Below, piece after piece: positions 1 to 64,000 of a stretch of 64,000 nucleotides of DNA. The stretch is from Bradyrhizobium sp. CB1717. GTDB taxonomy: Bacteria > Pseudomonadota > Alphaproteobacteria > Rhizobiales > Xanthobacteraceae. A program made the position numbers and the translations under genes. Where the stretch lies: the NCBI RefSeq assembly GCF_029714325.1, contig NZ_CP121666.1:3844001-3908000 (forward strand), written 5' to 3'. Below the pieces are notes generated by a model. It made no database searches, had not been told where the DNA came from, and saw only the letters and a list, made by a program, of their open reading frames with translations. How positions within the stretch are numbered: the stretch's first letter is position 1; each line of letters starts with the position of its first letter.

Positions 1-1
1 C

Positions 2-154
2 AATCCCGGTCCCGACAAGGAGAGCAACTGGCTTCCTGCGCCGGCGGGCAAGTTCGTGCTGATGCTGCGCATGTACTGGCCGAACGAGAAGTCGCCCTCG
101 ATCATCAACGGGACGTGGAAGCCGCCGCCGGTCCGGCAGGTGACGAGCAGCTAG
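2..154 (+). CDS. DUF1254/DUF1214 family protein, C-terminal fragment
   Basis: The window opens inside a gene whose last 50 codons are readable up to TAG at 152-154. The peptide contains GPDKESNWLPAPAGKF followed by LRMYWPNE and ends with GTWKPPPV. This is the typical C-terminal signature of the DUF1214 domain, which usually follows a DUF1254 domain in secreted or periplasmic proteins of unknown function. The N-terminus lies outside the window, so length and signal peptide cannot be judged. A palindromic repeat follows the stop immediately. Confidence 0.8.
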   Translation, partial: NPGPDKESNWLPAPAGKFVLMLRMYWPNEKSPSIINGTWKPPPVRQVTSS

Positions 155-164
155 GGAGACTCTT

Positions 165-303
165 GCAGGGTGGGTTAGCCATCCGGCTGCGCGAAGCGCA
201 GTCCGCAAGGCGTAACCCACCGCTTTCGTGTCTACAGAAACAGAAGTGGTGCGTTACGCCGCGCAGATGCGCTTTGCGTATCTGCAGGACTAACCCACCC
301 TAC
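165..303. repeat. Palindromic intergenic repeat (GTGGGTTAG family)
   Basis: AGGGTGGGTTAG at 167-178 pairs with CTAACCCACCCT at 290-301. A nested pair, GCGTAACCCACCGC and its imperfect complement GTGGTGCGTTACGC, lies inside. The same family recurs at 48793-48887. It lies between two convergent genes and could act as a bidirectional terminator (inference). Confidence 0.8.
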
Positions 304-314
304 AAAATTCCACA

Positions 315-1523
315 TCAGGCCGCGCTTGCGATGGGGCCGCCCGGCTCGCTCTGTTGCATCCGGCGCAGCGCTGCCACGTTGGTCTCGACCGATGCGAGGC
401 AGCAGCGGGATTTGCCGCCCGACTTCGCATCGTAGAGCGCGGCATCGGCGATCGCGAGCAATTCGGCGACTTCGGCGCCGTGATCCGGTGACATCGCAAT
501 GCCGACGCTGGCTCCGACACTGGCGCGCACCTCGCCACTGAGCTCATAGGAAGCGGCAACCTCGGCGATGAGGCGGTGTCCCGTCTCCTGCGCCAGCACG
601 GGAGTGACGCCGTCGAGGACCACGACGAATTCGTCGCCGCCCATCCGCGCAACCACGGTGCCGTCAGGCAACACCCGGCGCACGCGCGCGGCCACCGCTT
701 TCAGCACTTCGTCGCCCGCCGCGTGTCCGAACGTGTCGTTGATCGGCTTGAAATTGTCGAGGTCGAAGAACATCACCGCGAAGGAGCGTTCGGCGCGCGC
801 CGCGAGCCTCGTGCCGAGCGCTTCGACGAGGCCGGCCCGATTGAGCAGTCCCGTCAGCGCGTCATGATGGGCGCGATGGCTGTTCTCGCGCTCGGCGCGC
901 ATGGTTGCGATCAGCATCCGGTTGAGACGGAAAGCGGCAGCCGTCATCGCAGCCAGATACATCGGCACCTGCAGATACACGATGTAGAACAGCGGCTCGC
1001 CGGCGAGTGCGGCGCCGGGGATGATGGGACCAAGGCTCAAGAGGATCATGGTTCCGGCGAGGCGTGGTGCGCCGAAATTGCGGAAGCAGATGCCGCCGAC
1101 CATCGCTGCGGCCGACAGCGACGCCAGCATGGCGACGACCCAGTCGCCGCTCGCAAGGCTGGCGATGGCGCCAAATCCGACGCTGGCGCTCCAGGCGACC
1201 GCAAGCAGGAGATGAAGGTCGGTGGGAGTGGGGCGGTGCTCACGCGCCTTGCGATGCGCGCTGGCAAGCACGAGGAGACGGGCGAGGCAGATCGCGATCT
1301 CCATGACCAGCCAGACGATGAAGGGGGCGGTCTGCTTGCGCGCTGCGATCACGGCGGCGACCGCAATGGTGTTGACGGCGCCGGCGGCAAACACCGGCAG
1401 GGAGCCGTGCAGCTGGGCAATCAGCGCGGCACGGATGTCGTCGGGCGCGCCCGGCCCGGCATCGGCCAGCCAGCGCGTCAGGCGCCAGCTCGGCGCGCTG
1501 TAGAGTGCCTCGTTCGATTGCAT
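315..1523 (-). CDS. Membrane-bound GGDEF diguanylate cyclase
   Basis: The protein has about 402 residues from the ATG at 1523; a TTG start at 1556 would add 11. The N-terminal half has several hydrophobic segments (for example TIAVAAVIAARKQTAPFIVW), consistent with a multi-pass membrane sensor. The C-terminal half is a GGDEF domain with HHDALTGLLNR, FDLDNFKPINDTFGH and the intact catalytic loop ARMGGDEFVVV, so synthesis of cyclic di-GMP from two GTP is expected. The stretch before GGDEF reads RVLPDGTVVARM. It lacks an RxxD inhibitory site at the usual distance, so product feedback may be absent (inference). The sensed signal is unknown. No EAL domain is present and no partner gene is adjacent. 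Confidence 0.88.
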   Translation of the reverse strand: MQSNEALYSAPSWRLTRWLADAGPGAPDDIRAALIAQLHGSLPVFAAGAVNTIAVAAVIAARKQTAPFIVWLVMEIAICLARLLVLASAHRKAREHRPTPTDLHLLLAVAWSASVGFGAIASLASGDWVVAMLASLSAAAMVGGICFRNFGAPRLAGTMILLSLGPIIPGAALAGEPLFYIVYLQVPMYLAAMTAAAFRLNRMLIATMRAERENSHRAHHDALTGLLNRAGLVEALGTRLAARAERSFAVMFFDLDNFKPINDTFGHAAGDEVLKAVAARVRRVLPDGTVVARMGGDEFVVVLDGVTPVLAQETGHRLIAEVAASYELSGEVRASVGASVGIAMSPDHGAEVAELLAIADAALYDAKSGGKSRCCLASVETNVAALRRMQQSEPGGPIASAA

Positions 1524-1704
1524 TGCAGAGCGTCCCAATATCCCAGGGGCCAACAACGACGACGGCTCCTAACAGCCTTTTAAGCCAGAAGCCGATTGTG
1601 CCGGCCGTGCTTGACGCAAGGTAAATGGGCGCTGCCGGGACTGCGGCTGTGCAGGAAGGTGCGGGTTGGTGCAGGTGTGCGGCGAGGGGCGGATTGGGAC
1701 AACG

Positions 1705-1809
1705 TCGTAGCCCGGTGAGCCAACGGTTCGGCGCAACGCGCCGCCCGATGACAGGCACCGCGACATCCGGGGCAAGGTCCCGCATGTCGCTGCGCTCATG
1801 CGGGCTACC
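1705..1809. repeat. Palindromic repeat, first of three in a row
   Basis: CGTAGCCCGG at 1705 is answered by GCATGCGGGCTAC near 1796-1808. The middle contains CGCAACGCGCCGCCCGATGA, which also occurs, with one change, in the repeat at 42247-42362. The family is therefore mosaic. No gene is seen in 1524-1999; this stretch consists of the three repeats plus about 180 bases without a recognisable feature. Confidence 0.7.
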
Positions 1810-1812
1810 AGT

Positions 1813-1910
1813 CTCGTAGGGTGGGCAAAGCGCAGCGTGCCCACCATGGTTCGACAAATCTGGCAAGGAATGGTGGGCACGGCGCTTCGCGCCTTTGCCC
1901 ACCCTACGAG
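1813..1910. repeat. Palindromic repeat (CTCGTAGGGTGGGCAAAG family)
   Basis: CTCGTAGGGTGGGCAAAG at 1813-1830 is the perfect inverted complement of the 18 bases at 1893-1910. The inner arms GCGTGCCCACCAT and ATGGTGGGCACGGCG extend the hairpin. A degenerate relative lies at 56348-56463. Confidence 0.85.
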
Positions 1911-1915
1911 ATCTT

Positions 1916-1987
1916 CGTAGCCCGGATGGAGCGGAGCGTAATCCGGGACGGTGCCCCCGCATTCCGCTTCGCTGCATGCGGGCTACG
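1916..1987. repeat. Palindromic repeat (CGTAGCCCGGATGGAGCG family)
   Basis: CGTAGCCCGGATGGAGCG begins at 1916 and the unit closes with GCGGGCTACG at 1978-1987. Related units with longer perfect arms lie at 16087-16173 and 36191-36275. The unit ends 12 bases before the tetR stop codon. Confidence 0.75.
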
Positions 1988-1999
1988 AGACCAGCGCGT

Positions 2000-2647
2000 T
2001 TACACCGCCTCGAGCTGATCCGCCCCACGCTTCTTCTTTACTTTCGCCTGGCCGAGCAGGGGGCCGGCGGTGAGCGCGGCCGTATCGGCCACGCCCGGAT
2101 CGCGCGAGATCATCGCCGCGACGATGGCGCCGTCGATGATGAGACCGAGCTGGTGCGCCAGCACCGCGGGCTCGCTGGAGCCGAGCTCGCCGGCGAGCTT
2201 CTCGATGTGGCCGAGCACGATCTTCTTGTGCTTCAGCGCGATGTTGCGGAACTGTTTTGCGTCCTTGTCGTGCTCGCCGACCGCGTTGATGAAGGGACAG
2301 CCGTAGAACCGCTCTTCCGCGAACCAGCTCTTCAGCGCCGGGAAGATCCGCGTCAGCTTCGCCTGCGCGTCGCCGCCGCCCGCTTCCATGGCGCCGATGA
2401 ACCATTCGCGCCACTGCTTGCCTTCGCTCTCCAGCACCGCGTTGACGAGATTGGTCTTGGAGCCGAACAATTTGTAGAGTGTTGTTTTCGCCGTGCCGGC
2501 TTCCTCGATGATCGCGTCGATGCCGGTGGCGTTGATGCCGTTCTTGCAGAAGAGATGTGTTGCGGCGCTGAGCAGGCGCCCGCGTGCGGATTCATCTTCG
2601 CCAGCGGCGGCGTGCGGCGAATGCTTTCTCGATGACGTCTTTGCCAT
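2000..2647 (-). CDS. TetR/AcrR family transcriptional regulator
   Basis: This 215-residue protein has a TetR_N helix-turn-helix near residues 25-70 (LLSAATHLFCKNGINATGIDAIIEEAGTA, then KTTLYKLFGSKTNLVNAVLE). The C-terminal part contains RFYGCPFINAVGEHD, a motif of a TetR subgroup that often controls oxidoreductase or efflux genes. The gene is divergent from the OsmC operon, with a 246-base intergenic region holding a sigma-54-type promoter on the other strand. A role in regulating that operon is possible but not shown; no clear palindromic operator was found there. A basic tail (KVKKKRGAD) closes the protein. Confidence 0.85.
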   Translation of the reverse strand: MAKTSSRKHSPHAAAGEDESARGRLLSAATHLFCKNGINATGIDAIIEEAGTAKTTLYKLFGSKTNLVNAVLESEGKQWREWFIGAMEAGGGDAQAKLTRIFPALKSWFAEERFYGCPFINAVGEHDKDAKQFRNIALKHKKIVLGHIEKLAGELGSSEPAVLAHQLGLIIDGAIVAAMISRDPGVADTAALTAGPLLGQAKVKKKRGADQLEAV

Positions 2648-2820
2648 GGTGACAAACTTACCCGCAGCCGTGCTGCATCAGCAAGCCGCATCTCTTCCGC
2701 GCTGAAAAGATTCGCAAAGGCCGCCCATCTGCATCGCCTTTGAGCAAGCGGCCGCTGATCAATCCGCAGGCAGGGAGGCTTAAGCGGCTCCAAAGCTTCG
2801 CATTTTGTTTTCGGCGGGCT

Positions 2821-2837
2821 CTGGCACGCTCCATGCA
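2821..2837 (+). promoter_or_regulatory. Sigma-54 promoter upstream of OsmC operon
   Basis: CTGGCACGCTCCATGCA carries GG and GC dinucleotides 12 positions apart and matches the -24/-12 consensus TGGCAC-N5-TTGC at all but one conserved base. It shares 13 of 16 bases with the promoter at 7613 in front of the ABC transporter. Expected transcription start is about 2847-2849, giving a leader of roughly 45 bases before the ATG at 2894. Confidence 0.75.
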
Positions 2838-2893
2838 AGGAAACAGACCGTTCGGTATCCTGCCGATTTCCACTTCTGCCAGGGAGAAGATTG

Positions 2894-3436
2894 ATGACTG
2901 CCGTCGTTCAAAAGACAGTGCTGACGGGTTGCCTCGCACCCATCGACAAGAATGGCCTCGAGCAACTGATCGCCAACGGCAAGGCGAATCCGAAGGTCAT
3001 CAAGACCTTGAAGTGCAAGACGGTCGCGGAAGGAAAATTCCGCCACGCCAACTACATCCGCAACCTGCCGCCCTATATCGTCGACGAGCCGCCGGGCCTT
3101 TTGGGCGACGACACCGCGCCCAATCCGTCGGAGGCCTCGCTCGCCGCGCTCGGCTCCTGCCTTGCGGTCGGCCTGCACGCCAACGCCGTGCATCGCGGCT
3201 GGATCGTCAACAAGCTCGAGCTCGAGCTCGAAGGCGACCTCAACATCACCGCGGTCTGGGGCACCGGCGACACCTCGGACAAGCCGGTCGGCTTCACCGA
3301 CGTGCGCGTCAAGGTCGACATGGAGTGCGAGGGCATCTCGCAGGACGAGATCAACGCGCTGGTCGCCCATGTGAAGAAATGGTCGCCGGTCGCCAACACG
3401 TTCACCCGCCCGGTCAATCTCGAGGTCGGGATCTAG
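2894..3436 (+). CDS. OsmC family protein
   Basis: This 180-residue protein starts at ATG 2894, with AGGGAGA at 2881-2887; an in-frame TTG lies one codon upstream. The OsmC-like fold is supported by EASLAALGSCLAVGLHANAVHRGW, which holds the conserved cysteine of the peroxidatic helix, then by the strand pattern LELELEGDLNITAVWG and FTDVRVKVDMECEG. A second cysteine of the classical Ohr/OsmC pair is not obvious at the C-terminus, which reads PVANTFTRPVNLEVGI. OsmC proteins reduce organic hydroperoxides or handle reactive sulfur species. It is the first gene of a likely sigma-54 operon with an acyl-CoA dehydrogenase-like flavoprotein and a rhodanese, pointing to sulfur or xenobiotic chemistry (inference). 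Confidence 0.85.
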   Translation: MTAVVQKTVLTGCLAPIDKNGLEQLIANGKANPKVIKTLKCKTVAEGKFRHANYIRNLPPYIVDEPPGLLGDDTAPNPSEASLAALGSCLAVGLHANAVHRGWIVNKLELELEGDLNITAVWGTGDTSDKPVGFTDVRVKVDMECEGISQDEINALVAHVKKWSPVANTFTRPVNLEVGI

Positions 3437-3465
3437 CAACAGGGACAACGGTGCGGGAGACGATC

Positions 3466-4599
3466 ATGGGTTCACTGGCTTTATCGCGGGTCGAAGTTCT
3501 GGATCAGCCCGCACCGTCCATCGCAGGGGAGGTGGCGCGGATCGCGCGGGAGCAGCTCGCGCCGCTCGCTGCCGGCATCGACGACGGCTCGGTCTATCCG
3601 GCCGAGGTGCTGCGCGCGTTCGGCGCGGTCGGCGCCTGGGGCAGTCACATGCCCCTGGAAGGTCCCGCGGACTTGCGCTGCGCGATCGAGTCGATGGCTG
3701 CGATCGGCGAGGTCTGTGGCGCCACCGCCTTCATGGCCTGGTGCCAGAACACACTGGTCTGGTACGCCGCCAACTCGACCAATCTGAAGCTGGCGCGGCG
3801 TTTTGGCGATGCGTTCTCGACAGGGCGCGTGCTCGGCGGCACCGGGCTGTCCAATCCGATGAAGAGCTTTTTCGGCATCGAGAAGCTGAAGCTGAAAGGG
3901 CGCAAGGTCGAGGGCGGCTACATCGTGCGCGGTGCGCTGCCCTGGGTCTCCAATCTCGGCCCGGATCATTTCTTCGGCACGATTTTCGAGCGCGAGGACG
4001 ATCAGGGCATCGCAAGTGGCGAGCCCGGCACTGTCATGTTCCTCGCCGATTGCTCCGATCCCGCGATCACGCTGACGCCGTGCAAGCCGTTCCTCGCGAT
4101 GGACGGCACCGGCACTTACGGCGTTCAGTTCCGCGACGTCTTCGTGCCGGATGAGCTGATCCTCGCCGATCCCGCCGCGCCCTTCGTCAAGAAGATCCGC
4201 GCCGGCTTCATCCTGCTCCAGGCCGGCATGGCGCTGGGCGTGATCCGCGATTGCATCAACATCATGGACGAGGTCGATGGTTCGCTCGGCCACATCAACC
4301 GCTATTTGCCGCAGCAGCCGGTGCATTTCCGCGATCTCGCCGCCGAGCTCGAAGCCGAGACCATGGCGCTGGCGCGCGATCCCTACAACGAGGAGGAGAC
4401 CTATTGGCGCAAGGTGATCGCGCTGCGGCTTCGCGCGGGCGAAGCCAGCGTCGCGGCGGCGCATGCGGCGATGCTGCATTGTGGCGCGCGCGGCTACCTC
4501 AAAAGCCACCGCGCGCAGCGGCGCCTGCGCGAGGCCTATTTCGTCGCGATCGTCACGCCCGCCACCAAGCAGCTGCGCAAGATGCTCGCCGATTCCTGA
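3466..4599 (+). CDS. Acyl-CoA dehydrogenase-like flavoprotein
   Basis: This 377-residue protein starts at ATG 3466, with GGGAGA six bases upstream. It has the three-part acyl-CoA dehydrogenase layout: an N-terminal helical domain (residues about 10-115), a middle beta domain with LGGTGLSNPMKSFFGIEKLKLKG and GALPWVSNLGPDHFFG, and a C-terminal helical bundle. The family includes SfnB/DszC-type monooxygenases of sulfur scavenging as well as true dehydrogenases. The catalytic glutamate of true dehydrogenases could not be placed confidently. It lies 29 bases after the OsmC gene and 88 bases before the rhodanese gene, probably in one operon. A role in breaking down an organosulfur or nitrile-type substrate is inferred from neighbours only. 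Confidence 0.82.
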   Translation: MGSLALSRVEVLDQPAPSIAGEVARIAREQLAPLAAGIDDGSVYPAEVLRAFGAVGAWGSHMPLEGPADLRCAIESMAAIGEVCGATAFMAWCQNTLVWYAANSTNLKLARRFGDAFSTGRVLGGTGLSNPMKSFFGIEKLKLKGRKVEGGYIVRGALPWVSNLGPDHFFGTIFEREDDQGIASGEPGTVMFLADCSDPAITLTPCKPFLAMDGTGTYGVQFRDVFVPDELILADPAAPFVKKIRAGFILLQAGMALGVIRDCINIMDEVDGSLGHINRYLPQQPVHFRDLAAELEAETMALARDPYNEEETYWRKVIALRLRAGEASVAAAHAAMLHCGARGYLKSHRAQRRLREAYFVAIVTPATKQLRKMLADS

Positions 4600-4687
4600 G
4601 TTCTACGAGTCCAACCCCAAGAAGACCTAAGACGCGACCCTAAGACGACGACCCTTGTGACCCCCCAACCTCAACGGAGAGGCTGCC

Positions 4688-5566
4688 ATGACTGACGTCC
4701 TGATCACTGCCGTCGAACTCGCCGATCTCTTGAAGACCGAGCCATGTGTCGTCATCGACACCCGCAATCCCGACGCCTACGCCGCCGGCCATGTGCCGGG
4801 CGCGGTGAACGTGCATGAAATCTTCACGTTCCTGGCGACCTCGACGCCGGAAGGCATGGCCGAACTGAAGACCAAGTTCGCCGACGCGTTCGGCGGTGCC
4901 GGGCTCTCCGGCAAGGAGACGGCCGTGATTTACGAGCAGTCGATGAACTCCGGCTTCGGCCAGTCCTGCCGCGGCTATTACCTGCTCACCATGCTCGGCT
5001 ATCCCAAGGTGAAGGTGCTGCATGGCGGCTTCGACGCCTGGTCGGCCGCCGGTTTTCCGGTCACCAAGGATGTGCCGACGCCGGCAAAGGCTTCGTTCGC
5101 GGTTCTGCCGGAAGCCGGCGAGATCCTGATCGATGCCAAGACCATGCTCGCCGCCGTCGGCAAGCCCGGCATCGCCATCCTCGACGTCCGCGATGTCGAC
5201 GAGTGGATCGGCGACAGCTCCTCTCCGTATGGGAAGGATTTCTGCCCGCGCAAGGGCCGCATCCCCGGCGCGGTGTGGCTGGAATGGTACCGCATGATGA
5301 AGCCGACCGCCGAAGGTCCGCGCTTCAAGTCCAAGGACGAGATTTTGGCCGAATGCGCGACCGTCGGCATCTCGACGACCACGCCGGTCTATCTCTACTG
5401 CTTCAAGGGTGCGCGTGCCTCGAACACCTTCCTGGCGCTGAAGAACGCCGGCGTGAAGGATGTGCGGATGTATTTCGGCTCCTGGAACGAATGGTCGCGG
5501 GATCCCTCGTTGCCGATCGAGCAGGGGCTTCCGATTGCAACTGATGTGACGACCAAGGCGGCGTGA
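4688..5566 (+). CDS. Tandem-rhodanese sulfurtransferase
   Basis: This 292-residue protein starts at ATG 4688, with CGGAGAGG upstream. It has two rhodanese domains. The first (about 8-125) lacks a catalytic cysteine at the active loop and is structural. The second (about 140-285) carries LYCFKGARAS with Cys238 in a six-residue loop, the layout of thiosulfate or 3-mercaptopyruvate sulfurtransferases. Such enzymes move a sulfane sulfur to cyanide or another thiophile. The third gene of the OsmC operon, it ends 10 bases before the convergent activator gene. The nearby cyanase suggests a link between cyanide/thiocyanate and cyanate metabolism (inference). Confidence 0.88.
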   Translation: MTDVLITAVELADLLKTEPCVVIDTRNPDAYAAGHVPGAVNVHEIFTFLATSTPEGMAELKTKFADAFGGAGLSGKETAVIYEQSMNSGFGQSCRGYYLLTMLGYPKVKVLHGGFDAWSAAGFPVTKDVPTPAKASFAVLPEAGEILIDAKTMLAAVGKPGIAILDVRDVDEWIGDSSSPYGKDFCPRKGRIPGAVWLEWYRMMKPTAEGPRFKSKDEILAECATVGISTTTPVYLYCFKGARASNTFLALKNAGVKDVRMYFGSWNEWSRDPSLPIEQGLPIATDVTTKAA

Positions 5567-5576
5567 GCGCCGGCGA

Positions 5577-7502
<1,926 letters not shown>

Positions 7503-7503
7503 T

Positions 7504-7553
7504 ACGAAATCTCGTCATTGAACTACGAAATATCGTTTATCACGAGTTTTCGT
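7504..7553. promoter_or_regulatory. Three putative activator sites, ACGA-N4-TCGT
   Basis: Three 12-base palindromes with identical half-sites lie at 7504-7515 (spacer AATC), 7525-7536 (AATA) and 7542-7553 (GTTT). Their centres are 21 and 17 bases apart. They sit 60-110 bases upstream of the sigma-54 promoter at 7613, the usual place for enhancer-binding protein sites. The region is AT-rich against its surroundings. Site one touches the start codon of the activator gene. Confidence 0.65.
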
Positions 7554-7612
7554 AGTGGCCAAGGGCAGGCGAAAGTGCTGCGTCATCAAGGCAGTGGCTG
7601 CTCTGAAGGCCG

Positions 7613-7627
7613 TGGCATGCTCCTTGC
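7613..7627 (+). promoter_or_regulatory. Sigma-54 promoter of transporter-cynS operon
   Basis: TGGCATGCTCCTTGC shows GG and GC 12 positions apart and matches the -24/-12 consensus closely. Transcription would start near 7639 and read the gene at 7663, whose ribosome site is GGAGGG. It is nearly the same as the promoter at 2821, suggesting shared control of both operons. Confidence 0.78.
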
Positions 7628-7662
7628 GTAATTGCTCCTCGCAATGACGCGCAGGAGGGCCG

Positions 7663-9042
7663 ATGTCCACGTTCGACAATCCGTTTGATCCCGATCGCAA
7701 CCTTCGAGCCGGCTGCGCCTGCGGCCAGCATCAATCCGCGGCCGAGCATGAGCAGGCCACGGCGCTGCGCTGTGACCCCGTCGAGAGCGAGGAGAAGCGC
7801 TACGAGGGCGTCGTCGCCTCCGCCGTGATGCGCGCGATGTTTCCGCAGGACGTGGCGCGGCGCGCCTTCCTGAAGTCGGTCGGCGCATCCACGGCGCTCG
7901 CGGCCCTCTCGCAGTTCTTCCCGCTCAAGACGGCGACCGAGGTCCTTGCGCAGACGGGCGCGCCCGAGAAGAAGGACCTCAAGGTCGGCTTCATCCCGAT
8001 CACCTGCGCCACGCCCATCATCATGGCGGCGCCGATGGGCTTCTATGCCAAGCACGGCCTCAACGTCGAAGTGGTCAAGACCGCGGGCTGGGCCGTGATC
8101 CGCGACAAGACCATCAACAAGGAATACGACGCCGCGCACATGCTGGCGCCGATGCCGATCGCGATCTCGCTCGGCCTCGGGGCCAATGCCATCCCCTTTG
8201 CCGTCCCCGCGATCGAGAACATCAACGGGCAGGGCATCGTGCTGGCGAGCAAGCACAAGGACAAGCGTGACCCAAAGGACTGGAGGGGCCTGAAATTCGC
8301 GATCCCCTTCGACTATTCCATGCACAATTACCTGCTGCGCTACTATTTGGCGGAGCATGGCCTCGATCCTGACACCGACGTGCAACTGCGCTCGGTGCCG
8401 CCGCCGGAGATGGTCGCGAATCTGCGCGCCGACAACATCGACGGCTTCCTCGCGCCCGACAACATCTGCCAGCGCGCAATCTATGACGGCGTCGGCTTCA
8501 TGCATCTGCTCTCCAAGGAGATCTGGGACGGCCATCCCTGCTGCAGCTTCGCCGCCAGCCGCGAATTCATCACGTCAGCGCCGAACAGCTTTGCGGCGCT
8601 GACACGCGCCATCGTCGATGCCACCGCCTATGCGTCGAAGGCGGAGAACCGCAAGCAGATCGCGGAGGCGATCGCGCCGGCCAACTACATCAACGCGCCG
8701 GTCACGGTGCTGGAGCAGGTGCTCACCGGCACCTATGCCGACGGCCTCGGCGGGGTGAAGACCGATGCCAAGCGCGTCGATTTCGATCCGTTCCCCTGGC
8801 AGTCCTTCGCGGTGTGGATGCTGACGCAGATGAAGCGCTGGGGCCAGATCAAGGGCGATGTCGACTACAAGGCGGTGGCCGAGCAAGTGTATCTCGCCAC
8901 CGACACCAAGAAGCTGATGACCGAGATGGGCCTGTCGCCGCCAGCGAGCAGCTACAAGTCGTTCGCGGTGATGGGGAAGAATTTCGATCCGGCCAAGCCT
9001 GAGGATTATGTGGCGAGCTTCAAGATCAGGAAGCAGTCGTGA
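7663..9042 (+). CDS. NrtA/SsuA-type ABC transporter substrate-binding protein
   Basis: This 459-residue protein starts at ATG 7663 behind GGAGGG. An unusual N-terminal stretch of about 60 residues contains RAGCACGQH before a Tat-like signal RRAFLKSVGASTALAALSQF near residues 66-85. The mature part is a NMT1/NrtA-type binding protein (KVGFIPITCATPIIMAAPMGFYAKHGLNVEVVKTAGWA). This family binds nitrate, bicarbonate, cyanate, sulfonates or pyrimidine precursors. With cynS at the operon end, cyanate is the favoured ligand, but nitrate or a sulfonate cannot be excluded from sequence. A 127-base palindromic repeat separates it from the permease gene. Confidence 0.88.
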   Translation: MSTFDNPFDPDRNLRAGCACGQHQSAAEHEQATALRCDPVESEEKRYEGVVASAVMRAMFPQDVARRAFLKSVGASTALAALSQFFPLKTATEVLAQTGAPEKKDLKVGFIPITCATPIIMAAPMGFYAKHGLNVEVVKTAGWAVIRDKTINKEYDAAHMLAPMPIAISLGLGANAIPFAVPAIENINGQGIVLASKHKDKRDPKDWRGLKFAIPFDYSMHNYLLRYYLAEHGLDPDTDVQLRSVPPPEMVANLRADNIDGFLAPDNICQRAIYDGVGFMHLLSKEIWDGHPCCSFAASREFITSAPNSFAALTRAIVDATAYASKAENRKQIAEAIAPANYINAPVTVLEQVLTGTYADGLGGVKTDAKRVDFDPFPWQSFAVWMLTQMKRWGQIKGDVDYKAVAEQVYLATDTKKLMTEMGLSPPASSYKSFAVMGKNFDPAKPEDYVASFKIRKQS

Positions 9043-9064
9043 TGTGCCACGCTCTCTCCTCAGC

Positions 9065-9191
9065 GTCGTCCCGGCGAAGGCCGGGACCCATAACCCCAGG
9101 GAGCCGTTTGGCGAAGACTCGTCGTTCGGTACTGCTACTGACAACAATCGATAGATTCCGCGGTATGGGTCCCGGCCTTCGCCGGGACGAC
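9065..9191. repeat. Palindromic repeat inside the transporter operon
   Basis: The 28 bases at 9065-9092, beginning GTCGTCCCGGCGAAGG, are the inverted complement of 9164-9191. The transcript would form a long GC-rich hairpin between the binding-protein gene and the permease gene. It could reduce downstream expression or stabilise the upstream message, giving excess binding protein (inference). Confidence 0.85.
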
Positions 9192-9211
9192 GGGTGGAGA
9201 GGTTCTGCCCG

Positions 9212-10051
9212 ATGACATCCTCCCTTCGTCTCCGCGCCGGCCTCGTCTCCATCGCGCTCCTCGCCGCCTTCCTCGGCATCTGGCATCTCGCCACGCGCTC
9301 CACCGCGCCGGTGACGACGATGAGCCCGGAATACGCCAAGCTGATGGGCCTCACCGCCACGCAGGGCAAATCCGCCATGCCCGGCCCGCTCGATGTCGGG
9401 GCCAAGCTGTGGGATCATCTGAAGCGGCCATTCTACGACAACGGGCCGAACGACAAGGGCCTCGGCATCCAGCTCGCTTATTCCATCGCGCGCGTCGGCA
9501 CCGGCTATCTGCTCGCGGTACTGGTCGCGATCCCGCTCGGCTTCCTGATCGGCATGTCGCCGCTGCTGAGCAAGGCGCTCGATCCGTTCATCCAGGTGCT
9601 GAAGCCGATCTCGCCGCTGGCCTGGATGCCGCTGGCGCTCTACACCATCAAGGACTCCTCGGTGTCCGCGATCTTCGTGATCTTCATCTGCTCGATCTGG
9701 CCGATGCTGCTCAATACCGTCTTTGGCGTCGCCAGCGTGCGCAAGGAATGGATCAACGTCGCGCGCACGCTGGAGGTCGGCACCGTCAGGCGCGCCTTCA
9801 CCGTGATCCTCCCGGCGGCGGCGCCGACGATTTTGACCGGCATGCGCATCTCGATCGGCATCGCCTGGCTCGTGATCGTCGCGGCCGAGATGCTCGTCGG
9901 CGGCACCGGCATCGGCTACTTCGTCTGGAACGAGTGGAACAACCTCTCGATCACCAACGTCATCATCGCGATCCTCCTGATCGGGATCGTCGGCATGCTG
10001 CTCGACCAGATCCTCGCGCGCTTCACGCGCATGGTCACCTTTCCGGAGTAG
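9212..10051 (+). CDS. ABC transporter permease, NrtB/SsuC type
   Basis: This 279-residue inner-membrane permease starts at ATG 9212, about ten bases after GGAGAGG. An upstream in-frame GTG at 9194 lies within the ribosome-site region and is less likely. It has an N-terminal signal-anchor, then the BPD_transp_1 region with about five further membrane spans. The EAA-type coupling loop reads EWINVARTLEVGTVRRAFTVILPAAAPTILTGMRISIG. It works with the ATPase that follows after five bases and the binding protein upstream. Confidence 0.9.
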   Translation: MTSSLRLRAGLVSIALLAAFLGIWHLATRSTAPVTTMSPEYAKLMGLTATQGKSAMPGPLDVGAKLWDHLKRPFYDNGPNDKGLGIQLAYSIARVGTGYLLAVLVAIPLGFLIGMSPLLSKALDPFIQVLKPISPLAWMPLALYTIKDSSVSAIFVIFICSIWPMLLNTVFGVASVRKEWINVARTLEVGTVRRAFTVILPAAAPTILTGMRISIGIAWLVIVAAEMLVGGTGIGYFVWNEWNNLSITNVIIAILLIGIVGMLLDQILARFTRMVTFPE

Positions 10052-10056
10052 AGGCT

Positions 10057-10980
10057 GTGACCGACAAATTCGTCTCCATCGAAGGCATCGCCAAACGCTA
10101 TCCCGGTGCAGGTGGCGCCACGACCACCATTTTCGAGAACCTCTGGCTGTCGATGGCGCGCGGCGAGTTCTGTTGCGTGATCGGCCATTCCGGCTGCGGC
10201 AAGACCACGGTGCTGAACATCCTCGCCGGCCTCGATGCGCCGAGCGAAGGCGCGGTCATCGTGGACGGGCAGGCGATCTCGGGCACCAGCCTCGACCGCG
10301 CCGTGATCTTCCAGAGCCATGCGCTGCTGCCCTGGCGCACCGTGCTCGGCAACGTCGCCTATGCCGTGAGCTCGAAATGGCGGAGCTGGGACCGCGCGAA
10401 GGTCAAGGCGCATGCGCAGACGTTCATCGACCTCGTCGGCCTCACCGGCTCCGAGCACAAGCGCCCCTCGGAGCTGTCGGGCGGCATGAAGCAGCGTGTC
10501 GGCATCGCGCGCGCGTTGTCGATCACGCCGAAGATGATGCTGATGGACGAGCCGTTCTCGGCGCTCGACGCGCTGACGCGCGGTACGCTGCAGGACGAGG
10601 TGCGGCGGATTTGCCTGGAGACCGGGCAAACCGCGTTCATGATCACCCATGACGTCGACGAGGCGATCTATCTCGCCGACAAGATTTTCCTGATGACCAA
10701 CGGGCCCGGGGCGGTGCTGGCCGAGGTCGTCGAGAATCCGCTGCCGAGGGATCGCGCCCGCACCGATTTGCACCGCCATCCGCTCTACTATGCGCTGCGC
10801 AACCACATCATCGATTTCCTGGTGGCGCGCAGCAAGACCTTCGCCGCCGAGACGCCGGACCACGATCCGCGCAACGTACCCCTGGTGCATATCGGCAAGC
10901 CTGGCCTCTCGATCGCATCCAGCGGTGAAGAGCAACGACAGGCCTGGACACCCGGGACCAATCCCGGAATGACCGCCTGA
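10057..10980 (+). CDS. ABC transporter ATP-binding protein, NrtD/SsuB type
   Basis: This 307-residue ATPase starts at GTG 10057, five bases after the permease stop. Walker A is GHSGCGKTT, the Q-loop is FQSHALLPW, the signature LSGGMKQRVGIARAL, and Walker B MMLMDEPFSALD followed by the switch histidine in MITHDVDEA. The last 20 or so residues (from GEEQRQAWTPG to the end) have the composition of a translated palindromic repeat and are probably a run-on extension. It energises uptake by the adjacent permease. Confidence 0.92.
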   Translation: MTDKFVSIEGIAKRYPGAGGATTTIFENLWLSMARGEFCCVIGHSGCGKTTVLNILAGLDAPSEGAVIVDGQAISGTSLDRAVIFQSHALLPWRTVLGNVAYAVSSKWRSWDRAKVKAHAQTFIDLVGLTGSEHKRPSELSGGMKQRVGIARALSITPKMMLMDEPFSALDALTRGTLQDEVRRICLETGQTAFMITHDVDEAIYLADKIFLMTNGPGAVLAEVVENPLPRDRARTDLHRHPLYYALRNHIIDFLVARSKTFAAETPDHDPRNVPLVHIGKPGLSIASSGEEQRQAWTPGTNPGMTA

Positions 10981-11053
10981 TTTGTAGACGCATGATCTAC
11001 GGAAAACCGCTTCACACCTTTCCGGATCATGCTTTTGAAGAGGAGACCCTGAC

Positions 11054-11542
11054 ATGAAACGCGAAGACCTCACCGAAAAACTGCTCGACATCAAGCGCGA
11101 GAAGGGCTGGAGCTGGAAACACATCTGCGAAAAGATCGGCGGCTATTCCGAGGTGCTGATCGTCGGCGCGATCATGGGCCAGATGAAGCTGACGAAGCCG
11201 CAGGCGGCGAACGCCGGCGAGCTGTTCGGCCTCTCGAAGGCCGAGACCGCGATGCTCAACGAGGTGCCGATGCGCGGCACCGGCACGCCGATGCCGCCGA
11301 CCGATCCCCTGATCTATCGCTTCTACGAGATGGTCATGGTGAACGGTCCGGCCTGGAAAGCGCTGATCGAGGAAGAGTTCGGCGACGGCATCATGTCGGC
11401 GATCGACTTCGACATGGGGATCGAGCGCGTCGCCAACCCGAAGGGCGATCGCGTCAAGATCACCATGAGCGGAAAATTCCTGCCGTACAAATATTACGGC
11501 GCCAGCGGCAACGTGCCGGAGTACGGCTTCAAGGAAGGGTGA
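11054..11542 (+). CDS. cynS: Cyanate hydratase (cyanase)
   Basis: This 162-residue cyanase starts at ATG 11054 behind GAGGAG. The N-terminal helical DNA-binding-like domain is followed by the catalytic domain. Arg89 and Glu92 in YRFYEMVMV and Ser115 in DGIMSAIDFD match the catalytic Arg96, Glu99 and Ser122 of the E. coli enzyme with a constant offset of seven. Cyanase converts cyanate and bicarbonate to ammonia and CO2. It ends the ABC transporter operon after a 73-base gap. A diverged copy of its last 50 codons lies at 12336-12491. Confidence 0.96.
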   Translation: MKREDLTEKLLDIKREKGWSWKHICEKIGGYSEVLIVGAIMGQMKLTKPQAANAGELFGLSKAETAMLNEVPMRGTGTPMPPTDPLIYRFYEMVMVNGPAWKALIEEEFGDGIMSAIDFDMGIERVANPKGDRVKITMSGKFLPYKYYGASGNVPEYGFKEG

Positions 11543-11580
11543 GGGGGCTCAACCGCCATTGCGGGGAGCTTGCAACAAGA

Positions 11581-11660
11581 TTGCGAAGCAACTTGCGCTG
11601 AAGCAACGAAGCAATCCATCCAATCCTGCGTGGTGCGCGGGCGATGGATTGCTTTGCGGA
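11581..11660. repeat. Degenerate palindromic repeat (CGAAGCAATCCA family)
   Basis: GCAATCCATC at 11611-11620 pairs with GATGGATTGC at 11643-11652. The core resembles the repeats at 23914-23997 and 42247-42362 but its outer arms have decayed. The rest of the 282 bases between cynS and the next gene shows nothing recognisable. Confidence 0.55.
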
Positions 11661-11824
11661 GGCTGCCGTCGCGCGCAACCTGACGGCGCGCCACGCGACG
11701 TCGTCACGACCACGCGCCGCGCTTTTTGAGCGCGGCGTCACGGCTTCTGTGTTGAAAGTGATCCGCGCCGGCATGGCGCTCCGAAACCGTGCGCTCCTTG
11801 ACGAACCAGCCGACGCCGGCCGTG

Positions 11825-12172
11825 CTAAGCCGTAACGAGCTGCACAGCGTAGGCGTAAGGTCCGTTTGGACTGCGTTGCGCATTCCACGCGCAATACCAG
11901 CCGGTGCCATAAGGCAGACCGGAATCCCATCCACTCGAGCTGACGTTATCCCACTGCCATGCCTTGACATTGTCTTGGGGATTGGATGGGAAAAACTGGC
12001 TCGAATAGACCATGACTTGTCCCTGCTGGGCCCTGAACGGCGCGGTGGTCTGCCAGGACAGCCAAAGGTTGCCGTGCAGCTGATACGCGTTGAGGTACCA
12101 GGTATAGGTACCGGATTGGGTTTGGACCGCCTGGGCCTGGTCGGTGATTTGCCTCGCAACCATTTCGTTCAT
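11825..12172 (-). CDS. Small hypothetical protein, tryptophan-rich
   Basis: This 115-residue protein starts at ATG 12172 with a strong ribosome site GGGGAGG six bases upstream, so it is probably expressed. It is rich in Trp, Tyr, Gln, Asn and Ser (YTWYLNAYQLHGNLWLSWQ, AWQWDNVSSSGWDSGLPYG) and has no signal peptide or membrane segment. The composition suggests a beta-rich fold with exposed aromatic residues, but no family was recognised. The region just upstream is AT-rich. The gene lies between cynS and the duplicated cynS end, which suggests arrival by insertion or rearrangement. Confidence 0.6.
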   Translation of the reverse strand: MNEMVARQITDQAQAVQTQSGTYTWYLNAYQLHGNLWLSWQTTAPFRAQQGQVMVYSSQFFPSNPQDNVKAWQWDNVSSSGWDSGLPYGTGWYCAWNAQRSPNGPYAYAVQLVTA

Positions 12173-12335
12173 TTTCGCCTCCCCTTAAGGCTGCTATCAA
12201 TAACATCTTAGATTTTAGTCTGATGAATTGCAACCAAAGGTCGATCACAAGGTGGTGTTAGCAAAGAGTGGGTGTGTTGCGAAAGACGATGGTCCCATCA
12301 GCCTGGCCAGAAATATCGGAGCCAGGCTCGGGGGA

Positions 12336-12491
12336 GGCATCATGTCGGCGATCGACTTCGACATGGGGATCGAGCGCGTCGCCAACCCGAGGGGCGATCG
12401 CGTCCAGATCACCATGAGCGGCAAGTCTCTGCCGTACAAAGATTACGGCGCCGGCGGCAGCGTGCCGGAGTACGGCTTTAGGAAGGGCTGA
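12336..12491 (+). pseudogene. Partial, diverged copy of cynS 3' end
   Basis: The bases from GGCATCATGTCGGCGATCGA onward match the last 50 or so codons of cynS (11387-11542) at about 90 percent by eye. The reading frame is intact to a TGA at the same point. The copy keeps GIMSAIDFDMGIERVANP, including the catalytic Ser, but lacks the N-terminal domain and the catalytic Arg and Glu. Changes include K to Q, F to S and Y to D. An AT-richer stretch precedes it. It cannot be active cyanase alone. Its end overlaps the convergent PEP-mutase-family gene by 14 bases. Confidence 0.85.
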
Positions 12492-13305
12492 CCGACGCGA
12501 ATGCGTCGCGCAGCTGCTTGATCGGTGCCATCTCGCGAACAAAGGTGAAGGAGCCGTTCTCCTTCATCTCGCGCGCGCTCTTCAGGAACGCGGCCAGCGC
12601 ATAACGCGACATGGCGCCGCCGACGCTGATGCGCTTGACGCCGGCCGCGGACAATTGCGGGAGCGTCAGCGTCGGATCGGCAAAACCCATCACGAGGTTG
12701 AATGGCTTTCCGACCGAGGTGACGACCGTCCTGATCGTGGCGAGGTCGTGGACCCCCGGTGCGTAGAGGACATCGGCCCCCGCAGCCTCGAACGCCTGGA
12801 GCCGCCGGATCGTGTCGTCGAGATCGTTGCGCCCGTGCAGGAGGTTTTCCGCGCGTGCCGTCAGCGTGAACGGAAACGACAGCGAGCGCGCTGTCTCGGC
12901 GGCGGCCTGGACGCGCTCGACCGCGAGCGAGAAGTCGTAGATCGGCCGCTCGCGGTCTCCGGTGAAGTCCTCGATCGAGCCGCCGACCGCACCGGCCTCG
13001 GCGGTGCGCCGGATCGCTTCGGCTGCGCGTCTCGGATCGTGGGCGCCGCAATTCTCCAGATCGACGCTGACCGGAAGATCGGTGGCCTTCGCGATCACGC
13101 GGCAATTGTCGAGGATTGCATCGAGACTGACGGTCGAGCTTCCGTGCATGTTGGCAAGGCCGAGGCTTGTGGTTGCGAGCGCCTCGAAGCCGGCGGCGGC
13201 GAGCAGCTTTGCGGTGCCGGCATCCCAGGGGTTGGGAATGATAAACGCGCCGGGGCGCTCATGCAGGGCGCGAAACGCTCTCGCCTTGTCCACTTGGCTC
13301 GTCAT
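12478..13305 (-). CDS. Isocitrate lyase/PEP mutase superfamily protein
   Basis: This 275-residue protein starts at ATG 13305, with GGAGA eight bases upstream. The TIM-barrel pattern of the PEP mutase/ICL superfamily is clear: PGAFIIPNPWDAGTAKLLAAAGFEALATTSLG, then VSVDLENCGAHDP, GGSIEDFTGD with the metal-binding acidic pair, and FTLTARAENLLHGRNDLDD. Related enzymes cleave or form C-C or P-C bonds of oxaloacetate-like substrates; the exact reaction is not predictable. It is divergent from a LysR regulator that may control it. The C-terminal codons overlap the cynS fragment on the other strand. Confidence 0.85.
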   Translation of the reverse strand: MTSQVDKARAFRALHERPGAFIIPNPWDAGTAKLLAAAGFEALATTSLGLANMHGSSTVSLDAILDNCRVIAKATDLPVSVDLENCGAHDPRRAAEAIRRTAEAGAVGGSIEDFTGDRERPIYDFSLAVERVQAAAETARSLSFPFTLTARAENLLHGRNDLDDTIRRLQAFEAAGADVLYAPGVHDLATIRTVVTSVGKPFNLVMGFADPTLTLPQLSAAGVKRISVGGAMSRYALAAFLKSAREMKENGSFTFVREMAPIKQLRDAFASVSPS

Positions 13306-13418
13306 GACTTGTCTCCGCTTCAACTCGTCCACACGCGGCAGCCTTAGGCCCGTTTTCGTCATCCGCCAAATTTGTTATTTCTCTCAGCATCATCAGTTTT
13401 TTGCATGAGGTGTCCGCC

Positions 13419-14393
13419 ATGGACAGCGATGCCCTCAACACCTTCCTGATCGTTCATCGCAGGGGCGGCATCTCGAATGCCGCAAAATTCCTGCATCGTT
13501 CGCAGCCGGCGATCTCGCGCCGCATCGCGCTGTTGGAGCAGGAGCTCGGCGTGCCCCTGTTCGAGAGGATCGCGGGCCGTACGCGGCTCAGCGACGCCGG
13601 GCGCGTGCTGATCCCCTATGCCGAGCGCGCCGTCGCGGCGGCGCAGGACGCCGAACAGGCGATACTCGCGCTGACCAAGCAGAATTCGGGGCCGGTTTCG
13701 CTGGCCGTCACCGGCACGCTCGCCGACGGCCGCCTGTCGGGCATCATGAAACGGTTTGCCGCGGATAATCCCGCGGTCGCGCTCGCCTTGCGGACCGCGA
13801 CCAGCGCGGAGGTCTCTGATCTCATCCGGCGCGGCGAGGCCACGATCGGCCTGCGTTACAACACCGACCGGGCCGGCGATCTCGCCTGTGAGCTGGTGCT
13901 CAGCGAAGCGTTGCAGGTGGTCTGTGCGTCCGATCATCCGCTCGCCGGCAAGCGCGTGAGACGGCTTGCCGAGCTTCGCGGGGAACGCTGGATCGCGTTC
14001 CCGGAAACGCGCGGCCGCCGTGAGATCGCAGCCGCGCACGTGTTCGCGCTGTTCCTGACGCAAGGCCTCGGGGACGTGGAGTGGACGGCGGTGGACAGCC
14101 TCACCGCACAGAAGCGGCTCGTGGAGGCGGGCTTTGGCCTTGCGCTATTGGCGCAAAGCCACGTGGCGGAGGAACTGCGTGCGGGGGCGATCTCGACGAT
14201 CACCGTCGGCGATCTCGCTGCGGACCAGCACATCGTCCTGGTGACCCGTCGCGGCGGCTTTCTGAGTGCGGCCGCTCAGCGCTTGCTGGAGACCATCCGC
14301 CGCGACTACGCCACGGGCGACGTTTCGAACATCCGGGGTAGGCGAAAAAAATCGCCGGCGCGCAAGGTCGTTGCGCGGCGGCGTCGGATCTGA
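13419..14393 (+). CDS. LysR family transcriptional regulator
   Basis: This 324-residue regulator starts at ATG 13419; a TTG at 13401 would add six residues. The winged helix is at residues 1-60 (LNTFLIVHRRGGISNAAKFL, HRSQPAISRRIALLEQELG). A LysR substrate-binding domain follows (VSLAVTGTLADGRLSGIMKRF). The C-terminal 20 residues are strongly basic (RGRRKKSPARKVVARRRRI), an unusual tail. It is divergent from the PEP-mutase-family gene with a 113-base intergenic region, the usual LysR arrangement for controlling a neighbour. Confidence 0.9.
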   Translation: MDSDALNTFLIVHRRGGISNAAKFLHRSQPAISRRIALLEQELGVPLFERIAGRTRLSDAGRVLIPYAERAVAAAQDAEQAILALTKQNSGPVSLAVTGTLADGRLSGIMKRFAADNPAVALALRTATSAEVSDLIRRGEATIGLRYNTDRAGDLACELVLSEALQVVCASDHPLAGKRVRRLAELRGERWIAFPETRGRREIAAAHVFALFLTQGLGDVEWTAVDSLTAQKRLVEAGFGLALLAQSHVAEELRAGAISTITVGDLAADQHIVLVTRRGGFLSAAAQRLLETIRRDYATGDVSNIRGRRKKSPARKVVARRRRI

Positions 14394-14398
14394 ACGTA

Positions 14399-14722
14399 TT
14401 ATTTCCCTGCCTTCACCTCGGCGGCCGCGACCGCGAGCAGCTCGCTCATCTTGGCGCGAATCGCCTGCTCGGTAACCGCGACGCTCTTGGTGGCGAAATC
14501 GGCCATGACCTTGCGCAGGACGTCGGCATCGCCGGCTTCCTCGAAATCGGCCGCGACGACCTCCTTGGCATAGGCGGTGGCGGCGTCGCCCGATATGCCG
14601 AGCTTTTCGGCCGCCCACAGGCCGAGCAGACGGTTGCGGCGGGCCTCCGCCTTGAATTTCTGCTCCTCGTCGAGGGCAAATTTCTTCTCGAAGCCTTCCT
14701 GGCGCTTGCTGATTTCGCTCAT
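14399..14722 (-). CDS. DUF1476 protein, ATP synthase zeta-type inhibitor
   Basis: This 107-residue helical protein starts at ATG 14722 behind GGAAG. It matches the DUF1476 family in length and sequence (KRQEGFEKKFALDEEQKFKA, RNRLLGLWAAEKLG, MADFATKSVAVTEQAIRAKM). In Paracoccus and other alphaproteobacteria this family is the zeta subunit, which blocks reverse rotation and ATP hydrolysis by F1Fo-ATP synthase. The inhibitory N-terminus is present. It lies divergent to purC, a neighbourhood common in alphaproteobacteria. Confidence 0.85.
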   Translation of the reverse strand: MSEISKRQEGFEKKFALDEEQKFKAEARRNRLLGLWAAEKLGISGDAATAYAKEVVAADFEEAGDADVLRKVMADFATKSVAVTEQAIRAKMSELLAVAAAEVKAGK

Positions 14723-15054
14723 GCGTCTTCCAATTCCCTGCTGACTGGACCCGGCGACCCCTCGTTGCGGGAGCCCCGGCGCATGCCTAGATAAGGAGCA
14801 CGAATCGGCAAAACAACGAGCCGTTAAGCCGCAGGCAAGACGGTATAAGTTGGTGCCGGACGGCCGGATCGATTGTGCTCGGACAGCCAATCGGATAGGT
14901 TGCCTAAAGGCTTGGTTCCCGTTCTGTTTCCTCAGTGTTTCCTTGGGTTATGGATGGGTTCCGGGCCGTTCACGGCAGCTCCGCTGTGGGTCGTAATCCT
15001 AGTCAACCGGAGCACACCAAATTCATGGATTTCAACAAAACACGGTACATCCCA
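14723..15054. other. Intergenic region upstream of purC
   Basis: This 332-base stretch between the divergent DUF1476 gene and purC should hold both promoters. No hairpin, riboswitch or operator was recognised. An in-frame ATG at 15025 offers an alternative purC start with ten extra residues; neither start has a strong ribosome site. Confidence 0.4.
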
Positions 15055-15822
15055 ATGAGCCGTCGGCGTCGCATTTATGAAGGCAAGGCAAAGGTTCTCT
15101 ACGAAGGCCCGGAGCCCGGTACCCTGATCCAGCACTTCAAGGACGACGCCACCGCGTTCAATGCGAAAAAGCATCAGGTGATCGAGGGCAAGGGTGTCCT
15201 CAACAACCGGATCTCGGAGTACCTGTTTCAGCACCTCAACGACATCGGGGTGCCGACCCATTTCATCCGCCGCCTCAACATGCGCGAGCAGTTGATTCGC
15301 GAGGTCGAGATCGTGCCGCTGGAGGTGGTGGTGCGGAACGTTGCTGCCGGCTCGCTGTCGCAGCGTCTCGGCATCGAGGAGGGCACGCAGCTGCCGCGCT
15401 CGATCATCGAATTCTACTACAAGAACGACCAGCTCAACGACCCCATGGTGTCGGAAGAGCACATCACCGCCTTCGGCTGGGCGACGCCGCAGGAGATCGA
15501 CGACATCATGGCGCTCGCCATCCGCGTCAACGACTTCCTCACCGGCCTCTTCCTCGGCATCGGCATCCGCCTCGTCGACTTCAAGATGGAGTGCGGCCGC
15601 CTGTTCGAGAACGAGATGATGCGGATCATCGTCGCCGACGAGATCTCACCGGACAGCTGCCGTCTGTGGGACATCAAGTCGAACGAGAAGCTCGACAAGG
15701 ATCGCTTCCGCCGCGACCTCGGCGGCCTGCTCGAGGCCTATACCGAAGTTGCAAAGCGCCTCGGCATCCTCATGGAGAACGAGCGTCCGCAGGGCACGGG
15801 CCCGGTGCTGGTGAAGAGCTAA
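15055..15822 (+). CDS. purC: Phosphoribosylaminoimidazole-succinocarboxamide synthase
   Basis: This 255-residue SAICAR synthetase starts at ATG 15055 ([18 protein letters not shown]). It carries the family signatures [23 protein letters not shown] and [13 protein letters not shown]. It joins aspartate to CAIR using ATP in step eight of purine synthesis. purS follows after 13 bases, and purQ and purL lie downstream, so this is the start of the split FGAM-synthase cluster. Confidence 0.97.
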
Positions 15823-15835
15823 GAGGGATATAGAC

Positions 15836-16075
15836 GTGAAGGCACGTGTTACCGTTACCCTGAAGACCGGCATCCTCGATCCGCAAGGCAAGGCCATCGA
15901 AGGCGCGCTGAAGTCGCTCGGCGTCGACGGCGTCGCCAGCGTCCGCCAGGGCAAGGTGTTCGACATCGAGCTCGCCGGTGCTGACAAGGCCAAGGCGGAA
16001 GCCGCGCTGAAGGAAGCCGCCGACAAGCTGCTGGCGAATACCGTGATCGAGAATTATCGCGTGGAGATCGTCTAG
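15836..16075 (+). CDS. purS: FGAM synthase subunit PurS
   Basis: This 79-residue protein starts at GTG 15836 behind AGAGGG, 13 bases after purC. It shows the typical PurS pattern: KARVTVTLKTGILDPQGKAIEGALKSLG, then VRQGKVFDIEL and NTVIENYRVEIV. It bridges PurL and PurQ in the three-part FGAM synthase of bacteria that lack the long PurL. A palindromic repeat and the convergent CorA gene separate it from purQ. Confidence 0.96.
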   Translation: MKARVTVTLKTGILDPQGKAIEGALKSLGVDGVASVRQGKVFDIELAGADKAKAEAALKEAADKLLANTVIENYRVEIV

Positions 16076-16086
16076 GTTGGACTGAG

Positions 16087-16173
16087 CGTAGCCCGGATGG
16101 AGCGAAGCGAAATCCGGGGCCCCGCGCTGCGGAGAGGCCGTCCCGGATTGCGCTGCGCTCCATCCGGGCTACG
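16087..16173. repeat. Palindromic repeat (CGTAGCCCGGATGGAGCG family)
   Basis: CGTAGCCCGGATGGAGCG at 16087-16104 is the exact inverted complement of 16156-16173. It lies between the ends of convergent purS and corA-like genes and could terminate both. Confidence 0.85.
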
Positions 16174-16199
16174 AAGTTATTGCTGAGCGCTTTCGCAGC

Positions 16200-17216
16200 T
16201 CACAGCCATCCCACCCGCCGAAAACGCCAGTAGAGCGCGCCGCAGGCCGCCAGCATCACGCCGAGCAGCATGTAATAGCCGTACTCCCAATCCAGCTCCG
16301 GCATGTGCTTGAAATTCATGCCGTAGATGCCCGCAAGCGCGGTCGGGATCGCGATGATGGCGAGCCACGAGGCGAGCTTCTTGGACACCGCGGTTTCCTG
16401 CGCCTGACCGACCAGCAAGCTCGCCTCGAAGGCGAAGGCCAGGACCTCGCGCATGGAATCGATGCGCTCCTGGATGTTCCTGACGTGGTCGGTGACGTCG
16501 CGGAACAAGGGCTGCATCGTCGCGCGCACCATCGACAGCTCGTCGTGCTCGAGCCGGCGGCAGACCTCCACCAGCGGTCCGATCGCGTTGCGGAGCCGTA
16601 ACAGGTCACGGCGCAGCATGTAGAGCCGCTCGATCTGCGCCCTGGTGATCGCGTGGGCGAGCACGTCGTCCTCGATGCCTTCGACCTCTTCGTGAATGCT
16701 CTCCAGCACCGGCGAGTAGTTGTCGACGATGAAATCGAGAATGGCGTAGAGGATGTAGTCTTCGCCGCGGGCGAGCGCCCGCGGGCAGCTTTCGCAGCGT
16801 TCGCGCACCGGGGTGTAGGACGTCGAGGCGCCATGGCGCACCGAGACCAGATAGCCGTCGCCGACGAAGATATGCGTCTCGCCGAAGGCGATGCGGCCAT
16901 CGATCAGCTGCGCCGTGCGCGCCACGATGAACAGGGCCTCGCCATATTGCTCGATCTTGGGCCGCTGATGGGCGTGGTTGGCGTCCTCGATCGCGAGCTC
17001 GTGCAGGTCGAACTGCTTCTGCACCGCGCCGAGCAGCGCCATATCGGGCTCATGCAGGCCGATCCAGACCACGTGGCCGGGCTTGGCCCGCCAGCTCGAC
17101 GCTTCGCTGATGGCGATGTTGGCGACGCGCCTTCCGTCGACATAGGCGCCGGCAGCGATGACGCCCTCGGTGGATACCGGCTCGGAGGGGGATGCGGGCC
17201 GCGACGGGACGTTCAT
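16200..17216 (-). CDS. CorA-family divalent cation transporter
   Basis: This 338-residue protein starts at ATG 17216; a TTG six codons upstream is less likely. It has a large cytosolic N-terminal domain and long helix, then two C-terminal membrane spans. The hallmark YGMNF follows the first span ([22 protein letters not shown]). The segment [12 protein letters not shown] forms the periplasmic loop. CorA proteins import Mg2+ or Co2+, or export Zn2+ in the ZntB branch; the loop does not decide this. It sits on the opposite strand between purS and purQ, breaking the pur cluster. Confidence 0.9.
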
Positions 17217-17383
17217 GGCTTCAATCCCGGGCAAGATCGTCGGGCAAAAGTGCCGTGGCTATGGCCTGTGTACAAGACCGCCCGGCAAGGCTAGCACTGG
17301 TAAAATCCCCGTCAAATGGCTATGTCTCTTCACGAATTGGCCCTTTGGCCAGCCCGATTCCCATCACCGTCGGAACCTCTGCC

Positions 17384-18085
17384 ATGAAAGCCGCCATCCT
17401 CGTCTTTCCCGGAATCAACCGTGAGCGCGACATGGCGCGCGCATTGAGGCTGATCTCCGGCAGCGAGCCGGCGATGGTCTGGCACGCCGAGACGTCGCTG
17501 CCATCAGGCACCGATCTCGTGGTCGTGCCGGGCGGCTTCTCCTATGGCGATTACCTGCGCTGTGGCGCAATCGCCGCGCGTGCGCCGGTGATGGATGCGG
17601 TGCGCGATTACGCGGCCAAGGGCGGGCTCGTGCTCGGCGTCTGCAACGGCTTCCAGATCCTCTGCGAATCCGGCCTTCTGCCGGGCGTATTGATGCGCAA
17701 TGCGCGGCTGAAATTCATCTGCCGCGACGTGCATCTGCGCGTCGAGCGCTCCGACACCCCGTTCACCCGCGGCTACAATGCCGGCCAGGTGATCCGCGTG
17801 CCGGTCGCCCATGGCGAGGGCAATTACGAGGCGGACGAAGAAACCATCAAGCGGCTCGAGGGCGAGGGGCGGGTGCTCTATCGCTACTGCTCGGCCGACG
17901 GCGTGGTCGACGAGGCCGCCAACATCAACGGCGCGGCACAGTCGATCGCCGGTATCGTCAACGACAGGGGCAACGTGCTCGGCATGATGCCGCATCCCGA
18001 AAACCACGTCGAAGACATCATGGGCTGCACCGACGGCCGCGGCCTGTTCGCCGGCCTCGCCCAGCATCTGGAAAAGGCCGCGTGA
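17384..18085 (+). CDS. purQ: FGAM synthase glutaminase subunit PurQ
   Basis: This 233-residue class I glutamine amidotransferase starts at ATG 17384. Cys87 in LGVCNGFQ is the nucleophile and MMPHPE holds the catalytic His and Glu. It supplies ammonia from glutamine to PurL for FGAM formation. Its TGA overlaps the GTG start of the next gene by three bases, so that gene is likely translated by coupling. Confidence 0.96.
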
Positions 18086-19056
18086 TCCCGTTCGTGGTAA
18101 AGCGTGCTCTCGCCGCGGTCGCGGCGCTGGCGTTTGCAACAGGCGCATTCGCGCAGGACTATCCCAAGCGTCCGATCACCATGATCGTGCCGTTCGCGGC
18201 CGGCGGCACTTCGGACGTGATCGCGCGCACGGTGGCCGAGCAGATGGGCATCGCGCTCGGCCAGACCATCGTGATCGAGAACGTTGCGGGCGCCGGCGGC
18301 TCGACCGCGCTGGCGCGCGCCTCGCGCGCCGAGCCTGACGGCTACACGATTGCGATCGGCAATGCCGGCACCAATGCCGCGACCTACACGATCTATCCAA
18401 AACTGCCGTTCACGCCCGACTCCTTCGTGCCGATCGCGATGGTGGCGAAGACGTTCGGCATCATCGCGCTGCGCAAGGACTTTCCGGCGAAGGACCTCAA
18501 GGAGTTCATCGCCTACGCCAAGGCCAATCCGGGCAAGATCAATCTCGGCCATGCCGGTGTCGGCTCGTCGAACTACCTGATCTGCAAGAGCTTCGTCACC
18601 GCCGCCGGGATCGATGCGACGCTGGTCGGCTATCGCGGCGCCGCGCCCGCGCTGACGGATGCCGTCGGCAGCCAGATCGACGGCGTCTGCGATGCCGCCG
18701 CCTCGGTCTCGCAGTCGATCAACGAGAAGCTGGTGAGGGGCCTCGTGGTCGGCTCGACCGTGCGGCTCGCGACGCTGCCCGAGCTGCCGACGTCGTCTGA
18801 AGCCGGGCTGCCGGAGTTCGAGGCGCAGGGCTGGAACGGCTTGTTCGCGCCGAAGGGCACGCCGCAGGCCGTCATTGCCAAGCTGAACGCTGCGGCTCGC
18901 ACGGCGGTGGAGACCGAGGCGGTGAAGAAGCGCTTTGCCGACCTCTCCACCGTCGCGCCTGACGACAACGAGCACACGCCGGAGCTGTTGCAGCAGCTCG
19001 TGACGCGCGACGTCGAGAAGTACCGGAAGATGCTGGCGGACGACGCCAAGCAGTAG
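18082..19056 (+). CDS. Bug/TctC-type tripartite tricarboxylate receptor
   Basis: This 324-residue periplasmic binding protein starts at GTG 18082, overlapping the purQ stop. The signal peptide ends near AFAQD (residues 1-24). The mature protein has the family motif [33 protein letters not shown] receptors bind small carboxylates, but no TctA/TctB membrane genes lie nearby, so it is an orphan. Its placement behind purQ is odd and may only reflect read-through. Confidence 0.9.
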
Positions 19057-19240
19057 ACCGCTTTCTGGCTGCGATCCCGTGAACCTGCCTTGCGATTGAG
19101 GCGACTGACTCCACGTCGCCATCTCGGCGCATGCGTCCTGGGCCGCTGATTTCCGCGAAGACTGGCAACTCCAGGTTGTTCGGTCGCGCCGGTTGCGATA
19201 TCAGGAAGCGTGCGCTGTCGTTGTGCCCCGTGGATGTCAC

Positions 19241-19978
19241 ATGCCCGTCGCTTTGGTCGTTCTGCTGCTCGATATCACGCTGATCTATCACGCCTCGCGC
19301 ACGGGGCGGCTGCGGCCCTGGGCCTTCATCATCCTGCTGGTCCCGATGATGGGCGCGCTGGCCTATATCGCGGTCGAACTCATTCCGGAATGGTTTTCCA
19401 GCCCTGGCGCCCGGCAGGCGCGCCAGCGTTTCGCCAATCGCCTCGATCCGGAGAAGCGCTACCGCGAATTGTCCGACCGGCTGGCCGGCACCGACACCAT
19501 CGCCAACCGCGCCGCGCTGGCGGAAGAGTGCGCAAATATCGGCCGCTTCAGCGAAGCGGAAGCGCACTATGTTCACATCCTGAAGCTGCCCATGGGCCAC
19601 GATCCCGCCTATGCCTTCGGCAAGGCGCGCGGCGAGTTTGCCGCCAAGCGCCCGGCCGATGCGCTGGCGACGCTGGACGATCTCCAGAAGCAATGGCCGG
19701 ATTTCGATTCCGCCGACGCGCATCTGCTCTATGCCCGCGCGCTGGCCGAGGTCGGTCGGCTCGACGAGGCCCTGGAGGAATATCACGCGCTCGCCGGCTA
19801 TTTCCCCGGCGCCGAGGCGCGGGTGCGCTACGGCATGCTGCTGCAAATGGTCGGCCGCACCGCGGAGGCGCGCATGGTCTTCAACGAGCTCCTGATCCAG
19901 ATGCGCCGCGCGCCAAAATATCTGCGCGATGCGCAGGCCGAATGGCTGTCGGTTGCGGAGAAGCAGCTCTCGACGTGA
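19241..19978 (+). CDS. Membrane-anchored TPR-like protein
   Basis: This 245-residue protein starts at ATG 19241. Two hydrophobic helices at residues 1-50 (MPVALVVLLLDITLIYHA, WAFIILLVPMMGALAYIAVEL) resemble a PLD-nuclease-type N-terminal membrane region. The rest is helical with TPR-like repeats (ANIGRFSEAEAHYVHILKL, AEVGRLDEALEEYHALAGYF, VGRTAEARMVFNELLIQM). Such proteins act as scaffolds; no partner is indicated. It ends one base before the convergent DMT gene. Confidence 0.75.
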   Translation: MPVALVVLLLDITLIYHASRTGRLRPWAFIILLVPMMGALAYIAVELIPEWFSSPGARQARQRFANRLDPEKRYRELSDRLAGTDTIANRAALAEECANIGRFSEAEAHYVHILKLPMGHDPAYAFGKARGEFAAKRPADALATLDDLQKQWPDFDSADAHLLYARALAEVGRLDEALEEYHALAGYFPGAEARVRYGMLLQMVGRTAEARMVFNELLIQMRRAPKYLRDAQAEWLSVAEKQLST

Positions 19979-19979
19979 G

Positions 19980-20945
19980 CTAGCGCAGCTTCAGTCGTTC
20001 GGCCGGAATCGTCATCGCGGCGACGCCCGCCATGACCAGCAGAAGGCCCAGCGCCAGGTTCGACGGCACGCTCTCGCCGAGCAGCAGCACCGATAGTCCG
20101 ACGCCGATCGGAATGCGCAAATAGCCTTGCGCGTTGGTGGTCAGCGTGCCGAGCCGGCCGAGGCAGACGTAGAACAGCATCAGGCCCAGGGCACTGGAGA
20201 CGATACCCATCACGATGGTGGCGATGATCGCCGTTGGCGTCGGATGCAGCGTCCAGGGCTGGTCGATGATCAGCGACGGCGGCAGCAGCACGAGGCCGCC
20301 GAACAGGAGCGAACCGGCCGCCACCACCATCGGATCGTACTCGGACAGCCTGAGGCCGAAGATGGTCGCGCAGGCAAAGGAGATGGTGGCGAGCAGGATC
20401 GCGATCTCCGCCACGATCTCGCTGCCGAAGCCGTGGAGCGCATCAAGCCCCACGATGGCGACGGTGCCGGCGAGTCCCAACATCGCGCCGGCGAGCTTCA
20501 GCAGCGTCGCCGGCTCGTGCCGCGTGATCAGCGAGGTAATCAGGAAGGCGAAGATCGGCGTGGTCGAGGCCAGCACCACCGTGTTCGAGGCCGGCACATA
20601 TTGCTGCGACCAGGTGATGATCAGGAACGGGAAGGTCGAGTTGATCAGCTGCTGGGTCGCAAACAGCTTCCAGGCCTTCGCGTCGGTGGGAATTTTGGTG
20701 CCGCGCATCCACAGGATCGCGAACAGGAAGGCGGCGGCGATCAACGAGCGCGCGGAGATGAAGGTGATGGGCGGGATGGTGTCCAGCGCCAGTTTTGCCA
20801 GCGGATAGGTCGAGCTCCAGCAGCAGGCCAGCGCGAACAGTAGCGCGTAGTCGCGCCAGTTGCGGGCGCCGGTGGCGGCCATGGATGACAGCGGCGACGA
20901 TACGGCGGCCGCTGCGCGACCCCTCGGCGATGTGCTCTGCGGCAC
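19980..20945 (-). CDS. EamA/DMT family transporter
   Basis: This 321-residue protein, from a GTG at 20945, has about ten membrane helices in two EamA repeats. The first begins NWRDYALLFALACCWSSTYPLAKLALDTIPPITF and the second AEIAILLATISFACATIFGLRLS. A start at the ATG of MAATGARNW (20882) would remove 21 residues and is possible. DMT proteins export amino acids or other metabolites; the substrate is unknown. Confidence 0.88.
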   Translation of the reverse strand: MPQSTSPRGRAAAAVSSPLSSMAATGARNWRDYALLFALACCWSSTYPLAKLALDTIPPITFISARSLIAAAFLFAILWMRGTKIPTDAKAWKLFATQQLINSTFPFLIITWSQQYVPASNTVVLASTTPIFAFLITSLITRHEPATLLKLAGAMLGLAGTVAIVGLDALHGFGSEIVAEIAILLATISFACATIFGLRLSEYDPMVVAAGSLLFGGLVLLPPSLIIDQPWTLHPTPTAIIATIVMGIVSSALGLMLFYVCLGRLGTLTTNAQGYLRIPIGVGLSVLLLGESVPSNLALGLLLVMAGVAAMTIPAERLKLR

Positions 20946-21020
20946 CTTGTTTCTGCTCCCCGGCGCGAACGCGCTTGCCGCAAGTCTGGGCGAGGGGCGG
21001 CGAAAAGGGAAGGCGCCGAG

Positions 21021-21482
21021 CTATGCGTTTGGCTGAGGGAGCGACTTCCACTTCGCCCGCTTGATCGTCCCGGAAAAGGTGAACAGAAGCCGCTCACCGG
21101 CGGTCATCTGCCCGCGCAGGAAGATCAGCGACTTGCCGGCGCGGGTGACCTCGCCGGTGCACTCGATCAGCTCGCCCTCATGTCCCGCATCGAGGAATTC
21201 GCAGGCGAAATTGACCGTCACGCCTTTGCCGGCCAGGGCGTGGCGGCCAAGCGCGAACAGGCTGTAGTCGGCGAAGGCCATGAAGCAGCCGCCATGGACG
21301 TTCCCGGAGCCGTTCAGGTGCTTCTTCTCGACCCGGAAGGCGCAGCGGACGCTGCCGTCCGCCTCCAGGCGGTGCCAGAAGGGGCCGATATGATTCTCAA
21401 AGCTGTCGCGGATCCAGGTCTGCCAGCCCGCAAATTCCCCCTCGGTCGCGACATGCAGCTCGGGGCGGGGGGAAGCAGCCAT
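21021..21482 (-). CDS. PaaI-like hotdog thioesterase
   Basis: This protein has 153 residues from ATG 21482; a TTG at 21500 would add six. The hotdog motif [24 protein letters not shown] carries the usual Asn/His-Gly-Gly and acidic residue of the PaaI/YdiI thioesterase group. Strands [37 protein letters not shown] complete the fold. It probably hydrolyses an acyl-CoA; the substrate is unknown. It is divergent from purL. Confidence 0.85.
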
Positions 21483-21685
21483 TTTGGTCAATTCGTGCAA
21501 GGAAATGGGCCTTCAATTACGGGTACATTGCCCTTAAATCCGATCCGTCCGCGCCGTGCAATTCCCGTTCCCGCGGGGCCCCCGGCGCAAAACGTGGGAC
21601 AGCGGGAAAATGCGCCATAAAGGGCTTTTCGCGAGCCCCCGATGTTCCTAAGAACGGCCAAACCGCCGCCGAAAGCCCCGAATCC

Positions 21686-23896
<2,211 letters not shown>

Positions 23897-23913
23897 GCTG
23901 CTGCCACGCCCTC

Positions 23914-23997
23914 CGTCATTGAGGAGCAAAGCGACGAAGCAATCCAGACTGTCTCCGCGGAGAGACTCTGGATTGCTTCGCTACGCTCGCAATGACG
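23914..23997. repeat. Palindromic repeat (CGTCATTG-CAATGACG family)
   Basis: CGTCATTG at 23914-23921 pairs with CAATGACG at 23990-23997. Inner arms CGAAGCAATCCAGA and TCTGGATTGCTTCG strengthen the hairpin. It lies between convergent purL and acyltransferase genes. Confidence 0.85.
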
Positions 23998-24015
23998 AAT
24001 GGAGAGATCTTCCGC

Positions 24016-25218
24016 TCAAAGCACCTTCGTTGCGCCGGGGATCTGGCGCAAGGCGCGCGTTAGCGCCCAACTGAACGCGACTGTCAGCACGAACCCGATC
24101 GTCGCCTTGACGATCGCTGGCAGGTCATAGTCGAACAGCCAGTATTGCAGCCAAAGCGCGATCGGGTAGTGCACCAAAAAGATGCCGTAGGCGTCCGCCT
24201 GCATCGGATCGAGCAGCTTGGCCGAGCCTGATTGTTTGAACCTCTGGAAAAAGGCCAGGATCATGAACATGATGGCCACGCTGAAGACAGCGAAGCAGAG
24301 GGCATAGAGCCCCTCATACCAGTTCGGCAGCGGCGACGGATTTCCCAAGATTTCACGCTTGATGAAGATCAGCACCCAGAGCAGGCAATACGGAACGATC
24401 GCCAGGACCAGCCAGTCCCAGCTGACCCTCGCCATCCGGCCGTCTGCCGCAAGCAGGCCGCGATCCATATTCGCGACGCCGATGCCGGCGCCGAAAAAGA
24501 AGTAGCTCGCATAGAGCATCACACGCCCGTGCTGCACCGAGAACGGCCCGAACTCGAACCAGTTGCTTGGTCCATAATACATCAGCCCGGGAACATAGAA
24601 CGCCGCGGTGACGGCAAGCATGACCGCGAAGAACAACTCGGGCCGACGGCGGCCCTGCAGCGAGAGGCGGTTGATCGGATCGAGCAGGTTGGGTGACAGC
24701 CGATGCAGTATGCAGGCTACCACGTCGAAGCCGAGCAGGACCCAGAGGAACCAGATCGGCCCGCTCGGCCACGGGCCTTTCGTGACCATATTCCACCAGT
24801 ATTCCGAAAAGCCGATCTCGGGATGGTGTCGGAGCGAGATGGCGTAATAGGCGAGCGGGATGATCGTGAATGCGCAGATCACGAACGGCAGGCCAAGCCG
24901 AAGCAGGCGATCTGCCAGATAGTTCAGCGCGCCCTTGCGGGCGATGCCCGACCAGGCAAACAAGCCCGACAGGAAGAAGAACATCGCCATGAAGAAGCTG
25001 TCGGTGGCGAGCACGATCATGTCGAAGCCGAAGAAGAATTTCGGATCGGTATGACCGAAGTAGGTATAGGGGATGACGGCGTGGTGCAGCAGCACCACCA
25101 GGGTCAGGAAGGTGCGGGCCCGATCCAGCGACAGGTTGCGCGCCTTGGCCTTTGGTGCAGCTTGCGCCTCCGGGCCGATCGTCGCTGTATGTGACATCGT
25201 CGTCATGGTCGCCCCCAT
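24016..25218 (-). CDS. Acyltransferase 3 family membrane protein
   Basis: This protein has 400 residues from ATG 25218, preceded closely by AGGAG. It has about ten membrane helices and the N-terminal family signature LSLDRARTFLTLVVLLHHAVIPYTYFG, with the conserved HH. MAMFFFLSGLFAWSGIARKG is also typical. These proteins O-acylate sugars or lipids at the membrane; some are MdoC/OpgC-like. The substrate is unknown and it has no polysaccharide neighbours. Confidence 0.88.
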   Translation of the reverse strand: MGATMTTMSHTATIGPEAQAAPKAKARNLSLDRARTFLTLVVLLHHAVIPYTYFGHTDPKFFFGFDMIVLATDSFFMAMFFFLSGLFAWSGIARKGALNYLADRLLRLGLPFVICAFTIIPLAYYAISLRHHPEIGFSEYWWNMVTKGPWPSGPIWFLWVLLGFDVVACILHRLSPNLLDPINRLSLQGRRRPELFFAVMLAVTAAFYVPGLMYYGPSNWFEFGPFSVQHGRVMLYASYFFFGAGIGVANMDRGLLAADGRMARVSWDWLVLAIVPYCLLWVLIFIKREILGNPSPLPNWYEGLYALCFAVFSVAIMFMILAFFQRFKQSGSAKLLDPMQADAYGIFLVHYPIALWLQYWLFDYDLPAIVKATIGFVLTVAFSWALTRALRQIPGATKVL

Positions 25219-25386
25219 TGCGCTCCTGTCCCGCGACGGACTGTGCCGCCCGGAACCGGATTCAGCAAGGGGTGTGTGAGCCCCACAACCCTCCTGGGAC
25301 GATAGGAACCAGTTCCGCGTAGCAAGGTTGGCGTTCGCGCAAAGGGGCTTGAGGGCCGCAGTGGCGGCACAATTTCGGAGCTGGTG

Positions 25387-25560
25387 ATGACGATCCTGAA
25401 ATGGGCACTGATCTTCTTGCTGGTCTCGATCGTTGCCGGTGTGTTCGGCTTCACCGGCATCTCGGCCGCCTCGGCCGATGTCGCCCGCTTCCTGTTCTAC
25501 GTCTTCGTGGTGATCTTCCTGGCGCTGCTGATACTGGGGCTGACGATCTTCCGGGCGTAG
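25387..25560 (+). CDS. DUF1328 small membrane protein
   Basis: This 57-residue protein starts at ATG 25387, seven bases after GGAG. It reads [21 protein letters not shown] then [20 protein letters not shown], two membrane helices typical of DUF1328/YtjA proteins. The function of the family is unknown. It lies between divergent and convergent neighbours and has its own ribosome site. Confidence 0.85.
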
Positions 25561-25599
25561 CGGCGAAGCCGCTCGACCGGCTCGCAAGGCGCAGGGTCC

Positions 25600-26694
25600 T
25601 CAATTGCGAGCGCTGACGCGAGCCAGCAACTCCGCGAGAAACTCGTCGGGACGGTTGAACGGGAGAAAATGATCGCCGCCGCGAACCCAGACAAATTCCT
25701 TATGCGGTGCGGTGATCTGACTGAAATATTGCTCGGCAGGTCCGCCCGGCGTCGCGCCATCCGAATCGCCCTCGATGAAAAACATGGGGATTGAAAATTC
25801 GAGTCCTATTGAGGCCACCTCGTGCTGAACCATCGGACCATTCGGTCCGGTCAGATATTTGGTGGAGAAGGCGACGCCCTTGCGCCAGTTGTACCAATCA
25901 AGCAGCGAGAAATCCGGCATGAAGCGGGGCGGGATCGCGCCAGCCAGCTGGATGCGATCGACGGGAAGGGCCAGCACGCGGCTCCACTTTTCGGCGATCA
26001 GGCGATTTTCCTCGCTCATGGTCGGTCGTGCAGCAATCGGCGCCAACTCCGCCAGCGCCTCGTTGTTGCCGGTCGACGCCGCCAGTGTTTGCAGGCGGGC
26101 AATCTTGAGCTCGAATGCCTTCTCGAAGGTCGTCCTGCCGACGACCTGGCCTGTGCCGACATAGGCCCAGAACAGGTCGGGGCGTTGCTTCGCCATGTGA
26201 ATTGCCAGGAATGAGCCCCAGGAGTGTCCGACCAGGACAATCCTGTGCTTGTGCAAGTGCGCGCGCAGATATTCGGCCAGTTCGATGCCGTCCTGCGTCA
26301 TTCGTTCCAATGTCATCGTTGGAGCGAGCGTCTCTCCAGCGGCACCATAAGTGCGGCCGGTACCGCGCTGGTCCCACTGCACAACAGTGAAATGCTTTTC
26401 CCAGGAACGCCAGCCCGACGAGACGGGCAGGGTAGTGCCGCCGGGCCCGCCATGGACGAACAGCAGAACCGGGTTATCCCGATCCTCGCCGCGGATTTGA
26501 ATCCATTGCTTGATGCCGCCGATGACGACGAACTCTCCCTCCTGCACCCCCTTGGGGGAGCGGATGGCGAGAGTTTGCGCCGCAAGATGCTGGCGATAGG
26601 CGCGAAACCCGAGCCCGACAGCAGTCACCGCAATGACGACGCCGGCCGCCCCGAGCAACGAGAGTGCAATCAGTCTTCCGGCCTTGCGCGGCAT
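25600..26694 (-). CDS. Membrane-anchored alpha/beta hydrolase, proline-iminopeptidase-like
   Basis: This protein has 364 residues from ATG 26694. An N-terminal anchor (LIALSLLGAAGVVIAVTAVGLGF) precedes an alpha/beta hydrolase domain. Motifs are LFVHGGPGGTTLP, VVQWDQRGTGRTYG, the nucleophile elbow GHSWGS and the late His in WVRGGDHFLPF. The oxyanion segment HGGPGG and the DQRG motif are typical of the prolyl aminopeptidase (S33) family. The acid residue is likely the Asp in EGDSDGATP. Substrate not known. Confidence 0.88.
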   Translation of the reverse strand: MPRKAGRLIALSLLGAAGVVIAVTAVGLGFRAYRQHLAAQTLAIRSPKGVQEGEFVVIGGIKQWIQIRGEDRDNPVLLFVHGGPGGTTLPVSSGWRSWEKHFTVVQWDQRGTGRTYGAAGETLAPTMTLERMTQDGIELAEYLRAHLHKHRIVLVGHSWGSFLAIHMAKQRPDLFWAYVGTGQVVGRTTFEKAFELKIARLQTLAASTGNNEALAELAPIAARPTMSEENRLIAEKWSRVLALPVDRIQLAGAIPPRFMPDFSLLDWYNWRKGVAFSTKYLTGPNGPMVQHEVASIGLEFSIPMFFIEGDSDGATPGGPAEQYFSQITAPHKEFVWVRGGDHFLPFNRPDEFLAELLARVSARN

Positions 26695-26753
26695 TTGATA
26701 GCAGCATCGACTGAGACGGGGTGATGATCGCCCGGAGTCAGAGTGCCCTGAAC

Positions 26754-27113
26754 CTAGCCCACTTCCTCGATCCTCACCTTGTCCGGATAAAAGGCGAGAT
26801 GGCCGGAAATCTCGGTCATGGCGGGAAAGGGCGTCTCGTAGGTCCAGATCGCGTTGTCGAGCGTCTTGCCGTCGGCCTTGACGCTGTAATAGCTCGCGTC
26901 GCCCTTGTAGGGGCAATGGGTGACGCGGTCGGTGCGCTCCAAGAGCGCCATGTTGGCGTCCTCCCGCGGCACATATTGCACCGCCGGATATTTGGCCTCC
27001 TTCAAGGTCAGCGCCTTGCTGGTCTCGGCGATGACGATGTCGCCCGCCGTGACGCGGACGCGCCGGGGATTTGGGGTGATGGTGATGGGGTGGTCCGGCC
27101 CTGGAAGCTTCAT
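26754..27113 (-). CDS. DUF427 domain protein
   Basis: This 119-residue protein starts at ATG 27113 (MKLPGPDHPITITPNPRRVRV). The DUF427 core is clear: YPAVQYVPREDANMALL, THCPYKGDASYYSV and AIWTYETPFPAMTEISGHLAFYPDKVRIE. This compact beta fold is common in actinobacteria and rhizobia; function unknown. Between it and bolA are 199 bases with no recognised feature. Confidence 0.9.
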   Translation of the reverse strand: MKLPGPDHPITITPNPRRVRVTAGDIVIAETSKALTLKEAKYPAVQYVPREDANMALLERTDRVTHCPYKGDASYYSVKADGKTLDNAIWTYETPFPAMTEISGHLAFYPDKVRIEEVG

Positions 27114-27312
27114 GATTTCACGCCTTTTCGATCAATCTGCCGCGCGCGGCACTTTGTCGTGCCTTTGTCCCGATGAGATCAGGGATATAGTGCCGGAAAG
27201 CGTGACGTAGAAGACCGTTCACGCTAAGTTTGGCCCGCCGGTCCCGGGGACCCCGGCGAGCGATTCGAAGACGAGGCTGCGCTCTGCAGCCGAGATAAGG
27301 AGCTAGACCCGA

Positions 27313-27558
27313 ATGCCCATGGACGCCCACGATATCGAGGCGATGATCAAGGCAGCGATCCCCGATGCCGAGGTGACCATCCGTGATCTCGCCGGTGACG
27401 GCGATCACTATGCCGCGACCGTGATCTCGGAATCCTTCCGCGGCAAGTCCCGCGTCCAGCAGCACCAGATCGTCTATCAGTCCCTGCGCGGCCAGATGGG
27501 CGGCGTCCTGCATGCACTGGCGCTGCAAACCGGGGTACCTGGGGTACCCGGCACCTGA
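27313..27558 (+). CDS. bolA: BolA family protein
   Basis: This 81-residue protein starts at ATG 27313 or 27319, behind AAGGAG. It carries the BolA fold with the conserved helix-turn pattern (VTIRDLAGDGDHYAATVISESFRGKSRVQQHQIVYQSL). The conserved His in QQHQIVY is a ligand for Fe-S sharing with CGFS glutaredoxin. In alphaproteobacteria it usually lies between purL and grxD; grxD is here at 32694. It likely works with that protein in iron sensing or Fe-S delivery. The last residues (GVPGVPGT) arise from a short GGGGTACCTGGGGTACCC repeat. Confidence 0.93.
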   Translation: MPMDAHDIEAMIKAAIPDAEVTIRDLAGDGDHYAATVISESFRGKSRVQQHQIVYQSLRGQMGGVLHALALQTGVPGVPGT

Positions 27559-27584
27559 CCTGACGAGCGCGACGGGAGACGACG

Positions 27585-28778
27585 ATGGCTGCCGAGAATT
27601 CGCGCGGCGCGATGTTTCGCGTCATCCTGCCGAACCAGCCTAGCCGCGTCACCAATGCCGAGCTGTTCTTCGACCTCGTCTTCGTCTTCGCCGTCACGCA
27701 AATCTCGCACACGCTGCTGCACCATTTCACGCTGCTTGGCGCTGTGCATGTTACCGTGCTGTTTCTCGCGGTGTGGTGGGTGTGGGTCTACACCGCCTGG
27801 GTCACCAACTGGCTCAATCCCGATCTGACGCCGGTTCGCATCCTGATCTTCCTGATGATGCTCGGTGGCCTCGTGTTGTCGACGACCATCCCGACCGCCT
27901 TCGAGGGACGGGGTCTCTGGTTCGCGATCGCCTACGCGGCCATGCAGGTCGGACGCACCGCGTTCTGGCTGTTTGCGACCCCGCGCCATCGCACGGCGGT
28001 GCGGCACAACGCGATCCGCATCCTGACGTGGCTCTCGATCTCGGCGGTGCTGTGGATCGCCGGCGGTTTCTCCGAGGGAGAGACGCGGCTATGGCTGTGG
28101 ATCGCGGCGGTCGCCTGGGAGTATGTCTCGCCCGCGGTCCGGTTCTGGGTCCCGAATCTGGGATTCTCGTCGGTCGAGGCCTGGGCGGTCGAAGGCAACC
28201 ACATGGCCGAGCGTTGCGCCGGCTTCATCATCATCGCGCTGGGCGAGGCCGTCGTGGTCAACGGCGCGACCTTTGCCGAACTGGAATGGACGGCTGCGAA
28301 TATTGTGGCCTTCGTCTCGGCGCTGGTCGGCAGCATCGCGATGTGGTGGGTTTATTTCCACAAGGGCGCCGAGGCCGGCTCCGAGCGCATCTCGAAATCC
28401 ACCGAATCCGGCCGGCTGGCGCGGCTCGCCTACACCTATCTGCACACGCCGATCGTCGCCGGCATCATCCTGACCGCGGTCTCGGACGAGCTGGTGCTGA
28501 AGCACCCGACCGGCCACTCCGATTTCAGGACGATCGTGAGCACGATCGGCGGTCCCCTGGTGTTCCTGATCGGCACCATCCTGTTCAAGCATTCGATCCG
28601 CGGCTTCCTTCAGCTGTCGCACGGCATCGGCATCATCCTGCTGCTGGTGCTGTGGTGGTTTGCAGCCGATCTGTCGCCGCTCTGGCTCTCGGTCGCGACG
28701 AGTGTGATCCTGATCGTGGTGGCGGTGTGGGAGTCGGTGTCGCTGGGATCGAAGGTGGAGGAGGCCGGGGAGGACTGA
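27585..28778 (+). CDS. Low temperature requirement protein A (LtrA) family
   Basis: This 397-residue protein starts at ATG 27585, 26 bases after bolA. It has about ten to twelve membrane helices and the family opening VTNAELFFDLVFVFAVTQISH, then HVTVLFLAVWWVWVYTAWVTNWLNP and ERCAGFIIIALGEAVVVNGAT. LtrA was first linked to cold growth in Listeria; its biochemical role is not settled. The IS110 element lies just downstream. Confidence 0.9.
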   Translation: MAAENSRGAMFRVILPNQPSRVTNAELFFDLVFVFAVTQISHTLLHHFTLLGAVHVTVLFLAVWWVWVYTAWVTNWLNPDLTPVRILIFLMMLGGLVLSTTIPTAFEGRGLWFAIAYAAMQVGRTAFWLFATPRHRTAVRHNAIRILTWLSISAVLWIAGGFSEGETRLWLWIAAVAWEYVSPAVRFWVPNLGFSSVEAWAVEGNHMAERCAGFIIIALGEAVVVNGATFAELEWTAANIVAFVSALVGSIAMWWVYFHKGAEAGSERISKSTESGRLARLAYTYLHTPIVAGIILTAVSDELVLKHPTGHSDFRTIVSTIGGPLVFLIGTILFKHSIRGFLQLSHGIGIILLLVLWWFAADLSPLWLSVATSVILIVVAVWESVSLGSKVEEAGED

Positions 28779-28806
28779 ACCTCGGCGTCGAGCGGTTTGA
28801 GCGTCG

Positions 28807-28844
28807 CCTCGTCCTTCGAGACGACCGCTCCGCGGTCTCCTCAG
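28807..28844. repeat. REP palindrome interrupted by IS110 element (left part)
   Basis: CCTCGTCCTTCGAGACG followed by ACCGCTCCGCGGTCTCCTCAG is most of a Bradyrhizobium-type REP unit. Its missing end, GATGAGG, is found at 29972-29978 beyond the IS element. Joining the two restores CTCCTCAGGATGAGG. Confidence 0.85.
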
Positions 28845-28859
28845 CGACTGTGTTCTTCG

Positions 28860-29792
28860 TCAAGCGGGTTGCCATTGTTTTTGGTCCCTGAGCATGGCGT
28901 TGAGGATGGTGAGGACTTTGCGAGCGACGGCGATGAGGGCCACCATCTTCGGCTTCCCGGCGATCAGCAGGCGTTGATAGAAGAGCTTGAGCTGCGGATG
29001 GTGTCGGCTGGCCGAGAGAGCGGCCATGTAGAGCCCGGCGCGCAGTGCGGCTCGCCCGCCGCCGATCATGCTCTTGCCCTTCCAGCGGCCGGATTGGCGG
29101 GTGAACGGAGCAAGGCCGGCGAGGCTTGCGATCTGGCGCCGATTGAGGGTGCCGAGCTCGGGCACCTCGGCCAGGAAGGTGCGGGCGAGCGTGTTGCTTA
29201 CACCCGGAAAGCTCACCAGCAACTCCTCCTTGGCGCGCCAGACCGGCGAACCGCGCACCAGCGTGTCGATGTCGTTGTCGATCTCCAGCAGCTCCTTCTC
29301 GAGGACCTTGATGTGGCGGGCAAGGCTCTTGCGAACGCGGACATTCTCGGCCCGCTTCTCGCGCTGGCGCTCGGCAACGATCATCTCGATGATCTGCCGT
29401 CGGCGGCTGACCAGTTCGGCCAGCAGCCGGGCTTCCTGATCTGGCATGGCACGCGGCGTCGGCTTCACCGCCTCGACAAACCGCGCGATGACTGCCGCAT
29501 CGATCGGATCGGTCTTGGCGCGCTGGCCAACGGCCTGCGCGAAGTGCCGGATTTGGGCCGGATTGACCACCACCAGCGGCAGTTGGGCGCCGGCCAGCGC
29601 CGCCGCGACAATGGTCTCGAAGCCGCCCGTCGCTTCCACTGCAATCAGCGTTGGCGAACAGGCCTGCAGACGAGCAACAAGGTCTTCCAAGCCTTTGCCG
29701 TCACGCGCCACGGCAAAGGCTTCCCCGCTCGGACGCAAATGCACGTCCAGCCGGTCCTTCGATACATCAATGCCAATATAGATCGCGTCCAT
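28860..29792 (-). CDS. IS110-family transposase (DEDD recombinase)
   Basis: This 310-residue protein starts at ATG 29792 (MDAIYIGIDVSKDRLDVHLR), with AAGG about 11 bases upstream. The RuvC-like DEDD domain shows Asp9 in GIDVSK, Glu53 in VEATGG, and Asp95 and Asp98 in KTDPIDA. A coiled middle part (residues about 125-185) follows, then the Transposase_20 domain (SFPGVSNTLARTFLAEVPELG, IASLAGLAPFTRQSG, GGGRAALRAGLYMAALSASRHHP). Ser234 and Ser241 are the candidates for the catalytic serine. It is full length with no frameshift, so it may be active. Family members cut and join DNA guided by a bridge RNA read from the adjacent non-coding end. Confidence 0.95.
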   Translation of the reverse strand: MDAIYIGIDVSKDRLDVHLRPSGEAFAVARDGKGLEDLVARLQACSPTLIAVEATGGFETIVAAALAGAQLPLVVVNPAQIRHFAQAVGQRAKTDPIDAAVIARFVEAVKPTPRAMPDQEARLLAELVSRRRQIIEMIVAERQREKRAENVRVRKSLARHIKVLEKELLEIDNDIDTLVRGSPVWRAKEELLVSFPGVSNTLARTFLAEVPELGTLNRRQIASLAGLAPFTRQSGRWKGKSMIGGGRAALRAGLYMAALSASRHHPQLKLFYQRLLIAGKPKMVALIAVARKVLTILNAMLRDQKQWQPA

Positions 29793-29794
29793 CT

Positions 29795-29969
29795 GCACCC
29801 ATCCTTGCGCAATCGGGCTCGCCAGGCGGCCCTCGCGACTGTTCGGGTTCAATGGAACAACGGACGGGGCGCCGCGCTGAGGCTCGGGCTTCAAAGCCCT
29901 GGGATGAGGCGGTCTCCCGTCCGCTACCGCACCGGACACTCTATCCGATCCAGTGAGTCGAAACTTACA
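29795..29969 (-). ncRNA. Putative bridge RNA of the IS110 element
   Basis: Read on the minus strand, the upstream non-coding end folds into three parts. A 5' hairpin has CACTGGA (29949-29955) paired with TCCGGTG (29930-29936). A target loop has outer stem CGGACGGG/CCCGTCCG (29916-29923 with 29861-29868) and inner hairpin GGGCT-TTGA-AGCCC (29886-29899). Its left side holds GCCTCATCC (29902-29910), identical to the left target. Its right side holds CCTCAG (29877-29882), the complement of CTGAGG on the right target. A donor loop holds ACAGTCGC (29835-29842), identical to the element's downstream end, and CAAG (29804-29807), the complement of CTTG at its other end. The donor loop's inner hairpin is 29815-29832. 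Layout and size match the described IS621 bridge RNA. Confidence 0.82.
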
Positions 29970-29971
29970 AG

Positions 29972-29978
29972 GATGAGG
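29972..29978. repeat. REP palindrome, displaced right end
   Basis: GATGAGG completes the REP unit whose larger part lies at 28807-28844. The sequence that follows, CTGATCAGCATCGCGG, is flanking DNA. Confidence 0.75.
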
Positions 29979-30023
29979 CTGATCAGCATCGCGGCTCGTG
30001 GAAACTGCTGCCGCACGCTCCGC

Positions 30024-30067
30024 CCTCATCCTGGGGAGCCCGCTTAAAGCGGGCGTCTCGAAGGATG
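30024..30067. repeat. Second REP unit beside the IS element
   Basis: CCTCATCCTGGGGAG, then GCCCGCTTAAAGCGGGC, then GTCTCGAAGGATG form an intact unit in opposite orientation to the interrupted one. It contains CCTCATC-CT-GGGG, one mismatch away from the target the bridge RNA would read. Confidence 0.8.
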
Positions 30068-30110
30068 CGCCGCGGGGAAAGCGCTCTCAAATACCGGGAA
30101 GCGATGAGGA

Positions 30111-31082
30111 TTACTCCGCGACCTCCAGCGCATGCACCGAGAACATCTTCGCCGGGTCCGTCCAGCTTTCGCGCACCCGCCAGCCAGCGCCTTGCGCCAG
30201 TGCGGCAAAGCGCTCAATGCTGTATTTGTAGCTGTTCTCGGTATGAATGCTCTCGCCCGGACGGAACGAGAAGCTGGTGCCGAGCAGGCGCACGGTCTGG
30301 CTCTTCCTGCTGATCAGGTGCATCTCGATACGGTGCCGCTCGCGATTGTAGATCGCGCGATGGGTGAAGGCGGACAGGTCGAAATTGCCGCCGAGCTCGC
30401 GGTTGATGCGCACCAGGACATTGAGGTTGAAGCGCGCGGTGACGCCGGCGGCATCGTTATAGGCGTCATGGAGCACGCGCTCGTCCTTCTCGAGGTCGGC
30501 GCCGATGATCATCTGCGCACCCTTGCCCAGGATCTGGCGCGCGCTCTTCAGGAAGGCCTGGGCTTCATGCGGCTCGAAATTGCCGATGGTCGAGCCGGGG
30601 AAGAAGCCGACCTTGGGCATGGATGCGACCGCTTTGGGCAGCTCGAACGGCGTCGTGAAATCGGCGGCGACCGGATAGATGCCGAGCGCGGGAAAGTCGC
30701 GCTTGAGCCCGTTCGCCTGCGCCGCCAGGAAATCGCCGGAGATGTCGACGGGCACATAGGCCGCGAACTTGCAGTGGCTGAGCAGGAGGCGGACCTTCGT
30801 GGTCGCGCCCGCCCCGAATTCGACCAGCGCGGCATGCTCGGGAATGATCTTCGCGATCTCGCTGCCGCGCTCCTTCAGGATCGAGAGCTCGGTGCGCGTC
30901 GGGTAATATTCCGGCAGGCGCGTGATCGCCTCGAACAATTCTGACCCGGTCGCATCGTAGAAATATTTCGGCGACAGCTTCTTCGGCTGCTGCGACAAAT
31001 CCTCGATAGCCTCGCGGGCGAAGGCGGTGGTCTGCTCGTCGGGAAGATGGGCTTCGGCCAAAGCGCTGGCGTGCACATTCAT
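30111..31082 (-). CDS. egtD: L-histidine N-alpha-methyltransferase EgtD
   Basis: This 323-residue protein starts at ATG 31082, seven bases after AGGAG. It matches the EgtD/DUF2260 methyltransferase family: LSPKYFYDATGSELFEAITRLPEYYPTRTE, the SAM-binding VEFGAGATTKVRLLL and FFPGSTIGNFEP. It trimethylates histidine to hercynine, the first step of ergothioneine synthesis. It lies 51 bases downstream of egtB on the same strand, forming an egtBD operon. No egtC or egtE is adjacent. Confidence 0.95.
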   Translation of the reverse strand: MNVHASALAEAHLPDEQTTAFAREAIEDLSQQPKKLSPKYFYDATGSELFEAITRLPEYYPTRTELSILKERGSEIAKIIPEHAALVEFGAGATTKVRLLLSHCKFAAYVPVDISGDFLAAQANGLKRDFPALGIYPVAADFTTPFELPKAVASMPKVGFFPGSTIGNFEPHEAQAFLKSARQILGKGAQMIIGADLEKDERVLHDAYNDAAGVTARFNLNVLVRINRELGGNFDLSAFTHRAIYNRERHRIEMHLISRKSQTVRLLGTSFSFRPGESIHTENSYKYSIERFAALAQGAGWRVRESWTDPAKMFSVHALEVAE

Positions 31083-31133
31083 GATACTCTCCTGAACGCG
31101 CTGTCCGGCGCGCATCTGTCGTCGGATTAAGGA

Positions 31134-32381
31134 CTAGACGTAATCGGCGAGCCGCAGTCCTGTGAACTGCCAGCGATGGTGCGGATAGAAGAAGTTGCGA
31201 TAAGTAATACGGCTGTGGTCCTCTGGAGTTGCAAGCGATGAGCCGCGGAGCACCAGCTGATTGATCATGAACTTGCCGTTGTACTCGCCGAGCGCGCCTT
31301 CGACGGCGCGATAGCCGGGGTAGGGCGAGTAGGAGCTGCGGGTCCATTGCCAGACGATGCCGAAGGCGTCGTTGAGCTGTCCGGCACGCGCCGCGACCTC
31401 CCATTCCATCTCGGTCGGGAGATGCTTGCCTGCCCAGCGCGCGAACGCATCCGCCTCGTAATAGCTGACATGGCAGACCGGCGCGTCGGGATCGACCGGC
31501 TTGAGGCCGGCCAGCGTCATGACCTGCCATGCGCCGTCGACCTCGCGCCAATAGCCCGGGGCCTGCCAGTCTTCCTTGCTGGCCGCGGCAAAGCCGTCCA
31601 TCAGCCACAGCGTTGCCGTCCGGTAGCCGCCGTCGCGCATGAAGGCGAGCCATTCGGCATTGGTGACGAGATTGCGCGCGACCCTGACCGGGCCGACGAG
31701 GGCGCGATGGGCGGGCTTCTCGTTGTCGAAATGGAAGCCGTCATCGACATGGCCGACGGTGTGGATGCCTTCGTTGAGCGTCAGCCACTCGTCGCCGGTA
31801 CGCGTCGCCGCCGGGAAGCGCCAGTCCGGGTCGTAGGCCGGATAGACCGGATTCTGCGCGAAGGCGTGCAGGATGTCGGTGAACATCAATTCCTGATGCT
31901 GCTGCTCGTGGTTGAGCCCGACCTCGACCAGTGGCGCCAGGGCCCGGAGTTGGTCATCGCTCGCTTCGCGGAAGAATTTGACGACGGCAGCATCGACATA
32001 TCTGCGGTAGGCGCCGACCTCGTCCGCGCTCGGACGGGTGATGTCGCCGCGATGGTTGCGGGCATGGCGCGGGCCGGCGCTGACGTAATAGGAATTGAAC
32101 AGAAACGCGAAATCGGGGTGAAAGGGCCTATAGCCGGGGGCGTGCTCGCCGAGCAAAAATTGCTCCCAGAACCAGGTGGTATGGGCCCTGTGCCATTTCG
32201 CAGGGCTCGCATCGGGCATGGACTGGATCTGCTGGTCCTCGGGCGACAGCGGCGCGGCCCGGCGCTCGGTCTGGTTGCGAACCGCGAGAAAGGCCTCTTC
32301 CAACCGCCGGGCAATACTGCCCTCCTCGGAGGATGGTGACGAAAGCGCGGGGGCGGCCGTGGCGGAGGCTGGTTTCGTCAC
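31134..32381 (-). CDS. egtB: Hercynine oxygenase EgtB (ergothioneine biosynthesis)
   Basis: The protein has about 415 residues from GTG 32381, which has GGAGA six bases upstream; a TTG at 32438 would add 19. The N-terminal DinB-like domain holds KWHRAHTTWFWEQF and NHEQQHQELMFTDI, which contain the three iron-binding histidines. The C-terminal FGE-sulfatase-type domain contains SYYEADAFARWAGKHLPTEMEWEVAARAG, WQWTRSSYSPYPGY and ITYRNFFYPHHRWQFTGLRLA. It inserts sulfur from a thiol donor into hercynine with O2. egtD follows directly. Confidence 0.95.
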   Translation of the reverse strand: MTKPASATAAPALSSPSSEEGSIARRLEEAFLAVRNQTERRAAPLSPEDQQIQSMPDASPAKWHRAHTTWFWEQFLLGEHAPGYRPFHPDFAFLFNSYYVSAGPRHARNHRGDITRPSADEVGAYRRYVDAAVVKFFREASDDQLRALAPLVEVGLNHEQQHQELMFTDILHAFAQNPVYPAYDPDWRFPAATRTGDEWLTLNEGIHTVGHVDDGFHFDNEKPAHRALVGPVRVARNLVTNAEWLAFMRDGGYRTATLWLMDGFAAASKEDWQAPGYWREVDGAWQVMTLAGLKPVDPDAPVCHVSYYEADAFARWAGKHLPTEMEWEVAARAGQLNDAFGIVWQWTRSSYSPYPGYRAVEGALGEYNGKFMINQLVLRGSSLATPEDHSRITYRNFFYPHHRWQFTGLRLADYV

Positions 32382-32693
32382 GTTTTTCTCCAGACAGGAC
32401 AAGAGAACGTTGTTGGCGTTGCCCGGTTCCAAAACCAAGGTTCGTCCTAGATAGGGGCTCCGTTACGGTATGAAAGTCCTCCCCGGTGATGATATTCGGG
32501 GCATCATGCAATGGCCTGGCGCTGCCGGGGCCGGCCGCCCAAGGCCGGGAGAAGCCCGCGACGGGGGCCGTTCGCCGCCATTTTACTTTGGATGCACAAC
32601 GGTTTGGGCTACATATATAGGCAGGTATCGGGTTAAATCGGCCGAGCCGGCCCGAAGCAATTGGTGAGGGCTCTGCCCCAGAAGGACACGGAT
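32382..32693. other. Divergent intergenic region egtB-grxD
   Basis: This 312-base region must hold promoters for egtB and grxD. AT-rich sequence TTGGAT at about 32587 followed 16 bases later by TACATA could be a grxD promoter (weak, by eye). Nothing else was recognised. Confidence 0.35.
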
Positions 32694-33020
<327 letters not shown>

Positions 33021-33024
33021 GGCC

Positions 33025-33576
33025 GTGACCGCGCTGTCGCGCCGGATTGGCGGCGCGGAGCTCGACGTCGTCGTTGCCGACATCACGACACTGAGCGTTG
33101 ACGCCATCGTCAATGCCGCCAACACGTCGCTCCTTGGCGGGGGTGGCGTGGATGGCGCGATCCATCGCGCGGCCGGGCCCGACCTGGTCGCCGAATGCCG
33201 GATGCTTCACGGCTGCAAGACCGGCGACGCCAAGATTACCAAAGGCTATAGGCTCAAGGCCGCCCACGTGATCCACACGGTCGGACCGGTCTGGAATGGC
33301 GGCACGCTGGGCGAGGACGGCCTGCTCGCCTCCTGCTATCGTCGCTCGATGGAGCTGTGCGGCAAGCACAAGCTGACCTCGGTGGCATTCCCCGCGATTT
33401 CGACCGGCATTTTCCGCTTTCCCGCCGAACGGGCCGCCGATATTGCCGTGCGTACGACCATCGAAGGGCTCGCCGCCGCGCCATCCGTCACCCGCGTGGT
33501 GTTCTGCTGCTTCGCCGAGCCAAGCGCCAAACTCCATGCCGAGGCGCTGGCGCAACACAGCAGCCCTTGTGCCTGA
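33025..33576 (+). CDS. Macrodomain protein (ADP-ribose deacylase type)
   Basis: This 183-residue protein starts at GTG 33025, four bases after grxD. The macrodomain is clear: [40 protein letters not shown], then [22 protein letters not shown] and [20 protein letters not shown]. Members such as YmdB/MacroD remove ADP-ribose from proteins or hydrolyse O-acetyl-ADP-ribose. The NAAN and [10 protein letters not shown] catalytic-loop residues are intact. Likely co-transcribed with grxD. Confidence 0.93.
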
Positions 33577-33622
33577 TGACGCTGTCAGTACACTCCGCCG
33601 GACCATGTTCCGGGGAGGGGAT

Positions 33623-34909
33623 ATGAATTTTCATGTTGGACTGCGCCCATTTGTCTATGGCGCATTGTTGTCGTTCGGCCTGCTGTCGCTGGCGCACGCT
33701 GAGGGTACCTACGAGATTCCTGCCGGCGCGCATTTCAACCAGGACAAGCTCTCGAGGATCAGTGACTTCTTCAAGAACGAGGTCGCGACCGGCAAGATCG
33801 CCGGCGCAACCGTGCTGATCCAGCAGCACGGCAAGCCGGTCTACCACGAAGCCTTCGGCGTACAGGACGTGGTCAGCAAGGCGCCGATCACGGACAAGAC
33901 CATCTTCCGCCTGTTCTCGATGACCAAGGCGATCACCTCGGTGGTGGCGGTGCAGTTGATCGAGGACGGCAAGATCAAGCTGGATGATCCCGTCTCGAAA
34001 TACATTCCGTCCTTCGCCAATGTGAAGGTCGGCGTCGAGAAGAAGGCCGAAGATGGCACCAAGTCGCTCGAGCTTGTGCCGCCGAACCGGCCGATGACAG
34101 TGCACGATTTGATGACGCACACCTCCGGTGTCACCTATGGCTTCTACGGCGACAGCCTGGTGCGCAAGGCCTATCGCGACGCCAATATCTATGCCGGCGA
34201 TTTCGATCTCGCCGAGTTCGCCGAGCGAATCGCGAAACTCCCGCTGCACAACCAGCCGGGCGCGCTGTGGCAATACGGCCATTCCACCGACATCCTCGCG
34301 CGCGTGATGGAGGTCGCCGCCGGCAAGCCGCTGATCGACATCATGCAGGAAAAGCTGCTCACCCCGCTCGGCATGGTCGACACCGGCTTCTTCGTCACCG
34401 ATCCCGAGAAGCAGAAGCTGCTGGCGCAGCCGGTGCCGAATGACGCCGATTTCCGCGTCGGCCGCATCAACGATCCGACGGTCGCCAAGAAGATCATGTT
34501 CGCCAGCGGCGGCATGGTGACGACCATGGCGGACTACAAGCGGTTTGCGCAGATGCTGCTCAATGGCGGCAGTCTCGACGGCAAGACCATCCTCAAGCCG
34601 GAGACGTTCAAGCTGATGGTGACCGATCAGATCGGTCCGAAATCCGGCGTTGATCGCGATTATTTCTATTTCCCCGGCGACGGCTTCGGCTTCGGTCTCG
34701 GGCTCGCGGTCCGCACCGATCCCGGCAACGCAAAACCGCCGCCGCCCGGCGATCTCGGCGAATTGAAGTGGGACGGCGCCTCCGGCTGCTATTTCGTGAT
34801 CGATCCCAAGCAGGACATGTTCTTCGTGCTGCTGGAGCAGACCCCGACCGAGCGCCAGCGCGTGCAGCGGACATTGAAGCTGTTGGTTTATGAAGCCATG
34901 GAGAATTGA
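33623..34909 (+). CDS. Secreted class C beta-lactamase-like serine hydrolase (copy 1)
   Basis: This 428-residue protein starts at ATG 33623 behind GGGGAGG. Signal peptide residues 1-26 end at SLAHAEG. The beta-lactamase/transpeptidase-like domain shows SMTK with the nucleophilic Ser and Lys (FRLFSMTKAITSVVAVQLIEDGKIKLDDPVSKYIP) and YGHS in the Tyr position. These proteins are usually esterases or peptidases rather than true beta-lactamases. It is followed by a paralogue one base after its stop; the pair arose by tandem duplication. Confidence 0.9.
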   Translation: MNFHVGLRPFVYGALLSFGLLSLAHAEGTYEIPAGAHFNQDKLSRISDFFKNEVATGKIAGATVLIQQHGKPVYHEAFGVQDVVSKAPITDKTIFRLFSMTKAITSVVAVQLIEDGKIKLDDPVSKYIPSFANVKVGVEKKAEDGTKSLELVPPNRPMTVHDLMTHTSGVTYGFYGDSLVRKAYRDANIYAGDFDLAEFAERIAKLPLHNQPGALWQYGHSTDILARVMEVAAGKPLIDIMQEKLLTPLGMVDTGFFVTDPEKQKLLAQPVPNDADFRVGRINDPTVAKKIMFASGGMVTTMADYKRFAQMLLNGGSLDGKTILKPETFKLMVTDQIGPKSGVDRDYFYFPGDGFGFGLGLAVRTDPGNAKPPPPGDLGELKWDGASGCYFVIDPKQDMFFVLLEQTPTERQRVQRTLKLLVYEAMEN

Positions 34910-34910
34910 C

Positions 34911-36176
34911 ATGAGCGGGCGCCGTGCGCTGTTCGCGGCGCTCGTTCTGCTGTTGAGTGCGGCCGGTGCGCAAGCGGGCTCGGAGGCGCGCGCCGCGCGC
35001 AGGTTCTCGCCCGAAGGCCTCGCAAAGGTCTCCGACTACATCCAGAAGGAGATCGTCGCGGGAACGTTCCCGGGCGCGATCCTGCTGCTGCAGCAGCACG
35101 GCAAGCCGGTCTATTACGAGAATTTCGGCGTTCGCGACGCTGCGACCGAGCTCTCGATGAGCGCCGACACCATCTTCCGCCTCTACTCGATGTCAAAGCC
35201 GGTCACGACGGTCATGGCGATGATGCTGGTCGAGGAGGGCAAGCTCTCGCTCGACGATCCCGTCGCAAAGTACATTCCGGCCTTTGGTGAGATGAAGGTC
35301 GGCGTCGAGACGAAGGCCGAGGACGGCAAGGTCTCGCTGGCGTTCGAGCCGGTCAATCGCCCGGTCACGGTCAAGGATCTGATGCGCCACACCGCCGGGC
35401 TTCCTTACGGCTATTATGGCGGGGGCCCGGTGAACAAGCTCTATGCCGACGCCGGTCTTTTCGACAACAAGGCTTTGACCAATGCCGAACTCGTCGCGAA
35501 GATCGCCACGCTGCCGCTCGCCGAGCAGCCCGGCACGATCTGGGACTACGGCCTCTCCACTGACGTGCTCGGCCGCATCATCGAGGTGATCTCGGGGAAA
35601 TCGCTGTTCCAGTTCGAGAAGGAGCGGCTGCTCGATCCGCTCGGGATGACGGACACCGCATACTATGTCGCCGATCCCGCCAAGTGGCCGCGCATCGCCG
35701 AGCCGATGCCTGGGGATCGTGCGATTAGCCCGATGACGCAGGTCCGCGATCCCCGCAAACCGCTGAAATGGGAGTCGGGCGGCGGCGGCCTCGTCGGGAC
35801 GATTGGCGACTACGCGCGCTTCTCGCAGATGCTGCTGAATGGCGGCACCTTTGAAGGCCGGCGCTATCTCAAGCCGGAGACCATCGCGCTGATGGCGTCG
35901 GACCATATCGGGCCGGAAACGAAGATCGCGCGCGACCAGAACTATTATCCGGGCGGCAGCTCCGGCTTCGGCCTCGGCTTCGCCGTGCGCACGTCGGTGC
36001 CGGACGAGACTTCGTGGCCGCTGGGCGAGTATCGCTGGGATGGCGTCGGCGGCACGTTCTTCTTCATCGATCCCGAGGACGATCTGTTCGGGATCTTCAT
36101 GGTGCAGACCCCCTCGCAGCGCGGCCGGATCCAACTGGCGCTGAAGACGCTGATCTATCAGGCGATGGGGCGGTAG
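34911..36176 (+). CDS. Secreted class C beta-lactamase-like serine hydrolase (copy 2)
   Basis: This 421-residue protein starts at ATG 34911, one base after the previous stop, with GGAGA inside the upstream coding end. The signal peptide ends near GAQAGS. It aligns with the preceding protein over its whole length: FRLYSMSKPVTTVMAMMLVEEGKLSLDDPVAKYIPAF with the SMSK catalytic pair, YGLS for the Tyr motif, and FGLGFAVRT. The two genes should be one transcript. Function is an unassigned periplasmic hydrolase. Confidence 0.9.
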   Translation: MSGRRALFAALVLLLSAAGAQAGSEARAARRFSPEGLAKVSDYIQKEIVAGTFPGAILLLQQHGKPVYYENFGVRDAATELSMSADTIFRLYSMSKPVTTVMAMMLVEEGKLSLDDPVAKYIPAFGEMKVGVETKAEDGKVSLAFEPVNRPVTVKDLMRHTAGLPYGYYGGGPVNKLYADAGLFDNKALTNAELVAKIATLPLAEQPGTIWDYGLSTDVLGRIIEVISGKSLFQFEKERLLDPLGMTDTAYYVADPAKWPRIAEPMPGDRAISPMTQVRDPRKPLKWESGGGGLVGTIGDYARFSQMLLNGGTFEGRRYLKPETIALMASDHIGPETKIARDQNYYPGGSSGFGLGFAVRTSVPDETSWPLGEYRWDGVGGTFFFIDPEDDLFGIFMVQTPSQRGRIQLALKTLIYQAMGR

Positions 36177-36190
36177 ACTCTCGCCGTCTT

Positions 36191-36275
36191 CGTAGCCCGG
36201 ATGGAGCGCAGCGCAATCCGGGACTTCCTCACGCGCGGATAAATCCCGGATTTCGCTGCGCTCCATCCGGGCTAC
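36191..36275. repeat. Palindromic repeat (CGTAGCCCGGATGGAGCG family)
   Basis: CGTAGCCCGGATGGAGCG at 36191-36208 pairs with the complement ending CCGGGCTAC at 36275. It lies between convergent genes, as does the copy at 16087. Confidence 0.82.
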
Positions 36276-36286
36276 TGGACTGGGCT

Positions 36287-37354
36287 TTACGCCCCGCGCA
36301 CGATCTCGCGGACGTATCCGATCGTCTCCTCGACCTGGGCCGCATTGACGTCGAGATGGGTGCAGGCGCGGATGCGGCCGTCCATCATCGCGAGCGTCAC
36401 GCCGCGCTGGCGCAGTGCCGCGACCATCTTGTCGCCGGGAATGCCGGCGCCGTCGGGCTTGAAGAACACCAGATTGGTCTCGGGCTCCTGCACCTCGATG
36501 CCGGAGATCTGCGACAGCCCGCGCGCGAGTGCGCGCGCATTGGCGTGGTCGTCGGCGAGGCGCTCGACGTGATGGTCGAGCGCGTAGATGCAGGCAGCGG
36601 CGCAGATGCCGGCCTGCCGCATCGAGCCGCCGAGGCGCTGCTTCCATTGCCACACCGCATCGATGAAGGCGCGCGAGCCCGCAAGCACGCCACCGATCGG
36701 CGCGCCCAGGCCCTTGGAGAAATCGATCCAGGCCGAATCCCAGCCCGCCGTCATGTCACGCGGGGAGATGCCGCTGGCGACGGTGGCATTGAGGAGACGT
36801 GCACCGTCCATGTGGGTGACGAGGCCGTGTTGCTTCGCGATCGCGACGATCTCGTCGAGCGCGGCCTTCTTCCAGATCGTGCCGCCGCCGATATTGGCGG
36901 TCTGCTCGACGCTGACGACGGTCTGCGGCGGCTGGTAGCGCGTGCGCGGATGCAGCGCCTTGCGAAAGGTCTCCGGCGTGAACTGGCCGTCGGGACCCTT
37001 GAGCTGCGTCACCTGGAAGCCGCCGATCGCGGCATGCGCGCCGCCTTCGCGGGCGATGATGTGCGCGGTCTCGTGCGCCAAAATCTCGTCGCCGGGACGG
37101 CAATGCACCAGCGTCGCGGTGACGTTGCACATCGTGCCCGACGGCATGTAGACCGCAGCCTCCTTGCCGAGCAGATCCGCCACGCGCTCGCACAGCGCAT
37201 TCACGGTCGGATCGTCGCCGACCTGCTCATCGCCGACCTCGGCCCGCGCCATCGCCTCGCGCATCCCCGCGGTCGGCTTGGTCTGCGTGTCCGAGAGCAG
37301 ATTGATGCGCACCGTCGGCGCCTTGGGATCGATCGGGGGAGGGGTGTAGAGCAT
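36287..37354 (-). CDS. Low-specificity threonine aldolase
   Basis: This 355-residue PLP enzyme starts at ATG 37354. It has INLLSDTQTKPTAGMREAMARAEVGDEQVGDDPT, the typical opening, MPSGTMCNVTATLVHCRPGDEIL, and the PLP lysine in WIDFSKGLGAPIGGVLAG. It cleaves threonine or allo-threonine to glycine and acetaldehyde. Its start overlaps the stop of the small upstream gene as TGATG, which implies translational coupling. Confidence 0.93.
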   Translation of the reverse strand: MLYTPPPIDPKAPTVRINLLSDTQTKPTAGMREAMARAEVGDEQVGDDPTVNALCERVADLLGKEAAVYMPSGTMCNVTATLVHCRPGDEILAHETAHIIAREGGAHAAIGGFQVTQLKGPDGQFTPETFRKALHPRTRYQPPQTVVSVEQTANIGGGTIWKKAALDEIVAIAKQHGLVTHMDGARLLNATVASGISPRDMTAGWDSAWIDFSKGLGAPIGGVLAGSRAFIDAVWQWKQRLGGSMRQAGICAAACIYALDHHVERLADDHANARALARGLSQISGIEVQEPETNLVFFKPDGAGIPGDKMVAALRQRGVTLAMMDGRIRACTHLDVNAAQVEETIGYVREIVRGA

Positions 37355-37521
37355 CACAAACCGTGTTTCTTCCACATGGCGCGAACTTCGTCGGCACTCG
37401 CTAACTCGCCGCGGGCGATTTCAGCTTCTGCCTCTCTTAAGTCGGCCTCTTCCATTGTTGTTAGCTTCAGAGGAGATCGATCATCTACCTTGTCAAAGGT
37501 CTCGTCGAGGGGACGCGTCAT
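37354..37521 (-). CDS. Small antitoxin-like protein coupled to threonine aldolase
   Basis: This 55-residue acidic protein starts at ATG 37521, seven bases after GGAG. The sequence begins MTRPLDETFDKVDDRSPLK and ends GELASADEVRAMWKKHGL. The C-terminal pattern (short acidic helix, then ASADEVRAMWKKHG) resembles RelB/ParD-type antitoxin tails, but no toxin gene is adjacent. The stop shares its A with the ATG of the aldolase gene. Function uncertain. Confidence 0.65.
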   Translation of the reverse strand: MTRPLDETFDKVDDRSPLKLTTMEEADLREAEAEIARGELASADEVRAMWKKHGL

Positions 37522-37587
37522 GATCAAGCTCCATCGCTCGCAACTGTAGCACACGAGGATCGCGAGATGGAGTGGTGGCCTCAAACG

Positions 37588-37614
37588 AAAAGGCCCCGGA
37601 AAACCGGGGCCTTT
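37588..37614 (-). terminator. Rho-independent terminator of rpsD
   Basis: AAAGGCCCCGG and its exact complement CCGGGGCCTTT flank a four-base loop. On the minus strand the stem is followed by TTTTCGTTT. It begins 21 bases after the rpsD stop. Confidence 0.9.
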
Positions 37615-37635
37615 GAAGATCGTCCTGTCGAACTA

Positions 37636-38253
37636 TCAGCGCGAATAGAATTCGACGACCAGATGGGGCTCCATCTGCACCGGGAACGGCACGTCGGAGA
37701 GGCCGGGGATGCGCGAGTACTTCGCGGTCATCTTGCCATGATCGACTTCGAGATAATCGGGAACGTCGCGCTCGGGAAGCTGGCTGGCTTCGAGCACATG
37801 GGCGAGCTGCTTGGAGGCTTCCTTGACCTCGATCACGTCGCCGACCTTGAGCTGGTAGCTCGAGATGTTGACCTTGCGGCCGTTCACCTTGATGTGGCCG
37901 TGGTTGATGAACTGGCGGGCGGCGAAGATCGTCGAGACGAACTTGGCGCGGTACACGACCGCGTCGAGACGGCGCTCCAGGAGGCCGATCAGGTTCTCGC
38001 CGGTGTCACCCTTGAGGCGGCTCGCCTCGACATAGATGCCGTGGAACTGCCGCTCGGAAATGTTGGCGTAGTAGCCCTTCAGCTTCTGCTTGGCGCGGAG
38101 CTGCACGCCGAAGTCGGAGAGCTTGCCCTTGCGGCGCTGGCCGTGCTGGCCGGGGCCGTATTCGCGGCGGTTCACGGGGCTCTTCGGGCGGCCCCAGATG
38201 TTCTGGCCCATACGGCGATCGATCTTGTACTTCGCCTCACTGCGCTTAGTCAT
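37636..38253 (-). CDS. rpsD: 30S ribosomal protein S4
   Basis: This 205-residue protein starts at ATG 38253 ([18 protein letters not shown]). It has the S4 N-terminal domain ([35 protein letters not shown]) and the S4 RNA-binding domain ([37 protein letters not shown]). It binds 16S rRNA early in small-subunit assembly. It is a stand-alone gene here, with its own terminator, as in other rhizobia. Confidence 0.98.
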
Positions 38254-38445
38254 CGCGTCCTCTTCGGTTGCATGGTTTGAGGAAACGCGCCCTCCTGTGT
38301 GACGGGCCAGGCCCGGCACCGACAGGTCCGATCCCCAAAGCTAGAGGGAGAGGACCACGGGTCGCGAAACGCTTCGCGGGCCGAAATCGGCCCGCGAGCA
38401 GGCGGCTTTTAGGGGAGTTTGGGGTTCGCTGTCAATTCTTTAGCC

Positions 38446-38549
38446 CGTCGTTCCGGGGCGATGCGCCAGCATCGAACTCCGGTGCGCAATTGCGCACCTG
38501 AGAACCTCGAGATTCCGGGTTCGGTGCTGCGCACTGCCCCGGAATGACC
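38446..38549. repeat. Palindromic repeat (CGTCGTTCCGGGGC family)
   Basis: CGTCGTTCCGGGGC begins at 38446 and GCCCCGGAATGAC closes near 38537-38549, with inner arms GGTGCGCA and TGCGCACC. A relative is at 57682-57774. The remaining bases between rpsD and the next gene (38254-38445) hold the rpsD promoter; nothing else was recognised there. Confidence 0.75.
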
Positions 38550-38553
38550 GTCT

Positions 38554-39321
38554 TTAAGTCCTGACCGCCCGGATCGGCTTTGGTCCAGCCGCCCGCAATT
38601 CGGCAGCGATTTCAGTGTTCAGGACCTGTTCCAGCCGGGTCAGGACCCGGGCGACGGGGGCCGCGTCCGTGACCCGGTGATCCCAGCGGATCACGACATG
38701 GATGGTCTGGTCGGGCTCGACCACCCCATAGCTGACGATGAAGGGGCCCGGCGTGATCGGGTGGAGCTCGCCCCCGCCATAAGCGGCCACAGAACTCACC
38801 GCGAAGCTGCCGAACCAGTTACCGCGCTGCCGGCCGAAATTGAGCCCGATCGCCCAGGACAGGCGCCGGAGCGGCAGCGGCAGGCGGGTCGCCCGCATGA
38901 TCTTGCGGAACATCGGGACGTCCTCGATCGGGGCCGTCTTGGCGCGGCGGATCTCGGCGTCGACCTGGGCCAGCGGCAGGGCCTCCGGGGCTGCGATTCG
39001 CTGCGGCAGCACGCATTCCTCGCCGTCCTCGACCCTGGCAATGGCCACCGTCGCCACGCTCTTCGGCAGCTCGTAGAGGGTCGGCCGGGGCCATTTGGCG
39101 TAGACGGTGCGCAGGACCGGCTCGTCCCTGGCCACCAGGGCGAAGGCCTTGACGAACATCGCCGCCCAGCCGGCGGGCGCCAGTGCGCCGGCACGGGCCT
39201 CCAGCAGGGGACGAATATCGAGCGAACGGGAGAGCGAGACGAACGGCACGTCCATCGAGGCGCGCATGAGGTCGCAAATCAGGCGGCGCGGCAGCGAAAC
39301 GGTCTTGGGTGTCCCGCGCAT
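38554..39321 (-). CDS. Stand-alone E2-type (2-oxoacid dehydrogenase) acyltransferase domain
   Basis: This protein has 255 residues from ATG 39321. It resembles the catalytic domain of dihydrolipoyl acyltransferases (CAT-like fold): PAGWAAMFVKAFALVARDEPVLRTVYAKWPRPTLYE, then FVVSSVAAYGGG-like FAVSSVAAYGGGELHP and VIRWDHRVTDAAPVARVLTRLEQVLN. The catalytic His of DHRVxDG is kept, but the final Gly is Ala. There is no lipoyl or peripheral-subunit-binding domain and no E1/E3 gene nearby. It may be an acyltransferase for another carrier. Confidence 0.78.
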   Translation of the reverse strand: MRGTPKTVSLPRRLICDLMRASMDVPFVSLSRSLDIRPLLEARAGALAPAGWAAMFVKAFALVARDEPVLRTVYAKWPRPTLYELPKSVATVAIARVEDGEECVLPQRIAAPEALPLAQVDAEIRRAKTAPIEDVPMFRKIMRATRLPLPLRRLSWAIGLNFGRQRGNWFGSFAVSSVAAYGGGELHPITPGPFIVSYGVVEPDQTIHVVIRWDHRVTDAAPVARVLTRLEQVLNTEIAAELRAAGPKPIRAVRT

Positions 39322-39426
39322 CGCTCTTTCGGTTCCGGCGGATGAAAAAATGGGCAGCGAACGGGCGCCCGCTCGCCGCCTGCTCTAGCACGAACCAACC
39401 CGCTTGGGGCCGGTCGGTTCGCCGCA

Positions 39427-39810
39427 TCAGGGTGCCGGCGAGGCCAGCGGCTTGGTCTTGTCGACGACGTAAACTCCAAGCACTTTCATAGCCTTATCAC
39501 CATGGGCCTTGGCGTCATGCACGACGCCGGCCGGGATCTGGTAGGAATCACCGGCTTTCAGGGTTTTCTCCGGCTGCCCGTCGATCAGGAGACTGAGCTC
39601 GCCTTCCAGGACATAGCCCGTCTCAATTCCGGGATGCGTGTGGCGTCCGGCCGAACCGCCCGCCGGAACTTCGGCGATGGCGGTGATGGTGTTGTAACCG
39701 TCCGGAAACTCGACCTTCTGAAGCGGGGTGCGCTTGATGCCAGGCTGCTGGGCGACGGCCGCAACGGCAAGGCCGGTGAAGACGAGAGCGAGCAAAGTCT
39801 TTTTGAGCAT
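39427..39810 (-). CDS. Secreted cupin protein
   Basis: This 127-residue protein starts at ATG 39810. The signal peptide is MLKKTLLALVFTGLAVAAVA. A single cupin domain follows, with the metal-binding HTHPGIETGYVLEGE (cupin motif 1) and IPAGVVHDAKAHGDK (motif 2). Small periplasmic cupins of this type are widespread; substrate unknown. Confidence 0.88.
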   Translation of the reverse strand: MLKKTLLALVFTGLAVAAVAQQPGIKRTPLQKVEFPDGYNTITAIAEVPAGGSAGRHTHPGIETGYVLEGELSLLIDGQPEKTLKAGDSYQIPAGVVHDAKAHGDKAMKVLGVYVVDKTKPLASPAP

Positions 39811-39880
39811 GATTTTCCTCCCTTGAAACGGCCGACCCTAGCAGCGCCGCAGTTCCCGGCAAGGCTCGATAGCCCAAGGG

Positions 39881-40654
39881 CTAACGTCTGATCCCCTCGA
39901 ACGCGGCCATGATGCCGCGCTGGAACAGCGACCAGTCGAAACCGAGCGCGATGGCGCGGTAGCCGCGGTCGATCAGGGCGTTGGCCTGGTCGGCGGTGCG
40001 GGCCACGCCGCCGATCGGCACGCCGCTTTTGAGGATGCCCGCCTCGGCGCGCGCGACCAGCGCAAGCAATTCCGGATCGTCCATCTGGCCGCGCTTGTTG
40101 ATGGACGTCGCGAGATCGCCGGGACCGATCACGGCGACGTCGATGCCGGGTGTTGCCATGATCTCGTCGATGCGGTTGACGGCCTCGACATGCTCGATGG
40201 TGACCATGCAGATCATCTCGTCGTCGGCAGAGGCCATGTAATCAGGCATCGATTTGCCCCAGCGGAACGGCGCGTGGAAGGGACCCCAAAGCCGATCGCC
40301 GCGCGGCGGATAGCGCACGCTGCGCACCGCCTTCTCGGCATCGGCGCGATTGGTGATCATCGGGAAGTTGATGCCGAAGGCGCCGATGTCCATCGGCGCT
40401 TTCGCAAGCCACGGCTCGTTTGCAGCGATCCGCACCAGGGGCGTGCACGGCGTGCCCGTCGTCGCGGCAATCATCGCATGCGCTTCGGTGAGGCCGATCG
40501 GTCCGTGCTCGAGATCGACGATGATCCAGTCGAGCGAGCGCGCCATGATCTGCACCAGCTGCACGCTCGGGATGGTCGCGATCGCGCCGAAGGCGGGGCG
40601 CCCCTCGGTCCACAATTGGCGGAGGCGATTGAGCGGCGTTGCGGGGATCGACAT
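39881..40654 (-). CDS. HpcH/HpaI family class II aldolase
   Basis: This 257-residue protein starts at ATG 40654. Family signatures are FGAIATIPSVQLVQIMARSLDWIIVDLEHGPIGL with the catalytic His, ICMVTIEHVEAVNRIDEI with the metal-binding Glu, and DVAVIGPGDLATSI with the metal-binding Asp. These enzymes cleave 2-keto-3-deoxy acids to pyruvate and an aldehyde. No aromatic degradation genes are adjacent, so the substrate is open. Confidence 0.9.
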   Translation of the reverse strand: MSIPATPLNRLRQLWTEGRPAFGAIATIPSVQLVQIMARSLDWIIVDLEHGPIGLTEAHAMIAATTGTPCTPLVRIAANEPWLAKAPMDIGAFGINFPMITNRADAEKAVRSVRYPPRGDRLWGPFHAPFRWGKSMPDYMASADDEMICMVTIEHVEAVNRIDEIMATPGIDVAVIGPGDLATSINKRGQMDDPELLALVARAEAGILKSGVPIGGVARTADQANALIDRGYRAIALGFDWSLFQRGIMAAFEGIRR

Positions 40655-40715
40655 GTGATGACCTGCGCGGAGATGACGACGGCAGAGCCTAGCAGCGCGC
40701 TGCTGGGGCGCAAGG

Positions 40716-41504
40716 TCAGGCCACAGCGCGCCCGCCGAAGAACGGCGTCAGCGTGGCACTGAGACCATGCACGCGGTTCGATGTGAAGATCATCTCGGCG
40801 GACTGTGCGAGGCCGCCGATGCGCGCACCCAGCAGGTCCGAGACGCGGCGGGCGATCGCCGGCGCCGGGTCGATCCACTCGACCGGCCAGGGCGCGAGCT
40901 TCTTCAAGCGGTCGAGCAGCAACGGATAATGTGTGCAGGCCAGCACCACGGTATCCGTGCGCGCGTCCGCTTCCTCGCCGACGAAGCAGGGCGCGAGCTC
41001 GGCGCGGATGGCGTCGTCACTGACGGAAGCGCCACTCAGCTCGGCTTCGGCGAGCGAGGCGAGCTCGGGCGAGCCGACCAGCGTCACCTCGCAGCCTTGC
41101 GCGAAATCGCGGATCAGCGCCTTGGTGTATTCGCGCTTCACCGTGCCCTTGGTGCCGAGCACCGAGACGCGGCGGGTCTTCGACAGGGCGCAGGCCGGCT
41201 TGATCGCCGGCACCGTGCCGACGAAGGGCAGGGAATAAGCGGCGCGCAGGTGCGATAGGACCAGGGTGGAGGCCGTGTTGCAGGCGATGACGACGAGGTC
41301 GGGATCATGCGTGCCGATCAGCTCCCCCATCAGCGGCACGACGCGGGCGATGATCTCGTCCTCGCTGTGGTGGCCATAGGGGAAGAAGGCGTCGTCGGCG
41401 ACGTAAACGTAATGGGCGTCCGGGCGCGCGGCCACGACCTCACGGAGCACCGTGAGCCCGCCAAGGCCGGAATCGAATACCAGGATCGTCAGGGAATTGG
41501 TCAC
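40716..41504 (-). CDS. murI: Glutamate racemase
   Basis: This 262-residue protein starts at ATG 41504. It carries both catalytic cysteines, in VIACNTAST and LACTHYPLLLDRL, plus the opening VFDSGLGGLTVLREV and the YVADDAFFPYGHHSED loop. It makes D-glutamate for peptidoglycan. It stands alone on the minus strand, divergent from the cytochrome b561 gene. Confidence 0.95.
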   Translation of the reverse strand: MTNSLTILVFDSGLGGLTVLREVVAARPDAHYVYVADDAFFPYGHHSEDEIIARVVPLMGELIGTHDPDLVVIACNTASTLVLSHLRAAYSLPFVGTVPAIKPACALSKTRRVSVLGTKGTVKREYTKALIRDFAQGCEVTLVGSPELASLAEAELSGASVSDDAIRAELAPCFVGEEADARTDTVVLACTHYPLLLDRLKKLAPWPVEWIDPAPAIARRVSDLLGARIGGLAQSAEMIFTSNRVHGLSATLTPFFGGRAVA

Positions 41505-41677
41505 GTCGTTACCTTAAGGCGTCATGGTTACCATTCGGTTTTTGGGGCGGTTTTGCGGCGGACCCGCTTTGGGTCAGTTTGGAACGATTCAATTTCGCGA
41601 TGGCCGCCTGTTCCCGCTATCAGCAGCCGTGCTGCGCTGCGGGCAGGGGCATGTCCGCAAAATTCCGGGGAGCCGAC

Positions 41678-42229
41678 ATGATCAGAAACACGAATGCCGG
41701 GTGGGGCAGCATTTCCCGCTGGCTGCACTGGATCCTGGCGCTGACGATCATCGGCATGATCGGCTTCGGCTGGTGGATGAACCACATTCCGGCGCGCCCC
41801 GACCGCTTCTTCTACCGCTCGATCCACGCCGATATCGGTTATGCGATCCTGCTGCTCACGCTGCTGCGCCTGGTCTGGCGGGTCGCCAATCCGACGCCGG
41901 CTTTGCCGGCCGACAGCCAGCCCTGGCAGAAGCTCCTCGCCCGCGTCAGCCATGGCGCGCTGTATCTTGCCGTCATCGTCGTGATCCTGCTCGGCTGGGC
42001 GCATTCCGGCGCGCACACGCCGGATTATTCGGATTTCTTCGGCCTGTTTCACGTGCCGCAATTCACCTCTCCCGACCGCGAGGTCGCGCGCGCCTATGAG
42101 GATCGCCACATCCTCTTTGCCTATGTGCTGCTGGCCCTGATCGCGGTTCATGTCATCGCCGCCATCTGGCACCACTTCATCCGCCGCGACCGCGTGGTGG
42201 CGCGGATGGTCGCGGACGAGGCGGGGTAG
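41678..42229 (+). CDS. Cytochrome b561 family protein
   Basis: This 183-residue protein starts at ATG 41678, seven bases after GGGGAG. It has four membrane helices with heme-ligand histidines in ISRWLHWILALTIIG, SIHADIGYAILLLTLLRLVWR, HGALYLAVIVVILLGW and AYVLLALIAVHVIAAIWHHF. Bacterial b561 proteins oxidise quinol and some reduce superoxide (CybB). No partner was found. Confidence 0.92.
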   Translation: MIRNTNAGWGSISRWLHWILALTIIGMIGFGWWMNHIPARPDRFFYRSIHADIGYAILLLTLLRLVWRVANPTPALPADSQPWQKLLARVSHGALYLAVIVVILLGWAHSGAHTPDYSDFFGLFHVPQFTSPDREVARAYEDRHILFAYVLLALIAVHVIAAIWHHFIRRDRVVARMVADEAG

Positions 42230-42246
42230 GGGCGCTCTCTCCACCC

Positions 42247-42362
42247 CGTCATTGCGAGCCAACGGGTCCGCGCAACGCGCGGCCCGATGACAGGCTCCGC
42301 GAAGCAATCCAGAATCTTTCCGCAGAGGCAGTCTGGATTGCTTCGCTGCGCTCGCAATGACG
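42247..42362. repeat. Palindromic repeat (CGTCATTGCGAG family)
   Basis: CGTCATTGCGAG at 42247-42258 pairs with CTCGCAATGACG at 42351-42362. Inner arms GAAGCAATCCAGA and TCTGGATTGCTTC also pair. It lies ahead of the GST gene. Confidence 0.87.
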
Positions 42363-42430
42363 GAGTATGATGCAACGTCACGACCGACACACGCGACGCC
42401 TTCGCCCGCGTCGTCTGCCCAGGAGGCGCC

Positions 42431-43072
42431 ATGCTCACCGTCCACCATCTCGGCAAGTCGCAGTCCGAACGCATCGTCTGGCTGTGCGAAGAGCTCGAAA
42501 TCCCCTACGCGCTGAAGCACTACACCCGCGATCCCGTCACCATGCTGGCGCCGCCCGACTACAAGGCGCTGCATCCGATCGGGACCGCGCCCGTCATCAC
42601 CGACGGCGATCTCGTGCTCGCCGAATCCGGCGCCATCGTCGATTACCTCATGGCGAAATACGGCAATGGCCGCCTGGCACTCCGCCCGGACGATCCTGAT
42701 TTCGCGCAGTTCCTGTACTGGTTTCACTTCGCCAACGGCACGCTGCAGGCCGGCATGGGCCGGCTGATGATCCTGAACCGGCTCAAGCTCGCCGAGGACA
42801 ATCCGATGCTGGCCGCGACCAGGGGGCGCGTCGACCGCGCCTTCGATCTGGTCGATGCGCGCGTTCGTGATGCCGAATATCTGGCGGGCAAGACCTTCAC
42901 CACCGCCGACATCATGACGGGCTTCTCGCTCACCACGATGCGCTACTTCCAGCCTTACGATCTGTCGCGCTGCCCGAACGTGGTCAAATATCTCGGCCGC
43001 GTCAGTGCACGGGCGGCCTATCGACGCGCGATGGAGAAGGGCGATCCCGGCATGGCGCTGCTGTTGAGCTGA
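42431..43072 (+). CDS. Glutathione S-transferase
   Basis: This 213-residue protein starts at ATG 42431 behind AGGAGG. The thioredoxin-like N-domain reads VHHLGKSQSERIVWLCEELEIPY and ends with the glutathione-binding LAESGAIVDYLMAKYG. The helical C-domain spans residues about 88-210. The active Ser or Tyr is likely one of the serines in LGKSQSE. It may conjugate or isomerise electrophiles; substrate unknown. Confidence 0.92.
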   Translation: MLTVHHLGKSQSERIVWLCEELEIPYALKHYTRDPVTMLAPPDYKALHPIGTAPVITDGDLVLAESGAIVDYLMAKYGNGRLALRPDDPDFAQFLYWFHFANGTLQAGMGRLMILNRLKLAEDNPMLAATRGRVDRAFDLVDARVRDAEYLAGKTFTTADIMTGFSLTTMRYFQPYDLSRCPNVVKYLGRVSARAAYRRAMEKGDPGMALLLS

Positions 43073-43079
43073 GCGGGGA

Positions 43080-43886
43080 TCAGGCGATCCTGTTGGTGGT
43101 CGTCGTCCGCGCCGCGTTGAGCTGCTTCTGCAGCCGATCGATGTTTTGCAGGAGGCGCTGGCTGGTCAGCACCAGGAAGTAATAGCCGAACTGCGGGTCC
43201 TGGAAGTAGATCTCGAGCAGCCGGTCATAGGTGATCGTCAGGACCTGTCCGTCCTCGATGCACTCGATCGTTCCGGTGCGGCGGTTGTCCGGCGTCAGGA
43301 AGCCGAGCTCGCCCATCAGCGCTCCCGGCAGAATCTCGACGTTGATCTCCTTAACCAGGAATTTGCCGGTGACCGTGAGCAGCATCTCCTTGGCCGGGTC
43401 GCCCAGCTTGAACAGCGTGTCGCCGCGGCGATATTTGCGCTCGGTCATGAACGGCTTGAGCCATTCGATCGACATGTCGCCCTCGGCGGCATGGCGCGCC
43501 TTCTTGACCAGCTTGAGCATCTGCCGCAGGCGAAGAGCGTTGATCGGAAGCAGCAGCAGATAGAGCAGGAACGTCGAGACATTGGCCGAGAGCGCGCCGA
43601 ACACGGCGAAGAGCGCGCAGCCGATCATGTTCGCGACGCGCAGGGGCACCATGGTCCGCATCAGGAGCGTGGCGACGAAGAAGCCGGCGCCGACCGCGGC
43701 GAACAGGTTCGCCAGCGTGATGTTCTGGACGAAGATCTCCAGCAGCCGGTTGAAGATCGCGTCGTAGGTGACGTTGTTCGGATCGAGGCCCATCTGGACC
43801 AGGATTTTCGCGATCCTGAGATTGTCCGTGGCCGCATCGAGGATGCGGTCGAGGATCGAGGAAATGTCTGCACTGCCGGACGGCAT
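43080..43886 (-). CDS. Membrane protein with cyclic-nucleotide-binding domain
   Basis: This protein has 268 residues from ATG 43886. Three hydrophobic helices at about residues 50-130 (ITLANLFAAVGAGFFVATLLM, VANMIGCALFAVFGALSANV, FLLYLLLLPINALRL) precede a cNMP-binding fold (YRRGDTLFKLGDPAKEMLLTVTGKFLV, then LPGALMGELGFLTPDNRRTGTIECIEDGQVLTI). The layout is like Popeye-domain proteins. GALMGELGFL and RRTGTI correspond to the phosphate-binding cassette, with Glu and Arg present, so ligand binding is plausible. It is not an ion channel, as no pore helix is seen. Confidence 0.83.
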   Translation of the reverse strand: MPSGSADISSILDRILDAATDNLRIAKILVQMGLDPNNVTYDAIFNRLLEIFVQNITLANLFAAVGAGFFVATLLMRTMVPLRVANMIGCALFAVFGALSANVSTFLLYLLLLPINALRLRQMLKLVKKARHAAEGDMSIEWLKPFMTERKYRRGDTLFKLGDPAKEMLLTVTGKFLVKEINVEILPGALMGELGFLTPDNRRTGTIECIEDGQVLTITYDRLLEIYFQDPQFGYYFLVLTSQRLLQNIDRLQKQLNAARTTTTNRIA

Positions 43887-44149
43887 GGTACTAACCCCGC
43901 GTAAGGCCTTCAGTCCTGCTCGGTATTTGCGGCACCTATAGCCGAAATCGAATGACGTCCGCTTGAAATGAAGCCTTCGGCCGCCATGCCGCAAGAGGCA
44001 AATTTTAGCCTGATCGGGCGTTTCGGCAATTGCCCGTTGGTTGTGCGTATGACCCGTGAAGCGCCCGTGATTCGGGGGCGCGGGGTGCAGCTTTGGCGTC
44101 GTGGACGGTTTCGGGCGGCCCTGATAAGGGGAACGGGGCGGTCACCGCC

Positions 44150-45232
44150 TCAGGGCTTGGCGGCGGGCTGGATCACCTGCTGTTCGACCAGGGCAAGGTG
44201 ACCGGGCAGCGACCCGGCGCGCAGCAACATGGCGACGCTGCTTGCTTCCTCCAGGGTGAAATTGCCTGAAATCTGGCCGGAGCCCCCGGTGATGGGCTCG
44301 CGGATCACCGGGGCGGAAATCACCTTGTCGTCGAGCACGATGGCGAAGGGCTTTCCAATGTTCTCTTCGGTGATGTGGGCGAAGCGCCGCGCGCCGCGTC
44401 CATTGAAGCGGAACGAGGCGATCGGTTCGTTCGTGCCGCTCGCCAATCCCGGACCGGCATAGCTGATGTCGTCCCCCTCGATCGCGCTGTCCTTTGCAAC
44501 GAGATAGGCGCGTTTCTCCTTGAAGCCGAACAGGACTTCGGAGCCCGCTGGAGGCGTGCCGAGCTCGGCGTGCTCCGCCGGCATCGAGAGATCGACCATG
44601 CGGAAGCTGACCTTGACCTTCGTGGCGAAGATCGCGGTAACGCGCTCGGGCTCCATCATCCCCGGGACGAAGATGCGGATGCGGTCCGTGCCATCAGGCT
44701 GGGCGCTGGCGAGCTTGATGCCGGCATCCTTGAGGCGCTGCTCGATCATCGCGATGGAATCTTCGACGAGGTCGCGCAGCCCTGCGGCGGATGCGGTGTC
44801 AGTCGGCTTGAGCTTGACCTGCCCGTCGCCGCCGTCGATCACGGAGAGGGCACGCGCGGGCAACCCCTCCGCGGCCGCCGCGAGCTTGCGCTTCAGCTCT
44901 TCGCGGCCCTTGGCGTCCGCGACCTTCACCTCGACCCCACCGTCGCGGATCGCAAGACCCGAGAAAGCGATCTTGCCCTCGCGCAGGGTCTTGTAGACGT
45001 CATCGCGGAGGTCCGTGGCGGCACTCTCGCGCAAGCCATCGGCGTCCACTCTGTAAACGATGCGCGACCCGCCCAGCTTCTCCATCTTGTCGCCGATGAA
45101 GGCCGCGATCTTGGCGCGCATCTTCTCGAGCTGGCTATCCGCGGCGAGCGCGGCGCGGGGCAGGGGGACCGCCGATGCCATCGCAAACGCGACGATCACC
45201 GGTGCAATGCGATTCCGCAGGGGCGTGGTCAT
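44150..45232 (-). CDS. Secreted SecD P1-like protein without membrane domain
   Basis: This 360-residue protein starts at ATG 45232, six bases after AAGGTG. The signal peptide ends near RAALAAD (about residue 31). The mature part resembles the periplasmic P1 region of SecD: IEQRLKDAGIKLASAQPDGTDRIRIFVPGM, VSFRMVDLSMPAEHAELG, FRFNGRGARRFAHITEENIGKPFAIVLDDKVISAPVIREPITGGSGQISGNFTLEEA. True SecD continues into six membrane helices; this protein stops at AKP after LRAGSLPGHLALVEQQVI. It is therefore a free periplasmic P1-type domain of unknown role. The 263 bases upstream of the cNMP gene (43887-44149) show nothing recognisable. Confidence 0.85.
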   Translation of the reverse strand: MTTPLRNRIAPVIVAFAMASAVPLPRAALAADSQLEKMRAKIAAFIGDKMEKLGGSRIVYRVDADGLRESAATDLRDDVYKTLREGKIAFSGLAIRDGGVEVKVADAKGREELKRKLAAAAEGLPARALSVIDGGDGQVKLKPTDTASAAGLRDLVEDSIAMIEQRLKDAGIKLASAQPDGTDRIRIFVPGMMEPERVTAIFATKVKVSFRMVDLSMPAEHAELGTPPAGSEVLFGFKEKRAYLVAKDSAIEGDDISYAGPGLASGTNEPIASFRFNGRGARRFAHITEENIGKPFAIVLDDKVISAPVIREPITGGSGQISGNFTLEEASSVAMLLRAGSLPGHLALVEQQVIQPAAKP

Positions 45233-45475
45233 GATCACCTTAAGTCTTGCGGCAGGACGCTGGCAGGCGAATCTGATGCCAGTCCTTGGTCCCCCGATCG
45301 GGTGCGGAGGTTCAAATTCCGTTCGATCCGGCGGTGTCGTCGCAGCCGCCAGGCCATGGACGAGCGCCAAATCATCCCTCATTGTGGTCCCGCTCGGCCG
45401 GCCATCGGCCGGGTCTCGCCAAACCAAAATGTCAAAAGACAGGGGGCGAGGAAATCCGAGGGAGGACGAAATTCC

Positions 45476-47383
45476 ATGGCGGGCATCCATGCGCTCGATC
45501 GGCTGATCGGCAACGACTATCCGGACTTTTTGACCGACGATGAGGTCCGGGCCTTCGAGCAGGTCCCTTACGCGGACCGCGTCGCGGCCGAGAGCACGTA
45601 TGACGCCATCAAGCTTGGTGCGGCGCGCAATCCCGACGGCGCGGCGATCCAGTTCCTGCAGAATGCCGATCCGTCCGACACGCCGGTCGTGGTCACCTAC
45701 CGCGACTTCATTGCGCGCGTCACGCAAGCCGCCAACATGTTTCACGCGCTCGGCGCGGAGAAGGGCGATGTCATCAGCTTCATGCTGCCGCTGGTGCCCG
45801 ATGCCTTCGTGACGCTGTTCGGTGCGGAAGCGGCCGGCATCGCCAATCCCGTCAATCCGCTGCTGGAGCCGCACCAGATCGCGGAGATCCTGGAGGCTGC
45901 GGATACGAAGATCCTGGTGGCGCTCGGGCCGATGCCGGGCACCGACATCTGGCAGAAGGTCGAGCAGATCCGCCCGCAGCTAAAGCATCTCAAGGCGATC
46001 GTGCAGGTGTTCGGTGGCGGCGATCCGGACAAGGGCATCTTTGCGTTCAACGACCTGATCAAGCAGCAGCCGGCGGACCGGCTTATCAGCGGGCGCAAGA
46101 TTTCGGGTGCCGACATTGCCGCCTATTTCCACACCGGCGGCACCACCGGTACGCCAAAGCTGGTGCGCCATACCCACGCCAACCAGGTCTACCAGGCCTG
46201 GGCGCTCAGCCTGCTGCTCAAATCGAAGCCCGGCTCCAATTTGCTGTTCGGCATGCCGCTGTTTCATGTCGGGGGATCGCTGACGCAGGTGCTGCTGATG
46301 CTGTCGAGCGGCGGCTCGCTGGTCGTGCTGTCGCCGAGCGGCTGGCGCAATCCGAATTCGGTGAAGAACATCTGGGGATTGGTCGAGCGCTATAAGCCCG
46401 AGGCGCTGTCGAGCGTGCCGACGGTGCTGGCTGCGACGCTTGCGGTGCCGCCAGGCAATGCGGACATCTCCAGCCTGAAATATGCCGCCGGCGGCGGATC
46501 GGCGATCCCCGTCGCGGTGGGCTCGGCGATCCAGGACAAGCTGAAGCTGCCGGTGGTCGAGGTCTACGGCATGACCGAGACCTCGAGCGTGCACACGCTC
46601 GCCTATCCGGGGCGGCCGATCCGGCTCGGCTCAGTCGGCCTTCCCATGCCTTATGCGCGCGTGCGGATCGTGCAGCTCGATGCCGACGGCCGGCTGATCC
46701 GCGATTGCGCACCGGACGAGATCGGCGTCGTCATCATGGCGGGACCCGGCGTGTTCGGCGGTTATCTCAACGACGAGCACAACAAGGGCGCCTTCGTCGA
46801 CGAGGTCTGGGTCAATTCCGGCGACCTCGGGCGCCTCGATGCCGACGGCTATCTCTGGATCACCGGCCGCGCCAAGGACCTCGTGATCCGCGGCGGCCAC
46901 AACATCGATCCGGCGCCGATCGAGGAGATCATGTTCCGCCATCCCGCCGTGGGCTTCGCCGCGGTGGTCGGCCAGCCCGACGCTTACGCAGGTGAACTGC
47001 CCGTGGGCTACGTGCAGCTGAAGCCGGGCGCCAGCGTTGAGCCGGGCGAATTGGAGACGTGGGTGCGGGAGCGCACGCCCGAGCGCGCCGCCGTTCCGGT
47101 ACAGGTCATCCCGATCGATCCGATGCCGGTGACCGGCGTCGGCAAGGTGTTCAAGCCGCAGCTGCGCTGGGACGCCGCGCAGCGCGTGTTCACCAAGGTG
47201 CTGGCGCCGCTGACCGCGCGTGGCATCGACTGCAAAGTGAAGGTCGGTGCGCATGGCAGCCACGGCTCGATCGCCACCGTGACCCTTGCAGGCGTGCCGG
47301 CGGACCAGCGCGAAATCGTCGCCGGCGAAGTACATACGCTGCTCGCACCGTTCGTGATGCGGCACGAGGTGGTGCAGGTCTAG
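45476..47383 (+). CDS. AMP-binding acyl-CoA synthetase
   Basis: This protein has 635 residues from ATG 45476, with GGGAGG upstream. It carries the ANL family motifs: YFHTGGTTGTPKLVRHTH (P-loop), VEVYGMTETSS, NSGDLGRLDADGYLWITGRAKDLVIRGG and the catalytic lysine in GVGKVFKPQLRW. It activates a carboxylate with ATP and loads it on CoA. It is about 80 residues longer than typical, with an N-terminal segment before the domain and a C-terminal extension (VGAHGSHGSIATVTLAG). It precedes an LVIVD-type protein gene on the same strand. Confidence 0.92.
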   Translation: MAGIHALDRLIGNDYPDFLTDDEVRAFEQVPYADRVAAESTYDAIKLGAARNPDGAAIQFLQNADPSDTPVVVTYRDFIARVTQAANMFHALGAEKGDVISFMLPLVPDAFVTLFGAEAAGIANPVNPLLEPHQIAEILEAADTKILVALGPMPGTDIWQKVEQIRPQLKHLKAIVQVFGGGDPDKGIFAFNDLIKQQPADRLISGRKISGADIAAYFHTGGTTGTPKLVRHTHANQVYQAWALSLLLKSKPGSNLLFGMPLFHVGGSLTQVLLMLSSGGSLVVLSPSGWRNPNSVKNIWGLVERYKPEALSSVPTVLAATLAVPPGNADISSLKYAAGGGSAIPVAVGSAIQDKLKLPVVEVYGMTETSSVHTLAYPGRPIRLGSVGLPMPYARVRIVQLDADGRLIRDCAPDEIGVVIMAGPGVFGGYLNDEHNKGAFVDEVWVNSGDLGRLDADGYLWITGRAKDLVIRGGHNIDPAPIEEIMFRHPAVGFAAVVGQPDAYAGELPVGYVQLKPGASVEPGELETWVRERTPERAAVPVQVIPIDPMPVTGVGKVFKPQLRWDAAQRVFTKVLAPLTARGIDCKVKVGAHGSHGSIATVTLAGVPADQREIVAGEVHTLLAPFVMRHEVVQV

Positions 47384-47460
47384 CTGAGGGCTCGCGACGC
47401 GAGGCTTGCATGCCTCGCGTCATGCGAGCATCATCCCTTCAAAAAAATGGGGGGAAACCG

Positions 47461-48786
47461 ATGCCTCAAGTCTCTCGTCGCCGCCACCTTCAGCATTTGT
47501 CGGGTGTGTTCGGAGCCGCCGCGCTGTCGGGGTGGCCGAAATCCGCGTCGGCTTCAGAGCCTGACATTCCGCCGGAGGGCATCGGCAAGGGCATCCAGCA
47601 CGTCTCCTACAGCGACATCGGCGGCCGGCCCGACAGCGTGCAGGTGATGTTCAACCGGCAGCACGTCTATGTCGGGCACATGTTCAGCGACGGCGTGACG
47701 ATCCTGGACGCCTCCGATCCGCGTGCGCTGAAGCCGGTCAATTTCTTCACCGCGGGGCAATACACCCGCACCCATCATTTGCAGGCGGCGGAGGACCTGC
47801 TGCTGGTCGCCAACGGCGCCAACATTGTCGCGATGCAGTCCTACGACAACATGCGCGGCTATTTCGAGAACACGCTGGTCGACAGCATCACCAAGGCCAA
47901 GAAATTCCGTTCCGGCCTGTCGATCCACGACATCTCGAAACCAGGCGAGATGCGCGAGATCGCGTTCCTCGAGATGCCCGGCTTCGGCATCAACCGGCTG
48001 TGGTGGCCCGGCGGCCGCTATGCCTATGTGTCGGCGCATTTCGAAGGCTTCACCGACCACATCCTGTGCGTGGTCGATCTCAAGACCATCACGAAGCCGG
48101 AGATCGTCGCGAAATGGTGGCTGCCCGGCATGAACCGCGCGGCCGGCGAGCCGCCGACGCCCAAGGGCAAGCGCTTCGCGCTTCATCACATGATCACGGC
48201 GGGCGATCGCGGCTATGCGGCCTGGCGCGATGGCGGCTTCACCATCCACGACATCAGCGATCCCGCCAATCCAAAGCTGCTGTCCCACATCAACTGGTCG
48301 CCGCCCTTCGCCGGCGGGACGCATACACCGCTGCCGCTGCCCAAGCGACAGCTTGCGATCGTCGCGGACGAAGCCAACGCGGAGAAATGCGCCAAGGGCC
48401 TGTTCCACACCTTCGTGCTCGACGTGCGCGCGCCGGAGAATCCGGTGCCGATCGCAACGCTGCCGACCCCGCGCGAGCGTGATTTCTGCACGAACGGCAC
48501 CTTTGGTCCGCATAATCTCCACGAGAACCGCCCGGGCTCGTTCCAGAGCGAGGAGACGATCTTCGCGACCTACAACAATGCCGGCGTCAGAGTGTTCGAC
48601 GTCAAGGATGCTTTCGCACCGAAGGAGATCGCCTACTGGGTGCCGCCGACGCCGAAGAAGCTCATCGACCCCCGCCCGAATGTCGCCCTCGCGGCCAAGA
48701 CCTGTGACGCCTACGTCCGGCCCGACGGGCTGATGTTCGTCTCCGACTGGAACGCCGGCATGCACGTGCTGCAATATCAGGGGTGA
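47461..48786 (+). CDS. Exported LVIVD-repeat beta-propeller-like protein
   Basis: This 441-residue protein starts at ATG 47461 behind GGGGGGA. A signal of Tat-like type (SRRRHLQHLSGVFGAAALSG) ends near SASAS. The mature part has LVIVD-like repeats: FSDGVTILDASDPRALKPV, LSIHDISKPGEMREIAF, FTIHDISDPANPKLLSH, VRVFDVKDAFAPKEIAY, often flanked by conserved His (THHLQAAED, ALHHMITAGDRG, GPHNLHENRPG). These may bind a metal. It follows the CoA synthetase gene by 77 bases and may be co-transcribed. Function unknown. Confidence 0.85.
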   Translation: MPQVSRRRHLQHLSGVFGAAALSGWPKSASASEPDIPPEGIGKGIQHVSYSDIGGRPDSVQVMFNRQHVYVGHMFSDGVTILDASDPRALKPVNFFTAGQYTRTHHLQAAEDLLLVANGANIVAMQSYDNMRGYFENTLVDSITKAKKFRSGLSIHDISKPGEMREIAFLEMPGFGINRLWWPGGRYAYVSAHFEGFTDHILCVVDLKTITKPEIVAKWWLPGMNRAAGEPPTPKGKRFALHHMITAGDRGYAAWRDGGFTIHDISDPANPKLLSHINWSPPFAGGTHTPLPLPKRQLAIVADEANAEKCAKGLFHTFVLDVRAPENPVPIATLPTPRERDFCTNGTFGPHNLHENRPGSFQSEETIFATYNNAGVRVFDVKDAFAPKEIAYWVPPTPKKLIDPRPNVALAAKTCDAYVRPDGLMFVSDWNAGMHVLQYQG

Positions 48787-48792
48787 GCAACG

Positions 48793-48887
48793 CGTAGGGT
48801 GGGTTAGCTCTGCGGCTGCGCGAAGCGCAGTCCGCTAGTACGCCTTCGGACCGCGCTTCGCGCGGCCGCGGGCTAACCCACCCTACG
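48793..48887. repeat. Palindromic repeat (CGTAGGGTGGGTTAGC family)
   Basis: CGTAGGGTGGGTTAGC at 48793-48808 is the exact inverted complement of 48872-48887. Inner arms GCGCGAAGCGC also fold. Same family as 165-303. Confidence 0.87.
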
Positions 48888-48928
48888 AGTCCGACCTTCT
48901 CAGCCAGCATCGTCGTCTCGATCAGGCG

Positions 48929-50296
48929 CTACCCGCGGATCGCCGCATTGGCCTGCGCGGCCGCTCCGGTCATGGCATCCTTTGCCGATTTCTCGCCGTT
49001 GACCACTTCATTGACGCCGATCATGAACGCATCCAGGATCGGTCTCGATTGCGGATGGAAGAGGATCGCCTTGGCGCGGTCGACATCGGCATTTTGCAAA
49101 TTGGTCAGCGCCGCCTCGGCGGCTTGCGGGCCGAATGCCTTCTTGAAGCCCTCGCTGGACCACGCCGACACGCGTGTCGTCGCCAGCCCTGCTGCCGCAG
49201 TCTGCAGCGATGTCGGCTTGCTTGTCGCCCAGAGCAGGAACAGGAAAGCCGCCCGCTTGTTTCGTGATTTTGAATTGATGCAGGCCTGCCAGTGCGACAT
49301 GAAGGGCACGGGGGCGCGACCAGGGACATGCGGAAAGACCGCAAACTGGGCCTGCTTCGCGACGCGACTCCTGGCGGGATTGGAGATGTCGGTTGCGAAA
49401 TTACTGCTGTCGATCGCGACTGCCGTCCGTCCCTGCAGGAAGTCGTCGAGCACGTGGTACCATTCATAGCTGCCGACGCCGCCAGGCCCGGCCTGGCTGA
49501 GCAGACGTCCGTACATCTCGACGGCCGCAATCGCTTCGGGGCTTGCGAAAACCGCCTTGTTGTCCTTGACCATGGCGCCGCCGTGAGAGAACACGAAGCC
49601 CATGGCCGGCGGGGAGGAATTGCCGCCGGCCTGGGCCCGCATGGCGATCCCCGACATCTCGCTGGACTTGAGCGCCTTGGCGGTCACGAGCAGCTCTTCG
49701 AACGTCTGCGGAACGGGCAGGTTCTTGGCGGCCAGCGCGTCCCCGTTGATGAACATGGTCATCGCTTCGGAGGTGATCGGTATGGCGTACCGTTCGCCGT
49801 CGGACCAAAGCGGGAAGGCCCGAGCCGTCTTGAGCAGGTCGCTCTCGTCATACCAGCCGAGATCGGTCAGCGATCGGTTGGAATAATAGCCGTTCAATGG
49901 CTCGAGCCATCCTCCCGCGATGCCCTGGCCATAGGTCGTGAACATGAAGACGTCAGGCGTCGCGCTGCCGCGGGCGAGTCTGATCGCCAAGGCGCCGAGG
50001 AACGTGGTTTCGAGTTGGAAATCGATGGTGACGTTGATGCCGGTGAGCCGGGTGAACTCCGGCAGCAGCGGCGTGATCGCATTCGACCAGGGATGGATCG
50101 CGCCCGAAAGAGAGATGGTCTGTCCCGCAAACTGCTGCCAATCGATGTTTGCGTTGGCGTACGTCGCTGCGCGATCCTCGGCGAAGCTCCAGCGTGGCAG
50201 CGCGGCCAGCGCCGGCAAGATTGCGCCCGCCGCCCCCAATCCCCTAACGAAGCTGCGACGGCTGGTCGGACTCCGACCGCTCTGTGCGTACGTCAT
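48929..50296 (-). CDS. Tat-exported family 1 ABC solute-binding protein (orphan)
   Basis: This protein has 455 residues from ATG 50296, with GGGAGAGG upstream. The Tat signal SRRSFVRGLGAAGAILPALAAL at residues 13-34 is clear. The mature part is a sugar-type extracellular binding protein (ITPLLPEFTRLTGINVTIDFQ, PDVFMFTTYGQGIAGGWLEPL, MTMFINGDALAAKNLPVPQTFEELLVTAKAL). No ABC permease or ATPase gene is nearby, so it either serves a distant transporter or a sensor. A histidine kinase with a periplasmic CHASE3 domain is divergent to it. Confidence 0.9.
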   Translation of the reverse strand: MTYAQSGRSPTSRRSFVRGLGAAGAILPALAALPRWSFAEDRAATYANANIDWQQFAGQTISLSGAIHPWSNAITPLLPEFTRLTGINVTIDFQLETTFLGALAIRLARGSATPDVFMFTTYGQGIAGGWLEPLNGYYSNRSLTDLGWYDESDLLKTARAFPLWSDGERYAIPITSEAMTMFINGDALAAKNLPVPQTFEELLVTAKALKSSEMSGIAMRAQAGGNSSPPAMGFVFSHGGAMVKDNKAVFASPEAIAAVEMYGRLLSQAGPGGVGSYEWYHVLDDFLQGRTAVAIDSSNFATDISNPARSRVAKQAQFAVFPHVPGRAPVPFMSHWQACINSKSRNKRAAFLFLLWATSKPTSLQTAAAGLATTRVSAWSSEGFKKAFGPQAAEAALTNLQNADVDRAKAILFHPQSRPILDAFMIGVNEVVNGEKSAKDAMTGAAAQANAAIRG

Positions 50297-50504
50297 GTTG
50301 CCTCTCCCTGCGACGGGCAATCATTCGCAACACGAGCCATACCGGTGATGTTGCGGCCTTCGCGCGACGATTGGCCAGACCGGTGTAACCTTGGAGGGCG
50401 AGAATGTCGGGTTCCACCCCACCTAACCATGCTATTATTCTATCACGCTCAGGCGTCGACACCAGAAGACGCGCTGTCACACGAGCATCGAAGACCCAAG
50501 GCCG

Positions 50505-52358
50505 ATGTCAGTTCCTGCTCTGGTCCCGTCTTTGCGATGGCTGGCTCGTCCGCTGATCGTGGCGGTCGTGGCGCTTCTGACGCTGTTCGCTGCGACCGGC
50601 TTTCTCGGTCTGCAATATCAGCAGGAGCGGCAGGCGGCTCATGACCTGCTTGGGCATAGCCGCCAGGTGCTCGAAACACTCGATCGGTTGCGTTCGATCA
50701 CCGCCGAGCTGGAGACCGAACGGCGCGGGTATCTAATGACCCTCGACCCCACCTATCTCAAAGCCTACGGCGTCTCCGACGAAGGTGTGCGGCGCGAGGC
50801 GCAGGCGCTGCTGGTGCTGGTCGCGGACGATCCGTTGCAGAGTCTGCGCGCGCAACACCTGGCGCTGACCGTTTCGGCCAAGCTGCGCGAGATCGACGAG
50901 ATGGTGAAGACCGCCGGCACGTCCGGGCAGGCGGCGCTGGCGATGATCCGCAGCATGGATGAGATCCGCTCGCAGATCGACCAGATGGTGGATCACGAGC
51001 GCTTTCGGCTCGCCGACCGGGAGACGCATGCCGAAGCATTCGAGCAGCGCTGGACCTGGCTGATTGCCGGCGCCGTCGTCCTCGTCGTCGCGCTGGCGGG
51101 AGCGGCGTTGGCGCTCGCGCGGCTCGAAGCGAAACGGCGGAGACAGACGACCGAGGAGAACATTCAACTGCAGAGCGATCTTGCAGCGCGGGATATCAAG
51201 ATCCGGCGCCTGTTCGACTCCAACATCATCGGGATCATCATCTGGGAGGTCGAGGGGCGCATTCTCGAGGCCAATGACGCGTTCCTGCGCATCGTCGGAT
51301 ACGACCGGGACGATCTCGCCTCGGGGCGCCTGCATCGATACGATCTGACGCCGCCGGAATGGCGCGACCGCGACGTAAAAACCGTGGCGGAGTTGAAGCG
51401 GGTCGGGACGGCCCAGCCGTTCGAGAAGGAGTATGTCCGGAAGGATGGAAGCCGTGTTTCCGTGCTGATTGGCGGGACGATGTTTGCACCAGGTGCGGAT
51501 CAAGGGGTCGGCTTTGTCCTCGATCTGACGCCTCTCAAGCGGGCAGAGGCCGAAGCTCGCGAGCACGAGCGGCTCTACCGCGAAGCCCTGATGGAGCTCG
51601 CGCACGCAAATCGCGTCACCACGATGGGGCAGCTCACGGCTTCGATTGCCCATGAGGTCAACCAGCCGATCGCCGCGATCGTGGCGAATGCCGAGGCCGG
51701 GTTGAATTGGCTGGAAGCTCAACCGCCAAATCTGGGGCGGGTTCGACAGACGTTCGACTGGATCACCGGCGATGGCATGCGCGCCGGCGACATCATCGGC
51801 CGGATCCGGGCGCTGATAAGGAAGGCGGCGCCGCAAAAGGAGGACATGGATATCAACCAGGCGGTGCTCGAGGTCATCGCGCTGACCCGCAGCGAAGCGT
51901 TCAAGAACGGCGTTGCGGTACGAACGCAACTTGCCGAAGGCTTGCCGACCCTTCAGGCAGATCGGGTCCAACTTCAGCAAGTGGTGCTCAACCTGATTGT
52001 CAACGCGATCGAGGCGATGGCCGCGGTTGGCGAAGGGAAACGCGAGTTGCTGATCAGCACCGATCGGGATGTATCGAACGGCGTGCACGTCACCTTGCGC
52101 GATTCCGGTCCAGGACTGGATCCGAAGAATGTCGAGTGCCTGTTCGAGGCCTTCTACACCACCAAGCCGACAGGCATGGGGATGGGCCTCGCCATCTGCC
52201 GCTCGATCATCGAGGCGCATGGCGGACAGATGTGGGCCGGCGCAAACGAGCCTCGGGGCGCCGTCTTTCAGTTCACCCTGCCTCTCGCCTCGGACGAGGC
52301 TACATCCCGCATGTTGAAGGCGGACGAGCCAACGGGCCTGCGCTCTGTTGCCCGCTGA
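50505..52358 (+). CDS. CHASE3-PAS hybrid-less sensor histidine kinase
   Basis: This 617-residue kinase starts at ATG 50505. Two membrane helices (VAVVALLTLFAATGFLGL near residue 20-37, LIAGAVVLVVALAGAALALA near 186-205) enclose a CHASE3-type helical periplasmic domain (LDRLRSITAELETERRGYLMTLDPTYLKAY). A PAS domain follows (IIGIIIWEVEGRILEANDAFLRIVGYDRDDL). The kinase core has SIAHEVNQPIAAIVANAEAGL with the phosphoryl His, LQQVVLNLIVNAIEAM, SGPGLDPKN and MGMGLAICRSII. No response regulator is adjacent, so it is an orphan. It is divergent from the solute-binding protein gene. Confidence 0.93.
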   Translation: MSVPALVPSLRWLARPLIVAVVALLTLFAATGFLGLQYQQERQAAHDLLGHSRQVLETLDRLRSITAELETERRGYLMTLDPTYLKAYGVSDEGVRREAQALLVLVADDPLQSLRAQHLALTVSAKLREIDEMVKTAGTSGQAALAMIRSMDEIRSQIDQMVDHERFRLADRETHAEAFEQRWTWLIAGAVVLVVALAGAALALARLEAKRRRQTTEENIQLQSDLAARDIKIRRLFDSNIIGIIIWEVEGRILEANDAFLRIVGYDRDDLASGRLHRYDLTPPEWRDRDVKTVAELKRVGTAQPFEKEYVRKDGSRVSVLIGGTMFAPGADQGVGFVLDLTPLKRAEAEAREHERLYREALMELAHANRVTTMGQLTASIAHEVNQPIAAIVANAEAGLNWLEAQPPNLGRVRQTFDWITGDGMRAGDIIGRIRALIRKAAPQKEDMDINQAVLEVIALTRSEAFKNGVAVRTQLAEGLPTLQADRVQLQQVVLNLIVNAIEAMAAVGEGKRELLISTDRDVSNGVHVTLRDSGPGLDPKNVECLFEAFYTTKPTGMGMGLAICRSIIEAHGGQMWAGANEPRGAVFQFTLPLASDEATSRMLKADEPTGLRSVAR

Positions 52359-52578
52359 CGGGGTCTGCGCAGCACGCGCCTTTCGCGATCCGGGCCCCGG
52401 TGCAACCGCAGGAGGTGAGGCGCATCTGACCTCGGCCTAGCCGGACTGTGGAGCGGCGCTTCGCCGCACGATCAACGAGCCGTCCGCGACGCCTTGTGTG
52501 ACAATAGTCACATAGGGAGGATTTGGCATTCGGCCATACTCCGAATATTCTCATGGAATTGCATCCGGGGGGACGCAA

Positions 52579-54414
52579 GTGATTCCGGTTCGACTATTTG
52601 TTTTGGTGATTTTTGCGATGAGCCTTGCCTGCGGATCGGCGCATGCCGACCGGCGGGTCGCGCTCATCATCGGCAATTCCGCCTACAAGAGCGCGCCCAA
52701 GCTCAGCAATCCCGTGAACGATGCCACCCTGGTCGGCGGCATGTTCAAGAAGGCCGGCTTCGATTCCGTCGATGTCAGGCTGGATCTCAGCGCCAGCGAG
52801 ATGCGGCGCATGTTGCGTGAGTTTGCCGGCAGGACGCGCGATGCGGACATGGCGGTGATCTATTACGCCGGCCACGGCATCGAGCTCGACGGCACCAACT
52901 ACCTCATTCCGACCGACGCCACGCTGGAGACGGACGGCGACGTGCTCGACGAGACCATTCCGGTCGAGCGTGCGCTGTTCGCGGTCGAGCCGGCCAAGCA
53001 GCTGCGCCTGATCATCCTCGACGCCTGCCGCGACAACCCGTTCGCGAAGACGATGAAGCGCACGCTGGCTTCGCGCGCGATCGGGCGTGGCCTCGCCAAG
53101 GTCGAGCCGACCAGCCCGAACACCATGATTGCCTTTGCGGCCAAGGCGGGATCGACCGCATCGGACGGCGATGCCAGAAACAGTCCGTTCGCCGCGGCGC
53201 TGGTTGACCATTTGCCGAAGCCGGGACTCGATCTGCGCAAGGCCTTCGGCTTCGTGCGCGACGACGTGCTCAAGGCGACCGGCTACAAGCAGGAGCCCTA
53301 TGTCTACGGCTCGCTCGGCGGCGACGACGTGCCCCTCGTCGTGAAACCTGCGGCAACCGGTCCCCAGGGCAACCCGCAGGAGGCCATTCGCAGGGATTAC
53401 GAGCTCGCGCTCCAGCTTGCGACGCGCGATGGGTGGGAAGCGTTTCTGTCGGCGTATCCCGATGGCTTCTATGCCAACCTCGCCAAGGGCCAGCTGAACA
53501 AGATCGGCGCCGAAGAGACGCGCGCCGCGGCCGAGCAAAAGGCGCGGGCGGCCGAGCAGGAAAAGGCGAGGCTCATCGCCGAGCGCGCCCAGAAGGCCGA
53601 GCAGGAGAAGGCGTCCGCGGCGGCCAAGGCCGCCGAAGAGGCGCGCATCGCGGCGGAGAAGCAGAAGCAGATCGAGCAGGCGAAGGCCGAAGCGGCCGAA
53701 CGCGAGCGCAAGGCCGCGGAGGCGGCGGCTGCAAAGGCGCTTGCCGAGAAGCAGGCGGCGGACAAGGCCAAGGCCGAGCTTGCCGCAAAGCAGGCCGCGG
53801 AGAAGGCGGAGCAGGCCGCAAAACCGGCGGCCGATCGGCAGTTGCCCGGGGCCGAGCAAAAGGTCGCGGCGCTGTCGCCCGGGCCGACGTCACCGTTATC
53901 GGCGGCCGACCTCACGAAATCCGTGCAGAGCGAATTGCGCCGCGTCGGCTGCCTCTCCGCTGCCGCCGACGGCGACTGGAACGCTACATCGCAGCGCTCG
54001 CTGACGCTGTTCAACAAATATGCCGGCACCCAATTCGACGTGAAGCTTGCCAGCGTCGACGCGCTCGATGCGCTGAAGGCGAAGCCGGGGCGTGTCTGTC
54101 CGCTGGTCTGCAATTTCGGTTTCAAGGCCGACGGCGATCAATGCGTGAAGATCACCTGCCGCGCCGGCTATCACGTCGGCGACGACAATGAGTGCGAGAA
54201 AATCCCGGAGAAGAAGCCCGTTGTGCGCGAGGAGTCGCGGAGACGGGACACGGATCGCAAGCAAACGGAAGCCGCGCCATCGGCGCCGCAGGCGTCGGGG
54301 CAGATGGTCTGCGGGAGCGCTGGATGCAGGCCGGTTTCCAAAGGTTGCCGCCTCGGGTTGGTTTCACATCCGTCCAACCCCGCCAATAAGATCACCGGTG
54401 AGATCTGCAATTGA
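52579..54414 (+). CDS. Secreted caspase-like protease with coiled coil and Cys-rich tail (copy 1)
   Basis: This 611-residue protein starts at GTG 52579 behind GGGGGGA. The signal peptide ends at AHA (residue 23). The caspase (peptidase C14) domain spans about 24-255, with His99 in YYAGHG and Cys150 in LDACRDNPF as the intact dyad, and MIAFAAKAGSTASDG typical of the family. A linker leads to a long Ala/Glu/Lys-rich coiled coil (about 310-425), like TolA. Then come a peptidoglycan-binding-like segment (VQSELRRVGCLSAAADGDWN, SQRSLTLFNKYAG) and a Cys-rich module (CPLVCNFGFKADGDQCVKITC). It is probably periplasmic. The second copy follows 28 bases downstream. Confidence 0.9.
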   Translation: MIPVRLFVLVIFAMSLACGSAHADRRVALIIGNSAYKSAPKLSNPVNDATLVGGMFKKAGFDSVDVRLDLSASEMRRMLREFAGRTRDADMAVIYYAGHGIELDGTNYLIPTDATLETDGDVLDETIPVERALFAVEPAKQLRLIILDACRDNPFAKTMKRTLASRAIGRGLAKVEPTSPNTMIAFAAKAGSTASDGDARNSPFAAALVDHLPKPGLDLRKAFGFVRDDVLKATGYKQEPYVYGSLGGDDVPLVVKPAATGPQGNPQEAIRRDYELALQLATRDGWEAFLSAYPDGFYANLAKGQLNKIGAEETRAAAEQKARAAEQEKARLIAERAQKAEQEKASAAAKAAEEARIAAEKQKQIEQAKAEAAERERKAAEAAAAKALAEKQAADKAKAELAAKQAAEKAEQAAKPAADRQLPGAEQKVAALSPGPTSPLSAADLTKSVQSELRRVGCLSAAADGDWNATSQRSLTLFNKYAGTQFDVKLASVDALDALKAKPGRVCPLVCNFGFKADGDQCVKITCRAGYHVGDDNECEKIPEKKPVVREESRRRDTDRKQTEAAPSAPQASGQMVCGSAGCRPVSKGCRLGLVSHPSNPANKITGEICN

Positions 54415-54442
54415 TGGCCAGGCATCGTGTTCGGGGGCTTCA

Positions 54443-56281
54443 GTGATCGGGCTCAGGCCCATTATTCTTTTCGGTTTGGTGATCTGGCTCGGCTGCGCGC
54501 CCGCGCATGCCGATAAGCGCGTTGCGCTGGTCATCGGCAATTCCGCCTACAAGAGCGCGCCCAAGCTCGCCAATCCTGTGAACGACGCGATCCTGATGGG
54601 CGGCATGTTCAGGAAGGCCGGCTTCGACACGGTCGACGTCAGGCAGGACCTGAGCGCGCCCGAAATGCGCAAGGCGCTGCGCGAGTTCGGCGCGCGGACC
54701 CGCGATGCGGATGTTGCCGTGATTTACTATGCCGGCCACGGCCTCGAAGTGGACGGCACCAATTATCTGATCCCGACCGATGCCGCCCTCGAGTCCGATA
54801 CCGATGTTTACGACGAAGCATTGCCGATCGACCGCGTGCTGGTGAGCATCGAGCCCGCCAAGCAGCTTCGGCTCGTCATCCTCGATGCCTGCCGCGACAA
54901 TCCCTTTTCGAAGACGATGAAGCGCACCGTGGCTTCGCGTGCGATCGGTCGCGGCCTTGCCAAGGTCGAGCCAACCAGCCCGAACACCATGATCGCGTTC
55001 GCGGCCAAGGCGGGCTCGACGGCGTCGGATGGCGATTCCCGCAACAGCCCGTTCGCGGTGTCGTTGAGCGACCATCTGCCGAAACCTGGGCTCGACCTGC
55101 GCAAGGCCTTCGGGTTCGTCCGCGACGATGTGCTGAGGAGCACAGCGAACAAGCAGGAACCCTTCGTATATGGCTCGCTGGGAGGCGATGACGTACCGCT
55201 GGTTCCAGCCAGGCCGGTCGCAACGGGTCCGCAGGCAAATCCGCAGTCAGAACTCAGGCGAGACTACGAACTTGCGCTCCAGCTCGCGACGCGCGACGGC
55301 TGGGAGGCATTCCTGGCGCAATATCCCGACGGCTTCTATGCCAACCTCGCCAAGGGGCAGTTGAACAAGATCGCAGCCGAGGAGACGCGCGCTGCGGCCG
55401 AACAGAAGGCCAAGTCGGCCGAGCAGGAAAAGGCGAGGCTGATTGCCGAGCGCGCCCAGAAGGCCGAGCAGGAGAGGGCGGCCGCTGCCGCCAAGGCGGC
55501 CGAAGAGGCCCGGGTCGCTGCGGAGAAGCAGAAGCAGATCGAGCAGGCGAAGGCTGAAGCGGCCGAACGCGAGCGCAAGATCGCCGAGGCTGCAGCTGCG
55601 AAAGCGCTGGCCGAAAAGCAGGCGGCGGACAAGGCGAAGGCCGAGCTTGCCGCGAGGCAAGCTGCCGAGAAAGCGGAGCAGGCGGTAAAGCCGGCGGCGG
55701 AGCGGCAGTTGCCCGAGCCCGAGCAAAAAGTCGCGGCGCTGTCGCCCGGGACGACCTCAACATTATCCGCAGCCGATCTCACGAAATCCGTGCAGAGCGA
55801 GTTGCGCCGCATCGGCTGCCTCACGGCGGCTCCGGAAGGCGAGTGGACGCCGGCTGCGCAGCGTTCGCTGACGCTGTTCAACAAATACGCCGGCACCCAG
55901 TTCGACGCGAAGCTTGCCAGCGTCGACGCACTCGATGCGCTCAAGGCGAAGCCGGGACGGGTCTGTCCGCTGGTGTGCAATTTCGGCTTCAAGGCCGACG
56001 GCGATCAATGCGTGAAGATCACCTGCCGCGCCGGCTATCGCGTCGGCGACGACAACGAGTGCGAGAAGATCCAGGAGAAGAAGCCGGTCGCCACGCGCGA
56101 GGATTCGCGGCGGCGGGACACCGATCGAAAACAAACGGAGGCCGCGCCGTCGACCCCGCAAGCCTCAGGGCAGATCATCTGCACGAGTGCCGGATGCAGG
56201 CCGGTTGCCAAAGGGTGTCGCATTGTGCGCGATCCGAGGCCGGGTAGCGCCGGGATGATGCAAGCGGAAGTTTGCAACTAG
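54443..56281 (+). CDS. Secreted caspase-like protease with coiled coil and Cys-rich tail (copy 2)
   Basis: This protein has 612 residues from GTG 54443 behind GGGGG; the start aligns with that of copy 1. The domain order is the same: signal peptide to AHA at 23, caspase domain with His99 and Cys150, coiled coil from about 310 to 425, PG-binding-like segment with VQSELRRIGCLTAAPEGEWT, and Cys-rich tail. The two proteins are very similar throughout and differ mainly in the linker near residue 255-270 and in the last 20 residues. Tandem duplication is clear. Substrates and triggers are unknown. Confidence 0.9.
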   Translation: MIGLRPIILFGLVIWLGCAPAHADKRVALVIGNSAYKSAPKLANPVNDAILMGGMFRKAGFDTVDVRQDLSAPEMRKALREFGARTRDADVAVIYYAGHGLEVDGTNYLIPTDAALESDTDVYDEALPIDRVLVSIEPAKQLRLVILDACRDNPFSKTMKRTVASRAIGRGLAKVEPTSPNTMIAFAAKAGSTASDGDSRNSPFAVSLSDHLPKPGLDLRKAFGFVRDDVLRSTANKQEPFVYGSLGGDDVPLVPARPVATGPQANPQSELRRDYELALQLATRDGWEAFLAQYPDGFYANLAKGQLNKIAAEETRAAAEQKAKSAEQEKARLIAERAQKAEQERAAAAAKAAEEARVAAEKQKQIEQAKAEAAERERKIAEAAAAKALAEKQAADKAKAELAARQAAEKAEQAVKPAAERQLPEPEQKVAALSPGTTSTLSAADLTKSVQSELRRIGCLTAAPEGEWTPAAQRSLTLFNKYAGTQFDAKLASVDALDALKAKPGRVCPLVCNFGFKADGDQCVKITCRAGYRVGDDNECEKIQEKKPVATREDSRRRDTDRKQTEAAPSTPQASGQIICTSAGCRPVAKGCRIVRDPRPGSAGMMQAEVCN

Positions 56282-56347
56282 ACTAGGCATGCATCGCTGA
56301 GCCTATTGGGCAAGGCTTCGGAACCTCACGGGTTGCCCGAATGTAGC

Positions 56348-56463
56348 TCGTAGGGTCGGCAACGGCGCGAAGCGCCGTGCCCGCCATCCCAGCGGAGACC
56401 GCGATGGTGGGCACGCTTCCGCCTCCGCTCTTGCGAGCTACGGCGGACAAGTCGCTTTGCCCA
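56348..56463. repeat. Degenerate palindromic repeat (GTAGGGT family)
   Basis: CTCGTAGGGTCGGCAACGG near 56348 and GCTTTGCCCACC near 56454 are outer arms. GTGCCCGCCATC and GATGGTGGGCAC are better-kept inner arms. Related to 1813-1910 but decayed. No gene is seen in 56282-56484. Confidence 0.6.
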
Positions 56464-56484
56464 CCGGATCGCAAATTGCGTCGG

Positions 56485-57654
56485 CTACGCCGGCATCCGC
56501 GTCTCGATCATGCGCACCCAGAACGAGGCGCCGTGGCCGAGGATGTTGTCGTTGAACACGTACGCCGGATGGTGGCACTCGTTGCCGTCGCCCATGCCGA
56601 CCAGCACCATCGCGCCGGGGCGCGCTTCCAGCATGAAGGAGAAATCCTCGGCGCCCATCATCGGGATGAACTTGTCGTTGACGCGCTCGGTGCCGACGAT
56701 GTCGCGGGCGACGTCGGCGGCAAGGCCGGCCTCGCGCGCATGGTTCATCGTCACCGGATACATGCGCGTGTATTTCGTCTCGGCCGAGCCGCCATAGGCG
56801 CGGGCGACGCTCTCGGCGACCTCGGCGATGCGGCGTTCGACGAGATCGCGCACTTCGGGATCGAGGGTGCGCACGGTGCCGGTGAGCTCGGCAACCTCAG
56901 GGATGATGTTGAAGGCGGTGCCGGAGTGGAATTGGGTGATCGAGATGACGGCTGATTTCAACGGGTCGACGTTGCGCGCGACGATCGATTGCAGCGCATT
57001 GACGATCTGCGAGCCGATCAGCACGCTGTCGACCGATTTGTGCGGGCCGGCACCGGCATGGCCGCCCTTGCCGTGGACCGTGATCTGGATGTTGTCGGAG
57101 GAGGCCAGCATCGCGCCGGGCGTGGTGGCGAAATGGCCTTCGGGCAGGCCGGGCATGTTGTGCATGCCGTAGACCTCCTGGATGTTCCAGCGCGTCATCA
57201 GGCCGTCCTCGACCATGGCCTTGCCGCCGCCGCCGCCTTCCTCGGCGGGCTGGAAGATCATGATCGCAGTACCGTCGAAATTGCGCGTCTCGGCGAGATA
57301 CTTTGCAGCGCCGAGCAGCATGGCAGTGTGGCCGTCATGGCCGCAGGCGTGCATCTTGCCGGGGACTTTCGAGGCGTAGGGCACGCCCGAGGTTTCCATG
57401 ATCGGCAGTGCGTCCATGTCGGCGCGCAGGCCGATGGTCTTGCCGGAGGCCGACTTGCGGCCGCGGATCACGCCGACCACGCCGGTGCGGCCGATGCCCG
57501 TCACCACCTCGTCGCAGCCGAACTCGCGCAGCTTGTCGGCGACGATGCCGGCGGTGCGGTGGACTTCGTAGAGCAGCTCCGGGTTCTCGTGGAAGTCATG
57601 GCGCCAGGCGGCCATTTCGTCGGAGAGGGCGGCGATGCGGTTGACGATGGGCAT
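56485..57654 (-). CDS. M20 family amidohydrolase (hippurate hydrolase-like)
   Basis: This protein has 389 residues from ATG 57654; an ATG 11 codons upstream lies inside the repeat. Metal-site motifs of M20D are GLRADMDALPI, HACGHDGHTAMLLGAAKYL, FQPAEEGGGGGKAMVEDG and GMHNMPGLPEG, with GAEDFSFML near the end. Such enzymes remove acyl groups from amino acids (hippurate, IAA-amino acid or N-acetyl-amino acid conjugates). No operon partner is seen. Confidence 0.92.
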   Translation of the reverse strand: MPIVNRIAALSDEMAAWRHDFHENPELLYEVHRTAGIVADKLREFGCDEVVTGIGRTGVVGVIRGRKSASGKTIGLRADMDALPIMETSGVPYASKVPGKMHACGHDGHTAMLLGAAKYLAETRNFDGTAIMIFQPAEEGGGGGKAMVEDGLMTRWNIQEVYGMHNMPGLPEGHFATTPGAMLASSDNIQITVHGKGGHAGAGPHKSVDSVLIGSQIVNALQSIVARNVDPLKSAVISITQFHSGTAFNIIPEVAELTGTVRTLDPEVRDLVERRIAEVAESVARAYGGSAETKYTRMYPVTMNHAREAGLAADVARDIVGTERVNDKFIPMMGAEDFSFMLEARPGAMVLVGMGDGNECHHPAYVFNDNILGHGASFWVRMIETRMPA

Positions 57655-57681
57655 GGGGGATCCGTTTCTTGCTGGTTTTGT

Positions 57682-57774
57682 CGTCATTCCGGGGCGATGC
57701 GACGCATCGAACCCGGAATCTGGAGATTGTAGCGCGAGATTCCGGGTTCACGCTTCGCGTGCCCCGGAATGACG
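57682..57774. repeat. Palindromic repeat (CGTCATTCCGGGGC family)
   Basis: CGTCATTCCGGGGC at 57682-57695 is the exact inverted complement of 57761-57774. Inner arms AACCCGGAATCT and AGATTCCGGGTT also pair. It separates the amidohydrolase gene from purB. Confidence 0.87.
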
Positions 57775-57781
57775 AAGAATG

Positions 57782-59089
<1,308 letters not shown>

Positions 59090-59294
59090 CTGACGGCTCC
59101 AGGAAGGTGGGCGGGCGGTCCTCAAGGGGGGCGCCGGCCAAAATGCTTTTTACGCCGTGATTTAACAGAGCGGGCAGAGCGAAACAAACGGTCTGGGCCC
59201 CGGAAGAGGGGGATCGCCGACCTATCCACCGGACCGGCCGGCGGGGGTGGCGGCGCGGGGCCACAAATATTAACTGTCAATCACGGATCATTGA

Positions 59295-59318
59295 CTGACA
59301 GATATTGAAATCTGTCAG
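59295..59318. promoter_or_regulatory. Inverted repeat, likely TetR-type operator
   Basis: CTGACAGAT at 59295-59303 and ATCTGTCAG at 59310-59318 are perfect nine-base arms around ATTGAA. A second overlapping pair, GTCAAT and ATTGAC, lies just upstream at about 59276-59295. The site precedes the small gene at 59461 and the TetR gene at 59650. Confidence 0.65.
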
Positions 59319-59460
59319 CGAGACGTGTATATCCGTTCCCGGACGCTCCGATTGGGCGTCCCGCGGCCATCCTGCCAGGGGAGCCCGAGGTCCGAAAAAA
59401 CAGCGGATCGAGGGACCTAGTTAAGGGGTGGGAGCCGTGGACGAATGGAGACTGAAGACA

Positions 59461-59562
59461 ATGACGACCGAAATCCTCAATTTCACCGGCACGATTGGGC
59501 ATTGGCTCAATTTGCTGGTGGCGCGCCAGATCGCGGCGCAGGCTGCAAAACTGCCTCATTAA
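59461..59562 (+). CDS. Possible small protein upstream of tetR
   Basis: This 33-residue reading frame starts at ATG 59461, with GGAGA about ten bases upstream. It reads MTTEILNFTGTIGHWLNLLV, then ARQIAAQAAKLPH. The middle is an amphipathic or weakly hydrophobic helix. It lies between a strong inverted repeat and the tetR gene, and may be a leader peptide or small membrane-associated protein. No family recognised. The rest of 59090-59649 shows no other gene. Confidence 0.4.
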   Translation: MTTEILNFTGTIGHWLNLLVARQIAAQAAKLPH

Positions 59563-59649
59563 GGCGAGAGCTTTCCGAACGACCGGTGAGGGGCGCTTCG
59601 GAATCAGCGCCGTCGCCGGATGAACCCTGAACGGGAACAAGGTGCTGGC

Positions 59650-60237
59650 ATGAATGAAGCCGTTATCCTGACGCCGGAGCGGATCCTCGAAGTCACCGAG
59701 GACGTCTTGCGGCGCTACGGACTTGCCAAGGCCACCGTGGTTGACGTTGCCCGTGCGCTCGATGTGAGCCACGGCAGCGTCTATCGCCATTTCCCAAGCA
59801 AGGCCTCGCTGCGCGAGGCCGTTGCCAAACGCTGGCTCGATCGCATCGACGCGCCGCTTCTGGCGATCGCCAGGGAGCAGGGCTCGGCGCCTGACAGGCT
59901 CGATCGCTGGCTGCGCACGTTGTTCGCAGCCAAGCGTTCGCGCGTGCTCGACGACCCCGAGATGTTCGAGACCTATCTGACGCTGGCGCGCGAGGCCTGT
60001 GCGGCCGTCAAGTGTCACAAGGACACCATGATCGACCAAATCGCGGCGATCCTGACCGATGGCGTCAGCCAGGGCGTATTCGCCGTGGACGACGTCAAGG
60101 CGACCGCGCGCGCGATCTTCGATGCGACCTGCCGCTTCCATCATCCGGCGCACGCCGACGAGTGGAAGGACGCCGAACTCCCGGCGCGCGTCGATGCGAC
60201 GCTCGCGCTGGTGCTGCGCGGGTTGAAGTCGGTTTAG
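59650..60237 (+). CDS. TetR family transcriptional regulator
   Basis: This protein has 195 residues from ATG 59650, with AAGGTG upstream. The helix-turn-helix is at residues about 10-55 (ILEVTEDVLRRYGLAKATVVDVARALDVSHGSVYRHFPSKASLREAVAKRW). The C-terminal part (PEMFETYLTLAREACAAVKCH, IFDATCRFHHPAHADEW) is typical of a TetR subgroup with a conserved CRFHHPxH segment. It probably represses a transcript starting near the inverted repeat at 59295, perhaps its own. Confidence 0.9.
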   Translation: MNEAVILTPERILEVTEDVLRRYGLAKATVVDVARALDVSHGSVYRHFPSKASLREAVAKRWLDRIDAPLLAIAREQGSAPDRLDRWLRTLFAAKRSRVLDDPEMFETYLTLAREACAAVKCHKDTMIDQIAAILTDGVSQGVFAVDDVKATARAIFDATCRFHHPAHADEWKDAELPARVDATLALVLRGLKSV

Positions 60238-60305
60238 GGGCGCATTCGGGATTCCCAATCAGTTCTCGTGGTCAGTCCCTTTACATCCATGAGTTACGAT
60301 GATAA

Positions 60306-60325
60306 ATGAGTGAGTAATCATTCAT
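60306..60325. promoter_or_regulatory. Operator in front of second tetR gene
   Basis: ATGAGTGAGTAATCATTCAT differs at few positions from a perfect 8-4-8 palindrome and is nearly the complement of the perfect site at 60934. It lies ten bases before the tetR start codon, a natural place for autorepression. Confidence 0.75.
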
Positions 60326-60334
60326 GAAACGATC

Positions 60335-60910
60335 ATGGCCCGTCCTTTAAGCGAAGAAAAGCGAGATGCGATCCTGGCTGCGGCGGCGGAAAATGTCGCC
60401 GCTTACGGACTAAGCGCGCAGACCTCCAGGATTGCCGCCGATGCCAAGGTCGCCGAAGGGACAGTCTTCTCCTATTTCAAGAGCAAGGATGCGCTGTTGA
60501 ACGAACTCTATGTCACGCTGAAGCAGGAGATCGGGATGGCGATGATTGCCGGCTTCCGGCGTGAAAGCGATTTTCGTGGTCGCTGGCGAATGGTCTGGGA
60601 CGAGTACATTGACTGGGGTGCGTTGAATCCGGCGAGGCAGAAGGCCCTTAAGCAGCTTAACGTATCGGATCGCATCACAGTCGAGAGCCGAGACGCGGCG
60701 TTGCGCACGACGCGCGATATCGCGACTGCGTTGCTGCGAGGGCTCGAGACTGGCGCGTTACGCTCGCAGCCGCCCGCGTTCGTCGGAGCGACATTCGAAG
60801 CGTTGGGAGAGATGACATTGGACTTCATCGCGCGCGAACCGGATCGTCTCGAAGAATACAAGCGCGCAGGCTTTGAAACCTTGTGGCGCGCGATCGCAAC
60901 TCGCCCGTGA
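60335..60910 (+). CDS. TetR family regulator of adjacent SDR gene
   Basis: This protein has 191 residues from ATG 60335. The HTH is at residues about 10-55 (AILAAAAENVAAYGLSAQTSRIAADAKVAEGTVFSYFKSKDALLNELY). A ligand-binding helical domain follows. Matching palindromes flank the gene on both sides (60306-60325 and 60934-60953), so it likely represses itself and the SDR gene downstream. The ligand is unknown. Confidence 0.92.
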   Translation: MARPLSEEKRDAILAAAAENVAAYGLSAQTSRIAADAKVAEGTVFSYFKSKDALLNELYVTLKQEIGMAMIAGFRRESDFRGRWRMVWDEYIDWGALNPARQKALKQLNVSDRITVESRDAALRTTRDIATALLRGLETGALRSQPPAFVGATFEALGEMTLDFIAREPDRLEEYKRAGFETLWRAIATRP

Positions 60911-60933
60911 CCGAATTCTCTTTTTCACGTCAT

Positions 60934-60953
60934 ATGAGTGATTACTCACTCAT
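60934..60953. promoter_or_regulatory. Perfect operator between tetR and SDR
   Basis: ATGAGTGATTACTCACTCAT is a perfect inverted repeat with eight-base arms and a four-base centre. It lies 22 bases before the SDR start codon. The copy at 60306 shares 19 of 20 bases when read on the other strand. Confidence 0.82.
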
Positions 60954-60974
60954 AAAACACGAAAGGCATCTTTG

Positions 60975-61907
60975 ATGACTTGGACTGCGCAGGATATTCC
61001 GCTTCAGACCGGCCGCCGTGTCCTGATCACCGGGGCCAACTCCGGAGTTGGCTTTCATGCGGCGCTCGAACTCGCCAGGCGAGGGGCGGAGATCATCTTG
61101 CCGGCCCGCAGCGAAGACAAGGCCATGGACGCGGTTCGGCGAATCCAGCTGGAGGTGTCCGAGGCCCGGCTCGTTCCCGCGGTACTCGACCTCGCATCCC
61201 AGGCCAGCGTCCGAGCATTCGCAAGGTTTGTCGATCAACGTTTCCCCGGACCGTCCATTGATATGCTGATCAACAATGCGGGCGTGATGGCGGTGCCCAA
61301 GCGGGAGCTGACACCGGACGGTTTTGAGCGCCAATTCGCGACGAATTTCTTGGGGCCGTTCGCCTTGACCGCATTGATCTTTCCGCACCTGAAGTCGCAG
61401 CCGGGCACACGGATTGTCACGCTTGCGAGTGAAGTCGTTCACCGTGGCCGCATCGAATTCGACAACCTCCAGTCAGAGCGTAACTATGTGCCGTTGTACG
61501 GCACCTATTCCCAATCAAAGCTTGCGGACCTGATATTTGCGCTGGAATTGCAAAGACGACTGGAGGCCGCCGGGTCGCCGATCGCGAGTCTTGGTGCGCA
61601 TCCCGGCATCGCAATCACCAACCTGCAATCGAACATGACTGGGTTCTACAAGCTCATTGGCCCGCTTTTCACGCCGCTGGTGGGCCAGAGTGCGGCGCAA
61701 GGAGCCCTGCCTGAATTGTTTGCTGCCACTTCGCCGGTGGCCAAACCCGGCGGCTATTACGGCCCGGACGGCGCGAAGGAGCGAAAGGGGTATCCTGCGC
61801 CTGCAAGAGTCCCGGATGCTGCTAAGGATGCCTCGGTTGCCCGCCGCCTGTGGATGGCGGCGGAACAACTGACGGGTGTCACCTTCGGTTTGGCCGCGAC
61901 ATCGTGA
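60975..61907 (+). CDS. Short-chain dehydrogenase/reductase
   Basis: This protein has 310 residues from ATG 60975; a TTG one codon earlier is possible. The Rossmann motif VLITGANSGVGFHAALELARRG, the NNAG motif in LINNAGVMAVPK, and the catalytic YSQSK (Tyr-x-x-x-Lys) are present, with Ser upstream in LASEVVH. It resembles retinol dehydrogenase/WWOX-like SDRs. It is controlled by the TetR upstream through a perfect operator. The substrate may be the TetR inducer or a relative (inference). Confidence 0.92.
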   Translation: MTWTAQDIPLQTGRRVLITGANSGVGFHAALELARRGAEIILPARSEDKAMDAVRRIQLEVSEARLVPAVLDLASQASVRAFARFVDQRFPGPSIDMLINNAGVMAVPKRELTPDGFERQFATNFLGPFALTALIFPHLKSQPGTRIVTLASEVVHRGRIEFDNLQSERNYVPLYGTYSQSKLADLIFALELQRRLEAAGSPIASLGAHPGIAITNLQSNMTGFYKLIGPLFTPLVGQSAAQGALPELFAATSPVAKPGGYYGPDGAKERKGYPAPARVPDAAKDASVARRLWMAAEQLTGVTFGLAATS

Positions 61908-61992
61908 ACTTGCAGCTCAGCATGTCGACCGGTGCCTTGTGGGCCGAAGGCTGGGTAGACTGCAGCACCTGTTCGATGCGTGCTGCGGACTA

Positions 61993-62295
61993 TCACCCTC
62001 TTGCCTTGTGAAGAAGCGCGCTCTCGTGAACGGAGGGCGAGGCGGTTGTGTGCCTGCGCGGGTGAAACCCGCTGTTGGCCGGTACGACCGGCGGGCTCTC
62101 CGGATATGTATTGACCGCGATTTCGACGACATCCTTTGACCGCTTTCGAAGGCGGTAGAACGTCAGCTCCTGCTCGAGCATGGGGCAGCGGAAGTGGACG
62201 ACGGCCGTATCCGGCAGGCGGCAAAGTTCGTCGATGAGCTCGCCTACGGTAATGATCGGGGGATGGTCGATTGCCTTGTGATGAGCCTTACTCAT
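61993..62295 (-). CDS. Small hypothetical protein
   Basis: This protein has 100 residues from ATG 62295, with a strong GGAGGAG eight bases upstream. The N-terminal half looks folded (IITVGELIDELCRLPDTAVVHFRCPMLEQELTFYRL); the C-terminal half is rich in Pro, His and Ser (PESPPVVPANSGFHPRRH) and probably disordered. No family was recognised. It lies between the SDR gene and a two-component pair, with no clear link. Confidence 0.6.
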   Translation of the reverse strand: MSKAHHKAIDHPPIITVGELIDELCRLPDTAVVHFRCPMLEQELTFYRLRKRSKDVVEIAVNTYPESPPVVPANSGFHPRRHTTASPSVHESALLHKARG

Positions 62296-62403
62296 GGCGA
62301 TTTACTCCTCCACTCTACTCCTAACCGGGGCTGGATGGCCTCCGTTCCATCCCGCCCGGCAGATTCAAGATCTTCAAGTGTGGGGGAAGCGGCAGCCCCG
62401 CTG

Positions 62404-63057
62404 CTAGATCTTTGTCAGCCCGCACGTCGCGGCGAGCCGCACCAGTTGAGCGTCCGTGCGCGCGCCGGTCTTGGTCTTGATCAGATAGTGATAGTTCTGG
62501 ACTGTCTTTACACTGAGATTGAGGTGTGTCGCGATCTCTTCGGTGGTAGCTCCGCCGGCGAACTGGCGCAGGATCTCGATCTCGCGCTCGCCCAGCTGGT
62601 CCAGCACCGAGCCGGTCGGCGACAGGCTGTCCTCGGCGAGGATGTGGGCGATGTCGTCGCTCATGGCGCGCTCGCCGCGAGCGACGCTGCGGATTGCATT
62701 CACGACGGCGGACGGCTCGTTGCTCTTGGTGACGAAGCCGGAGGCGCCGGCGCTGAAGGCTGCTTTCACCAGCACGGCCTCGTTGTGCATGGTGAAGACG
62801 AGGATCCGGGCCCGCGGGCTGCGGGCGCGGATGTTGCGGATGGCCTCCAGCCCACTCGCTCCGGGCATCGAGATATCAAGCACGACGACGTCGGGGTCGT
62901 GCGCCTTGAAGGCGCCGTAGGCATCCGCGGCGTTGTCGGCCTCCGCCACGACGTGCAGGTCGCCCTGGCTCTCCAGCACGCGCCGGTAGCCCTGGCGGAC
63001 GATCGGGTGGTCGTCGACCAGCAGCACGGAAATGCCTGTTGCCGCGACATCGTTCAC
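62404..63057 (-). CDS. NarL/LuxR-type response regulator
   Basis: This protein has 217 residues from GTG 63057. The receiver domain has the acidic pair in VLLVDDHPIV, the phosphoryl Asp in VVVLDISMPG and the Lys in GFVTKSNEP. The LuxR-type HTH near residues 150-210 reads LGEREIEILRQFAGGATTEEIATHLNLSVKTVQNYHYLI. The gene begins seven bases after the kinase stop, so the two form an operon. No target promoter was identified. Confidence 0.94.
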   Translation of the reverse strand: MNDVAATGISVLLVDDHPIVRQGYRRVLESQGDLHVVAEADNAADAYGAFKAHDPDVVVLDISMPGASGLEAIRNIRARSPRARILVFTMHNEAVLVKAAFSAGASGFVTKSNEPSAVVNAIRSVARGERAMSDDIAHILAEDSLSPTGSVLDQLGEREIEILRQFAGGATTEEIATHLNLSVKTVQNYHYLIKTKTGARTDAQLVRLAATCGLTKI

Positions 63058-63064
63058 GTCGGCC

Positions 63065-64000
63065 TCACGCGGCGAGCGGGATGGTGGCGGCGACGCTGAG
63101 GCCGCGCGTGGCGGGGAGGATCGATAGCGATCCGCCGGCCGCCGCGACGCGCTCGCGAATGCCGGTGAGGCCGAAGCCGGCCGACTGCGCGACCCGCTCC
63201 GCATCGCCGCCGCCGTCGTCCTCGACACGGATCAAGAGCGCATCGTCCTCGCCCGCGCGCCGCTCGACGCGCAACGATATCTCGCGCGCCGCGCTGTGAC
63301 GCAGCGCGTTGGTCAGGCACTCCTGCGCGACACGGTAGGCGGTGGTGGCGGCCGGGCCGCTGATGTCGGTGAGGTCGCCTCTGAGGTCGAGCTGGATCGT
63401 CGGCCGTGCCGTACTGTGCGAGCGCCAGCTGTCGACGAGATTGATGAGGCTTGCCTCGAGCCCGAGCTCCTCGGGCAGCGGATTGCGCAGCCGCTTCAGC
63501 GCATCGCGCAGCGAGGCCATCAGATGATGGGTGGCTTGCGAGATCATGCGCGCATCCTGCGCGATGCCGTTGTCCTTGTTCTCCTTCGCGCTCGCCGTCT
63601 CGATGGTGTTGGCAAAGGCGAGGATGGCGGAAAGATTCTGCCCGAACTCGTCGTGCAGCTCGCGGGCGAGGGCGCGGCGTTCGTCGTCGCGGATCTCGAT
63701 CAACCGCCGCGTCAGCGCCGCGCGCTGTTCGGTCGCTTCCTCCAGCCGGCCGCCAAGCTCGCCGACGGCGCCCCCGATCATCGCCAGCTCCATCGAGCGG
63801 AAGCGCGGCAGTTTGGTGCGATACTGTCCGCGCGCCATGCGCTGGAGCGCGGTGACGATCGCACGCGCCGGCGCCAGCGCGTGCGCGATGGCGAGCGAAG
63901 CGAGCAGGGCGATCGCCGCCGCCATGAGCAGCGCGACGTCGATGACGTTGAGGATGTATTCCCAGGCGAGCGAGATCGCGGCGGCCGCATCGGGCGTCGC
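63065..64000 (-). CDS. NarX/UhpB-type histidine kinase, N-terminus outside window
   Basis: The reading frame is open to the window edge, giving at least 311 residues. A membrane helix (VIDVALLMAAAIALLASLAIAHAL) leads into a HAMP linker (APARAIVTALQRMARGQYRTKLPRF). A HisKA_3 dimerisation domain follows, with the phosphoryl His in RALARELHDEFGQNLSAIL. The ATPase domain has TAYRVAQECLTNALRHSAAREI, VEDDGGG and GFGLTGIRERVAAAGG. The periplasmic sensor part lies outside. It should phosphorylate the adjacent response regulator. Confidence 0.93.
   Translation of the reverse strand, partial: ATPDAAAAISLAWEYILNVIDVALLMAAAIALLASLAIAHALAPARAIVTALQRMARGQYRTKLPRFRSMELAMIGGAVGELGGRLEEATEQRAALTRRLIEIRDDERRALARELHDEFGQNLSAILAFANTIETASAKENKDNGIAQDARMISQATHHLMASLRDALKRLRNPLPEELGLEASLINLVDSWRSHSTARPTIQLDLRGDLTDISGPAATTAYRVAQECLTNALRHSAAREISLRVERRAGEDDALLIRVEDDGGGDAERVAQSAGFGLTGIRERVAAAGGSLSILPATRGLSVAATIPLAA

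Follow-up and report, generated by a model that had tools for sequence, protein, structure and literature searches.

The window, which is the whole 64,000-nucleotide stretch of the Bradyrhizobium sp. CB1717 genome analyzed here, contains at 28845..29971 on the minus strand what is very probably a recently active insertion sequence of the IS110 group, with a predicted bridge RNA of the IS621 type that would guide its insertion into REP repeats. The evidence, all of it read from sequence, consists of the ends of the element, its six insertions in the genome, an empty site, the structure of the RNA, the matches of the guides to target and donor, and the covariation of guides and targets among relatives. 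The initial annotation had described a probably self-programmed recombinase with a REP target, and this is still the best reading, in which the covariation and the homology to IS621 and ISCro4 argue for both programming and activity. Elements of this type are already known, and the present one appears to be a further IS110-group case with IS621-type features. No earlier account of it was found in the mainly open-access literature, searched by titles and the starts of abstracts, and the supplement of PMC11208160 may include it.

The element, its copies and its recombinase

As inserted, the element is 1127 bp long; it begins on the left with the target core CT and extends as far as the right-hand core, which it does not include. 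These ends were set by comparison of six copies. These six are the full copies in the genome (one contig of 9.23 Mb), each at a different site; five are identical over the 1127 bp and the sixth has two differences. Since five copies are identical, the spread of the element in this genome appears to have been recent. The left flanks of the copies are CCTCATC (three copies), CGTCATC (two) and CGTCACC (one), and on the right all six are followed by CT-GAGG. In the window, the left target half CCTCATC occupies 29972-29978 and is followed by the core CT at 29970-29971 (together 29970..29978, minus strand). The right end, ACAGTCG, whose last base is 28845, is followed by a core CT at 28843-28844 and the right target half GAGG at 28839-28842 (together 28839..28844, minus strand). 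The six copies and the empty site described below show the CT core at both ends without further duplication of the target. The non-coding left end, upstream of the gene, is 179 nt long and the right one 15 nt. Matches to the left end were found in 14 of 265 genomes of the same genus, counting that of the window.

An empty site was sought in 60 genomes queried with the neighboring gene, of which 38 matched (own genome counted), and 29 loci from other genomes were read. Two of them, L143 and L153, have the uninterrupted repeat CTCCTCAGGATGAGG between the same two convergent genes and represent the empty site; at the equivalent locus, CTCCTCAGGATGAGG is present in L141 with a single difference and in L140 in altered form. 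A repeat of the CTCCTCAGGATGAGG type was not seen in the stretch read at the remaining 25 of the 29 loci, eight of which were read to 300 bases and one of which (L162) runs off its contig. The target that had initially been rebuilt by joining the two REP halves on either side of the element is confirmed by the uninterrupted repeats in L143 and L153, and by that of L141 with its one difference.

The gene at 28860..29792 (minus strand) encodes a recombinase of 310 amino acids with the Pfam domains DEDD_Tnp_IS110 and Transposase_20, so that both the DEDD RuvC-like domain and the Transposase_20 domain with its conserved serine are present. It aligns with the IS621 chain 8wt6_A over residues 4-302 (E value 4.5e-34, 121.6 bits), and its residues D9, E53, D95, D98 and S234 line up with D11, E60, D102, D105 and S241 of IS621, which are given as catalytic in the available text of PMC11208158; this alignment was read by eye, with a 2-residue offset of chain 8wt6_A. 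The ISCro4 transposase (PDB 9t56) is likewise homologous over residues 4-302 (E value 2.2e-33). With IS621, an IS110-group element of E. coli, the present element has in common, as far as the available description of IS621 goes, the domains and catalytic residues, an RNA in the left end, two internal loops, a CT core, an 8-nt left donor guide, a bulged right donor guide and targets in REPs. It differs in that the protein homology is remote, in that the target repeat and the target guides are others, and in that right-target matches extend up to 7 bases past the core in L005 and L079, some of them possibly by chance.

The IS110-like elements ISMex17 and ISMno7, from Methylobacteriaceae plasmids (L175 and L180), have 53-57% protein identity and bridge RNAs matched by the covariance model described below, but their target guides differ from those of the window element. 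ISPpu9, ISPpu10 and ISRm19 are also IS110-family elements that insert in host REP repeats, according to the available text of PMC1525189, but in different hosts and repeats; they are set apart here by their description. Relatives on plasmids were matched in 1190 records, 1188 of them at less than 60% identity and most from Klebsiella (635) and Escherichia (354). A degraded relative, L048, has a protein match that ends early and a left end that is still recognizable; its right end was not found.

A predicted bridge RNA in the left end

An Rfam scan found no family at its gathering score in the window, and we therefore built our own covariance model. Constructed from 14 relatives of at most 78% protein identity and excluding the window, this held-out model (R1) matches 29793..29971 on the minus strand, the 179 nt of the left end, with 173.6 bits and an E value of 1.2e-49. 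A bridge RNA had initially been placed at 29795..29969, which was correct as to location and slightly off as to its exact ends. In a search of the genome, in which 150 of 4946 first-look candidates were scored, the model produced six matches at an E value of 0.001 or less, and these are the six copies. Several other matches were set aside: one on the plus strand at 29861-29923 (20.2 bits) and two weak ones on the minus strand in L177 and L179 were taken as mirrors of the palindromic target stem, and one at 48298 (E value 2.4) as chance.

The consensus structure was obtained from 28 left-end types of relatives, that of the window again excluded, in an alignment of 188 columns. In it 95.9% of the cells are paired, and 14 of the 28 pairs change on both sides across the 28 types. 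None of 500 shuffles was as high on any of five structure measures. Pairing falls to 37-50% when the partner is slid by 1-3 columns, a comparison that favors the consensus, which was derived from the same alignment on which it was tested. The fold of the single sequence is only moderately better than that of shuffles (z -2.5, 4 of 200 as good); in it the donor guide is paired to the left end, a match that we read instead as RNA-DNA pairing.

The target-binding loop module (29861..29923, minus strand) has an outer stem, an internal loop and an apical hairpin. Both the stem of the initial annotation, CGGACGGG (29916-29923) with CCCGTCCG (29861-29868), and its inner hairpin GGGCT-TTGA-AGCCC (29886-29899) are present on the minus strand, and 10 of the 13 pairs of the outer stem change on both sides in the 28 relatives. 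The donor-binding loop module (29797..29848, minus strand) has the outer stem ACCC/GGGU, in which two of four pairs change on both sides, and the inner hairpin GGGC/GCCC, which is nearly invariant (none of four). A 5' stem-loop at 29931..29949 (minus strand) is weakly supported by a partial consensus in the relatives; scanning with the pairing threshold set to 75% gave no helix there. The two modules of stem, internal loop and hairpin with their covarying stems suggest a bridge RNA of the IS621 type, strongly so for the target module. L082, from a MAG and with 70% protein identity, has a left end of 135 nt without the whole target-binding loop; the copy may be dead, its assembly may be faulty, or the element may do without target guides.

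Target guides, donor guides and competing explanations

Within the target loop, the left target guide CCUCAUC, followed by CC opposite the core, lies at 29901..29909 (minus strand), and the right target guide CCUCAG, the complement of CT-GAGG, at 29877..29882 (minus strand). The left guide supplies seven target bases and the first core base; at the second core base it has C in place of T, and this position is unpaired in the window. It fits the left target at all seven positions in copies L001-L003 and at 6, 5 and 6 of the seven in L004-L006. The nine-base left match claimed at the outset, GCCTCATCC, exists as a string, but its leading G precedes the target in only one of the six copies (L001). 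The complementarity claimed for the CCTCAG of the right loop extends to all six copies, at 6 of 6 bases. That such matches would be unlikely by chance is borne out by the 6565 CT sites on both strands of the window, none of which has at least 5/7 on the left together with 4/4 on the right. On both strands of the 9.23-Mb genome, 327 places (about 2 per 100,000 positions) lie within two mismatches of the 13-mer predicted by the guides, compared with 110 for the same pattern read backwards; each of the six insertions has a joined site with 0 to 2 mismatches to this 13-mer.

In order to compare relatives, element boundaries were called by end motifs at 92 loci with a protein match, 20 of which yielded none (truncated, degraded or distant). 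The other 72 loci reduced to 48 distinct insertions, and 46 were left once L046, which lacks a right flank, and L082, which lacks the target loop, had been dropped. The boundary motifs are donor-end motifs that demand C as the first base of the left core, and so favor elements with this donor and would miss those with TT cores. Across the 46 insertions, which have 22 guide types, the mean fit of guides to their own targets is 5.03/7 on the left and 3.90/4 on the right; against the targets of other elements the same guide types reach 3.33 and 1.73, and none of 20,000 permutations attained the observed sums. Guide and target are both shared among related elements, and for this reason the permutation test was repeated on subsets. 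When it was limited to the 11 guide types with right guides ending in something other than TCAG, 2 (left) and 0 (right) of 20,000 permutations were as high, and with 16 representatives, hand-picked after the table was seen and with pairwise identities playing no part in the choice, 0 and 0 of 20,000. Twelve plasmid-borne relatives of 53-63% identity, which are 12 of the first 16 listed among the 1190 records with a match, were fetched later, and the bridge RNA was found in all 12. Their 11 guide types fit their own sites at 4.09/7 (left) and 4.64/5 (right) and those of others at 2.69 and 2.99, with 1 (left) and 0 (right) of 20,000 permutations reaching the observed fit; for L174 and L178, which have two candidate right ends each, the first was used.

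Mismatches at the outer positions of the left target are frequent in the set as a whole. On that side L016 and L022 fit poorly, with 3 and 4 of 7, and L106 has 2 of 7 unless it is read shifted by one base. L171, L173 and L177 have TT, not CT, as the left core, and TT at the corresponding positions of the guide; counter to this agreement, L106 and L107 have TT in the guide and CT in the core. As the initial annotation had proposed, a left guide identical to the target and a right guide complementary to it are found in the window and, at fixed RNA positions, in the relatives. Copies with the same loops share a type of target, and different loops sit at correspondingly different targets. Neither of the two contrary outcomes named in the initial annotation, like loops at unlike targets or a covariance model without a match in the interval, was observed. 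Natural reprogramming was reported earlier for ISEc11 and ISXne4 in the available text of PMC11187229, and guide covariation over thousands of IS110 elements in that of PMC11208160.

The left end also has a predicted donor-binding loop and handshake bases, which the earlier reading had missed. The left donor guide ACAGUCGC (29835..29842, minus strand) is identical to the right end ACAGTCG plus the core C, and has the same 8-nt extent as described for the left donor guide of IS621 (PMC11208158, available text). The right donor guide UUGCGCAAG (29804..29812, minus strand) pairs with CTTGTAA through four standard pairs, a G opposite T, two bulged bases and two U-A pairs, the arrangement described in the same text for IS621, with its non-canonical G161:T12 pair and two flipped-out bases. 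A free search gives the 8-base left donor match of the window no significance by itself (34 of 200 shuffles did equally well); its weight comes from its position at the IS621 sites and from co-change in relatives. ACAGCCG occurs both in the right end and in the guide of L179 and of L180, the latter annotated as ISMno7. Of 14 more distantly related elements, with 36-52% identity, nine have a donor-type sequence as their longest shared string. It is ACAGTTG in six of these, ACAGTCGC in one and ACGGATAC in two, for which 3 and 6 of 200 shuffles were as good. In L032 the longest shared string is another one, and L027, L085, L086 and L118 do not show the donor type. L117 and L119 (38-42% identity) have ACGGATAC in both the right end and the left end, which looks like a joint change of donor and donor guide.

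Handshake bases, whose role is known from IS621 (PMC11208158, in the text available), would be CG in the target loop (29875..29876, minus strand), complementary to donor positions 7 and 6, and GA in the donor loop (29802..29803, minus strand), complementary to target positions 7 and 6. All four positions pair in the window. Among 47 insertions, the first base pairs in 45 and the second in 26 for the target loop, and in 47 and 28 for the donor loop; since the pairing bases are nearly constant, they give no covariation signal.

It could be argued that the resemblance of loop and target is a coincidence, or a REP fragment left over in the left end, and that the protein chooses the target. The loop arms and the REP do have letters in common (CCTCAT and CCTCAG), and both are GC-rich and palindromic. 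We consider this highly improbable, since at the same positions of the RNA other guide types fit targets of quite another sequence, permuted targets reach the observed fit in 0 to 2 of 20,000 cases, and the donor loop obeys the same rule with a sequence that is not a REP. That the RNA extends up to the start codon would suit a molecule that mainly regulates translation of the transposase, as small RNAs do for ISPpu9, but such a function leaves the guide-target and donor-guide matches across relatives unexplained; as a replacement for guiding it is very unlikely, and regulation could be an added role. The same pair of Pfam domains would be expected in an IS1111-group element that had the RNA in its right end, an assignment to which we give almost no probability and which the layout already contradicts: the RNA is upstream of the gene in the 179-nt left end, a structured RNA would not fit the 15-nt right end, and the left guide precedes the right guide, which is the IS110 order according to the available text of PMC11187229. 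An IS110-group element with a guiding left-end RNA is the reading that we prefer.

Proposed insertion mechanism and host repeats

The right end contains a -35-like TTGACG (28858..28863, minus strand) that in a circular form would be separated by 17 nt from the TAAGTT of the left end (29962..29967, minus strand). We take TAAGTT, a weak match, to be -10-like on the strength of the sigma-70 consensus. Of 48 insertions, 45 have TTGAC spaced 17 nt from TAA; TTGAC is elsewhere in one and absent in two, and the -10 box is weak. Circles of IS110 elements are reported to rebuild a promoter at the junction of right and left ends (PMC11208160, available text). An excised circle of the present element would join its right end to its left end and assemble the putative promoter, which may drive a bridge RNA of about 164-179 nt, depending on where the presumed start site lies. 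This RNA would be bound by the recombinase; its target loop would pair with both strands of the CGTC/CCTC-tagged REP palindrome, CCTCATC-CT-GAGG, and its donor loop with the circle junction ACAGTCG-CT-TGTAA. Exchange of the top strands next to CT would then insert the element with no duplication beyond CT. Transcription, RNA binding, the circular form and the chemistry of cleavage are modeled here on IS621.

The CGTC-tagged REP is defined, in the available text of PMC3733652, as a palindromic repeat of alphaproteobacteria with a terminal CGTC, often TGTC or CCTC, followed by AT. The targets CGTCATC and CCTCATC fit this text definition, and TGTCACC and CGTCACC fit it only in the tag. The same text reported these repeats in 2013 as not associated with transposase genes; insertion of IS110 elements in REPs has long been known (PMC1525189, as available). 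In the genome of the window, CNTCATCCTGAGG occurs at 49 places (10 CCTC, 35 CGTC and 4 CATC), with none for the backwards control. These repeats, which agree with the definition in that text, are uneven by strand, with 13 forward and 36 reverse. Perfect CCTC sites are not significantly preferred over CGTC sites in this genome (3 of 13 occupied versus 2 of 37, p 0.10). A second repeat of the same family, CCTCATCCTGGGG, adjoins the occupied one at about 30025-30037 on the plus strand (contig 3874024-3874036, with the place in the window accurate to within a base or so); it has one mismatch in the right half and is unoccupied.

Repeats were counted in 10 hand-chosen genomes. G1205, from another family in the class, has an element with guides for CGTCGTC-CT-GACG, and contains 35 places of CGTCRTCCTGACG and 1 of CNTCATCCTGAGG, compared with 0 and 49 in the genome of the window; G565 has 3 and 150. 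The contrast between G1205 and the window genome is one clear case that supports guides following host repeats. A simple form of this idea is opposed by G140 and G096, which hold 36 and 18 repeats of the CNTCATCCTGAGG type while the guides of their elements, L018 and L022, point to CTCCCC and CTCACCC sites. It is also opposed by the genome of the window, where the CCTC form that the guide matches is the rarer one. The clade may be a natural, replicated retargeting experiment, in which the target guides drift after the repeated palindromes of each host; because G140 and G096 are counted in, we hold this reading tentatively, at slightly under an even chance.

Bridge RNAs are candidate tools for programmable insertion. 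In this clade, over 30 natural guide sets (22 types and 11 plasmid types) come with their genomic sites known, some of them with changed core or donor bases, and these could be used to derive pairing rules without a screen, such as the mismatch positions that are tolerated and the reach of right-target pairing. The clade also links bacterial repeats of a well-known class with an element that is RNA-guided. If the tracking of host repeats by the guides is true, CGTC-tagged REPs would be a regular target of an RNA-guided element, and repeat families would form a standing reservoir of RNA-addressable insertion sites.
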